IMG/VR virus record: IMGVR_UViG_3300021440_000009
Coordinates: 1-40,939 of that record
Strand: one strand, 5' to 3'
DNA from: a virus
Length of the DNA: 40,939 bases
Shown: in pieces, positions 1 through 40,939 of the stretch
Layout: each line of letters begins with the position of its first letter
Position numbering within the stretch: the first letter of the stretch is position 1
The notes under the pieces: model-generated
The model's database searches: none
What the model was told of the DNA's origin: nothing
What the model saw: only the letters and a program-made list of their open reading frames with translations
Program-made: the position numbers and the translations under genes

Positions 1-93
1 AGGAATAAATGTTAGACCGACTACTATAAATGGTTCTAAAGCTTATTATTACGATTTATGGTTTGACAATCCTTTTGAGGAGCATAATGATGA
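1..93. repeat. Direct terminal repeat, left copy (93 bp)
   Basis: Bases 1-93 are identical to 40847-40939. The repeat lies in the 3' end of the primase/helicase gene and only makes sense as a circular overlap, because the reading frame is completed exactly when the ends are joined. It could be an assembly overlap of a circular or circularly permuted genome, or a short true terminal redundancy. Confidence 0.97.
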
Positions 94-97
94 ATAA
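2..97 (+). CDS. Primase/helicase, C-terminal fragment (continues from the right end)
   Basis: The reading frame is open from base 2 to TAA at 95-97 and encodes the last 31 residues of the primase/helicase that starts at 38727. Joining 40939 to base 94 restores a frame of 739 codons (738 residues plus stop) without a shift. This piece has no start of its own. It is shown separately only because the window cuts the gene. The next gene starts inside it at base 90. Confidence 0.9.
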   Translation, partial: GINVRPTTINGSKAYYYDLWFDNPFEEHNDE

Positions 98-335
98 GTC
101 TGCAGAAGTATTTGCATTTGATAGATGTAGTTTAAGACAGTTAAAAAGTCACTGGTATAACTATGGCTATGAAGATGGCAAGCAAGGTAAGTCTAAAGAC
201 TGTCCTATATGTAATATTAAGTACTATAGAGCTTCACTTATATCTGAGTATCATAAAGGTTACAATGTAGGTAAACAATTTGCACCTAAGTTAACTCTAT
301 GGCAAACTATTAAGCGAGCATGGAATGAGCAGTAA
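90..335 (+). CDS. Small basic hypothetical protein, 81 aa
   Basis: Unrecognised. The ATG at 90 is preferred over the adjacent ATG at 87 because GAGGAG at 77-82 is then 7 bases away. The gene overlaps the end of the primase/helicase gene and is itself overlapped by the RecD-like helicase start at 325, so it is translationally coupled in the replication operon. The protein is basic and rich in Lys and Tyr. It has a CPIC pair near the middle, a possible metal-binding knuckle, though no second Cys pair is visible. No membrane segment. Function unknown; its place between primase and helicase genes suggests, but does not show, a replication accessory role. Confidence 0.75.
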   Translation: MNKSAEVFAFDRCSLRQLKSHWYNYGYEDGKQGKSKDCPICNIKYYRASLISEYHKGYNVGKQFAPKLTLWQTIKRAWNEQ

Positions 336-1647
336 TTTAATACTTGAAACTTTTAAAAAGTTTGTTGTTTCTGATAATTCAGAAGATATGTTTGTTACAG
401 GTAGGGCTGGCACAGGCAAAACAACAGACCTTAGAGGTACTATTGAATGGTGTCAAGAACAAGGCATAGAAGTAGTTGTTTGTGCCTTTACTCATGATGC
501 TTGTAATATTTTGAGGTCTAAATTGCCTCCACAGACCTCTGTCATGACATTGCATAAATTTATAAAGAAACGTCCAGGAATAAATGTGGATGCAACCAAA
601 CGTGATTGCGTGACGATTAATAGCCGTTTTGGGGTTGCAGAAAAGACTTCTGTGTTATTTGTTGATGAGTATTCAATAGTTGGTGAAAAGGACCTAATGG
701 ACATACGGGAGCTCCAGGATGCAGAAGAAGGTTCTATTGGTCTTAGAGTATGTTGGTTAGGTGACCCATACCAGTTACCTCCAGTAGGAGACGCACCTGC
801 AATAATTCCTTTTGGTAGGTTTGCGTTAACATTAACTAAGCAGTATAGACAAACTAAAGGTAATCCATTATCTGCAACTATAGATCAATTAGTTAGCTTT
901 ATTGAAGGCAAAGTACCAGAACCTTTAATTACTAGTAATCAGTTTAGAAGAGATGCAGATATTGCTTCTGAATATCTAAGCTGTAAAGACAATAAAATAT
1001 TGCTAGCTTTCACAAATAAAAAAGTACAAGACTTGAACTGGACAATACAAGGCTATAGTGAACCTGTGCCAGGTGATACTGTATTTAGCCCTACAACTAA
1101 ACAGACTTATACATTTTCTAGGTTTGTGCCTGCACATGAAGTTTACTTGTTAGACTTACCTTTTGGTGAACCTTTAAGACCTAATTCAAAGTACAAAACT
1201 TTAGAGTTTCTAATTACACAAGACTATAAGTTTGCTGAAGTTGAAGACAAAGATGGTGAGCTATATGTATTTGCATGCGTATTTGGCCACTATGAATATA
1301 AAGTATACTTAGAGCAACTAAAGTCTGATGCAGCAGGTTCTAACTTAGCTATAACTAAAGGAGATAAAAAGAAGTCTGCTGCATCCTGGGCTAAAGATAA
1401 TCCAGACAGCAGAGAAACAAGAGATAGAGCTAAAGCTTGGCGAAAATTTCTAAGTTTTAATGAAGCAGTTATTTGCTTAGATTTTGCTCATGCAAAGACA
1501 GTTCATAAAAGTCAAGGCAGCACTTACCATACAGTGTTTCTAGACTCTAAAGATTTAGGTTTAGCTGCAGAGACTAATTACACTCTGTATTTAAAACTAA
1601 TGTATGTAGCACTTAGTCGTGCTACTAATAATGTAGTAACAAACTAG
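325..1647 (+). CDS. SF1 DNA helicase, RecD/Dda-like (AAA_30 plus UvrD_C_2), 440 aa
   Basis: ATP-driven DNA helicase of the SF1B type. Visible motifs in order: Walker A GRAGTGKTT at residues 26-34, Walker B LFVDEY near 110, motif III GDPYQLPPVG near 147, QYR near 170, a C-terminal KTVHKSQGSTY (UvrD_C_2 signature) and YVALSRA near the end. The length fits phage Dda/RecD-like helicases. It probably works with the primase/helicase, polymerase and single-strand binding protein around it, in origin opening, fork restart or recombination. ATG at 325 overlaps the previous gene by 11 bases. Family assignment is firm; the exact role is inferred. Confidence 0.93.
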   Translation: MSSNLILETFKKFVVSDNSEDMFVTGRAGTGKTTDLRGTIEWCQEQGIEVVVCAFTHDACNILRSKLPPQTSVMTLHKFIKKRPGINVDATKRDCVTINSRFGVAEKTSVLFVDEYSIVGEKDLMDIRELQDAEEGSIGLRVCWLGDPYQLPPVGDAPAIIPFGRFALTLTKQYRQTKGNPLSATIDQLVSFIEGKVPEPLITSNQFRRDADIASEYLSCKDNKILLAFTNKKVQDLNWTIQGYSEPVPGDTVFSPTTKQTYTFSRFVPAHEVYLLDLPFGEPLRPNSKYKTLEFLITQDYKFAEVEDKDGELYVFACVFGHYEYKVYLEQLKSDAAGSNLAITKGDKKKSAASWAKDNPDSRETRDRAKAWRKFLSFNEAVICLDFAHAKTVHKSQGSTYHTVFLDSKDLGLAAETNYTLYLKLMYVALSRATNNVVTN

Positions 1648-1655
1648 AGGTTATT

Positions 1656-1985
1656 ATGGAGCACAAACCGTTTTGTGACAAAGCAGTAGCTAAAGGTATT
1701 TCTGTTTCTTGTCAATGTAAGAACTTAGACTTTAGTCGTGCATTAGTTTTACTTAAGCACGGTAATAAAGTTGCTAGACAAGGCTGGAATGGTAAAGGTA
1801 TGTTTATTTTCTTAGTAGAAGGTAGCACTTTTACAGTTAATAGAAAGCCTTTATTAGGTATTTATCCAGAAGGTACTACTATAAACTACCGTTCTCATTT
1901 AGATATGGTAACAGTAGATGGATCAGTAGTGCCTTGGGTAATTTCACAAACTGATGCATTAGCAGAGGATTGGGAGGCAGTATGA
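1656..1985 (+). CDS. DUF2829 protein, candidate Tad2-type anti-Thoeris sponge, 109 aa
   Basis: Residues 24-109 match the DUF2829 pattern: DFSRALVLLKHGNKVARQGWNGKGMFIFLV, given here as DFSRALVLLK followed by VARQGWNGKGM, and a C-terminal DGSVVPWVISQTDALAEDW. DUF2829 is the Tad2 family. Characterised members bind the cyclic ADP-ribose-type signal made by Thoeris ThsB and so stop ThsA activation in the infected cell. Here residues 1-23 add a Cys-containing extension (C7, C19, C21) of unknown use. The gene sits between the helicase and a small gene, with GAGG before the ATG. Membership is strong; anti-Thoeris activity is inferred from the family, and not every DUF2829 protein has been tested. Confidence 0.85.
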   Translation: MEHKPFCDKAVAKGISVSCQCKNLDFSRALVLLKHGNKVARQGWNGKGMFIFLVEGSTFTVNRKPLLGIYPEGTTINYRSHLDMVTVDGSVVPWVISQTDALAEDWEAV

Positions 1986-2248
1986 TTTTAAACCCATTTT
2001 TAATAGTCGATATGTTTACGAGGGGAAAAAAAATGCAATTTCAATTACTAGAAGCACCGTTAGAAAAGTTTAAACAAAATAAAACTGAACCTGTTATTGT
2101 TTGTGAAGTAGAGTGTATTCAGCATATTCGTATTTATGGTGAAGCACATCCTATGTCTTTAGTTATCTTTGCAGATACAAGAGAATTAAAGTGGGTTCGC
2201 ACAGATTGTCTTTTAGCTATGCCAGCACCAGTTATAGCTAAAAAATAA
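1982..2248 (+). CDS. Hypothetical protein, 88 aa
   Basis: Unrecognised small soluble protein, predicted mostly beta. The chosen ATG at 1982 overlaps the stop of the DUF2829 gene (ATGA) and follows GGGAGG at 1973-1978. An alternative ATG at 2033 has its own strong GAGGGG and would give 71 residues starting MQFQLLEAP. The extra N-terminal piece is hydrophobic then basic and may not be real. Because it is coupled to the Tad2-like gene it is worth considering as a second host-interaction gene, but nothing in its sequence shows this. The last gene before the ssb promoter. Confidence 0.65.
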   Translation: MILNPFLIVDMFTRGKKMQFQLLEAPLEKFKQNKTEPVIVCEVECIQHIRIYGEAHPMSLVIFADTRELKWVRTDCLLAMPAPVIAKK

Positions 2249-2253
2249 ATTTA

Positions 2254-2324
2254 TATAACAATTTGTTATTTTACAAATTTAATAAATTGTTATATAATAA
2301 TCCTGAGACTAGAAACTTAGTCTC
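2254..2324 (+). promoter_or_regulatory. Promoter of the ssb gene with 5' hairpin and TTGTTATA motifs
   Basis: -35 TTTACA at 2270-2275, 17-base spacer, -10 TATAAT at 2293-2298. A perfect 7-bp stem GAGACTA/TAGTCTC with a 6-base loop (2305-2324) starts 6 bases after the -10, so it should be the very 5' end of the mRNA. The ATG follows 32 bases later. The octamer TTGTTATA occurs at 2287-2294, as TATAACAA at 2254-2261, and nearly at 2263-2270, flanking both promoter elements like an operator. Confidence 0.8.
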
Positions 2325-2356
2325 TTCATTTAACTTGCACTTAAGAGTATTTAAAA

Positions 2357-3037
2357 ATGGCAGAAACAGCAAAGTTTGTAACACCAAAAGGTGAGTTACG
2401 TTGGGTAACTATTACTGGCGAAGGTAAAGAAAATATGAGTGGCAAAAAGCAGTACGTTGCTTCTCTTGTTTGTAATCCTTCTGATCCTAAAGTAGTAGAG
2501 TTCCAAAAGTCTATTCAAGACTTTTGGGAAGAAAATCGCCCGGCAGGTAAAAAAGTTCCTAAATCAACAGGTATTTATTTTGCCAATCCTAAAAGAGACG
2601 AAGCAGGACAACCAATCAAAGATGACAATGATAAGGTTGTCTATGATGAAGAAGGTGATATTAGTATTTCAGTACATACTGGTGTTGCTTTTCCTGATGG
2701 CTCTCCTAAGAAAGTTAAAGTATATAACGCTAAAGCTAAAGAAGTCAATCTGGGTAATATCCGCATTGGTAATGGCTCTATTGGTTATATCTCAGGTGCA
2801 ATGGGTATTTATGAAACTAAAGACCCTAAAGGCAAAACTATAGATGCAGGTGTAACTCTTTATCTTGACAATATTCAAATTGTTAAGCTTGTAGAATTTA
2901 CACAAGATTCTGGTTTTGCTGCCGATGAAGAAGCTGAAGATGGTTGGACTGGTGAAGAAGGTTGGACTGGTGAAGTAGCCGAAGCAACTGAAGAACCAGC
3001 TAAGACAACTGTTAAATCAGGCGGTCCTAGACTGTAA
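2357..3037 (+). CDS. Single-stranded DNA-binding protein, DUF2815-like, 226 aa
   Basis: Resembles phage DUF2815-type single-strand DNA-binding proteins (OB-fold; functional counterpart of T7 gp2.5). Residues 1-180 form the beta-rich body, with VTPKGELRWVTI at the start and a TLYLDNIQIVKL strand near its end. The C-terminal 40 residues are acidic and carry a GWTGE repeat, as expected for the partner-binding tail of an SSB. The gene has its own promoter and structured leader, and is probably made in large amounts. It lies just upstream of the DNA polymerase. The Shine-Dalgarno is weak (AAGAG). DUF2815 assignment is by pattern recognition only. Confidence 0.82.
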   Translation: MAETAKFVTPKGELRWVTITGEGKENMSGKKQYVASLVCNPSDPKVVEFQKSIQDFWEENRPAGKKVPKSTGIYFANPKRDEAGQPIKDDNDKVVYDEEGDISISVHTGVAFPDGSPKKVKVYNAKAKEVNLGNIRIGNGSIGYISGAMGIYETKDPKGKTIDAGVTLYLDNIQIVKLVEFTQDSGFAADEEAEDGWTGEEGWTGEVAEATEEPAKTTVKSGGPRL

Positions 3038-3052
3038 TTAACTTGTCCGAAA

Positions 3053-3146
3053 GTGCACCCGTACAGTTGACCTTCTTTGAAGATAGGCTAAGTATTCTAG
3101 CACTAACTGTACTAGACTTTAAACTAGGGCACAACTAGGAATTTTA
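3053..3146 (+). other. Structured, repeat-bearing spacer after ssb
   Basis: Perfect 8-bp inverted repeat GTACAGTT (3061-3068) / AACTGTAC (3105-3112) encloses two small hairpins, CTTC-TTT-GAAG (3072-3082) and GCTA/TAGC (3087-3101), giving a plausible three-way junction. GTGC (3053-3056) can also pair with GCAC (3129-3132) outside it. From 3111 three 12-base units each begin ACTAG (3111, 3123, 3135). No U-tract follows, so it is not an ordinary intrinsic terminator. It may be an mRNA processing or stability element. Confidence 0.45.
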
Positions 3147-3147
3147 T

Positions 3148-3471
3148 ATGAACATAGTAGACAATAAATTAACTAAAGAATTACCTAATTTTACTTTTGT
3201 ACAAGTACAGTTTTTTCCTTACGATGGTAAAATTTACACCTATAAGACAGATTTGTTACTTAAAAGTGGTGATCTTGTTGTCGTGCAAGATCCTAATGGT
3301 GATTTTAAAGTTGTAAAAGTGTTTAGACTTATGTCTGATGCAAATAACTTTATACAGTATAAATGGATAGTAAGTAAACTAGAATTATCAGACTTTGAAA
3401 GAGTAAAAGAAGTAGAAAAGCATTTAGGGAATACTGTAGGACCAAATGATGAAGTAAAGGAAAGGCTATGA
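3148..3471 (+). CDS. Hypothetical small beta-barrel-like protein, 107 aa
   Basis: Unrecognised. Residues 20-65 read as consecutive beta strands (FVQVQFFP, YTYKTD, GDLVVVQDP, FKVVKVFRL), reminiscent of small barrel domains such as the 3'-binding domain of PriA or SH3-like folds. A charged helical C-terminus follows. AGGA lies 7 bases before the ATG. Its stop overlaps the polymerase start by 4 bases, so the two are coupled. A replication accessory role is only an inference from position. Confidence 0.75.
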   Translation: MNIVDNKLTKELPNFTFVQVQFFPYDGKIYTYKTDLLLKSGDLVVVQDPNGDFKVVKVFRLMSDANNFIQYKWIVSKLELSDFERVKEVEKHLGNTVGPNDEVKERL

Positions 3472-5180
3472 ACTATAAGCTAACTAATTTAGATGAAGTT
3501 AAAGCTTTATACGATCCTATTAACGAGCTGTCTTTTGACACTGAAACTTGTGGATTGTATGGCAAGATTAGGCTTGCGCAATTTTTCCAACCTAATTGGG
3601 AAGAAGTATTGTTAGTTGAATGGCCAAATCCTGCAAACTTAGCTTTGTTGCTTAGTCAGTGCAATATAGCTATGCATAATGCTCACTATGACTTAACAGT
3701 TGTACAAGAGCAGTTTATGCATGAATGGTTACCTAAAGAATTTGAAGACACTTTCTTACTTGCTCGTTTAGCTTTACCTGGATTAGAAAGTTACTCTTTT
3801 GATGATGTACTTCATCATGTTGTTGGCTTTGATCCATACGTACAAGCTAATTTAGCTAAGAAAGAACTTCAAAAATCTAAATGGGATACAAAAGTACTAA
3901 CTGAAGATCAGCTTATATACGCTGCACTAGACGTATATTATATGCCTGATGTGCTTAATGCAGTTAGATGTGCCGTAGACTCACCTAGTTATCAATTAGA
4001 TAAGCTAACACTAAGACATGCTTTGGTTATTCAATGGCACGGTATGCCTATTTGTCAAGATAGAATTAATAGTAAGTATTCAGAAAATCAACAAGTTATA
4101 GCTGAAGCTGCAGTACCTATTAATGTTAATTCTTGGCAACAAGTTAGACAGTATCTAAACTGCACTGAATCAGATGATGAAGCACTTGCTAGAATGTCCG
4201 CTAATGGAGATGAAAAAGCTGCTAAAGTACGTTTAGTTAGAAAGTTAAAGAAGCAACTAAGCTTCTTAGACAAATTTCAAGGCGAGCGTATTTATGGTAA
4301 GTTTAAACCTTCTGCTCGTTCTGGTAGACTTACATCAGATGACCAGAACTTACAGCAATTACCTAGAGCTTTGAAAGGAGTATTTTCTGCCCCTCCTGGA
4401 CGAGTGTTAGCGTATGCAGATTATGCTCAGCTTGAATTAAGAACTGTTTGTGCAATTACTGCTTGTAGAAGAATGGAAGCTTTATTTAGAGCAGGTGAAG
4501 ACTTGCATACTTATACAAGTGATTTCTTATTTGGTAAATCAGAAGATCCTGCAAAAGCTGACTACAATAGGCAAGTAAGCAAAGGTTGTAATTTCTTACT
4601 TCTCTATGGCGGTGGTATACCAATGTTCATTTCTGTTATGCTTAAGCAAATGAATATCTTCATGAAAGAAAGTGAAGCTATGGTAGCTCGTAAAAAGTGG
4701 CGAAACTTATGGACAGAGATTTTTGCTTGGCAACAACAAGGATTATCTAAGTGGCAGTTAGGTAAACTTGGTTCAACTCCTTTAGGTAGACAGTATAAAG
4801 CAGTATTGTTAACAGATTTTTTAAACATTGAAAACCAAGGTGCAGGTGCTGAAGTAGCTAAATTAGCTTTGCATTACTTTATGCGGGACTGCTTTGCTAA
4901 GTATCCAGGTCTATTAGTATGTAATTTCATCCACGACTCTTTTATACTTGAGTGCGATGATGATCAAGAAGTATACCAAGCAGTTAGTAAAGACTTAGCT
5001 AAGTGTATGCAATTAGCTTGGTTTGAGATGTCTAAATGTTTTAAAGTAAAAGATATTCCAATGCCTGTAGAAGTTAAAGTAGGTTATAATTGGGGTGATA
5101 TAGAAAGCAAGAAGATTGAAAAGGTTTATGAATATAAGTTAGATGGTTTAGTTTATTTAGGAGAAGCAAATGCACTTTGA
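3468..5180 (+). CDS. Family A DNA polymerase with 3'-5' exonuclease, 570 aa
   Basis: Phage replicative polymerase of the Pol I/T7 type. Exonuclease: DTET (D24, E26), NAHYD with D75, and YAALD with D155. Polymerase: SARSGRL at 282-288, motif A DYAQLELR (D318, E323), motif B R368...K372...F376...Y380, motif C IHDS (H489, D490, S491). There is no 5'-3' exonuclease domain. Phe376 at the O-helix position is the Pol I state rather than the T7 Tyr. Motif C has Ser where most family members have Glu after the catalytic Asp; all other key residues are present. The gene overlaps both neighbours. Assignment is firm. Confidence 0.96.
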   Translation: MNYKLTNLDEVKALYDPINELSFDTETCGLYGKIRLAQFFQPNWEEVLLVEWPNPANLALLLSQCNIAMHNAHYDLTVVQEQFMHEWLPKEFEDTFLLARLALPGLESYSFDDVLHHVVGFDPYVQANLAKKELQKSKWDTKVLTEDQLIYAALDVYYMPDVLNAVRCAVDSPSYQLDKLTLRHALVIQWHGMPICQDRINSKYSENQQVIAEAAVPINVNSWQQVRQYLNCTESDDEALARMSANGDEKAAKVRLVRKLKKQLSFLDKFQGERIYGKFKPSARSGRLTSDDQNLQQLPRALKGVFSAPPGRVLAYADYAQLELRTVCAITACRRMEALFRAGEDLHTYTSDFLFGKSEDPAKADYNRQVSKGCNFLLLYGGGIPMFISVMLKQMNIFMKESEAMVARKKWRNLWTEIFAWQQQGLSKWQLGKLGSTPLGRQYKAVLLTDFLNIENQGAGAEVAKLALHYFMRDCFAKYPGLLVCNFIHDSFILECDDDQEVYQAVSKDLAKCMQLAWFEMSKCFKVKDIPMPVEVKVGYNWGDIESKKIEKVYEYKLDGLVYLGEANAL

Positions 5181-5985
5181 AACAGAGTATTTTAAATTAG
5201 TATCTAGAGTATTAACTTACGGTTATATAATCAAAGGTCGTAATGGTTTTACAAGAAGTTTAATTGGTACACAGTTGCAATTTGATGTATCAGATTATGA
5301 CTTTCCTTTACTTAATTCTAGAAAGTATAGCTATAAAGGTGTGTTAGGTGAGTTTGCAGCTTTATTACGAGGTCCTAAAACACTAGAAGACTTTATTAAG
5401 TTTGGTTGTAACTATTGGGCTAAGTGGGCTGAGCAAGATTTGTCTATTAATGTAGATTATGGTAATGCTTGGTTAGACTTTAACGGGGTTAATCAACTTG
5501 AATGGTTAGTTAATGAAATTAAAAACAATCCTTCAAGTCGTAGATTAGTAATATCAGGATGGAAGCCAGACAACGTTATAAACAACAAGTTATCATTACC
5601 TTGTTGTCATTACTCTTATCAGTTTCTAGTTCGCAATGACGAATTGCATATTGTCTGGATTCAACGAAGTGCTGATGTAATGATAGGTATACCTGCTGAT
5701 GCAGTTTTAGCAGCTACTTGGCTTATCATGTTAGCTAATGAATGTGGTTTGCATCCTGGAACTGTTACAATGCAATTTGCAGATACTCATATCTATGAAG
5801 AGCACATTGACCAAGCTAAAAGATTAGTAGAAGTATTCACTGAAGCTAGTAGTTATGCGCAACCTAAAGTAACTTGGGCTATTAGGTCACAACAAGGTAG
5901 TAAACTTATAGACTTTGTTCCAACAGACTTAGAGATTAAATATGCTCCTTATGGTGCACCAATTAACTTCTTACTTAAGGAATAG
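5170..5985 (+). CDS. ThyA-fold pyrimidine C5 transferase, likely dCMP hydroxymethylase/methylase rather than thymidylate synthase, 271 aa
   Basis: Full-length thymidylate synthase fold that aligns with E. coli ThyA almost without shift: nucleophile C146 in LPCCHYSYQF, phosphate-site R124/R125 in SSRR, QRSADV at 165-170, H207 and Y209 in DTHIYEEH, and E61 in GEFAALL. At the position of E. coli Asn177, which reads uracil N3/O4, this protein has Asp177 (GIPAD). The same change distinguishes T4 dCMP hydroxymethylase (Asp179) and converts thymidylate synthase toward dCMP in published mutants. The predicted substrate is therefore dCMP with methylenetetrahydrofolate. Next door lie a MazG-like pyrophosphatase and dCMP deaminase. 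The fold is certain; hydroxymethyl versus methyl transfer cannot be read from the sequence. Confidence 0.85.
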   Translation: MHFETEYFKLVSRVLTYGYIIKGRNGFTRSLIGTQLQFDVSDYDFPLLNSRKYSYKGVLGEFAALLRGPKTLEDFIKFGCNYWAKWAEQDLSINVDYGNAWLDFNGVNQLEWLVNEIKNNPSSRRLVISGWKPDNVINNKLSLPCCHYSYQFLVRNDELHIVWIQRSADVMIGIPADAVLAATWLIMLANECGLHPGTVTMQFADTHIYEEHIDQAKRLVEVFTEASSYAQPKVTWAIRSQQGSKLIDFVPTDLEIKYAPYGAPINFLLKE

Positions 5986-5987
5986 TT

Positions 5988-6545
5988 ATGTTTGATATAA
6001 TTGGCTCAAGAGTAAGTAATTGGAATAATCTTCGTTATGCTAGAGAATATAATGAAGAGTTAGCTATAGCTTTGCTAAAAGAAGAATTAGCCGAGTTTGA
6101 AGTAGGGGATGAAATTGAACGCATAGATGCCTTATGCGATGTTATATTTGTAGCTTGTGGAGTTGTGTGGAAGCTTGGTTTGGAAATTTGCCCACAAACC
6201 ATAAATAGCTTTAAAGCATATTACCAGTATAATCCGTTCAATGTTAGAGATACTGGAGCTAATACAATAGCATTAGTTAGACAAATGCCTGGGTCTTTAC
6301 TTGTTGCTACTAATATGCATGCACTTATAGCAGCTTGCTTTGTAGGTCTAAGTTTTTACTTTGATTCTGAAGACTATGCTTATAAAGCAGTATTAGCTAT
6401 ATGCGATAGTAATGACACAAAAGAAGTGGTTAAAACTACTTCTGATGTAAAAGCAAACGGGTCTTATAAAGGTCCTAACTATGTTTCACCAACAGCTGCA
6501 CTTAACCAACTAGTAAAGGAGTGTTTCGATGTCGAATGTCACTAA
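5988..6545 (+). CDS. MazG/PRA-PH-like all-alpha nucleotide pyrophosphohydrolase, 185 aa
   Basis: All-alpha NTP pyrophosphatase. The metal-binding pattern is visible as E32 E33 xx E36 followed by E44 xx D47 and D51 (KEELAEF...ERIDALCD). The C-terminal SND-TK and KGPNYVSP pieces are typical of phage members related to phosphoribosyl-ATP pyrophosphohydrolase. T4 gp56 dCTPase belongs to the same superfamily, so hydrolysis of dCTP to dCMP, which would feed the adjacent ThyA-like enzyme, is a reasonable inference. Alternative substrates are dUTP, aberrant nucleotides or alarmones. AAGGA precedes the ATG two bases after the upstream stop. A stretch at 70-135 is longer than in short MazG proteins. 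Confidence 0.85.
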   Translation: MFDIIGSRVSNWNNLRYAREYNEELAIALLKEELAEFEVGDEIERIDALCDVIFVACGVVWKLGLEICPQTINSFKAYYQYNPFNVRDTGANTIALVRQMPGSLLVATNMHALIAACFVGLSFYFDSEDYAYKAVLAICDSNDTKEVVKTTSDVKANGSYKGPNYVSPTAALNQLVKECFDVECH

Positions 6546-6792
6546 AACTTTAAAAGGTCGTGGTAAAACTCATGGAGAATTTAGTATCAATTCTCAAATT
6601 AGTCAAGACCTAAAAGCAGTATTAAAAGCAAGTCCTAACTGGGATACTCTTTCACCAGATAAGAAAGAATCCTTAGAGATGATGTGTCACAAGATGGCTC
6701 GTATCTGTACAGGTAATGCAGAAGAAAAAGACCATTGGCATGATATTGCAGGTTATTCTACTTTATCGGAAAATCGTTGTGTCAGTCAATAA
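6529..6792 (+). CDS. DUF6378-type phage protein, 87 aa
   Basis: Matches a small, widespread phage family (DUF6378) by its pattern: a HGEFSINSQISQDLK start, a central NWDTLSPDKKESLEMMCHK helix and the terminal HWHDIAGYSTL. Biochemical function is not known to me. Members are usually found near replication or nucleotide genes, as here. AAGGAG is 7 bases from the ATG. It overlaps the MazG-like gene by 17 bases and the deaminase by 14 bases, so the three are probably translated together. Confidence 0.8.
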   Translation: MSNVTKTLKGRGKTHGEFSINSQISQDLKAVLKASPNWDTLSPDKKESLEMMCHKMARICTGNAEEKDHWHDIAGYSTLSENRCVSQ

Positions 6793-7219
6793 GTGGCATA
6801 AACGTTTCATGAAGCTAGCTAATGAAGTAGCTTCATGGAGTAAAGACCCAGACTCTAAAGTAGGTGCAGTATTAATTTCACCTGACAAAACTAAAGTTAG
6901 TTATGGATATAACGGTTTTCCTAGGAATTTACCAGACTCTGAAGATTTGTTAAGAGATAAAGATGCTAAGTTAGCTCTTACAGTACATGCAGAACTTAAC
7001 TGTATCTTAAACGCAACACAAACTAAAGGTTGGTCTTTGTATACTACTAAACCACCTTGTTTACAATGTGCATTAGCTATAGTTCAGTCTGGTGCTAACT
7101 TAGTTGTTTGTCCACCTTTAGATATCACTAGCTCTTGGTATAAAGAGCAACTTGAAGCTATTAGTATTTTACAGTTAGCTCAATGTAAAGTATTATTTTT
7201 AGGAGATTTAAATGACTGA
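6779..7219 (+). CDS. dCMP deaminase, 146 aa
   Basis: Zinc-dependent deaminase converting dCMP to dUMP. Visible: N-terminal KWHKRFMKLANEVASWSKDP typical of phage dCMP deaminases (shown by KWHKRFM and WSKDP), zinc motif HAE at about 70-72 with the proton-shuttle Glu, and PCLQC at about 93-97. The GTG at 6779 is chosen because it keeps the conserved N-terminal helix and has GGAAA upstream; the next ATG (6809) would delete it. The start overlaps the previous gene by 14 bases. If the ThyA-like neighbour uses dCMP, this enzyme would compete for the same pool and supply dUMP to host thymidylate synthase, as in T4. Confidence 0.92.
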   Translation: MSVNKWHKRFMKLANEVASWSKDPDSKVGAVLISPDKTKVSYGYNGFPRNLPDSEDLLRDKDAKLALTVHAELNCILNATQTKGWSLYTTKPPCLQCALAIVQSGANLVVCPPLDITSSWYKEQLEAISILQLAQCKVLFLGDLND

Positions 7220-7769
7220 TATAAGTCTAGACTTAGAAACATTATCATTAAGTAACACAGCTAGAATATTATCTATTGGTACTTGTGAATTTAATAGATA
7301 CACAGGAGATATAGGTAGAACTTTCTACTGTTCTTTAAAAGAACCGCCAGAAGAGATTATAAAAAACTTACATGTTTCTAAGTCCACAACAGATTGGTGG
7401 GCTAAACAAAGCAGTGAAGCTAAAGGTGCACTAAAATTATGCTTAGAAGACTATTACAAAGGTTTAAATTTGTTTTGTCTATTTATGCGTTCTTATACAC
7501 CAAGTAAAACTTACATTTGGGCTAACGATCCTCAGTTTGATTGTGCAATACTTAAACATTCACTATCATTATACAACATAATGGAACCTTGGAAATTCTA
7601 TAATGAGCGATCATATAGAACTATTAAAGAAGTGGGCTATACTTTATTTGGTATAGACTATGCTTCTATTGAAGAAGCTAAAGTGAAGCATCATGCTTTA
7701 GAAGATGCAGTTTATCAAGCTAAAGTTATTTCTAAAACATTAAAAACTTTAAAGGAAAAAGCACAATGA
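7212..7769 (+). CDS. DnaQ-like 3'-5' exonuclease (DEDDh), 185 aa
   Basis: Exonuclease of the DEDDh family, similar to the Rv2179c/T4 DexA group. Visible catalytic residues: D7 and E9 in SLDLETL, Asp in WANDPQFD, and His/Asp in HHALEDA near 160. It acts on 3' ends of DNA or RNA. With the polymerase's own exonuclease already present, a role in host nucleic-acid breakdown or trimming recombination ends is more likely than proofreading (inference). AGGAG precedes the ATG, which overlaps the deaminase stop by 8 bases. Confidence 0.9.
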   Translation: MTDISLDLETLSLSNTARILSIGTCEFNRYTGDIGRTFYCSLKEPPEEIIKNLHVSKSTTDWWAKQSSEAKGALKLCLEDYYKGLNLFCLFMRSYTPSKTYIWANDPQFDCAILKHSLSLYNIMEPWKFYNERSYRTIKEVGYTLFGIDYASIEEAKVKHHALEDAVYQAKVISKTLKTLKEKAQ

Positions 7770-8569
7770 CAATCAAGATAAATAATACACAAGTACGATT
7801 AAGACCTTCTTCTGTTGACAGCTTTTATCAATGTTCTTATCAATGGGGTAAAACATTTTTAGAAGGTATTACTACTATACCTAACGCTAGAGCAGCTATT
7901 GGTACTAGCATCCATAAAGCTGCGGAAGTGCTATGGACAGAGGCAATTGCAACAGGTAAGAAAGATGCTAACTTGGGTAAACTAACTGATGCAGCAATTG
8001 CAGCTTGGAAAGAAGAAACTCACGATGGTGTTAAATTTGATGATGGTGAGAATGACAAAACTGCAGCTATAGAGATTATGAAAGGAACAGAAACTTTTAT
8101 TGAAGATATTGTTCCTTTTAGTTCTATCCCTGATGCAGTTGAACAACGTTTTACAATACCATTGACAAATCCAATTGTTACAGATTTGAGTGGCACAGTA
8201 GACTATATTGCTGGTGACATAATTGCAGATGTTAAAACTAGTAAACGTAAACCAGTTGTAGAGTCTTATACTGTACAACAATCTATCTATCGTTTATTAG
8301 CTAATCATAACGGTAAAGATGTTAAGCGTAGCCTTATTCAAGGTATTGTACTAAAGGCACAACCTGAAGGGATGATTCTACCACTTGAAGTTAACTTACC
8401 ACAAGCTAAATCATTAGTTAATGGTATTTTAGCAACTATGGAACTTATTGCATCTGATAAAGCTCCAATTGAAACAATACTTAGAGGTAATCCTAAATAC
8501 TATTTATGTAGTAATAAGTATTGTGCTTTACATTCTACATGTCCTTGGGTAAACGGTGATGCTAACTAA
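7766..8569 (+). CDS. RecB/Cas4-like PD-(D/E)XK nuclease with Fe-S cysteines, 267 aa
   Basis: PDDEXK_1 (PF12705-like) exonuclease. Features: RLRPSSVDSFYQC with C23, GTSIHKAAE with H50, GTVDYIAG and ADVKTSK supplying the D and ExK-like active site near 140-155, QQSIYRLL (motif III Gln/Tyr), and three C-terminal cysteines C248, C253 and C259. One Cys at the start and three at the end is the AddB/Cas4 iron-sulphur arrangement. Probably processes DNA ends during replication or recombination together with the SNF2-like helicase two genes downstream. Overlaps the DnaQ-like gene by 4 bases. Confidence 0.9.
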   Translation: MTIKINNTQVRLRPSSVDSFYQCSYQWGKTFLEGITTIPNARAAIGTSIHKAAEVLWTEAIATGKKDANLGKLTDAAIAAWKEETHDGVKFDDGENDKTAAIEIMKGTETFIEDIVPFSSIPDAVEQRFTIPLTNPIVTDLSGTVDYIAGDIIADVKTSKRKPVVESYTVQQSIYRLLANHNGKDVKRSLIQGIVLKAQPEGMILPLEVNLPQAKSLVNGILATMELIASDKAPIETILRGNPKYYLCSNKYCALHSTCPWVNGDAN

Positions 8570-8801
8570 AGATGCAGTAGTATTAATTTTAACTAAACAT
8601 AAGTTAACTAAGTATGCTTTAGCTAAGGCTTTAAATTGTGCAGCTGCTGTGTCTGTTAACCAGTGGCTAAGAGGGACAAGGATGTCCTATACTATAGCTG
8701 AGAAATTTAAAACTCTTTATGGAATAGAAATAGATGACTACTATGATACCAAAGCCACATCAAATAGAGATGGCAGAGCAAGCAGTACAGTTATTGAATA
8801 A
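8559..8801 (+). CDS. Small Cro/XRE-like helix-turn-helix protein, 80 aa
   Basis: Residues 10-50 form an HTH of Cro type: YALAKALNCAAAVSVNQWLRG, here shown as YALAKAL then VSVNQWLRG, followed by MSYTIAEKFKTLYGIEIDDYY. It resembles YdaS/Cro-like small DNA-binding proteins in phages. ATG at 8559 overlaps the stop of the nuclease gene. Its last 22 codons overlap the start of the next gene, an unusually long overlap that makes the exact end of coding content uncertain, although the frame is clearly open. May regulate transcription; no lysogeny module accompanies it. Confidence 0.75.
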   Translation: MLTKDAVVLILTKHKLTKYALAKALNCAAAVSVNQWLRGTRMSYTIAEKFKTLYGIEIDDYYDTKATSNRDGRASSTVIE

Positions 8802-9933
8802 ACATAATATCGCATATTTAGCTTCAGAAGAACGCACAGGTAAGACGTTAGCAGCAATTCTAGTAGCAGAACAACTCGGTTTTGAAAATATTGTTGTTTT
8901 AACTAAGTTAAAAGCAATAGATGGTTGGAATACACACTTAGAAAACTTTCCGCATAATAAAAATTATCTAGTAACTAATTATCATAAAGCTTGTAAATTA
9001 GCTAATGTAGCAAATACATTAATTATACTAGATGAAGCACATGCTTATTTATCTGCTTACCCCAAGCATGGTACTATATGGAAAGAAGTAAAAAAAGTAT
9101 GCCGTGGTAACAAAGTACTATACTTATCTGCTACTCCTTATGCTCAAGGTACACAACTATTATACGGACAGTTTGCGGTATCTAGTTATTCACCTTGGAA
9201 AAACTACCCTAACTTCTACTCGTGGTTTAGGACATTTGGTAAGCCTTATACTATTGAAGTGCAAGGCAGAGAAGTTAATATGTATGATAGAGTTAAAGAT
9301 AACGATGTACTTTTTTGTGCGTCTAACTTATTTATAACTAAAACAAGAAAGGAATTGGGATTTGAACATGAGCCTTCAGACAAAGTGCATTATATTGATC
9401 TTGACCAAGTAACAAAAGAAGTGTACAATGAACTTCTAGAACATAGAATAGTAGAGTTAAAAGCTGGTACATTAGTTTGTGACACTACATCTAAGTTGCG
9501 ATTTGCTTTACACATGCTTGAAGGCGGTGTAGCTAAGATTAACGACAATTATATAATTTTAGCTAATGAAGAAAAGATTAATTGGATAAAGCAGAACTTC
9601 GGGGATTGCTCTGACACAGTTATAATGTACTACTTTATAGCAGAAAAAGATAAGTTAGAAAGAGCTTTTCCTAAAGCTAAAGTGTTACAGTCTACAAGTT
9701 ATGCTGAAGGTGTTGATCTAAGCATGTATAGACACTTAATAGTTTATAGTATGGACTATAGTACTAGTAAGTTTACACAACGTAGAGCACGTCAAGCAAA
9801 TATGGAACGTAAAGACCCTATAGATGTGCATTTTCTAGTTGTCAAAAAAGCTATAAGTCATGAAGTATATAAGACTGTAGCGGTTAACAAAAAGAATTAT
9901 GTCGATAGTTTATTCTCAGGAGCAAAGTTATGA
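8734..9933 (+). CDS. SNF2/DEAD-like SF2 helicase, 399 aa
   Basis: SF2 helicase of the short phage SNF2-like type. Motifs: PKPHQ near 6 (Q-like), Walker A EERTGKT at 32-38, DEAH at 101-104, SATP at 133-136, GVDLS and QRRARQANMER for motifs V and VI. ATP-dependent translocation on double-stranded DNA is expected; substrate and partners unknown. ATG at 8734 or 8743, neither with a good Shine-Dalgarno. It overlaps the HTH gene by 68 bases. It lies in the recombination/repair end of the operon with ligase and VRR-NUC downstream. Confidence 0.9.
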   Translation: MTTMIPKPHQIEMAEQAVQLLNKHNIAYLASEERTGKTLAAILVAEQLGFENIVVLTKLKAIDGWNTHLENFPHNKNYLVTNYHKACKLANVANTLIILDEAHAYLSAYPKHGTIWKEVKKVCRGNKVLYLSATPYAQGTQLLYGQFAVSSYSPWKNYPNFYSWFRTFGKPYTIEVQGREVNMYDRVKDNDVLFCASNLFITKTRKELGFEHEPSDKVHYIDLDQVTKEVYNELLEHRIVELKAGTLVCDTTSKLRFALHMLEGGVAKINDNYIILANEEKINWIKQNFGDCSDTVIMYYFIAEKDKLERAFPKAKVLQSTSYAEGVDLSMYRHLIVYSMDYSTSKFTQRRARQANMERKDPIDVHFLVVKKAISHEVYKTVAVNKKNYVDSLFSGAKL

Positions 9934-10799
9934 CTTTTACACCTATGTTAGCATGTAGTAAACAACCAGATTTAACTAAGCTAAGTTATCCACTATTAGC
10001 TTCATCAAAACTTGATGGAATACGTTGCATTATTAAAGATAGTGTGGTATTATCTAGAACATTAAAACCTATACCTAATAGATCAATACAACAAGCATTA
10101 GCTGGTATTCCTTATGGTTTAGATGGTGAGCTAATGGTGCCAGGCGACTACTCTTCTGTTGAATCTGCAGTAATGAGTGAAGATGGTACACCTGCTTTTA
10201 TGTACTTTGTATTTGATTGCTTCGATAATAAAGACAGCAGTTATTTAGCTAGGCACAAAGACTTAGTTAGAAAAGTAGAAGACTTAAATAACCCATATGT
10301 GCAAATACTTGAGCAGTTATTAATAGTCTCGGCAGAAGAAGCTATACGGTACTATAATGTGTCAGTTGAAGCTGGTTATGAAGGAATAATCCTTAGACAT
10401 AGACTTGCACCATATAAATATGGTCGCTCAACTTTAAAACAAGAGTGGATGCTTAAAGTTAAACCTGTTAATGATACTGAAGCTATAATTGTAGATTTTG
10501 AGGAGTTAATGCACAATGACAACGTTAGTACTATTGATGCTAGAGGTTATACTGTACGAAGCAAAGAGCAAAGTGGTTTATGTAATAGCAATATGCTTGG
10601 CTCTCTTGTTTGTAAAGATAAGTCAGGAACTATTGTATTCATAGGCTCGGGCTTCACAAACGCACAACGTGAAGAGATTTGGAATAGAAAGGACTTTTAC
10701 GTAGGAAAACAAATAACGTTCAAATATCAAGATCGTATGGCTTCTGGAGCGTATAGATTTCCAGTATTTAAAGGATTTAGGAGTTTTAACGATGTCTGA
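9930..10799 (+). CDS. ATP-dependent DNA ligase, 289 aa
   Basis: Seals nicks with ATP. Nucleotidyltransferase motifs: I SKLDGIR with adenylated K27, III DGELM near 79, IV EGIILRH near 160, V LKVKP near 180, followed by a short OB domain (residues 190-289). The length matches small phage ligases such as the T7 type. The ATG at 9930 overlaps the helicase stop (ATGA) and AGGAG lies 9 bases upstream. Joins replication intermediates made by the polymerase and primase in the same operon. Confidence 0.95.
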   Translation: MTFTPMLACSKQPDLTKLSYPLLASSKLDGIRCIIKDSVVLSRTLKPIPNRSIQQALAGIPYGLDGELMVPGDYSSVESAVMSEDGTPAFMYFVFDCFDNKDSSYLARHKDLVRKVEDLNNPYVQILEQLLIVSAEEAIRYYNVSVEAGYEGIILRHRLAPYKYGRSTLKQEWMLKVKPVNDTEAIIVDFEELMHNDNVSTIDARGYTVRSKEQSGLCNSNMLGSLVCKDKSGTIVFIGSGFTNAQREEIWNRKDFYVGKQITFKYQDRMASGAYRFPVFKGFRSFNDV

Positions 10800-11055
10800 A
10801 CAAAAAGTGCAAAAAAAGATACTTGAGTGGCTTAACGCAAATAACTACTTAGCTTATAAGATTGTTACAGCTAATAGAGCAGGTGTTCCAGATATAATAG
10901 CTTGTTCACCTATAGGTCAATATGTAGCTATTGAAGTAAAGTATGGCAGTAATACAGTTTCTAAGTTACAAGATTATGTATTACGAGAAATAAAAAAACG
11001 CAACGGTATTGCTATCGTTGCGTATTCGCTAGAAGATGTTATTGAAGCACTCTAA
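10792..11055 (+). CDS. VRR-NUC domain nuclease, 87 aa
   Basis: Single-domain VRR-NUC (PD-(D/E)XK) nuclease. Visible: EQKVQKKILEWL, RAGVPDII (catalytic Asp), IEVKYG (ExK) and LQDYVLREI. Phage versions act as structure-specific, Holliday-junction-type nucleases and may clear recombination intermediates before packaging. It is the last gene of the plus-strand replication operon. It converges with the minus-strand 1283-residue gene, overlapping its 3' end by 17 bases. Its coding region contains a strong intrinsic terminator for the opposite strand (10992-11022). Confidence 0.92.
   Translation: MSEQKVQKKILEWLNANNYLAYKIVTANRAGVPDIIACSPIGQYVAIEVKYGSNTVSKLQDYVLREIKKRNGIAIVAYSLEDVIEAL
10992..11022 (-). 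terminator. Rho-independent terminator of the minus-strand virion operon, inside VRR-NUC
   Basis: Read on the minus strand: perfect 7-bp stem CGCAACG/CGTTGCG (11022-11016 and 11005-10999), 10-base loop, then seven T (10998-10992). It lies 17 bases past the stop of the 1283-residue gene and within the coding sequence of the convergent gene. On the plus strand the run of A precedes the hairpin, so it should stop only leftward transcription. Confidence 0.85.
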
Positions 11056-14000
11056 TCTTATCTGCACCATACTGCACTGCCTTATAGCCTGCATCAACTA
11101 ATGCAGCATCTATTAAGGCAGTATCACTTCTACCAATCCCATTAGCTTCAGCAATTTTCATAGCTTGTTCTATTGATGCAATACGATGAGCAGCTATCTT
11201 AACTGGTTCACCTGTTCCCTTAGTGCTAAGTGTTTTACCATTGCCGTAGAACAATAACTTAGGCATTCCAATCTCACCTTTCTGTGCTTGTTCTTGTGCT
11301 GCTTTAGTCACTAACTCCTTAGCTTCTGCACTAATATCTATCTTACCGTCTAGTTCAGCCATCAAGTCTTTCATTGATTTTGTATTCAATGGTTTTTCTA
11401 GTACATCAGCAGCTAACCGCACCATCTTAGAAGTATTAGGTTCAACTTGTCTAAGAGCAAAGTTAACAATCTTCTGTACAAAATTACGTTTAGCTACACC
11501 AGTCAAAGAAGTAGCTAATATTGACACATCATCTGGTGGAACTAATGAACCACTAACAGTAGATAGTGGAACATCATTACGAAATACTTCAGCCATGTCT
11601 TGTAATGCCATCTTAAACTTTCTAGCTTCAGGTGTTGTAAAGTTAACTCCATCTAAAGCTTTAGATAACTGCGGGAAATGTATAGCTCTTTCATTACCTA
11701 CAGCGCCAGCAGTATATTTATCTGTTAAAGCTTTTAAAACAGAACCTTCTACTTTAGCTCTAGTAGAGTTAGGTAACTTAGCTACAACATCTGTAAAAGT
11801 AGAATCCTCTGCTGTTATATATTTAGTTAAAGCACTAACAGTTCTATCATAGTCAATACCAGGTTTAGTCAAAGCTTTAAACATTACATTACTTTGTACT
11901 GTCTTCATTTGTGCATATTGGAACTTAGCTTGTGCAAAATCATTCAACCACTTATCAGATTCAGGTATAACTTCTTTAGCTCCTTGTGTTACAGCTGTGT
12001 CTATGGACGATAAAACAGAATTTACACGGTCATAGTCTTGCGGTTTTGTTATATTTGAATTATATTTAAAGTCATTAACTAATTGACGTAGTTCAAGTAA
12101 GTCATTAAAATTTCTTGTTAATGTAGTAGTTTGTATTTTTCTAATGCGCGCTAAATATTTAGCGCGCATACCTATGTCTTCTATATTTAAACTAACATTT
12201 TCTTTAAATTTAGCTAACATAGGTTCAACAGCTACTTTATCCAAGTTAAATTGCCACACCTCAGCTAAAGGTGCTTTAGCAGCTTCTAGCTTAACATCGC
12301 CATAAAACTTCTTGGTGTCATTTACATAGTTGTTTAAGTCTTCTGATACTAGTTTACCTAAGTTTTTATCTGACAAGTTATTAGCCGTAGCTAAGATGTC
12401 TTGTGCTCTAGAGTCAATAGTTTTTGCAATAGCCCGTGAAGCTAAAGGATCAAGTCTAGCAATAGCTTTTACAACTCCTTCTCCACCTGGTTGAGTTAAT
12501 ACAGATGCTGCTACACGCTTAGAAGTATCAGACATGCCTGGTACATCTGAGTACTTATTAAGCATTGTAACTAACTGGTTAGCTTCATCTTTGTTAACAA
12601 ACATAGTGTCTGCTAATGCTTGGTCTATTGCATCAGTTTTATCAAAGAACTTAGTTGTAGTAGCTTTAGCTGCTTTAACTTGTCCTACAATTGATCTAAC
12701 TGCTCTTGGGCTTTGAAATGCTGCTAGACCTAAAGCATCCCAAATAACACTTTGTTGAGCTGCGTTAATTGTTCTATTTAACTGTACTTTAGCATTTAAG
12801 TCTACAGATTTATCTGCAGCTTCAAATAAGTAGTCTATTTCAGAACCTACAACTGTGCCAACTGCTCCACCAATAATACCGCCACCAGCTATAGATAAGC
12901 CTTTTAAAGCAGGATGTGGTACTGGTACTTCTGCACCAATTTGACCTCCACGTATTGCACCAGCCATACCTAAAGACCAAGCGCCGAAATTTTTAGCCGC
13001 TACTATGCTTACAGTAGGAGTTGCGTCTGCCCAACCATCTTCAGTTTTTATTAACCACTTATTATTCTCAGGGTCAAAGTTAAACTCAAAACCTTGCTTA
13101 GCAGCTAAGTCAATAACACGTTGCTTTTGAAATTCATTTTCTTGCTCTACAAATTTAGCTTTGGTTCCGCCAAAAGACCAAGCTTGTATTTCATCCATCA
13201 TTGTATGCAATGGAGGATTTAGTATTTCTTGACTTGCTACAAAGTCTCTAGCATTTTGCGCAGACTTAATATCTAATCTTGTTTGCTCTAAATCTTTAGG
13301 ATCAGTTAAAGAACCAGAAGGTTTTCTTTCCTCTTGTCTAGGATAGTGTGTAGTTTGTTTAATTTGCTCTTCAGTAAACCTAGGTTTTTTAGTTCTATAA
13401 AATTCATCCACCTTTTGCATAGCATCTTTTTCAGTAAAAGGCCTAAGTACATGGCTTGAATCCACCTGCGTACTTACAGATTTTTCATCTGCTATAGTAA
13501 CATCTCGCTTAGCTAAATGCTCTTGCACTTGTTCTACTGTATAGCCTGCATCTATAGCTTTCTTAACTTTAGAAGTAAAAGCTGAAGCATCTTCTTTACT
13601 GTAGCCTTGCTTAGTTTCAAGATAATTAGCTACTTCATCTTCTTTATAACCTGAAGTTAATGCTTTATAAGCAGCGCCGACAGCTACAATTGGAGTAGCT
13701 GCTTCGTACAATTTAAAACCAGTTTTAGTGCCTTCAGGGTGATGAATAACTAAGTAGTTAACTGGGTCTGACTTAAGCACTTCTAGTTCACCAATTTTAC
13801 CACTAGCTTTATTTACTACTTCATTTAAGGCTTGTCCTTCTTCTGTAGCTTTTAACCATGCTTTAGGATTAGTCCCAGGTGTCATACCTAATTGTTCAAA
13901 TAATTTAACTGTGTCAGATTGAATGTTACCGGAACTTAACTGTGGCTTTAAAACTAGTGGATTAATACTATTTATATTAACAGTATTTAAAATGTTTTTA

Positions 14001-14890
14001 ACTGCTTGACTTATTGGCTGACTTGCAGTTTCTTCTGTTACAGTTAAGCCTTGCTCAGCTGCAACCTTTTTAGCTGTATTTACAATTGAAGTCTCATACT
14101 GGTTTTGCACTGCTTCACTTCTAGCTAAAGGTGCAACCCCTTTACCTGAAATAGGAATAGCCGTATACTCGGCACCTTGCTCAATACTTGTTTGAATTTG
14201 ACGTTCTAATATTTTACGATTCAAATTTGTAGCATAAGGAGCAGCAACAGTTGGCTTAATTTTAACTGTATCTAAGTAACTCATTGCATTTGTTGGGTCG
14301 TCTATTCCAATAGATTTTAAAAAGCTAGCATCTTCTGGACTAGTATTAGTATCTATTTCTTGTCTACTAACTATATCTTGCGCTTTGTTATAATCTTCTT
14401 TACTTATACCAGTTCTATCTGCACTATGAAAGTCACTTTGGATTTCTAAAATAGTACGAGCTTTCTTACCATTTATATCTAACACATCTGTACGAGCATG
14501 AGCTAAATACTGAGGTTCTTCAGGAAAGTGCGGAGAAGTATATTTAAAGTCATTAGTGCCTAAACCAAAAGTATAGACATGCTCTTCATAATTACCATTA
14601 GGTTTTCCATTGATATTAATGTTACCATAGTCAATACCTTGACCTTCTTTAGTAACAACAACATCTTGTTTATCTGAGCGTTTAGCTAATGAGTCTAACA
14701 AGTCAGTTTTATATAACTTTTCTGTTGTGTTATTTTTAGCATAGTCTTCCAAACCTAAATTAGCAAATTTAAGTTCTTCAGCTTTTACACCTGCTTTCAT
14801 TAAAGTGTTAGGTACAGAAGCAGCTTTCATAGAAAAGTTATCGGGCAAATCTTTAATAACTTTCTCTAACATTGATGGTGGAAGAGCCAT
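11039..14890 (-). CDS. Very large polyvalent-type virion protein, 1283 aa
   Basis: Unrecognised as a whole. Residues 100-170 carry a signature common to large phage polyvalent proteins: PQYLAHARTDV, ILEIQSDFH and an acidic/aromatic lead-in. A second block near 235-290 (GAEYTAIPISGKG, QNQYETS) belongs with it. A Gly/Ala-rich hydrophobic stretch lies near 640-690 (WSLGMAGAIRGG, GGGIIGGAVGTVVGSEIDYLF), a candidate membrane-insertion segment. The rest is helical and coiled-coil-like. It is last in the virion operon, after portal and ejection-type genes, so an ejected internal protein delivering domains into the host is a reasonable inference. GAGGG lies 9 bases before the ATG; stop and start overlap with the portal gene (TAATG). 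Confidence 0.85.
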   Translation of the reverse strand: MALPPSMLEKVIKDLPDNFSMKAASVPNTLMKAGVKAEELKFANLGLEDYAKNNTTEKLYKTDLLDSLAKRSDKQDVVVTKEGQGIDYGNININGKPNGNYEEHVYTFGLGTNDFKYTSPHFPEEPQYLAHARTDVLDINGKKARTILEIQSDFHSADRTGISKEDYNKAQDIVSRQEIDTNTSPEDASFLKSIGIDDPTNAMSYLDTVKIKPTVAAPYATNLNRKILERQIQTSIEQGAEYTAIPISGKGVAPLARSEAVQNQYETSIVNTAKKVAAEQGLTVTEETASQPISQAVKNILNTVNINSINPLVLKPQLSSGNIQSDTVKLFEQLGMTPGTNPKAWLKATEEGQALNEVVNKASGKIGELEVLKSDPVNYLVIHHPEGTKTGFKLYEAATPIVAVGAAYKALTSGYKEDEVANYLETKQGYSKEDASAFTSKVKKAIDAGYTVEQVQEHLAKRDVTIADEKSVSTQVDSSHVLRPFTEKDAMQKVDEFYRTKKPRFTEEQIKQTTHYPRQEERKPSGSLTDPKDLEQTRLDIKSAQNARDFVASQEILNPPLHTMMDEIQAWSFGGTKAKFVEQENEFQKQRVIDLAAKQGFEFNFDPENNKWLIKTEDGWADATPTVSIVAAKNFGAWSLGMAGAIRGGQIGAEVPVPHPALKGLSIAGGGIIGGAVGTVVGSEIDYLFEAADKSVDLNAKVQLNRTINAAQQSVIWDALGLAAFQSPRAVRSIVGQVKAAKATTTKFFDKTDAIDQALADTMFVNKDEANQLVTMLNKYSDVPGMSDTSKRVAASVLTQPGGEGVVKAIARLDPLASRAIAKTIDSRAQDILATANNLSDKNLGKLVSEDLNNYVNDTKKFYGDVKLEAAKAPLAEVWQFNLDKVAVEPMLAKFKENVSLNIEDIGMRAKYLARIRKIQTTTLTRNFNDLLELRQLVNDFKYNSNITKPQDYDRVNSVLSSIDTAVTQGAKEVIPESDKWLNDFAQAKFQYAQMKTVQSNVMFKALTKPGIDYDRTVSALTKYITAEDSTFTDVVAKLPNSTRAKVEGSVLKALTDKYTAGAVGNERAIHFPQLSKALDGVNFTTPEARKFKMALQDMAEVFRNDVPLSTVSGSLVPPDDVSILATSLTGVAKRNFVQKIVNFALRQVEPNTSKMVRLAADVLEKPLNTKSMKDLMAELDGKIDISAEAKELVTKAAQEQAQKGEIGMPKLLFYGNGKTLSTKGTGEPVKIAAHRIASIEQAMKIAEANGIGRSDTALIDAALVDAGYKAVQYGADKIRVLQ

Positions 14891-16728
14891 TATATAGAAC
14901 CCTCATTTGTATTTTGTGGTAGTTTCATTGTTCTACTTTTAGCTTGCTGTGTGCTAGTATTACCTTGAGCTATAAGTGCAGCTTGTGCATTAGCTTGAGG
15001 ATTCTTATTCAGCATAGCCGCTGTTTGATCTAATACTTCTACCATATTAGGTGTATACTTAGTTTTCATAGACTTTATAGCTAAAGCAGACATAGAGAAG
15101 AACCCTGCTGGGTTAATCTGTGACATCATTTGGCCAATATTACCAGACATTACTGTCTCTAACATTAGTTGTGCTTTTTCATCTTCATCATTATACGAAG
15201 AAGCTTCTATTCTAATTTGGAAATTTGTGTAGCTAAAGTCTGTGCCATCTTCTGACACTGGAGCTAAAATAATATTCCCATCTAAGTCTTCTAATGGATC
15301 GCCATTTTCAGGGTCATACACTGGTAATAGTATTGGTTCATAAATTGGTTGTCCTTGGGCATCAGTCTTGCCTGAAAATGCAACCATTGGTTTATTTAAC
15401 TCAATCCAACGCTGACCAACAATCTCATCTGCTACCATAAGTATTTGATTTGCTGTGTAGTATTGCTGAGCTAAACAAGCTATATCTTCACCTAAAGAAC
15501 GATAGAAACCTTCAATTCTTGCTGTAATATAACGTAATGACATTATAGTAGCATCTTTTTGAAGTTTTACTTTTCTACCTGAATCTGAAGCATAAGCCAT
15601 ACCTAAAAAGCTATCATTAATTCCTAGTACTCTTTGAATACGATCAAGTGCTTTATCTATAATAGCATACTGGTCTAGAATCTCTCTAGACATCTGTTGA
15701 ACTTTAACACCTGCTAAGTCTACAACAGGTATAACACCGTTAACTCGGTTAAAAGCAGCAGTAAAAGCATCAATATCTTCAACAGCACCATTTTGTACAA
15801 GTACTTTTTCGGTGTTAACCATTAGCTGAATTTTTAGCACTGCTTGGTTAATAGAGTGCTGTGCTTCTCTAACATCTCTGAAAATACCATAATATTCTAC
15901 TTTGTTAGAACTGTGAATCTTTTGAACACGGTATGGCCACTTACAGATTTTAAAAGTAATTTCTTTTTTACTAAGAATAGTGTCACCAGACCAATAAATT
16001 GACCAACGCTTTCTATTCTCATCTTCAATAGTTGTATGTACAATTAAGTAATGCTCATGTTCTTTATACCTACCATGAAACACATTATTAAATTTATACT
16101 CATAATCTGCTTGAGGAATATTTAAGTGGTTATAGTATGCTTCTAATTCTTCAGTTTTAGCTTTACCAAATTGTCTTTGCACTTCATGTTTATGTAGCCA
16201 CTTATAACGATGTAACCAACGAGCATCGCTGTAGTCATCAAGTACAGAATCAGGATCAAGAATAACTTCGTCATCAGGAACATGATGAGTAATAATTCTA
16301 TTTATTGGTCTATTGAATGCATCTACTTTACCAGTTTTAGCAACACTAGTATAGGATATAAGTAAGCCAGATATTAAACCACCTAGTTTAATCTGGTCAC
16401 CTTCAATATCAAATCTATTATCATTAAAAGTATAGTCAATAACATCAGTAAGTAAAGAAGCTGTATCTATATCTCTAGGATTTAAAGGAACAGCTATAGC
16501 ACTGTTTATAATAGTGCTATAATATCCAACTAACATTCTAGCAAACATCTTAACAATATTAAAAGACTCAGCAGGTTGCCCTCTTGATCTTAAAATATTA
16601 AGTTGCTCTTCAGTATAGTGTCTATTATGATATAGATTCCAAATTTCATCTGCTTCATAACGAGAATCAATAAAGCTTTCATACCCACGTTTGAATAACT
16701 CTCTTAAATATTGTGCATCTATATTCAT
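14890..16728 (-). CDS. Portal protein, P22-like, 612 aa
   Basis: Forms the dodecameric DNA gate of the head. The N-terminal third fits P22-type portals: YESFIDSRYEADEIWNLYH, shown as SRYEADEIWNLYH, then RGQPAESFNIVKMFARMLVGYY and a YTFNDNRFD wing region. DVREAQHSINQAVLKIQL near 290 and SDSGRKVKLQKDATIMSLR near 390 are typical of the clip and crown regions. It is somewhat shorter than the P22 portal (725). A Gln/Asn-rich tail ends the protein. The ATG overlaps the upstream stop (ATGA). The portal lies near the end of the operon rather than beside the terminase, which is unusual. Confidence 0.85.
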   Translation of the reverse strand: MNIDAQYLRELFKRGYESFIDSRYEADEIWNLYHNRHYTEEQLNILRSRGQPAESFNIVKMFARMLVGYYSTIINSAIAVPLNPRDIDTASLLTDVIDYTFNDNRFDIEGDQIKLGGLISGLLISYTSVAKTGKVDAFNRPINRIITHHVPDDEVILDPDSVLDDYSDARWLHRYKWLHKHEVQRQFGKAKTEELEAYYNHLNIPQADYEYKFNNVFHGRYKEHEHYLIVHTTIEDENRKRWSIYWSGDTILSKKEITFKICKWPYRVQKIHSSNKVEYYGIFRDVREAQHSINQAVLKIQLMVNTEKVLVQNGAVEDIDAFTAAFNRVNGVIPVVDLAGVKVQQMSREILDQYAIIDKALDRIQRVLGINDSFLGMAYASDSGRKVKLQKDATIMSLRYITARIEGFYRSLGEDIACLAQQYYTANQILMVADEIVGQRWIELNKPMVAFSGKTDAQGQPIYEPILLPVYDPENGDPLEDLDGNIILAPVSEDGTDFSYTNFQIRIEASSYNDEDEKAQLMLETVMSGNIGQMMSQINPAGFFSMSALAIKSMKTKYTPNMVEVLDQTAAMLNKNPQANAQAALIAQGNTSTQQAKSRTMKLPQNTNEGSI

Positions 16729-18329
16729 TTAGTTGCCCCAAAAATATCATCCAACGTAGGTTTAGCAGCATCTTGAGATTGTACTGGAACACTTGGCTTC
16801 AGTACTTTCTTAACTTTAGAATCTTCAATGCCGGATAAGAATTTTATTCTTGCATCTAATGCATGAGTAGACTTATCAATTTGTTCTAAGCTTGTACCTA
16901 AATAATACTGTGCAACATGCTCATCATTAAAAGCATAAATAGACTGCAACTTATTCTTCATGTCCATTAACTGTACTTTCATATCAGCTAATATTGGACC
17001 TAACTGTTGTTTAGCAGTACCAGATGCAGAGTTAAAAGCTTTTACTTCTTCAGGTGTTAAAGTAGCACCCATCAAAGCATTACGAGCAAAGTTTCTAAAA
17101 GTAGCATAAGCAGCTAAGCCTTCTTCACCTTTAGAATTATCAGTAAAGTACTTTTTAACATTATGCAAAGTGTTATCAATAAAACCTGTTACTTCAGGAG
17201 TAAGCTCAGTAGCTGCTTTATCTCCCATAGCAAATAATGCACGCAATTCTCTTGCAGTTTTCTTATCATCAGTAGAAAGTTCTTTACCAGTTAATTTCTC
17301 AAGTTCAGTAATCTTAGGACCAATACGGCGTCTAGTAGACTCATCTACTGGTTTAGCTAAGAAGTCCCCTCCAGCTAATGTATCGATCTCTTGTCTAACA
17401 GTGTTAGCTTCATCTAATTGTTTACGTGGAGCTGTTCTATTTTGCTCAAGTTGTAATTTTCTAAATTCATCTTGGTAAGAAGTACCATTAGCATCAGATA
17501 AACGTCTAGCTTCGCGTTCTAATTCAGAACCAGAAGATAGTACTTTTTTAGCTTCTTCTAATGCAGTAATACGATCCATCTCAGGATTCTGCTCTTGAAT
17601 AACATCTGCAGTGCGTTCAATAACAGCACCACTTCCACCACCAGCAGGTTTTTTAAGCTTATAGTATGTAGCGGCTGCTTCAGTAAGGCTAACACCTTTC
17701 TCTTTAGCTATCTTAGCAATAAGGTTTGTTTCAGGTGACATAGGTCCATTTAAAGCTTGATCTATAGCAGTTTTAACATGCAAATCTTTAAGACGTTTTT
17801 CACCCATATAGTTAGTATAACCTGTCATAGCATATAGCTTATTCATGTCTAGTACTGATTGAGTACCGTCAGGATGCGTAGCTAATACTTTACTTTGAGC
17901 AAGTTCTGGTATACCAACATAAGTAGCTGTATCATCAACTCCTATTTGACCTAATTGAGCTTTAACAACTGGAGTATCTGTAATTGGATCAACTCTAACT
18001 ATGTCTTGAAACATAGTGCCATGAGACTTCTTTGCTTCTTCTAAAAAAGTATTTAAATGAGAGGTATCACCATCTAAACTATAGCGGTCAAAAGCATTAT
18101 AAGTACTTTTCTTTAAAGCTTCATTCTTCAAGTCCGCTACTTGTGCTTGTAAAATGGCAACATCTTTATCTGCTTGAGCTTGTGGCATACCAGATTGTAG
18201 TTGTGCATCTGCTTGTGCTTTAATAAGTTTAGCTTGAGAATTTCTTGCTTCTCTATTAGGTGTGTCTCTGCCATAGTCTGCTGCGTTAGACAAACCTTCA
18301 ACAACGCTTGCACCAATATTTAAAGCCAT
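16725..18329 (-). CDS. Ejection-type internal virion protein, 534 aa
   Basis: No family recognised with certainty. Almost entirely alpha-helical, rich in Ala, Lys, Glu and Asp with long coiled-coil stretches (NSQAKLIKAQADAQLQSG region near 30, EEAKKVLSSGSELEREARRL near 250). Contains a Gly/Pro break near 225 (KKPAGGGSG). The position between the 207-residue protein and the portal, and this composition, match internal ejection proteins of short-tailed phages (P22 gp16/gp20, T7 gp15). It ends with a short DDIFGATK tail. The function is inferred from position and composition only. Confidence 0.75.
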   Translation of the reverse strand: MALNIGASVVEGLSNAADYGRDTPNREARNSQAKLIKAQADAQLQSGMPQAQADKDVAILQAQVADLKNEALKKSTYNAFDRYSLDGDTSHLNTFLEEAKKSHGTMFQDIVRVDPITDTPVVKAQLGQIGVDDTATYVGIPELAQSKVLATHPDGTQSVLDMNKLYAMTGYTNYMGEKRLKDLHVKTAIDQALNGPMSPETNLIAKIAKEKGVSLTEAAATYYKLKKPAGGGSGAVIERTADVIQEQNPEMDRITALEEAKKVLSSGSELEREARRLSDANGTSYQDEFRKLQLEQNRTAPRKQLDEANTVRQEIDTLAGGDFLAKPVDESTRRRIGPKITELEKLTGKELSTDDKKTARELRALFAMGDKAATELTPEVTGFIDNTLHNVKKYFTDNSKGEEGLAAYATFRNFARNALMGATLTPEEVKAFNSASGTAKQQLGPILADMKVQLMDMKNKLQSIYAFNDEHVAQYYLGTSLEQIDKSTHALDARIKFLSGIEDSKVKKVLKPSVPVQSQDAAKPTLDDIFGATK

Positions 18330-18332
18330 TAT

Positions 18333-18956
18333 TTAGTTACTCCTAGGTGTTACTTGAGACTCTACAACAGGTGCAGCAGTAGTATTTTCTCTAGAATAAT
18401 CTTGGTATGCTTTTCCAACTTCTGTTATTGCAGTAGAAATTGCTTGTCCTGTTTGCTTATCTGCTAATAATGAGGCAGTATTAGCTTGTGTTGCTTGATT
18501 TTGTAAAAGCTGACTATATGATTGTCCTGGATTTTGCCCTAAACCAATTTGTAAAAATCTACCTTTTTCTGCTGCTACTGCATCAGCAGCAGTAGAACGA
18601 ATAGTTGCTTTTTTCTCTGCACCTTGTAAATCTAGTTGTAAATTTATAGCTTCACCAATACCACTATCTGTTAAACCTTTTTGTGCTAACATAGTTTTAG
18701 TATTTTCTAACACAAGTTCATTCTGCTTATTAAAGGCATCTATACCCTTAGCTGCATAAGTATCTGGTGTCATTTTAGAGTAATAGTCAGCTAAGTTTGA
18801 CTGTATACTGCCATATACATTTTGCCAATCTTCATACTTTTTCTTTTCAAAATCTGAAGCCTTATTACCAACTCCTGCAGCTTTATCAGCAGCTTTATCA
18901 GAGCTATTTTTAGCAATAAGAGCAGATACAAAAATTGCTGCAGCAGCCCATGGCAT
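18333..18956 (-). CDS. Small internal virion/ejection protein (T7 gp14- or P22 gp7-like), 207 aa
   Basis: Starts with a hydrophobic helix (WAAAAIFVSALIA, residues 3-15), followed by a small-residue helix (AADKAAGVGNKASDFEKK) and helical repeats. This layout is typical of the small ejection protein that inserts into the host envelope first (T7 gp14, P22 gp7). The C-terminal 40 residues are Thr/Ala/Pro-rich and probably disordered. Head-to-tail with the 534-residue gene (3-base gap). Homology to a named family is not provable by eye. Confidence 0.75.
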   Translation of the reverse strand: MPWAAAAIFVSALIAKNSSDKAADKAAGVGNKASDFEKKKYEDWQNVYGSIQSNLADYYSKMTPDTYAAKGIDAFNKQNELVLENTKTMLAQKGLTDSGIGEAINLQLDLQGAEKKATIRSTAADAVAAEKGRFLQIGLGQNPGQSYSQLLQNQATQANTASLLADKQTGQAISTAITEVGKAYQDYSRENTTAAPVVESQVTPRSN

Positions 18957-19510
18957 TATACTCTCTCCTTCAAGGAAGTGAATGCATCTGTTTTAATACA
19001 AACTATCATAGATAGTCTATCTTGCTTACTATTGTTCAACACCCAGTGAGTCCAAAAGTTGTCAAACCAAAAAGTATCACCTGGGCTACCTAATATTGCA
19101 CCTGACTTAAAATTATAGCTAGAATCTTCTGGTCTAGTTATAGGTATGTAAAATTTATCATACTCTTGAGAGTGCCAACTACTGTCTCGGTGTGGTAGAA
19201 TTTGTTTTCCTGGGGGTAGTTTAGTAATCAAAACACCACCTAGCTTAACACCATTAACTGCAACCATTAGTACATCACAAATTTGCTTAACTAAAGGTAC
19301 TTCTTTATACTCATCATACCAAATACTTTCATGTTCAGTAGCACCTACTTTATCTGGTGCATATCTTATCCACATATCAGTCATTTGTGCATGTGGGCTA
19401 TTTTTAGCTACCCTACGTCCTGGATTTAAATCAAACAACTGTGGGTTAGCTTCACAATATTCTTGTATAGGTTTTACGTCAAATTGTACAGGTAATTGCA
19501 TGAAATCCAT
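18956..19510 (-). CDS. 2-oxoglutarate/Fe(II) oxygenase, aspartyl/asparaginyl hydroxylase-like, 184 aa
   Basis: Double-stranded beta-helix dioxygenase of the Asp/Asn beta-hydroxylase type. Iron ligands: H107 and D109 in LPHRD, and H155 in FWTHWV. Arg165 in QDRLSMIV binds 2-oxoglutarate. GSPGDTFWFDNF precedes the distal His as in the family. ATG at 19510 is chosen because it lies one base after the upstream stop; an in-frame TTG five codons earlier is the only longer option. Lying between the tail-tip and ejection genes, it could hydroxylate a virion protein or host surface component. The enzyme class is confident, the substrate unknown. Confidence 0.85.
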   Translation of the reverse strand: MDFMQLPVQFDVKPIQEYCEANPQLFDLNPGRRVAKNSPHAQMTDMWIRYAPDKVGATEHESIWYDEYKEVPLVKQICDVLMVAVNGVKLGGVLITKLPPGKQILPHRDSSWHSQEYDKFYIPITRPEDSSYNFKSGAILGSPGDTFWFDNFWTHWVLNNSKQDRLSMIVCIKTDAFTSLKERV

Positions 19511-19511
19511 C

Positions 19512-20084
19512 TTAGAACCACCCAAGTGAAAGAGCTAAAGCAAAAGTACCACCTGCTCTCTTATGGTATGTTTTAGTAGTAGCAGATGTTATATATACTT
19601 CTTGCATCATGCCACCTCCACTTGTTTTACAGTTATGAATTAATACAGTATAGCTTGTTGCTGGCACTAAAGCAACAGGTGGGTTTGTTATAGCAGAGCC
19701 TAATGCTGTAAACTCATACCAACCTGCAAGTGCACCATAACCAGTATAGTTAAAGTCATAATATGCAGCAACTAAACTTACTGTTATGTTATTAACTTGT
19801 TGTAAAGCTGAAACACTATCTTGCGTAGAACCTAACTCAGTATATATTTTTGCTATATCTGTAGATTGCTTTGTATCTGAGTCTTGCAAAGTCTTAACAG
19901 TAGCTGGTAATGTAGTAAGTAATTCTGCAGTAGACAAAAAATCTTTTTTACTTACATAAGGGTCTTGACCTCTATACCCTAAAATAATGTCCAACTTTTC
20001 AATAAGAGAAACTAAAAATTTACGCAATGCTAAAGGTTCAGCAACATTAGAAGGTACAGGTAATAGTGATTCATTATCAGCCAT
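19512..20084 (-). CDS. Tail-tip or tail-needle-like structural protein, 190 aa
   Basis: Residues 15-100 are helical with heptad character (FLVSLIEKLDIILGYR; TLQDSDTKQSTDIAKIYTEL; DSVSALQQVNNI), and residues 105-190 are beta-rich and aromatic/Gly-rich (YYDFNYTGYGALAGWYEF). A helical stalk with a beta tip is the layout of trimeric tail needles and short fibres, such as P22 gp26. Start overlaps the upstream stop. Not recognised by family; the role is inferred from architecture and position after the tail hub gene. Confidence 0.7.
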   Translation of the reverse strand: MADNESLLPVPSNVAEPLALRKFLVSLIEKLDIILGYRGQDPYVSKKDFLSTAELLTTLPATVKTLQDSDTKQSTDIAKIYTELGSTQDSVSALQQVNNITVSLVAAYYDFNYTGYGALAGWYEFTALGSAITNPPVALVPATSYTVLIHNCKTSGGGMMQEVYITSATTKTYHKRAGGTFALALSLGWF

Positions 20085-21979
20085 TACTTACCTCTACCAA
20101 CTTCATATTCAATTTCGTACACTTCTCCAGTACCACTTAACTCTAGTTGAGTAAAAAATCCACGTTGTAGTTCTTGAGGTACTTGTATTGTATGGCTATC
20201 CTCATCACTTAGAGTCTTGGTAGCAACAAGTGTATCATTGATATACACTTTACATATTATATCGCCTTTTGAATAAATGTAAACTTTTTTATATAATTTA
20301 TGTTCTGTGCAACGACCTTCTACAAATCTAGGAGACTTATAAGTAAATGTTAAGTTTTCAGTTCCTGAAAATAATTTATACAGTTTACCTGAATAATGCC
20401 CATATATTGATGTACCACTTTTAGCTAATGAATTAACACCTAAGTCAAAAGTCTTAAATATATTACCCAAAGCCATATCAAAAGCATACACTATACTACC
20501 TGCTAGTACATAATATACTTCATTAACTAATGCACTATCTTCTGGTATTATATTTAGAGCACCTAACTTTAGTCTAGAAACTACTGTAACTGCTTCACCT
20601 GATGAAGCACAAATGCCTTCTGCAGATACCCATAATGCAGTTCCTTTAAGTACTTGCATTGACTGTTGACCTAAACAACCTTGATCTAAGCTAAGTATAT
20701 TTTTAGCTAATGAAGTAGGACCAGAGCCAGTTATAATATAAGTCTTATCTAATGTGCAGACAATAATTCCAGAATAGACAACTGCTATAGCTGTTATATC
20801 AGCATCAAACTTAATAAAGTAAAGAGCAGGCCATGCTTCAGGATAACCAACAGGTGTAAACCTTAATTCATTACCTACTGCACCAAATAACATTGTATTT
20901 GCAGATACTAAGTATTTTAAACCTATTGGAGCAGGTAAAAATATATCTGTTGTTAAAGTAGTACTAGTTAAGTTAACATCCTGCACATTATCAGTATAGG
21001 TAGTTGTACCATTAGCTAACTGTGTAACCATAGTAAATGTAGTAGTATTGCCACCTACTCTATACAATCTTTTATGTGTAACTGTTGGATCAATTGAACT
21101 AGGTAAGCCAGTAAAATTAACTACACCTGTATCAGCTACATTTAACTCTGGTGTAACTGGGCTTGGTCCTGACTCTCTACCATTAATATTGTCATAATAA
21201 GTCATGCAATATTGATATACACCTTCTAACGGACTAAACTTAGTAGGATCAAGAGCTAAGTTAGCACTTATATCTTCTGTATTATCTACTAAAGAAGCAG
21301 TGGCATTAGCTAATACTCCTACTTGCCTCCACACATCTTTATACTGTCTAAATACTCTTACTCCATTAGACCCAAAAGTAGCTGTTCTAACATTGGATAA
21401 AGTAATAATTCTTTTCGTATAAGTAGACGCAGCTACCATTACTCTTCCTACAAGTCTACCTTTTGCAACTGCTGTTGCTCTAGTTACAGTAGTATTATTT
21501 ACAGTTACTTCAAACTGACTAGAGTAAACTCCAGCTGAATCATTGATAAACTTATATACTATGTCTTGTACAGGCAATCCAACAGTAGGATCAGGAACAG
21601 AACTAGTTGTAACATCTGTAACTATAGTAGACTGTACTGTAACTGCCACAGAACCTGTAATAGAAGCAGGCGCTGTTATCCCCATTGAATGTATAGAACC
21701 TACAGAATTTACTACTGGTGCAGTAACACCATCTGTATAATAAACAGCATTTTCAAAATCTACATAGTATTTATAACTAGAAGAAGTAAACCATCTTTGT
21801 AGTGCAGTTGACCAATAATTGAATCTACTACAATTAATATTTGTATCTAGTTTATCTTTTACAGGCACAAGTGTGCCTAAAGCATTATCTATGTTATCAT
21901 AGACAACTGCTTCATTAATATTTATTAAGTGTGGTCTTTGCCGTGTAGCTAAACCACCGTTAAATTCAAGTAATTTCAT
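20084..21979 (-). CDS. Tail hub/nozzle protein, P22 gp10-like, 631 aa
   Basis: Beta-rich throughout. It starts LLEFNGGLATRQRPHLININEA, shown as GGLATRQRPHLI, followed by VYDNIDNALGTLVPVKDK. This opening is typical of podovirus hub proteins that begin with a list-like propeller repeat. Later segments (ITAIAVVYSGIIVCTLDKTYI; LSLDQGCLGQQSMQVLKG) resemble the gp10 propeller, which closes the portal-adaptor channel and carries the spikes. The length is a little above P22 gp10 (472). The downstream needle-like gene supports the call. Moderate confidence in the exact homolog, high that it is a tail structural protein. Confidence 0.75.
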   Translation of the reverse strand: MKLLEFNGGLATRQRPHLININEAVVYDNIDNALGTLVPVKDKLDTNINCSRFNYWSTALQRWFTSSSYKYYVDFENAVYYTDGVTAPVVNSVGSIHSMGITAPASITGSVAVTVQSTIVTDVTTSSVPDPTVGLPVQDIVYKFINDSAGVYSSQFEVTVNNTTVTRATAVAKGRLVGRVMVAASTYTKRIITLSNVRTATFGSNGVRVFRQYKDVWRQVGVLANATASLVDNTEDISANLALDPTKFSPLEGVYQYCMTYYDNINGRESGPSPVTPELNVADTGVVNFTGLPSSIDPTVTHKRLYRVGGNTTTFTMVTQLANGTTTYTDNVQDVNLTSTTLTTDIFLPAPIGLKYLVSANTMLFGAVGNELRFTPVGYPEAWPALYFIKFDADITAIAVVYSGIIVCTLDKTYIITGSGPTSLAKNILSLDQGCLGQQSMQVLKGTALWVSAEGICASSGEAVTVVSRLKLGALNIIPEDSALVNEVYYVLAGSIVYAFDMALGNIFKTFDLGVNSLAKSGTSIYGHYSGKLYKLFSGTENLTFTYKSPRFVEGRCTEHKLYKKVYIYSKGDIICKVYINDTLVATKTLSDEDSHTIQVPQELQRGFFTQLELSGTGEVYEIEYEVGRGK

Positions 21980-22272
21980 TACTTTTTATTTACTCTATTA
22001 GAGATAAACTTATGAGCAGTTACTTTTATGTAATCTACACCTAACAATCCAATGCAAGAACCAACAAAAACATTTATCATTGGATTCAAGTTTAAAAAAG
22101 AAGATAGGCTATAGAAACCTACACTTATTAAGCCACAAAGAATAGTTTCTAGCAATTTACGCTGCCATTTTCTCTCTTTGTTCTCATATACTATTCTAAC
22201 TAAAGCTGTAATCATTGTTAAAGATACCGTAAAAATTGCATTTAATGCTGACTTACTGATTTCTACATCCAT
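21979..22272 (-). CDS. Small holin, lambda/HP1-like class, 97 aa
   Basis: Membrane protein with three hydrophobic stretches (residues about 9-29, 41-60 and 65-82) separated by a strongly basic loop (ENKERKWQRK), as in class I/II phage holins related to LydA and phage_holin_3. It would make the membrane hole that releases the muramidase. It lies inside the virion operon on the minus strand, far from the endolysin gene at 28374, and a second holin-type gene sits at 28870. One of them may act as an antiholin. Confidence 0.75.
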   Translation of the reverse strand: MDVEISKSALNAIFTVSLTMITALVRIVYENKERKWQRKLLETILCGLISVGFYSLSSFLNLNPMINVFVGSCIGLLGVDYIKVTAHKFISNRVNKK

Positions 22273-22283
22273 TACAAATTCTC

Positions 22284-24341
22284 TTAGTTAGAAACTCTAG
22301 TTATACTTAAAGTAGCATCATGACCAGTAGTAGTAAGACGCGCACTAGCACTATTATGCCATAAATATACTTGATAAGCTGCGCCATCTGCAGGTATTTC
22401 AAATATACAGTTTCCTACCATTTGCCCTGCTAGACAGTAAAAATCTACTTGCTCTCTTTGTGATCCACCAACAAATAACTTTATAGTCATTCTATCACCA
22501 GCTACCATAGACTTTAAGCCTAAAGTAACACTCATTATATACTTACCACCATCATTACTTAACCATGTACCTGTAGCCATATCATAAAAATCATTACTAC
22601 CAGCTAGCACATTATCAAATAATATTAAGTTATCTGTACTAGCAGCTAATGCGGCACCCTGCACGTTTTTCCTTAATTTAAAGAAAGAAGTACCTAAGTT
22701 AGTTTTATTATAAGGTAATGGAACACCTGATTTAGTCAGTTGTGGTCTAAATATTAATGCTCTAACTGCTCCAGCAGCAATTGAGCGTAATTCAATTAAG
22801 CATTGAATATAACTAACTGCAGTACCTCCCGCACATACTCCTAATTCAGCAAAAAGAAGCTGTAAGTCACCTCTTATTGTGTAGTCTCGTACACAACTAG
22901 TTATTGTTGCATTAGTTACATCTTTAGCAGCTAGTGTAACTCGTATAATAGTATTAGTTGCATCTAATCCATAAGCATTAAAACTAAAACAAAATGGTGT
23001 ATAAGTTTGTACTATACCACATTGATAGTTTTGTGAAAATAAAAGTATATTATCTACACCTGGTGCAGTAGCATTTATATCTATCTGTCCACCATCTTCA
23101 CCATAAGTTATTGGTGCAGTAATTCCTGTCATAGTTGCAGAAGATATACTCCAACTAATTGGTGCAATATCAGTAGTCTTTTGTTTTAAGAAAGCAGAAT
23201 TTAACAGTAAATTAGTCACTGCTTTAGGATTCATTTGTTTAGTTAATCCTGCTACTCTTGCAAACCAAGTAGAAGGCAATTCATATTTTAAGCCAATACT
23301 TTGACAATAAGATAACAAAGCAGCTAAGTTTGTCGTAGAAGCATGAGTATAGAATACTATATTAGTAAATGAATTTTTAGCATAGTCTGCACAGGCTTGT
23401 AAATCTGCGATAGCTCCAGCTTCTAAACTAACACGCCATAAATCATGCATATTACTAGAAGCATCTTGTGCAACTAAGGCTGGAAATGCTCCAGCGGAAC
23501 TATTAATAAAAGCATAATCAAACCACCTTTTTAACTCAGGCAAAAATTTAGAATCTAGTACTGAATTAATAGCAACATAACCATTTGCTTTAAAACCACA
23601 TTGAACTAATTCAAATTTAGATGTGCGTATCCAACTTTCACCTACTGATGTAGCTACTGTAGAATCTAACTGGAAACCATTTGTACTGTGCGACAACACT
23701 TCACTTGAGTTAGCACGACAGTATTCTGCTATCTCACTTAAAGTCATTCTGTTATATAGACCACCTAATGAAGTAAGTGGTATAGCTAAGGCAGCAGGAA
23801 AACCATAAGAAGTAAATATAGGTAACAATGTGTCACGAACAGTTAAGTCTGTAGTGTCTACAACAACTGTGAATGAACCAAAACGTTGTTTTGCATCTAC
23901 ACGTTTGAATCTATAAGAACCGTTTCTAACTACTGCTTGCCCATCATCAACTGAAGTAGTATCACTTGCATCATAATACCAATAAGACACACCTACACCT
24001 GTTGTAACCATACCTTGTAAGTTAAATATTTGACCATTATAACTAGGTACAGTAGCACGTAAAGCTGCCAATGATGCTAAAGTAGAAGTTTTCTTATTTG
24101 CCTCCACCCAAGCAGTTCCATTCCAGCTATAACTTGTTACTTCTCCATTAAGAAAAAGTGCAGCTTTCTTAAACTTAGTTGTGTCTAAAGCATTTAGTTC
24201 TGTTAAACTATTAACAGGCTGTATAGTACGAACTTTATCTAACGTTAAGTCTAAATCACCTCTAGTTTGGACAACTGTGTCTTCACCATAAGCAATGTCT
24301 TGTTGAGTTATTAAAGACTTAATGACATTTTTTATGCTCAT
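22284..24341 (-). CDS. Receptor-binding tailspike with NodB-like deacetylase domain, 685 aa
   Basis: Three parts. Residues 1-75 form the virion anchor (LITQQDIAYGED, QTRGDLDLTLDKV, VNSLTELNALD). Residues about 150-370 look like a NodB/polysaccharide deacetylase fold (FTVVVDTTDLTVRDTLLPIF, shown here as VVVDTTDLTVRDTL; EVLSHSTNG; IVFYTHAS). Residues 380-685 are jelly-roll-like carbohydrate-binding modules. The usual metal-binding Asp-Asp pair is not evident, but a Ser-His and Tyr-Thr-His remain, so activity is uncertain. It probably binds or deacetylates surface polysaccharide. Its anchor is homologous to residues 7-82 of the next protein. Confidence 0.8.
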   Translation of the reverse strand: MSIKNVIKSLITQQDIAYGEDTVVQTRGDLDLTLDKVRTIQPVNSLTELNALDTTKFKKAALFLNGEVTSYSWNGTAWVEANKKTSTLASLAALRATVPSYNGQIFNLQGMVTTGVGVSYWYYDASDTTSVDDGQAVVRNGSYRFKRVDAKQRFGSFTVVVDTTDLTVRDTLLPIFTSYGFPAALAIPLTSLGGLYNRMTLSEIAEYCRANSSEVLSHSTNGFQLDSTVATSVGESWIRTSKFELVQCGFKANGYVAINSVLDSKFLPELKRWFDYAFINSSAGAFPALVAQDASSNMHDLWRVSLEAGAIADLQACADYAKNSFTNIVFYTHASTTNLAALLSYCQSIGLKYELPSTWFARVAGLTKQMNPKAVTNLLLNSAFLKQKTTDIAPISWSISSATMTGITAPITYGEDGGQIDINATAPGVDNILLFSQNYQCGIVQTYTPFCFSFNAYGLDATNTIIRVTLAAKDVTNATITSCVRDYTIRGDLQLLFAELGVCAGGTAVSYIQCLIELRSIAAGAVRALIFRPQLTKSGVPLPYNKTNLGTSFFKLRKNVQGAALAASTDNLILFDNVLAGSNDFYDMATGTWLSNDGGKYIMSVTLGLKSMVAGDRMTIKLFVGGSQREQVDFYCLAGQMVGNCIFEIPADGAAYQVYLWHNSASARLTTTGHDATLSITRVSN

Positions 24342-24874
24342 TAGAAATTCCTACTTTTTTCGATCCAAACAGTTGAATATTTAACTAAAGTAATTATGCT
24401 ATTTGCTACTGGTGTAACATTAATAGCACCTTTTAGTATAATCTTTGCTGCATTATGCACTAATGTTGTATTAGAGTTTGTAAAAAACAACTCTATTTCT
24501 TTAGGTTGAGCAGTGACAAAATCTGTTATACTAGTAGCACCTGAATTACTTAGTTGCAGCACTTCTATATTGTCTACATTAGGTATAGTAGATAAGTCAG
24601 TTGCAGTTACCTTAGTTTTACATAGTGTAGTAGCAACTCTCCATACTGTGCTAAAATAGTACAGAGTTATAACTGAATTAGTAAATAGTATTGCTTTTTT
24701 ATACTTTAATGTATTTAAAGCATTTAATTCAACTAATGAATTTACAATAGCAACTAATCTTACTTGATTTAATGGATAGCTACCACCACCCCTTGTTTGA
24801 TTTGTGGTGCTCTCACCTATATCTATATCTTCTTGTGTGATAAGATTTTTTTCTACTGTTTTAGCACCAGTCAT
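24341..24874 (-). CDS. Second, short receptor-binding/anchor protein, 177 aa
   Basis: Residues 7-82 are clearly related to the anchor of the 685-residue tailspike: LITQEDIDIGES versus LITQQDIAYGED, QTRGGGSYPLNQV versus QTRGDLDLTLDKV, and VNSLVELNALNTLKYKKA versus VNSLTELNALDTTKFKKA. The remaining 90 residues are beta-strand-like with no catalytic motif and end VWIEKSRNF. It may be an adaptor for another fibre, a shorter receptor-binding protein or a remnant of a larger spike. Stop and start overlap by one base with its neighbour. Confidence 0.78.
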   Translation of the reverse strand: MTGAKTVEKNLITQEDIDIGESTTNQTRGGGSYPLNQVRLVAIVNSLVELNALNTLKYKKAILFTNSVITLYYFSTVWRVATTLCKTKVTATDLSTIPNVDNIEVLQLSNSGATSITDFVTAQPKEIELFFTNSNTTLVHNAAKIILKGAINVTPVANSIITLVKYSTVWIEKSRNF

Positions 24875-25725
24875 CTATGAAATGCTCCTGAATACTGAGT
24901 CTGCCTATCTGTACTTGAAGTATGATTTAAGGCAGTGCAATCTTTAATTACTTTTAATTCTCTCAAGTAAAAACCTTCAAATCTACTTCCTAATGCAACA
25001 TCTTGTGTATCTATGTCATCTGTTAGTGCATGCCATATAACGTAGAATTTTAATGCAATATCATAAGTAGAAGGAATAATTAAGTCATCTCCAGCTGTAG
25101 TTAAGTTACTAGCTGTTTGATAATAGTTGAATGTAATAGGATTTGTTACTTCTAGTAAATCGGTTATAACACCATATGGGCTACTGTATCTTGTTTCAAA
25201 AAAAGGATCAAATAAAGTAGTTAATATCCCATATATAGAGTTAAAAGAATAGTCTGTTATAGCTGTTGCTACTCCTAATTCTTGACCACCTGAAAAACTT
25301 GGATCACCTCCTAGAAATACATAAGAACTATCTGCTATACCAGCATCTGGTATAGGGTATATGCGAAATTGGTGAGTATTTACACGGTCATAAATTATAT
25401 AGAGTGGTGTAGAGCCTGTATGGTCTAACCAGTCGGAAGAAATTAGTGGATCATTGTCCATTTGTTCATAAGAGCGAAAAGGTAATTTTGAACCTTGATA
25501 AGAAGCTCTTGTTGGAATCCAGACATCATCAGGTAGTGTATAGATTGCTTTATTTACTTCTTGTACTAAAGCATAAGTATTACGCATTAATCTTGTTTGT
25601 TTAATTAAGTCTTGTTGACCTTCAGAAACTAAGCGGAGTAAGCGTTCATCAGAATATCGAGAGGCAGTTGGGTCTGCAAGTGTATCACGAGCACGGATAA
25701 TTATATCTTCTATTCTAGTAGTCAT
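24871..25725 (-). CDS. Head-tail adaptor protein, P22 gp4/T7 gp11-like, 284 aa
   Basis: N-terminal helix pattern IEDIIIRARDTLADPTASRYSDERLLRLVSEGQQDLIK (seen as RARDTLADP and YSDERLLRLVSEGQ) is typical of podovirus adaptor proteins that bind below the portal. It is followed by aromatic beta segments (YTLPDDVWIPTRASY; FRIYPIPDAG) and a C-terminal helical piece with FEGFYLRELK. GGAAA precedes the ATG. It lies directly after a terminator-like hairpin, so it is probably expressed less than the capsid genes upstream. Confidence 0.8.
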   Translation of the reverse strand: MTTRIEDIIIRARDTLADPTASRYSDERLLRLVSEGQQDLIKQTRLMRNTYALVQEVNKAIYTLPDDVWIPTRASYQGSKLPFRSYEQMDNDPLISSDWLDHTGSTPLYIIYDRVNTHQFRIYPIPDAGIADSSYVFLGGDPSFSGGQELGVATAITDYSFNSIYGILTTLFDPFFETRYSSPYGVITDLLEVTNPITFNYYQTASNLTTAGDDLIIPSTYDIALKFYVIWHALTDDIDTQDVALGSRFEGFYLRELKVIKDCTALNHTSSTDRQTQYSGAFHR

Positions 25726-25739
25726 ATAATTTCCAAAGG

Positions 25740-25765
25740 AAAAGCACCAGTATTACCTGGTGCTT
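25740..25765 (-). terminator. Hairpin attenuator between capsid/decoration and tail genes
   Basis: Perfect 9-bp stem AAGCACCAG/CTGGTGCTT with a 6-base loop, followed on the minus strand by TTTT (25743-25740), then CCTTT. The U-tract is short, so a leaky terminator is expected. It would let capsid and decoration proteins be made in excess over tail proteins. Confidence 0.7.
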
Positions 25766-25771
25766 AATTTA

Positions 25772-26218
25772 TTAGGCGATGTTAGTTAACTCACCATTAG
25801 TTTTTGTAAGTTCTGTGTATTCTACTACAACAAAATAGTTACCAGCACTTTCAGCACCCGTAATTGTTCTATTTAAGTAAATACCAACACCTGTTAAGGT
25901 GTCAACAGCACCTACCAAAGTACCTTGTTTACCTGCAGTCTTAAGGTTAATACCTGTAAGGATTTGTGCACCACCATCAGCTGTACCTAGCGTAGCTGCT
26001 GCACTAGTTGCAGCGTTAGACACAGTACGAACAAATACATAAGCATTTGTAATGATAGAGTTAGCAGGCAGAATACCTAACAAGTTATTACCAGTTACAC
26101 CAGCAATATCACCTGTCATTAAGTTTTCTGCAGCTGCTACCTTAAGTTCTGCAACAAAGATACTAGGTTCACGCTTTTGGTTGAATTTCTTCGCCCGAGT
26201 CATGTTAGTATAAGCCAT
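25772..26218 (-). CDS. Capsid decoration/head protein, 148 aa
   Basis: Beta-rich small protein next to the major capsid gene. It starts MAYTNMTRAKKFNQKREPS and has repeated Ala/Thr/Gly-rich strands (AAENLMTGDIAGVTGNNLLGILPANSII, seen as NLLGILPANSII). Similar small proteins directly downstream of DUF4043/N4-gp56-type capsid genes are head decoration or head-fibre proteins. The ATG overlaps the capsid stop by one base. Codon use is like the capsid gene, with more GC than the accessory genes, in line with high expression. Family name not certain. Confidence 0.75.
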   Translation of the reverse strand: MAYTNMTRAKKFNQKREPSIFVAELKVAAAENLMTGDIAGVTGNNLLGILPANSIITNAYVFVRTVSNAATSAAATLGTADGGAQILTGINLKTAGKQGTLVGAVDTLTGVGIYLNRTITGAESAGNYFVVVEYTELTKTNGELTNIA

Positions 26219-27369
26219 TATTGCACCTCAACGTCTACGGTCACAACACCGTAGTCAATGCCAGAGACAATCGCAGACTTATAGTTATCAGTTTCTGTAA
26301 CTAGTTTAGTCTTACGAACTTCCATCCAAGTCTCTAATGCAGATTCAGACTTAATAGCAAAGTCTTCTGATGGTTGCCATTTGTAATCTGGTTGTTTACC
26401 CATACCAAATTGCAATGCACCTGCACCAAGAATCAAACCACGAGAATGAAGTGTAGTAGAAGCATAGTTGAAACCGGCTTGGCCTGTCCATAATGAAGTA
26501 GCAGGGTTAGCTGAATCGTACTGACGTAAACCTGCAATTTCAATATCAGACTTGTCCATACCCCAACCCATGGTAGTACCATCAGTAGCACCAAAGAATT
26601 GATCAGCTTGAACAATCATTAGAGAACCGATTTTACCAATAACACCACGTAAAATACGGTTATCAGCACCACGCACATCTGCACGAGAGATAACAGTTTG
26701 GAAACCGTTTGTGTCTTGACGTAACAAACCAGCCATAGCTGCATCAATTACGAACAACCAAACAGGTTCACCATTAGCCAACATATAAGGATCAGGAGGA
26801 CGACGAACAACACCAGAAAAGAAACCATTACCTGTACGAAGTACAGTTTCGATTTGAGTTAACTGGTTAAATGTAAAAGTTGTACCTAGATCAATGTTAT
26901 GTGACGTTGGTTGTGCAGTACCATCTGATTGCAAAAGCAAACCTTGTGCAGAGTCAAACATAGCTTGATCTTTAAAACGTACAAACAAGTCACCAAGTTT
27001 AGCACGTGAATCAGCATGTTCAGCAATGTCAAGACTACCTACGTTTTTGCCGTCAAATGAATCGCCATTGTCTGCTACTAATCGATAACGTTCAACAGTA
27101 AGTTTATCAGAGAATTTCTTCTTCTGCTCACCATTACCAAATGCAACGTTTTTGCCTTTAATAGCACGGTTTGAAAGGTTACCGTCGAAGTCAAACACAA
27201 TTGTGTGTCCTTCGCCAGAATTTTCATTATTCGCCTGAAATACAACAGCATCTTTGGTAGTTCCAGTCATAGGTGACCAGAAAGATTTTGAAGCAGCTTG
27301 TATCAGGCCTTCTCGCATCCAACGCTTGCGCACCAGATCAGAAGTAAGGGAGACTACGTTAGTACCCAT
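26218..27369 (-). CDS. Major capsid protein, DUF4043/N4-gp56 family, 383 aa
   Basis: Matches the N4 gp56-like capsid family: start with VVSLTSDLVRKRWMREGLIQ, then TIVFDFDGNLSNRAIKGKNVAFGNGEQKKKFSDKLTVERYRLVADNGD (seen as GKNVAFGNGEQKKKFSDKL), a SLDIAEHADSRAKLGDLFVRFKDQ helix and YASTTLHSRGLILGAGALQFG near the end. Adopts the HK97 fold and assembles with the scaffold gene just upstream. Has its own promoter (27517-27545) and a structured 140-base leader. AGGA lies 8 bases before the ATG. Confidence 0.9.
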   Translation of the reverse strand: MGTNVVSLTSDLVRKRWMREGLIQAASKSFWSPMTGTTKDAVVFQANNENSGEGHTIVFDFDGNLSNRAIKGKNVAFGNGEQKKKFSDKLTVERYRLVADNGDSFDGKNVGSLDIAEHADSRAKLGDLFVRFKDQAMFDSAQGLLLQSDGTAQPTSHNIDLGTTFTFNQLTQIETVLRTGNGFFSGVVRRPPDPYMLANGEPVWLFVIDAAMAGLLRQDTNGFQTVISRADVRGADNRILRGVIGKIGSLMIVQADQFFGATDGTTMGWGMDKSDIEIAGLRQYDSANPATSLWTGQAGFNYASTTLHSRGLILGAGALQFGMGKQPDYKWQPSEDFAIKSESALETWMEVRKTKLVTETDNYKSAIVSGIDYGVVTVDVEVQ

Positions 27370-27383
27370 ATTTAAGATTCCTG

Positions 27384-27484
27384 ATTAGTTTAAGTTTCGG
27401 CCGGGAACTCCCAACCCTTTAGTACAACTTAAATGTGTTTACAGGGAACCGATCGGGCCTGGCACAAGTTTTTAAGAAACTAAT
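27384..27484 (-). other. GC-rich, highly structured leader of the capsid gene
   Basis: Read on the minus strand, nested pairings are: ATTAGTTT/AAACTAAT (8 bp; 27484-27477 with 27391-27384), AACTT plus GTG with CAC plus AAGTT (27470-27463 with 27437-27426), CAGG/CCTG with an inner CCGATCGG palindrome (27461-27442), and GGG/CCC plus CGGCCG near the 3' end (27412-27398). The GC-rich core stands out from the AT-rich surroundings. It lies between the promoter and the capsid start. No start codon, tRNA shape or U-tract explains it. Confidence 0.55.
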
Positions 27485-27516
27485 AAGCTAGTGCGATTAT
27501 TATTTCTATACAAATG

Positions 27517-27545
27517 ATTATACAGCATAAAAATAATAATGTACA
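27517..27545 (-). promoter_or_regulatory. Capsid gene promoter
   Basis: On the minus strand: -35 TGTACA (27545-27540), 17-base spacer, -10 TATAAT (27522-27517). The same TGTACA-17-TATAAT arrangement is found at the endolysin promoter (28317-28345). It would give a leader of about 140 bases before the capsid ATG. Confidence 0.75.
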
Positions 27546-27552
27546 CTCTTTA

Positions 27553-28263
27553 TTAATACGTTTCTTTAGTGTAATCAGTAGCTGAAGACTTTTCTAAAGC
27601 TTCTTTAGGTATCTTGCCTGATCCATTCGCCTTACCTAAGTCAACTTCATCATCTGCTTCAGTACCAGGAGTAATAATTTTACCTTTCTTAAGGAATGTA
27701 GCACACTTATGAATAAACTCTTCAAACGTAATTTCACCTTTCTCTAATTGTTTAGTATATTTAGGTGGAATTTCATTTTCAATCACATCATCAGTTAACT
27801 TTAAGTCTGGATTTGCTGTATTATAGGCATCTAAAATTTCTATACGAGCTTCTAACTCAGCTTCTTTAGCTGTTTTAGCACTTACTTTAGCTCTTGTTTC
27901 AGCAACTTTATTCTTTTTAGTGCCTTCAAGCTCATTTAGACGCTTTCTCCACTTATCAATATCTACTGATTTAAGTTCTTCAAGCTCTGTTTTTTCCTCT
28001 ACTGTTAAATCGAGGGAAATTTCTTTTTCTAAAGTAGACCAAGCTTCATTATTTTCAGCAGTTAGAGTTTTTAACTTTTGTTGTGCTTTAGTAAAAGCAC
28101 TTTGAGTGTCACGACGACGCTTTTCAGTTACAACCGCAAATTTAGTTGCTTCATCTAAATTTAATTCATCAGGAATAATTAAGTTTCCACTGTCATCTGC
28201 TTTTAATTCGCTAATGATAGAAGTGACTTTTTGTTCAAAAGTCTGAGTTTCTTTATCTGTCAT
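27553..28263 (-). CDS. Scaffolding protein, 236 aa
   Basis: Highly charged, helical, coiled-coil-rich protein directly upstream of the major capsid gene, the usual place for a scaffold. Segments such as KAQQKLKTLTAENNEAWSTL and KTELEELKSVDIDKWRKRL are typical. An acidic then basic C-terminus (DEVDLGKANGSGK) fits capsid binding. The start at 28263 (MTDKETQTF) has AAAGG on the minus strand; upstream in-frame codons are not preceded by a ribosome site. It is separated from the capsid gene by a promoter and structured leader. Confidence 0.83.
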   Translation of the reverse strand: MTDKETQTFEQKVTSIISELKADDSGNLIIPDELNLDEATKFAVVTEKRRRDTQSAFTKAQQKLKTLTAENNEAWSTLEKEISLDLTVEEKTELEELKSVDIDKWRKRLNELEGTKKNKVAETRAKVSAKTAKEAELEARIEILDAYNTANPDLKLTDDVIENEIPPKYTKQLEKGEITFEEFIHKCATFLKKGKIITPGTEADDEVDLGKANGSGKIPKEALEKSSATDYTKETY

Positions 28264-28300
28264 ACAATAACCTTTAATATAATGAATGGATGGGATTAAA

Positions 28301-28329
28301 ATAATACATCTTTTTATGTACAAAGTAAA
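28301..28329 (-). promoter_or_regulatory. Leftward promoter for scaffold/virion operon
   Basis: On the minus strand: TTTACT (28329-28324), 17-base spacer, TATTAT (28306-28301), about 40 bases before the scaffold start. It overlaps the rightward endolysin promoter, so the two divergent promoters could exclude each other. Weaker match to consensus than its partner. Confidence 0.5.
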
Positions 28330-28373
28330 ATTTTTTTTATATAATATTATTAAGTTTAACGAGGAGCTAAACT
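28317..28373 (+). promoter_or_regulatory. Endolysin/late rightward promoter with RBS-in-loop hairpin
   Basis: -35 TGTACA (28317-28322), 17-base spacer, -10 TATAAT (28340-28345). The predicted transcript begins at a 6-bp hairpin AGTTTA/TAAACT (28353-28358 and 28368-28373) whose 9-base loop ACGAGGAGC holds the Shine-Dalgarno GAGGAG. The ATG follows the stem directly. Confidence 0.75.
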
Positions 28374-28868
28374 ATGTCAGACTTTAACCTTGCAATTGGT
28401 AAAACATTAGCTAAAGAAGGTGGGGCTAAGTACACAAATATATCTAGTGATAAAGGAGGAGAAACTAAATATGGTATCTCTAAGCTTTCTTATCCTGGTG
28501 TAGACATTGCTAACTTAACAGAAGAAACTGCAAAAGAAATTTACAAACGTGATTACTGGGATAGAATGTGTGCCACTAGCATAAATAGCCAACGTATTGC
28601 TGAACTTGTATTTGACACTGCTGTTAATATGGGTGTACGTACTACAACTAAAATGGTTCAACATGTCTTAAATAGTGAAATGACTCCAGTTGTTGAAGAT
28701 GGTGTCATGGGTAGTAATACTATAAATGCTTTAAACTTTTGGAAAGAGTCAGAGTTTATAGTTGCTTTCACTATAGCTAAGGTTGCATATTATGCAAGTA
28801 TATGCAACAAAGATAAATCACAAAGTAAATTCTTACTTGGTTGGATCAACCGCACTTTAGGAGCATAG
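28374..28868 (+). CDS. Endolysin, GH108 N-acetylmuramidase, 164 aa
   Basis: Cuts peptidoglycan during lysis. N-terminal GH108 signature KEGG with catalytic E15, followed by DKGGETKYGIS at 26-36; C-terminal part (VLNSEMTPVVEDGVMGSNTINAL region) is the PG_binding_3 domain that follows GH108. About the usual length for ZliS-type phage lysozymes. No signal peptide or signal-anchor, so it depends on a holin. Own promoter; the Shine-Dalgarno lies in a hairpin loop. Two bases separate it from the holin gene. Confidence 0.92.
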   Translation: MSDFNLAIGKTLAKEGGAKYTNISSDKGGETKYGISKLSYPGVDIANLTEETAKEIYKRDYWDRMCATSINSQRIAELVFDTAVNMGVRTTTKMVQHVLNSEMTPVVEDGVMGSNTINALNFWKESEFIVAFTIAKVAYYASICNKDKSQSKFLLGWINRTLGA

Positions 28869-28869
28869 C

Positions 28870-29301
28870 ATGAGCTTTTTGACTACTTTATTTAATGGTG
28901 GAGACGTTGTAAAAGCTATAGGTGATACTGCTGATAAGCTTTTTACATCTGATGAAGAAAGACTAGAAAAGAAAAATGAGCTAATCAAAGCTAACCGTGA
29001 GTTTGATTACCAAGAGAATAAATTAATAGCTGAGCAAAACCAAGCTCAAGCTAAAGTTAACGAAGTTGAAGCAGCTTCTAATAACTGGTTTGTTGCTGGG
29101 TGGAGACCTTGCATTGGGTGGGTTGGTGCAACTGCACTAGCTTATCAGTTTATCCTATACCCACTTCTCTGCTGGTTACCTTTAGATAAAGCTCCACCTG
29201 CTCCATTAGATTACACAATGTTGTATACTCTTATTACTGGCATGTTAGGTATTGCTGGATTAAGATCATTTGATAAGTTAAAACAAACCGATACTAAGTA
29301 G
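28870..29301 (+). CDS. Holin of 3TM type (PF11351-like), 143 aa
   Basis: Residues 1-70 are soluble and helical with a long charged coiled coil; WFVAGWRPCIGWV at 73-85 is the signature of the 3TM holin family associated with gene-transfer-agent and phage lysis. Membrane segments about 80-105 and 115-133. Expected to form lesions that free the muramidase encoded just upstream. No Rz/Rz1-type spanin pair was recognised after it; the coiled-coil N-terminus sits on the wrong side to serve as one. Confidence 0.88.
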   Translation: MSFLTTLFNGGDVVKAIGDTADKLFTSDEERLEKKNELIKANREFDYQENKLIAEQNQAQAKVNEVEAASNNWFVAGWRPCIGWVGATALAYQFILYPLLCWLPLDKAPPAPLDYTMLYTLITGMLGIAGLRSFDKLKQTDTK

Positions 29302-29308
29302 GGTTATC

Positions 29309-29470
29309 ATGGCTATTCATACCTTCTCAACTAAAGAGAAAAATAAAGAAGCAGTTGCTGCTATAGACAGGATCAAAGTTCACTGTGAACAAAACCATTT
29401 AAGTTTTAGTGGTATAGTTGTTCAACTGCTTGTTGAGTGGGAGAGAGCTAATGTCAAGAGACCACAATAA
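29309..29470 (+). CDS. Small RHH-like protein before terminase, 53 aa
   Basis: Too short to be obvious but well supported: ATG at 29309 seven bases after the holin stop, and its end overlaps the small terminase start by 20 bases. Sequence MAIHTFSTKEKNKEAVAAID then helices ending LLVEWERANVKRPQ. One strand followed by two helices is the ribbon-helix-helix layout, and very similar small genes occur before terminase genes in other phages. May bind DNA as a dimer; function unknown. Confidence 0.72.
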   Translation: MAIHTFSTKEKNKEAVAAIDRIKVHCEQNHLSFSGIVVQLLVEWERANVKRPQ

Positions 29471-29966
29471 GTATCTTGTATTATCTAGACTTATTGCAGG
29501 TGAGACACCATCAGACATAGCTAAGGATAGTGAAGTATCTTACCCAACAATTCTAAGATATAACAGAGAGTTTAAAGATGCAAAGCAAAACGGTACATTA
29601 GAAAATTTACTTAATATGGAAGAAGCTGTACTAGAGGATATTCTAGCAACTGTACGAGAGAAGTCTCCTGAAGGTTTACAAGACAAAGTGGGAGAACTAG
29701 TAGAGAATGTAGAGATTAATATAACAGCATTAAAGGACTTATCTGAACAGCTTAAAGAAACTGCTGGTGTTATAAATCAAAGGCTAAAGTCAATGACCGT
29801 AGCAGCTTTAAGTGTTCATGAACTAGATGTTATAACTGAAAGTCTTTGTAAAATTCAAAACGCTTTCTTTAACAAAAATACTACTCAAGTAAATGTGCAG
29901 AATAACTATGACGCAAGTGGTAAAAATAGATACTCCAATTTCCTCGAAGATAAACCTTCGGATTGA
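29451..29966 (+). CDS. Terminase small subunit, 171 aa
   Basis: DNA-recognition subunit for packaging. An N-terminal HTH (LIAGETPSDIAKDSEVSYPTILRYNREF, seen as PSDIAKDSEVSYPTILRY) is followed by a long helical oligomerisation region and a C-terminal NVQNNYDASGKN tail, as in several phage TerS proteins. ATG at 29451 is chosen because GAGAGAG precedes it and the HTH comes right after; an in-frame upstream start lacks support. Overlaps the large subunit gene by 59 bases or more. Confidence 0.85.
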   Translation: MSRDHNKYLVLSRLIAGETPSDIAKDSEVSYPTILRYNREFKDAKQNGTLENLLNMEEAVLEDILATVREKSPEGLQDKVGELVENVEINITALKDLSEQLKETAGVINQRLKSMTVAALSVHELDVITESLCKIQNAFFNKNTTQVNVQNNYDASGKNRYSNFLEDKPSD

Positions 29967-31590
29967 TGAACAATTATTTGATGAGCTATATCCACAGCTA
30001 GTAGGGTGGTACGATCATTTAAATAACCCACCTCCATCTAATATATCTGCTACCTTCTTTGAAGAATACTATCTTAAGTCTAAACTATGGCGGTTGAATA
30101 ACTTATACAAAGTTATTGACAAGTATGGTAATCCTGTAGACTTTAAGATGAACTATGCTCAGCATGTAGTTTATTCTGCAACTAAGAAACACCCACGCAT
30201 AATTATCCTTAAATCTAGACAGCAGGGTATATCAACTTTCTTTTTAGTATCTTTCTTTGACGATGCTATATTCTCACCTCATCTAAATGTAGGTTTGATG
30301 GCTCAAGGCACCGATGAAGCAACCACATTGCTTGAACGGTCAAAATTTTTGTGGGAGCAATTTCCTGAAGTAATTAAAGAGACACTTAATATTAGACTTA
30401 GAAAAGATAATACTAAAGAAGTAGCATTTTCTAATGGTTCTACTTTGTTTATTCGTGTGTCATTCCGTTCTACCACTCTTCAGCGTTTACATATTAGTGA
30501 GTTTGGTAAGATAGCTAATAATAACCCACAGCGAGCTAAGGAGACTAAGTCTGGTACTTTACAAGCACTAGCTCGTGGTAATACTGGTGTTATTGAAAGC
30601 ACGGCTGAAGGCAGAAATCTATTTAAAGAAATGTGGGATGCTTCAGTTCAGAATGTTAATACTGGTGAAGGTTTGTTATCTGAGAAGGACTTCTACCCAG
30701 TGTTTTTACCGTGGTATAAGGATCCAGACTGTGTTGATAAAGTAGAACAACTTGTTGATGCAGAAGCAGATAAGTATTTTAAAGAACTTTTAGCTAAAGG
30801 TATAGAGTTAACTAAGGAGCAACAGAACTTCTGGATTGTGCAACGCCGTGAATTGGGTGGTGATATATTTCAAGAGTATCCTGCCACTCCTGAAGAAGCT
30901 TTTGCTGCAACAAGAGATGGCTCTTACTACTCCAGATTATACAATGAAGTAATTGTTCGTAATGGTAGACTTATACCTAATTTGTACGATGAGAATTTAA
31001 AGTTGGAAGTATACTGTGATATAGGTATGGATGACTATTTTGTACTTGGATTTATTCAATACTATAATAAAGAGTATAGGCTTGTACATGAGTACTGGAA
31101 TAATGGTTTTGATTTAGAGCACTATCTTGCTTATGCGATAGATACAGGTTGGGAAATAACTAACTTTGTATTCCCACATGACATAATGGTTAGAGAGCTA
31201 GGTGTGCGTGGTAATGCAGCAGGTAGAGCACGTAAAAGACTTGATGTAGTAAAAGAAATATTGAAGGAAAGAAACTGTAAAGCAGGTATAAGAGTTTTAG
31301 CTAAGTCTGGATTAGCAGAGGGTATAGAGCTTGTTAAGCAAATGCTTAAACATTTATTTATTGATCCTACTTGTACTTATAACATATCGTGTTTACTAAA
31401 TTATAGTAAAGAGTGGGATGATAAGCTGGGGGTGTGGAAGACTACTCCTAGACATGACGAATACTCACATGGTGCAGATATGTTGCGGCTTGCTGCTGTA
31501 GGAGTACAAGATTCTTTGGGGGTACTATCTTCTGATGAAGAATTACGCAAAGCTAACCGTAGCAGAAATAGTGGAGGTTATGATGTCTAA
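29908..31590 (+). CDS. Terminase large subunit, 560 aa
   Basis: Packaging ATPase-nuclease. Walker A-like KSRQQGIST at about 102-110, Walker B-like RLHISEFGK near 195, coupling motif VIESTAEG near 230, and a RNase H-type nuclease with DIGMDD near 367 and the last acidic residue in HDEYSHGADMLRL near 530. The start is uncertain: ATG at 29908 and ATG at 29893 both lie inside the small-subunit gene and neither has a Shine-Dalgarno, so translational coupling is likely. The two terminase genes are on the opposite strand to, and far from, the portal. Confidence 0.93.
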   Translation: MTQVVKIDTPISSKINLRIDEQLFDELYPQLVGWYDHLNNPPPSNISATFFEEYYLKSKLWRLNNLYKVIDKYGNPVDFKMNYAQHVVYSATKKHPRIIILKSRQQGISTFFLVSFFDDAIFSPHLNVGLMAQGTDEATTLLERSKFLWEQFPEVIKETLNIRLRKDNTKEVAFSNGSTLFIRVSFRSTTLQRLHISEFGKIANNNPQRAKETKSGTLQALARGNTGVIESTAEGRNLFKEMWDASVQNVNTGEGLLSEKDFYPVFLPWYKDPDCVDKVEQLVDAEADKYFKELLAKGIELTKEQQNFWIVQRRELGGDIFQEYPATPEEAFAATRDGSYYSRLYNEVIVRNGRLIPNLYDENLKLEVYCDIGMDDYFVLGFIQYYNKEYRLVHEYWNNGFDLEHYLAYAIDTGWEITNFVFPHDIMVRELGVRGNAAGRARKRLDVVKEILKERNCKAGIRVLAKSGLAEGIELVKQMLKHLFIDPTCTYNISCLLNYSKEWDDKLGVWKTTPRHDEYSHGADMLRLAAVGVQDSLGVLSSDEELRKANRSRNSGGYDV

Positions 31591-31813
31591 AATAACACTG
31601 GTTGATTACACTAATACAGAAGCTATAATTAATGCGGAGAGATTACTTAAAGATGTTAAGTCTGGTCATGTTAAAGCATTTACAGTTGTTGTAGAGTTAA
31701 GTGATGGGTGTTATTCTTTAGTTACAAATAGTGATTTGACTAACACGGCAATTGCTGGAATGATGTATGACTGTGCACATCAGTTACTTTCAAATAATCA
31801 TAAAGAGTGGTAG
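31583..31813 (+). CDS. Hypothetical protein, 76 aa
   Basis: Unrecognised. The ATG at 31583 has GGAGG five bases upstream, better than the adjacent ATG at 31580, and overlaps the terminase stop. Predicted alpha/beta with a helix rich in Lys/Ala (TEAIINAERLLKDVKSG), a strand pair (AFTVVVELSDGCYSLV) and a C-terminal helix. Small proteins of this pattern (a per-request count of a state, SDGCY) occur in many phages after structural genes, without known function. Last gene before a long noncoding region. Confidence 0.75.
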   Translation: MSKITLVDYTNTEAIINAERLLKDVKSGHVKAFTVVVELSDGCYSLVTNSDLTNTAIAGMMYDCAHQLLSNNHKEW

Positions 31814-31880
31814 TATTAATAAATTTATTAATACTGCTTGGAATTATAATAAATTTATTAATACTACTTGGAATTATAAT
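31812..31880. repeat. AT-rich 24-bp palindrome and 30-bp tandem repeat
   Basis: Bases 31812-31835 form a perfect 24-bp palindrome (half-site AGTATTAATAAA) that overlaps the stop codon of the preceding gene. From 31817 a unit of about 30 bases repeats once (31817-31846 and 31847-31880) with a single change at 31836/31866. The AT-only stem could form a cruciform; with no GC it would be a poor terminator. Confidence 0.85.
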
Positions 31881-31975
31881 TTTAAACTGAAAGTCGTAAG
31901 AAGTTTAAAGCCCTGAGGACTGTCCTAGCCCTACAGGAAAAGCCAAAAATCCTGCCATGCAATTAGGTTGACTGC

Positions 31976-32016
31976 ATTATCGATAATGATTATCACTTAC
32001 ATATGATAATAATCAA
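31976..32016. promoter_or_regulatory. GATAAT/ATTATC inverted-repeat cluster (Fur-box-like)
   Basis: ATTATCGATAAT (31976-31987) overlaps GATAATGATTATC (31982-31994), and GATAATAATC follows about ten bases later. The middle element extended to 15 bases agrees with the 7-1-7 Fur-box pattern TGATAAT-n-ATTATCA at all but the first base. AT-rich sequence makes chance matches easier, so binding of any particular regulator is uncertain. Confidence 0.45.
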
Positions 32017-32033
32017 TTATGCCAAATGCCTTA

Positions 32034-32238
32034 TTGTTATATGCATATTCCAAACAGATATTGTACATTAAACTAAAAGTATGCTAAAGAAGTAATAGGC
32101 CTTATTGTTATAAGCATATAGCAATAAAGTATTGTACAAAGCTTAAGATTTGTGATATTCGCATGCACACATGTATAAGAAAGGAGCAAGATCAATTTGT
32201 TATATGCTTATAGCTAAATAGTCTTTTACAAAATGAAA
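32034..32238 (+). repeat. Three diverged copies of a promoter-upstream element
   Basis: Units start TTGTTATA at 32034, 32105 and 32197 and share TTGTTATAnGCnTATnnC, then about 13 bases to a hexamer TGTACA (32062-32067), TGTACA (32133-32138) or TTTACA (32225-32230). The third hexamer is the -35 of the promoter for the 32309 gene. The second could drive a weak extended -10 promoter (TGATATTC, 32153-32160). The first has no good -10. Confidence 0.65.
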
Positions 32239-32277
32239 AACAAGTATATAATAAATTCATACAAGCAAACACTTGTA
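32225..32277 (+). promoter_or_regulatory. Promoter of the 32309 gene with 5' hairpin
   Basis: -35 TTTACA (32225-32230), 16-base spacer, -10 TATAAT (32247-32252). A 6-bp stem TACAAG/CTTGTA with a 6-base loop (32260-32277) starts 7 bases after the -10, at the expected transcript 5' end. The ATG follows after 31 bases. Confidence 0.8.
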
Positions 32278-32308
32278 GCTACTTCCTAACCTAACTGAGA
32301 TAAATATC

Positions 32309-32830
32309 ATGACAATCAAAAAAGCTTTCAATCCAATCTTTGATCTTTTAACTGCTAATCCTGATGCTTTAGTTAAAGATCTTCTACCCCAATTAACTGC
32401 TCTTATGAGTTCTTCTAATACAGTAGGTCAAACAAGCTATAAAGATGAGCAAGGCAATGTAATAGCGATCTATTGTTATTACCATAAGAAGTGGGAGCTC
32501 ATTGCAAACCATGAATATGGTGTTAAAGTAGGTTCCTCAACAGGACTAAATACAATGTGTAAGTTGGGGGTGTCAGAGTGGACTAAACAACAACGTAAAG
32601 CTAAGCAAGCAGGAGAACTATTACTTAAAGGTTTAACTGATGGTACTGTTCAAGTAAGTGACTTAGTACTTAGACAAGAAGAGATTGAAAATCAAAGAAC
32701 TTCTATAATTTATGCTGAATCTTACTCAAACTTCTTTGAAACTTTGGATGAGCTAAAGATGTCACTAGATTCTACTAAAAGTGTCAAGAAAGCTAAGGGT
32801 GTCAAAGCTAAAGATAAGGTTGAAATTTGA
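32309..32830 (+). CDS. Conserved phage protein, paralog of the 33942 gene, 173 aa
   Basis: Not a family I can name. Residues 43-125 align well with residues 55-135 of the 33942 product: NVIAIYCYYHKKW versus VVVAIRDFYFGKW, STGLNTMCKLGVSEWTKQQR versus PSGYNSMCKVGLNQWTKQQR, and a helix with ELLLKGLTDGTV versus ELLKQVASGDV. The invariant GxNxMCKxGxxxWTKQQR block looks like the functional core. N-terminal helix binds nothing obvious; the C-terminus is Lys-rich (VKKAKGVKAKDK), consistent with nucleic-acid binding. Single-gene transcription unit with its own promoter. Shine-Dalgarno is weak. Function unknown. Confidence 0.85.
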   Translation: MTIKKAFNPIFDLLTANPDALVKDLLPQLTALMSSSNTVGQTSYKDEQGNVIAIYCYYHKKWELIANHEYGVKVGSSTGLNTMCKLGVSEWTKQQRKAKQAGELLLKGLTDGTVQVSDLVLRQEEIENQRTSIIYAESYSNFFETLDELKMSLDSTKSVKKAKGVKAKDKVEI

Positions 32831-32847
32831 TCTGTTTACTGAGCAAT

Positions 32848-32997
32848 AAGTATCAAATGTTTAATTTAATGTCAAAATCTTAAAAATCCAATAATTATGT
32901 ATTTCAAAAAGGCCTAAAAAGGCTATATATATATAAATAACCAAGGGAAAAAATCGGATTTTTGAGATTTTGTCGTTAATTTCAACATTTGATACTT
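32848..32997. repeat. 42-bp imperfect inverted repeat with 66-base loop
   Basis: Left arm 32848-32889 and right arm 32956-32997 are reverse complements at 37 of 42 positions. The outer 14 bases (AAGTATCAAATGTT) match perfectly, as does the innermost block apart from one change. The 66-base loop contains two AAAAAGGC-type repeats and a TA run. No U-tract follows, so a terminator is unlikely. Possible roles are an origin structure, a folded RNA after the 32309 gene, or a small inverted-repeat element. Confidence 0.85.
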
Positions 32998-33025
32998 TCC
33001 TACACAAAATACTGTGTACTTATAT

Positions 33026-33045
33026 GGATTTTTAAGACATTATGT
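33026..33045 (+). repeat. Partial third copy of the inverted-repeat arm
   Basis: GGATTTTTAAGACATTA here matches the reverse complement of the left arm (GGATTTTTAAGATTTTGACATTA region) with six bases missing. It suggests the arm sequence has been copied locally more than once. Confidence 0.5.
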
Positions 33046-33109
33046 TTACTAAACCAAGACACACCAAATTGCCATAATTGCTATACATATACTAAGGAGT
33101 AAACAAGCA

Positions 33110-33310
33110 ATGCTAACAGATGAAGAACTAAATGACTTAAGCTCCACTATACTGCATAGTTGTTCTGTGCAAGTAGACAACTTAGTTCAAAGTATAACTG
33201 AAGAACTAATTATAGCTAGAATTCCTGACATAAATACAGATAGCGATGAATTCTATGATTTAGTAGATAAACTCAAACCTTATTTAGCTAATAGTATTAT
33301 AGAGGAATAA
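33110..33310 (+). CDS. Hypothetical acidic protein, 66 aa
   Basis: Unrecognised. AAGGAG lies 10 bases upstream of the ATG. Small, acidic, probably helical (DEELNDLSSTILHSCSVQ; DEFYDLVDKLKPYLANSI). First of three short genes in a row (33110-33839), separated by two bases from the next. No membrane segment. Codon use is similar to neighbours. Function unknown. Confidence 0.7.
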   Translation: MLTDEELNDLSSTILHSCSVQVDNLVQSITEELIIARIPDINTDSDEFYDLVDKLKPYLANSIIEE

Positions 33311-33312
33311 AT

Positions 33313-33495
33313 ATGAAAGAACAGCTTAAGATATACATGCCACACCATAAAGGAGGTTACCAAGATGTAGCAAAGGTAACCTTAATTGGTTTTAAATTAG
33401 TTTCAAATGCTGAATACAGAGCTATGACTAATAGAATACACAGACTAGAAGCTGAAGTACAAACTTTAAAATCACTATTGAGGAATACCAAATGA
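33313..33495 (+). CDS. Hypothetical coiled-coil protein, 60 aa
   Basis: Unrecognised. AGAGGA precedes the ATG at 33313. Residues 30-58 (SNAEYRAMTNRIHRLEAEVQTLKSLLR, seen as HRLEAEVQTLKSLLR) form a short leucine-zipper-like coiled coil, which suggests a dimer. The N-terminal half is basic with His residues. Overlaps the following gene by 4 bases. Could be a small partner or regulator; nothing more can be read. Confidence 0.68.
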   Translation: MKEQLKIYMPHHKGGYQDVAKVTLIGFKLVSNAEYRAMTNRIHRLEAEVQTLKSLLRNTK

Positions 33496-33839
33496 ATAGT
33501 TTATTATCTCATCTATACACACTAAAACTTAACAATGACAAACTAGATAAAGTTAGCTATGCTTGCTATGACAATGAGTGCCACATATTAGCTAAAGACC
33601 TCACAGTCTTAACTATTGCAGTACCTGAGCAAGAAATCCAATTAGCTATTAGCTATGCAAAGTCAGTAGTCTTCGCTTCTGCTTTGATCCCTATAGTTAG
33701 TTGTACGGACAAGTTAGTTATATTTGAACATAATGGTAAATATAAAGTCTTTGCTTATGACCGTTTAGTTTATGGATATACTTATACTGAGTTAGAAGCA
33801 TTCAAATTAGCTTTTCTTTCTTATAGACAAATGGAATAA
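33492..33839 (+). CDS. Hypothetical protein, 115 aa
   Basis: Unrecognised alpha/beta protein without membrane segments or known motifs. The frame ATG at 33492 overlaps the previous stop (ATGA) and has TTGAGGA upstream. Three Cys in the first third (YACYDNEC) and a strand pair near the end (LVIFEHNGKYKVFAYD, RLVYGYTY). It is followed by the promoter of the 33942 gene. Confidence 0.7.
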   Translation: MNSLLSHLYTLKLNNDKLDKVSYACYDNECHILAKDLTVLTIAVPEQEIQLAISYAKSVVFASALIPIVSCTDKLVIFEHNGKYKVFAYDRLVYGYTYTELEAFKLAFLSYRQME

Positions 33840-33843
33840 GTCT

Positions 33844-33908
33844 TATAACAAAATATTATTATGCAAGTTTCTAACTTCTTTATATAATGATATTGTCAAT
33901 TGATGACA
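33844..33908 (+). promoter_or_regulatory. Promoter of the 33942 gene with 5' hairpin
   Basis: -10 TATAAT at 33883-33888 with only a weak -35 (TATGCA or TTATGC, about 33859-33865). A 5-bp stem TGTCA/TGACA with a 5-base loop (33894-33908) starts 5 bases after the -10, and the ATG follows 33 bases later, the same layout as at 2270 and 32225. The octamer TATAACAA (inverse of TTGTTATA) is at 33844-33851. Confidence 0.65.
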
Positions 33909-33941
33909 TCTATTTAATTTAACTAATCCTAGGAAAGTATT

Positions 33942-34427
33942 ATGAAAATCAAGAAAGTGTATATTGCAATTTTAGCTATGCTTGAACAAGCTGTTGCAGA
34001 CAATGCAAAGGTTCGTGTTGCTGATGTGTTGGATCAAGTACGTGAGTTAGCTAAAGCTCGTGTAGGTGAAGGTGGTGGCGGACGTGCAACAACTTTCCAT
34101 AAAAATGCTGAAGGTGTTGTTGTAGCTATTCGGGACTTCTACTTTGGCAAATGGTTTGACCCTCGTGTTGTAGAGACTGGAGTTAAAGCTAATACTCCGA
34201 GTGGTTATAACTCTATGTGCAAAGTTGGTCTTAACCAATGGACTAAGCAACAACGTGTAGCTAAGTTAGCTCGTGAAGAATTGCTTAAGCAAGTAGCAAG
34301 TGGTGATGTGGCACCTGACGCGATCGGAGCTCAGTTAGAAGTAATTGAAGAAGCTCGCAATGCAGTGATTGAGACAGATTTACCAATGTATGACTCATTG
34401 GATGACTTGTTAGCTACACAAGCATAA
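33942..34427 (+). CDS. Conserved phage protein, paralog of the 32309 gene, 161 aa
   Basis: Paralog of the 32309 product (see there); the block SGYNSMCKVGLNQWTKQQR is nearly the same. This copy has a different, Ala/Val/Arg-rich helical N-terminus with a Gly run (GEGGGGRATTFHKN) and an acidic end (YDSLDDLLATQA) instead of a Lys-rich one, so the two have specialised. It has its own promoter, hairpin leader, a good AGGAAAG ribosome site and a strong terminator 8 bases after the stop, which makes it a one-gene unit probably expressed at a high level. Function unknown. Confidence 0.88.
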   Translation: MKIKKVYIAILAMLEQAVADNAKVRVADVLDQVRELAKARVGEGGGGRATTFHKNAEGVVVAIRDFYFGKWFDPRVVETGVKANTPSGYNSMCKVGLNQWTKQQRVAKLAREELLKQVASGDVAPDAIGAQLEVIEEARNAVIETDLPMYDSLDDLLATQA

Positions 34428-34434
34428 CATTAAG

Positions 34435-34456
34435 GCGGAGCTTGTCTCCGCTTTTT
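34435..34456 (+). terminator. Rho-independent terminator after the 33942 gene
   Basis: Perfect GC-rich stem GCGGAG/CTCCGC (34435-34440, 34446-34451) with a 5-base loop CTTGT, followed by TTTTT. It ends the single-gene unit and separates it from the pentapeptide gene. Confidence 0.93.
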
Positions 34457-34487
34457 ATTAACCTATAGTTAACGTTAGGAGTATACT

Positions 34488-35087
34488 ATGACAAAGTTAG
34501 AAGAACTATTAACTTGGTGTAAAGACAAGACACTACCAAAGCCAGACCTCTGTGGTGCAGACCTCCGTTATGCAGACCTCAGTGGTGCAGACCTCCGTTA
34601 TGCAGACCTCAGTGGTACAAACCTCCGTTATGCAGACCTCAGTGGTGCAGACCTCAGTGGTACAAACCTCCGTTATGCAGACCTCTGTGGTGCAGACCTC
34701 TGTGGTGCAGACCTCCGTTATGCAGACCTCTGTGGTGCAGACCTCTGTGGTGCAGACCTCAGTGGTGCAGACCTCAGTGGTACAAACCTCAGTGGTGCAG
34801 ACCTAAGTGGTACAAACCTCAGTGGTGCAGACCTCAGTGGTACAAACCTTAATTCAACTATTGGTAATTGTGTTAGAATATTTAGCTTACAACTTCCCGC
34901 ATATAAAGTTACTATATTAGATAAAGAAGTTATGCAAATTGGCTGTAAAAGATTCACAATTCAAGAATGGGCTAACTTTGATGACAATGCAATAGCTAAA
35001 TTTGCATTAAATGCACTAACATTTTGGAAAACTAATAAAGAACTTATATTTAAATATATCGAGGTACTAAATGGCCAAGCTAATTGA
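34488..35087 (+). CDS. Pentapeptide-repeat protein, 199 aa
   Basis: Twenty uninterrupted pentapeptide units (residues 22-121), all of type [15 protein letters not shown] or SGTNL, predicted to fold as a right-handed quadrilateral beta-helix about five coils long. A 78-residue C-terminal domain follows ([21 protein letters not shown], seen as [19 protein letters not shown], and [17 protein letters not shown]), which is a recurrent phage pentapeptide-protein tail. Such beta-helices can mimic DNA (as in MfpA/Qnr), but a target here is not known. AGGAG lies 6 bases before the ATG. Confidence 0.92.
34551..34850 (+). repeat. 20 x 15-bp DNA repeat encoding the pentapeptides
   Basis: Exactly twenty 15-base units built from four words: CGTTATGCAGACCTC, AGTGGTGCAGACCTC, AGTGGTACAAACCTC and TGTGGTGCAGACCTC, with only one or two silent changes (CTA, CTT) at the 3' end. 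Codon choice is fixed, so the array has expanded recently by duplication or slippage. This also keeps other frames open; those are not genes. Confidence 0.95.
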
Positions 35088-35148
35088 TTACAGCATGTTA
35101 GTTATAGCATTGCTAGCTATGCTAGCAATAGGAGTAGCATTTTTATGA
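35071..35148 (+). CDS. Tiny membrane protein, 25 aa
   Basis: ATG at 35071 follows GAGG 6 to 10 bases upstream. Sequence [21 protein letters not shown] then VAFL: one hydrophobic segment from residue 8 to 25 preceded by a charged N-terminus. Its start overlaps the pentapeptide gene and its stop overlaps the next start (ATGA), so it sits in a perfectly coupled tiling path, which supports its reality. Resembles phage micro-membrane proteins in general; function unknown. Confidence 0.65.
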
Positions 35149-36134
35149 ATAGTATTATACAAACAAATATACTTAAAACATATGTGCCAGATTGGACTAT
35201 TGAACATGCATTACGAGAATTATTGCAGAATGCAATAGATCAAGGTGAGTACTTAATAAGTTACGATACTGGCATATTATTAATAAAAACTTTTTCACTA
35301 CTTAAAGTTGAAGATTTATTCTTAGGCAACAGTTCTAAGCGAGAAGATAACTCTAAGATAGGGCAACACGGCGAAGGGCTAAAGTTAGCTTTATTAGTAT
35401 TAGCTAGAGAGAATAGACATCCATTTATAGGTGCAAATGAATTTGTAATGACACCTAGTTTTGAAGGGCAATTAGAAGTACTACAATTTAATATAACTCA
35501 TATTCTATACTCAGACCCTATTGAAACTTGCATAACAATGCAAATACTTCAAGAAGAATATGAGTTATTCTGCAATATAAATTTGCCTAAAGATTCTAAT
35601 ACAGGTCCTATACTTGGTAGCAACAACAATAGTAAGTTATACATAGGTGGGTTGTTTGTTGGTGAAACAACTTATTTCTATGGCTATAATTTCGCACCTG
35701 GACAGTTAAAGCTAGAAAGGGATCGTCGTGTTGCAGATATGAATGACCTGGAAGAAGCTATAGCTAATGAATGGCTTCAACATGAAGACAAATTAGAATT
35801 GATTGTAGCAGGAATTAAGGAGGGTTTATCTGACTTTAACGGATTAAGATATGTAGAGATTCCTTATTGGCTACAAGAAGCAGTAGATAAAGAAACTCCG
35901 CCTAATGCTAGAAGCATGATGCAACAGTGGTCTAAAGTTGGCGGGACTACTATCAGTGACGTACACTACTCTATATACAGTAGAAGCACTATGTACAAGA
36001 AACCAGTATATCCATTGAGTCCAGCTAAGTTAGTTGAGAACTGGGCTTATGACAATCGTCGGTTTATCAGCCATAAGGGTAAACACAAAGTAGCAGAACT
36101 AATACAGGAAGCAAAGAAATGGCAACTCGCATAA
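35145..36134 (+). CDS. GHKL-fold ATPase (MutL/Hsp90/MORC-like), 329 aa
   Basis: N-terminal GHKL ATP-binding domain: N-box ELLQNAIDQGE with E25, N29 and D32, G2 box GQHGEGLKLALLVL at 73-86, and a later strand-Gly region (YIGGLFVGETTYFYGYNF). A second basic part follows (KLERDRRVADMNDL near 192, then helices to the end). No histidine-kinase core, MutL endonuclease or Hsp90 middle domain is visible. Phage proteins of this type have no settled function; possible roles include DNA clamping or host takeover. Overlaps the tiny membrane protein gene by 4 bases. Confidence 0.85.
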   Translation: MNSIIQTNILKTYVPDWTIEHALRELLQNAIDQGEYLISYDTGILLIKTFSLLKVEDLFLGNSSKREDNSKIGQHGEGLKLALLVLARENRHPFIGANEFVMTPSFEGQLEVLQFNITHILYSDPIETCITMQILQEEYELFCNINLPKDSNTGPILGSNNNSKLYIGGLFVGETTYFYGYNFAPGQLKLERDRRVADMNDLEEAIANEWLQHEDKLELIVAGIKEGLSDFNGLRYVEIPYWLQEAVDKETPPNARSMMQQWSKVGGTTISDVHYSIYSRSTMYKKPVYPLSPAKLVENWAYDNRRFISHKGKHKVAELIQEAKKWQLA

Positions 36135-36295
36135 TCGAAGGTTTTATTTGGTTAGCTTTAGCTATATGTTGTTTAGTAGCTCTAAAAGCTGTTCACATCA
36201 TGATGGTATTCACCTCAGTAGTTTTAATAATAGCAATAATTGTTTGCATGTTGTTTGCTATTGAGAGCTTTATTGCAGCTTGGCAGGAGAGATGA
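36119..36295 (+). CDS. Small membrane protein, 58 aa
   Basis: ATG at 36119 overlaps the ATPase gene by 16 bases, with AGGAAGC upstream. Two hydrophobic segments (about residues 9-26 and 29-53), a basic N-terminus (MATRIIEG) and a charged end (WQER). Not preceded by a promoter and followed at once by the next gene (ATG at 36297). Two-TM architecture resembles small phage holin-like or exclusion proteins, but no signature allows a choice. Confidence 0.7.
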   Translation: MATRIIEGFIWLALAICCLVALKAVHIMMVFTSVVLIIAIIVCMLFAIESFIAAWQER

Positions 36296-36296
36296 G

Positions 36297-36713
36297 ATGG
36301 TTATGACTAAAGAAACAACCTATGCTTTAAATGACAAAATTATACATTCTACTAATAAAGGTAAATTTAAACTAGAAGAACGTTATATAGTTATAAAGAG
36401 AAAACGTTTAACAGAAGATCAAATTGTACTATTGCTTGCTATCGCAGAAGCTACAAGAGAACATGTACAAGACTGTGTAGTAATTGAAGAAAGTTGGCCG
36501 GAATATGACATTGTTTTAGATATGCTAAAAGCACGAATAGAAGGAAAACAAGTTCTGCTTATTCCAAAAGAATTTAAAAGCCTATACTATCATGCAAAAG
36601 GTTTATCTAATGGTGTTGATTGGAATAATGGAACAGCTGCAAGCTATCATAGAGCAAATTTAGTTAATGCCATTGAAGCTTGCACCAAATTATTGGACTC
36701 ATTAAATGAATAA
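36297..36713 (+). CDS. Hypothetical protein, 138 aa
   Basis: Unrecognised soluble, mainly helical protein. AGGAGA is 6 bases from the ATG at 36297; a longer in-frame start would extend into the upstream membrane gene without support. Contains a basic patch (KRKRLTEDQIVLLLAIAEA) and YHAKGLSNGVDWNNGTAASYHRANLVNAIEA, seen as AKGLSNGVDWNNGTAAS. Stop overlaps the next start. Function unknown. Confidence 0.72.
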   Translation: MVMTKETTYALNDKIIHSTNKGKFKLEERYIVIKRKRLTEDQIVLLLAIAEATREHVQDCVVIEESWPEYDIVLDMLKARIEGKQVLLIPKEFKSLYYHAKGLSNGVDWNNGTAASYHRANLVNAIEACTKLLDSLNE

Positions 36714-37194
36714 AGCTATTATTAGAAAGTTAGCTAACTACTATTCTTGTGAAGATATTGCTATCCAATTGGACAGTACTATACAAGAGATTAGAGTACA
36801 GCTTAAAGAGCAACTTCCAATGACAGAAGAAGCTTGGCAAGAAGTTGATGCTTTATTCCCAGATAGTTCTGATGTTGAATTAGCTTTACTTTATAACACA
36901 TCTTTATACAATATAAGGAATAGAAAAGCAATTGCAAAGCAATTAAGTAAGCTAGAGTTAAAAAGTTTAGGTGATACTCATGAAGACATAGCTAAAGTGC
37001 TAGGTAAAAGTCGCTCATGGGTTACTTCTAAGCTTAAAGAAAATAAAAAGAACTCTACGCCCAATAAAATAAAAGATTGGGATGCTGTGGTAGAGTTTAG
37101 AAAGTCTAATAGTTTACAGTCAACAGCTAAAAAGTTTGGTGTTAGCTCTGCAGCTATATGCCAGTATTTTAAACGTAATAAAGTAGAGGTTTAA
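36706..37194 (+). CDS. Multi-HTH DNA-binding protein, 162 aa
   Basis: Three successive helix-turn-helix-like units are visible: residues 12-34 (YYSCEDIAIQLDSTIQEIRVQL region), 87-110 (THEDIAKVLGKSRSWVTSKL) and 134-156 (SLQSTAKKFGVSSAAICQYF). The second and third follow the sigma/homeodomain-like HTH pattern closely. The linkers are basic (KENKKNSTPNK). It probably binds DNA at repeated sites and may act as a regulator or as a small replication/packaging factor. It overlaps the previous gene by 8 bases. Target unknown. Confidence 0.75.
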   Translation: MNKAIIRKLANYYSCEDIAIQLDSTIQEIRVQLKEQLPMTEEAWQEVDALFPDSSDVELALLYNTSLYNIRNRKAIAKQLSKLELKSLGDTHEDIAKVLGKSRSWVTSKLKENKKNSTPNKIKDWDAVVEFRKSNSLQSTAKKFGVSSAAICQYFKRNKVEV

Positions 37195-37195
37195 T

Positions 37196-37339
37196 ATGAT
37201 ACAACTTCTAGGATTACTTGCTATAATAATATTAGTTGTACTATACTGGCATATACTAGTATTCTTAGTATGTGTAGTACTCCCACTTGCAGGTTTACTT
37301 TGGTTCATACTTGTAATTATAGGAGCTTTTACAAAATGA
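37196..37339 (+). CDS. Tiny membrane protein, 47 aa
   Basis: ATG at 37196 follows GTAGAGG and the preceding stop by one base. Almost wholly hydrophobic: MIQLLGLLAIIILVVLYWHI with two membrane segments (residues 3-17 and 20-43) and a short GAFTK end. Its stop overlaps the next start (ATGA). First of a run of four coupled membrane-protein genes. Confidence 0.68.
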   Translation: MIQLLGLLAIIILVVLYWHILVFLVCVVLPLAGLLWFILVIIGAFTK

Positions 37340-37572
37340 TTATTTTCTTTGGTTTAGTTGCTAGCTTAGTAGTTTGCAGTGGCATATTATTTATGCTATG
37401 GATATATGTTGTTGCTACTGCATTTGTCTGGTGTTTAAGCAACGCAAATAAGTTAGGCTTAACTGTAAAAAACTTACCTTACTCTATAATTAGCTTCGAG
37501 CTAGTTAAAGATGGTAAAGTACTTACAGACTTTGAAATAGTAATGCTTATGTTGAGTAATAGACATGACTAG
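37336..37572 (+). CDS. Small membrane protein, 78 aa
   Basis: ATG at 37336 overlaps the previous stop; AGGAG is about 10 bases upstream. Residues 1-36 contain one or two membrane segments (FFGLVASLVVCSGILFMLWIYVVA region); residues 40-78 form a soluble tail (NKLGLTVKNLPYSI, VKDGKVLTDFEIVMLML). The tail resembles that of the next protein (KLGLIIIETEEG, VYKGSKQLSKLDLVRL), suggesting they are paralogs. The tail would face the cytoplasm or periplasm depending on insertion. Function unknown. Confidence 0.68.
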   Translation: MIIFFGLVASLVVCSGILFMLWIYVVATAFVWCLSNANKLGLTVKNLPYSIISFELVKDGKVLTDFEIVMLMLSNRHD

Positions 37573-37822
37573 GAATATATTGTTAGGTCTTATACTAGTA
37601 GCAGTTATACCTATGTGGCTAACATTAATGCTTATAATATTTGGTATATTCTTAATACTATTAGTTGACTGTATAATTGATATTAGTATACTAAATGCAC
37701 AAATAGGTGCAGAAAAGCTTGGTTTAATAATAATTGAAACGGAAGAAGGTTTAAAAGTGTATAAAGGTTCTAAACAACTATCTAAACTTGACTTAGTGAG
37801 GTTAAAATGGCAACACTTATAA
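37565..37822 (+). CDS. Small membrane protein, 85 aa, paralog of the 37336 gene
   Basis: Overlaps its neighbour by 8 bases. N-terminal MTRNI then a long hydrophobic stretch (residues 5-40), followed by a 45-residue soluble tail with the same order of elements as the preceding protein (KLGL, a charged turn, then a helix ending near the stop). No catalytic motif. Located in the run of coupled membrane genes. Confidence 0.7.
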   Translation: MTRNILLGLILVAVIPMWLTLMLIIFGIFLILLVDCIIDISILNAQIGAEKLGLIIIETEEGLKVYKGSKQLSKLDLVRLKWQHL

Positions 37823-38079
37823 TCATATTAATACTGATTAGCTTATACATAATGATAGAAGACTGCTGTCGTCATTACATAGTTAACAACAAAGTACAAA
37901 TAAACAATGTATTAATGTTTAGAGCTTTATCAATGTATGTGTTTTATGATACTTGTGGTAATACTAACCCATCTAACTTTAAGATTTATATAAAAGATTT
38001 AGCTAAAAATGAGCAGCACTTGCTAGAAGACTATCACTTAATCTCATTAGCTTATCACTGTTGGAGGTATGTGTTATGA
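37807..38079 (+). CDS. Small membrane-anchored protein, 90 aa
   Basis: Single N-terminal membrane segment (residues 3-17, LIIILILISLYIMI) then a 70-residue soluble part with paired Cys residues (EDCCRHY, DTCGN, HCWRY). It may share the anchor-plus-tail design of its two upstream neighbours but sequence similarity is faint. Overlaps the preceding gene by 16 bases and the following gene by 4 bases. Function unknown. Confidence 0.68.
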   Translation: MATLIIILILISLYIMIEDCCRHYIVNNKVQINNVLMFRALSMYVFYDTCGNTNPSNFKIYIKDLAKNEQHLLEDYHLISLAYHCWRYVL

Positions 38080-38432
38080 TTAGACAAGATATAGTTAACA
38101 GTTTAAAAACAACAGGTAAAGCTAAGATACCTAGAGATGAAGTAGCTAAACTAGGTTTTGAAGATCCTGATGAACTTAAAGAATTCTGTTCTTCTATAGC
38201 TAATGTCTACACTAGATACTATGCTCCGTCTAAATGTTGGTTAGTTGAACTCTTACCAGATGCAAAAGAGCAAACAAAGAAGAAATTACAAACATGTTTA
38301 TATAATACTCCTTACTGTACAAGGCTTAAAATGATAGAACTTAAAGAGTTATGGTTTAGCCTAAAACTAAATGGTAGCTTAGAAGCTTGGAGTACAAAAG
38401 ATGGTTTTATTTATTTTAAAATCGTGATATAA
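38076..38432 (+). CDS. Hypothetical protein, 118 aa
   Basis: Unrecognised. ATG at 38076 overlaps the previous stop (ATGA) and has GGAGG 9 bases upstream; a five-residue longer start lies inside the ribosome site and is unlikely. Soluble, mixed alpha/beta; N-terminal half (DIVNSLKTTGKAKIPRDEV, KLGFEDPDELKEF) looks helical, the end beta (LEAWSTKDGFIYFKIVI). An extended -10 promoter follows inside its 3' end. No motif known. Confidence 0.7.
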   Translation: MIRQDIVNSLKTTGKAKIPRDEVAKLGFEDPDELKEFCSSIANVYTRYYAPSKCWLVELLPDAKEQTKKKLQTCLYNTPYCTRLKMIELKELWFSLKLNGSLEAWSTKDGFIYFKIVI

Positions 38433-38433
38433 T
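38425..38433 (+). promoter_or_regulatory. Extended -10 promoter before the primase operon
   Basis: TGATATAAT (TG at 38425-38426, TATAAT at 38428-38433) lies at the end of the 118-residue gene, 30 bases before the next ATG. No good -35 is visible, which fits an extended -10 promoter. It would drive the 92-residue gene and the primase/helicase and continue across the junction. Confidence 0.55.
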
Positions 38434-38463
38434 ATTGCCTTGTTAAATAAGAAGGATAAAACA

Positions 38464-38742
38464 ATGAAGCCAAGACGTAAGCTTCTTACATTGCAAGGCT
38501 ATAAATTGCTAAAAGCAGAGATTGATAGAGGAGTTCCGTTCAAAAGAGCTCTAGCAAATCTTAAGCTAAATGTAAGTGTTCCAACAGCTAAACAGCTTTA
38601 CCAATACGCAAGCGTAGATTCTCCGAACTTAAACCCAAAATGGCTAGATCAAGCTGGACCACTACTGCAAGAGTGTCCTAGTACTTGGCGATTCAAAGGC
38701 TTTTTTCCGTTGAAAGGAGAGTGGATTTGTTCACTACAATAA
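38464..38742 (+). CDS. Hypothetical basic protein, 92 aa
   Basis: GAAGGA is 7 bases before ATG 38464, better than an upstream in-frame TTG. Basic N-terminus (MKPRRKLLTLQGYKLLKAEI) and a helical middle with an HTH-like piece (VPFKRALANLKLNVSVPTAKQLYQY, seen as NVSVPTAKQLYQYAS), then a Trp-containing beta end. May bind DNA or regulate the primase gene whose start it overlaps by 16 bases. No family recognised. Confidence 0.75.
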   Translation: MKPRRKLLTLQGYKLLKAEIDRGVPFKRALANLKLNVSVPTAKQLYQYASVDSPNLNPKWLDQAGPLLQECPSTWRFKGFFPLKGEWICSLQ

Positions 38743-40939
38743 AAGAATATATTGACCTGGGTTGGTACACTGTACCGCTAGGTGGGCAATTAAAAAGATT
38801 GCCAGATGGTAGTAAGACAGAACCGCAGTTTGAGAAGAATTGGAAACTAAAGTACTCTCAAGAGTTCAATAAAAAGGAGACTCCATTAGGTGGGGTTATT
38901 ACGGGAAAAATCTCTAATATAGTGGCGGTGGACTGTGATAACGATATTACTTGGGATATGTTTAGTGCTCTTGCTGGGAGTGAGGCTGTCGTATTTAGGA
39001 GCAAAGGCAAAGGCTCCAAGGTCTGTGGTACCTTTATTTTTAGGTTTAGCGATGATATATGTAGCAGTTTTAATGTCGCTGATGGCACTATGGCACTGGA
39101 CTTCTATAATGAAAATGGCTTTGTTTATTTACCCACTGTAGCTAATGAGACGAAACACTTATTAGAAGCAATACCAGTTGTAACTGAAATGCCTAAAACT
39201 ATTAAGGTTTTACTTCAAAATCTTAAGCAATCAGTTGAAGCTAGTAAAAGCACTATTGGTATTGAACACAGAATAGTAAGCACAGCAATGTGTTTGCAGC
39301 CCTTAGTTCAGCAGTTTACAGATTTAAGAAAGTTCTTACCAGGTTTATTTAAGATCATTACACCTAAGGACTTTAGATCAGAGGCACAATATGTTAAGCA
39401 AGGCTATTTACATCCTAACAATGTGCCTGAAGGTAGAGGTAGTGAATATCTAACTAAAGTATCTGCAATACTTGGTGCTGATATTAGTATAGATGCAGAA
39501 CTTTATACATCAGCAATGCACGACATAAATAACTTGTGGGATTCACCTATGGACCCTGCAAGATTAGATAAGACTATTCTTGATCCTATGGTGTTAGGTA
39601 AGTCTTCTATAGATGGAAGAACAATATGGCAGTATGATGAAAACTGGATGCAACGTAGACTAGTATTAAGGACTAAGCGGCAATCTTCTATTGAGGTAGG
39701 TTTTGATGACCGTAGAGATAGCTATTATGTTGTTGATATAGCTAACCAGTATGTTAAAAGTTTCTACCGTGATAATGACTTACAAGCATATCTAGAAGCT
39801 TCTGCATTTGCTACACCTAAGAAAGCAGATTTAAAGAAAGTTATTCCTTTGCTAAACGTTACGAGTAAACCTGGGTTAGCTTTTGGCTTTCATGAAGGGT
39901 ATGAAGACGTTAGAGAACTGAATACGTTTATAAGAACACCTGAGTTAGCTATTATTAATGACCCAGACTCTTATAAGCAGTTTTATAAAACACCCGGGAC
40001 TATACTTAAGTTTTTAGAAACACTAATACCTGAAGCACCAATGAGAAAGTATTTGCTAAAGTTTCTTAAACGCAAATTTAAAACTTTTGACTATAGCCCA
40101 GTAATTCTGTACTTCTTAGGTGTACATGGTTCTGGTAAAGATACTTTTGTTGAAATTATACAGCAGATAATGGGTAGTATAACTAAGCCAACAACTAGAG
40201 AATTTCTAGAAATGTACAATGCTTGGTTGATGGATAGCTACTTTGTACAATTAGATGAGTACGGTAACCAGTTAACTAATATTAGAGATAAAGAAGAAGT
40301 CTTAGGTAAGTTAAAGACTTATACAGGCTCTCCTACTGTACAGATTAGACAAATGCGTACAGACTCTTTTACTTATAAGCATAGTGCTACTTTTATAATG
40401 ACGGCAAACAAACAACCTCTTATGCTAGAGGATGGAGATAGACGCATTATATTCTTTAGCACCCCCAATGTGTTAAAAGAAGCTGACTGGGTTCAGGATG
40501 TAGTAGAAACTAGAGAGCAGATATTTAGAGAGATTAAAGACTTCTGTTATTATTTGGCTGTTGAAGTGCAAGACATAGCTAATGCAGATTATGTGTCACC
40601 CCCAGAGTCTAAAGAAAAGAACAAGTTAATAGCAGATAGTATGCATCCTGCAGCTAAGTTAGCTTATGTGCTTAAGCATAAGATGCTAGAGTATTTAAAA
40701 GAGTTAGCTATAGATCATAACTCAACTAAGTTAGCGGAAGCAATAGATAGAGGTAGAGTGTATACTACTGACTTAGAAGATATTTATGGTATAATGACAG
40801 ACTTCAATGGTGATATGCGCTCATTAAATAAAGTTATTAAAGCAGCAGGAATAAATGTTAGACCGACTACTATAAATGGTTCTAAAGCTTATTATTACGA
40901 TTTATGGTTTGACAATCCTTTTGAGGAGCATAATGATGA
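38727..40939 (+). CDS. Primase-polymerase/SF3 helicase (DUF5906), partial at window edge
   Basis: N-terminal prim-pol domain (residues 1 to about 170): GWYTVPLGG, then GGVITGKIS and VAVDCDND with metal-binding D69 and D71. The SF3/D5-like helicase (DUF5906 type) has Walker A GVHGSGKDT at about 465-473, VQLDE as Walker B and MTANKQPLMLEDGDRRIIFF, seen as TANKQPLMLEDGDRR, as the sensor/arginine region. TTG at 38727 is chosen: AAGGAG is 7 bases upstream, whereas the GTG at 38721 lies on the ribosome site. The frame continues to bases 94-97 across the circular junction, giving 738 residues. It primes and unwinds DNA for the family A polymerase. Confidence 0.92.
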   Translation, partial: MFTTIKEYIDLGWYTVPLGGQLKRLPDGSKTEPQFEKNWKLKYSQEFNKKETPLGGVITGKISNIVAVDCDNDITWDMFSALAGSEAVVFRSKGKGSKVCGTFIFRFSDDICSSFNVADGTMALDFYNENGFVYLPTVANETKHLLEAIPVVTEMPKTIKVLLQNLKQSVEASKSTIGIEHRIVSTAMCLQPLVQQFTDLRKFLPGLFKIITPKDFRSEAQYVKQGYLHPNNVPEGRGSEYLTKVSAILGADISIDAELYTSAMHDINNLWDSPMDPARLDKTILDPMVLGKSSIDGRTIWQYDENWMQRRLVLRTKRQSSIEVGFDDRRDSYYVVDIANQYVKSFYRDNDLQAYLEASAFATPKKADLKKVIPLLNVTSKPGLAFGFHEGYEDVRELNTFIRTPELAIINDPDSYKQFYKTPGTILKFLETLIPEAPMRKYLLKFLKRKFKTFDYSPVILYFLGVHGSGKDTFVEIIQQIMGSITKPTTREFLEMYNAWLMDSYFVQLDEYGNQLTNIRDKEEVLGKLKTYTGSPTVQIRQMRTDSFTYKHSATFIMTANKQPLMLEDGDRRIIFFSTPNVLKEADWVQDVVETREQIFREIKDFCYYLAVEVQDIANADYVSPPESKEKNKLIADSMHPAAKLAYVLKHKMLEYLKELAIDHNSTKLAEAIDRGRVYTTDLEDIYGIMTDFNGDMRSLNKVIKAAGINVRPTTINGSKAYYYDLWFDNPFEEHND
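40847..40939. repeat. Direct terminal repeat, right copy (93 bp)
   Basis: Identical to bases 1-93. It lies wholly inside the primase/helicase coding region. Removing one copy gives a 40,846-bp circle in which every gene is intact. Confidence 0.97.

Follow-up and report, generated by a model that had tools for sequence, protein, structure and literature searches.

A thymidylate synthase-like phage protein with Asp177 is a predicted dCMP C5-methyltransferase

Which nucleotide does the thymidylate synthase-like protein encoded by this phage genome modify, and does the product enter the phage DNA? The window, i.e., the whole stretch of DNA analysed here, is a viral record of 40,939 bases with a GC content of 34.8%, and its gene order and content match those of the podovirus MW202665 (Manatee Spring). 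Based on an Asn177-to-Asp change, an earlier note had proposed that the protein is a dCMP hydroxymethylase or methylase, which an automatic label of thymidylate synthase would hide. The gene and its key codons are as follows.

5170..5985 (+), thymidylate synthase (TS)-fold protein of 271 residues, predicted dCMP C5-methyltransferase (PF00303, site residues, clade, AlphaFold2 model)
5596..5607 (+), codons 143-146, Leu-Pro-Cys-Cys, with the catalytic Cys146 (sequence, alignment)
5698..5700 (+), codon 177, GAT encoding Asp, the base-reading residue (sequence, alignments)

The open reading frame starts with ATG and overlaps the 3' end of the frame of a family A DNA polymerase (3468..5180, +). Residues 6-257 of its product match the Pfam family Thymidylat_synt (PF00303) with an E-value of 8e-55, and alignments showed that the superfamily residues, the catalytic Cys146 and the ligands of phosphate and sugar Arg166, Asp169, His207 and Tyr209, are all present. 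Residues are numbered after E. coli ThyA, with which Cys146, His207 and Tyr209 of the window protein coincide, just as the earlier note had read them. The AlphaFold2 model adopts the canonical fold, with a pLDDT of 94.5 and a pTM of 0.92, and its best 50 fold matches in the PDB are all TSs or their fusions with dihydrofolate reductase (DHFR), at a TM of about 0.9. In addition, alignment showed that the protein keeps the C-terminal tail of TS, which is absent from T4 gp42.

Elsewhere in the window, the gene at 1656-1985 (+) encodes a Tad2-like domain protein (PF11195, E-value 3e-23) and is a candidate anti-Thoeris counter-defence gene, and the genes at 32309-32830 (+) and 33942-34427 (+) encode paralogous proteins, both assigned to PHROG 10459. 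The pentapeptide-repeat protein at 34488-35087 (+) has near-perfect A(D/N)L repeats and is a possible DNA mimic. A primase/helicase-like frame at 38685-40939 (+) continues past the contig end; the genome is probably circularly permuted, with the cut of the record falling within this gene or immediately behind it.

Residue 177 is Asn in E. coli ThyA, T4-type td and most ThyA-like viral proteins in the alignment. The Asn177 that marks a dUMP-using TS is replaced by Asp in the window protein and in all 80 relatives fetched by a scan of viral contigs (IMG/VR), which share 40-54% identity with it. Leu143, Pro144, Cys145, Cys146, His147 and Trp163 are likewise invariant in 80/80, whereas residue 92 is Val, Leu or Ile; the resulting clade motif LPCCH, with Cys145, differs from the usual L-x-P-C-H and had escaped the earlier note. 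The same residue pattern is found in seven GenBank relatives, namely the two Manatee Spring genomes MW202665 and MW202744, PH1, Kolga, Amaethon, KF-1 and VPMS1, bringing Asp177 to 87 of the 87 relatives checked. The MW202665 protein is 95.6% identical to the window protein. Since Asp177 is invariant across a large and divergent clade, it appears to be under selection, and its retention by drift or chance is unlikely. Most relatives are annotated as ‘thymidylate synthase’ and one in GenBank as ‘pyrimidine hmase’, in line with the suspicion that automatic labels hide the function. Moreover, a search of bacterial and archaeal genome assemblies yielded only three relatives, all on contigs of uncultured genomes and possibly phage themselves, so the clade looks viral.

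The earlier note had proposed an alignment and a tree as checks. The tree, built without columns 92, 143-147, 163 and 177, is unrooted and shows groupings rather than the number of changes at Asn177. Three groups split off in it, each at 100/100: the window clade with 29 rows, the gp42 type with 16 and the AXL1/Xp12 type with 6. The Xp12 type is represented by AXL1 of the same phage group rather than by the Xp12 sequence. The window protein lies outside the Asn177 TSs and groups neither with T4 gp42 nor with the Xp12-like proteins; because the three clades are separate, it belongs neither to the T4-type hydroxymethylases nor to the Xp12 lineage. The same chemistry in the window clade and the Xp12 type would be convergent or ancient. 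Two further groups combining Leu143 and Asp177 lie outside the clade. One is the td-type TS of some T4-like phages (L285-L287, 5001-5861), with the motif GLPFD, which represents a separate natural N177D change. The other, within L320-L341, has the motif GLPYD (L320, L322-L326, L332-L337, L340 and L341). Neither has a pyrophosphatase or deaminase gene nearby.

The replacement N177D alone has been reported to shift TS to dCMP, yielding 5-methyl-dCMP (PMC8670742). MetaGPA separated the TS homologs of cytosine-modified contigs from those of unmodified ones chiefly by Asp177, with position 147 as the second-best marker of modified contigs (PMC8670742). This second marker gives the window clade no support, because His147 of E. 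coli ThyA is retained. With an invariant Asp, a clade apart from the Asn177 synthases and a published marker, the predicted switch to dCMP is well supported, and the enzyme in all likelihood reads dCMP rather than dUMP.

Downstream of the TS-like gene lie further genes related to nucleotide metabolism.

5988..6545 (+), all-alpha NTP-pyrophosphatase (PPase; MazG/dimeric dUTPase-like), candidate dCTP remover (PHROG 671, E-value 3.5e-10)
6529..6792 (+), small protein of family DUF6378, encoded between the PPase and deaminase genes (PF19905, E-value 2.5e-5, just under the cut-off)
6809..7219 (+), dCMP deaminase (PF00383, E-value 7e-20; PHROG 174, E-value 9e-38; so annotated in MW202665)

The PPase frame starts 2 bases downstream of the TS-like gene, and its E-E-x-x-E...D motif is conserved in 23 relatives. 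It is homologous to AXL1 gp64, the PPase beside the TS-like gene of AXL1 (hhalign E-value 3e-7), and gives a weak fold match to dimeric dUTPases; hhalign detected no homology to the dCTP pyrophosphatase T4 gp56 (probability 0.3%). The deaminase, about 0.8 kb downstream of the TS-like gene, displays the zinc motifs HAE and PCxxC; its frame opens at 6716, and the start at 6809 was set by comparison with MW202665. Among loci flanked on each side by 2.5 kb or more, a PPase was found within 2.5 kb in 25/31 of the window clade (22 of them within 50 nt), 8/8 of the AXL1/Xp12 type, 21/46 of the gp42 type, 2/101 of the Asn177 homologs and 0/9 of the other Leu143+Asp177 homologs, and a deaminase in 21/31, 8/8, 18/46, 3/101 and 0/9, respectively. 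These counts are not independent, given the common descent within each clade; they are useful in showing that Asp177 lineages separate from each other have the same partner genes.

From the fold, site residues, clade and gene order read in the DNA, we infer the substrate, the product and its entry into DNA. We propose that the window protein is a dCMP C5-methyltransferase that feeds 5-methylcytosine (5mC) into the phage DNA, a pathway to which, as a whole, we assign a probability of about 0.55. Cys146 would attack C6 of dCMP, whereas Asp177, in place of Asn, would pair with and protonate the cytosine ring; 5,10-methylene-tetrahydrofolate (THF) would then donate the methylene and subsequently a hydride, giving 5-methyl-dCMP and dihydrofolate. 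The PPase probably converts dCTP to dCMP, which would both feed the methylase and keep plain dC out of the DNA, and the deaminase may either supply dUMP for thymidylate or deaminate 5-methyl-dCMP. Host kinases would phosphorylate the product, and the phage polymerase would use 5-methyl-dCTP to make 5mC-containing DNA that resists restriction.

The last step of this pathway, 5mC in virion DNA, has roughly even odds, as the adjacent deaminase offers the product another fate. The window has slightly fewer six-base palindromes containing C/G than expected (365 seen against 413) and no such deficit of A/T-only ones, a weak sign that is slightly contrary to protected cytosine. Among cultured relatives, the only published digest found is that of VPMS1 DNA with HhaI, and the text of the paper gives no VPMS1 band sizes (PMC4870561). 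The VPMS1 sequence has 148 GCGC (HhaI) sites, with no predicted fragment above 1.8 kb. Full 5mC should block HhaI, and the digest might contradict it, although the case is ambiguous. In the whole genome of Vibrio phage VPMS1 (L342), GATC is nearly missing, with 3 sites and an observed/expected ratio of 0.04, compared to 0.8 in the window; this scarcity suggests strong selection against a GATC-directed system.

Alternatively, 5-methyl-dCMP might be mainly an intermediate that the deaminase turns into dTMP, completing a two-step route that bypasses dUMP, with virion cytosine remaining ordinary. Consistent with such a route, the deaminase gene is close by, and in the relatives L044, L062 and L065 it directly follows the TS-like gene, with no PPase detected. 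Each of the 26 near-complete clade genomes has a single TS homolog and lacks ThyX, which leaves it without any other TS and fits either a DNA or a dTMP fate; DHFR, taken as a marker of dihydrofolate-making chemistry, occurs in only 3/26 and is not informative. Furthermore, searches of the window for a T4-like kinase (PF21448) or a CMP kinase acting on 5-methyl-dCMP gave no match, nor did a search of 30 phage records for a T4-type kinase, so that phosphorylation would fall to a host kinase. Xp12 was the subject of a 1982 paper entitled ‘A new thymidylate biosynthesis’. However, the same gene trio occurs in the Xp12 group, whose DNA is modified, the PPase would be needless beyond the supply of dCMP, and both fates of 5-methyl-dCMP can coexist. 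We regard a mainly intermediate role as unlikely.

Less probable still is an ordinary TS that tolerates Asp177 and uses dUMP supplied by the PPase and the deaminase. The fold, Leu143, His147 and the tail are all TS-like, and the two neighbours could equally yield dUMP. Moreover, the other N177D groups lack both genes nearby, so Asp177 might in some cases occur without DNA modification. Nevertheless, N177D in TS is reported to shift the preference to dCMP (PMC8670742), and the invariance of Asp in a large clade whose members are about 40-55% identical to the window protein suggests selection.

Given dCMP as the substrate, the residues around the active site bear on the product. Hydroxymethylases carry a signature made up of an Asp or Glu at the third position ahead of the catalytic Cys and a Ser or Thr at the second position ahead of the catalytic Tyr (PMC6400193). 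In T4 gp42 that acid activates the water that ends up as the hydroxyl, and the mutant D145N forms no 5-hydroxymethyl-dCMP (PMC6400193; gp42 ternary structure). The window protein shares Asp177 with the T4-type enzymes but has neither element of the signature, with Leu143 in place of the acid and an aliphatic residue 92; the bearing of Leu143 on this choice had been missed by the earlier note. As controls, 57 sequences of the gp42 type have Asp143 and Ser92, T4 gp42 itself combines Asp143 with Asp177, SP8 gp29, the only PF00303 protein of the SP8 genome, has Asp143 and Asn177, and TSs have Leu143 and Asn177. SP8 is a phage with 5-hydroxymethyluracil (5hmU) DNA. Since all three combinations occur, positions 143 and 177 vary independently; judged from these sequences, position 143 goes with hydroxymethylation and position 177 with the base. 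The rule for position 143 is incomplete, as AXL1 combines Asp177 with Asn143 and Ser92 and is related to the 5mC phage Xp12.

Of the earlier proposal of a hydroxymethylase or methylase, the switch to dCMP and the methylase half stand, and the hydroxymethylase half falls on residues 143 and 92 and the tail; because only the latter half fails the published residue test (PMC6400193), the sequence favours a methylase. A dCMP hydroxymethylase like T4 gp42, with 5-hydroxymethylcytosine in the phage DNA, is highly improbable: Asp177 corresponds to gp42 Asp179 and one relative bears the name ‘pyrimidine hmase’, but the acid that D145N removes in T4 is missing in 80/80 relatives, Ser/Thr92 is lacking, the tail is present, the protein lies outside the gp42 clade, and Leu143 and His147 match TSs. 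Residues 143 and 92, the C-terminal tail and the tree all speak against a T4-type enzyme. The product is very probably 5-methyl rather than 5-hydroxymethyl, if dCMP is indeed the substrate.

To our knowledge, complete replacement of cytosine by 5mC through nucleotide methylation is known mainly from Xp12. We tentatively suggest, at somewhat less than even odds, that widespread short-tailed phages and their relatives (freshwater, marine, gammaproteobacterial and Pelagibacter phages) swap cytosine for 5mC with a second dCMP methylase, TS-like and without a specific relationship to that of Xp12. If so, the clade enzyme would be nature's equivalent of the N177D TS made in the laboratory, pre-replicative cytosine modification by a TS fold would be spread over no fewer than three separate lineages of phages (T4, Xp12 and the window clade), and positions 143 and 177 would help to predict, for the family as a whole, which substrate is used and which product is made. 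Cultured carriers of the gene labelled ‘thymidylate synthase’ in GenBank make this testable, namely PH1, a Pseudoalteromonas phage of 42.7 kb with the host P. marina, and KF-1, ETP-1, VPMS1, Amaethon and Kolga. Should the DNA prove unmodified, the alternative of a dUMP-free thymidylate route would also be of interest. In GenBank, the name ‘thymidylate synthase’ would hide a natural dCMP methylase with a lineage of its own.

Among known systems, the Xp12 type (Xanthomonas phage Xp12; AXL1, DLP4 and PaMx28) shares Asp177, the TS fold and the predicted product 5-methyl-dCMP with the window protein. All cytosine of Xp12 is replaced by 5mC, and infected cells contain a THF-dependent deoxycytidylate methyltransferase (PMC8543423; PMC7653180), and AXL1 (PMC9206674) and DLP4 (PMC6469090) of the same group resist most of the restriction enzymes tested. 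In AXL1 and DLP4 the deaminase, TS homolog and PPase genes lie side by side, and at the window locus an Asp177 protein is likewise encoded near a PPase and a dCMP deaminase. However, the window protein is only 26% identical to the AXL1-type protein of L095, and the clades are separate; the AXL1 type has Asn143, Pro147 and Ser/Ala/Thr92, compared to Leu143, Cys145 and His147 in the window clade, and in AXL1 a DHFR gene also adjoins the TS-like gene. T4 gp42 has Asp177, Cys146, Glu58 and the PF00303 fold in common with the window protein, which differs in lacking Asp143 and Ser92, in its C-terminal tail and in its clade. The TS homologs found by MetaGPA on cytosine-modified contigs share Asp177 and co-occur with a deaminase and a phosphoribosyl-ATP pyrophosphohydrolase-type (MazG superfamily) domain (PMC8670742), although no carbamoyltransferase was found among the window proteins scanned. 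The ThyA type (E. coli ThyA, T4 td) resembles the window protein in Leu143, His147, the tail and the nearest PDB folds, but the window protein has Asp for Asn177, Cys for Pro145 and a deep separate clade. The same key change in an otherwise TS-like active site is found in the engineered enzymes N177D (E. coli) and N229D (L. casei), for which dCMP methylase activity has been reported (PMC8670742); these are laboratory mutants, whereas the combination in the window is natural and conserved.
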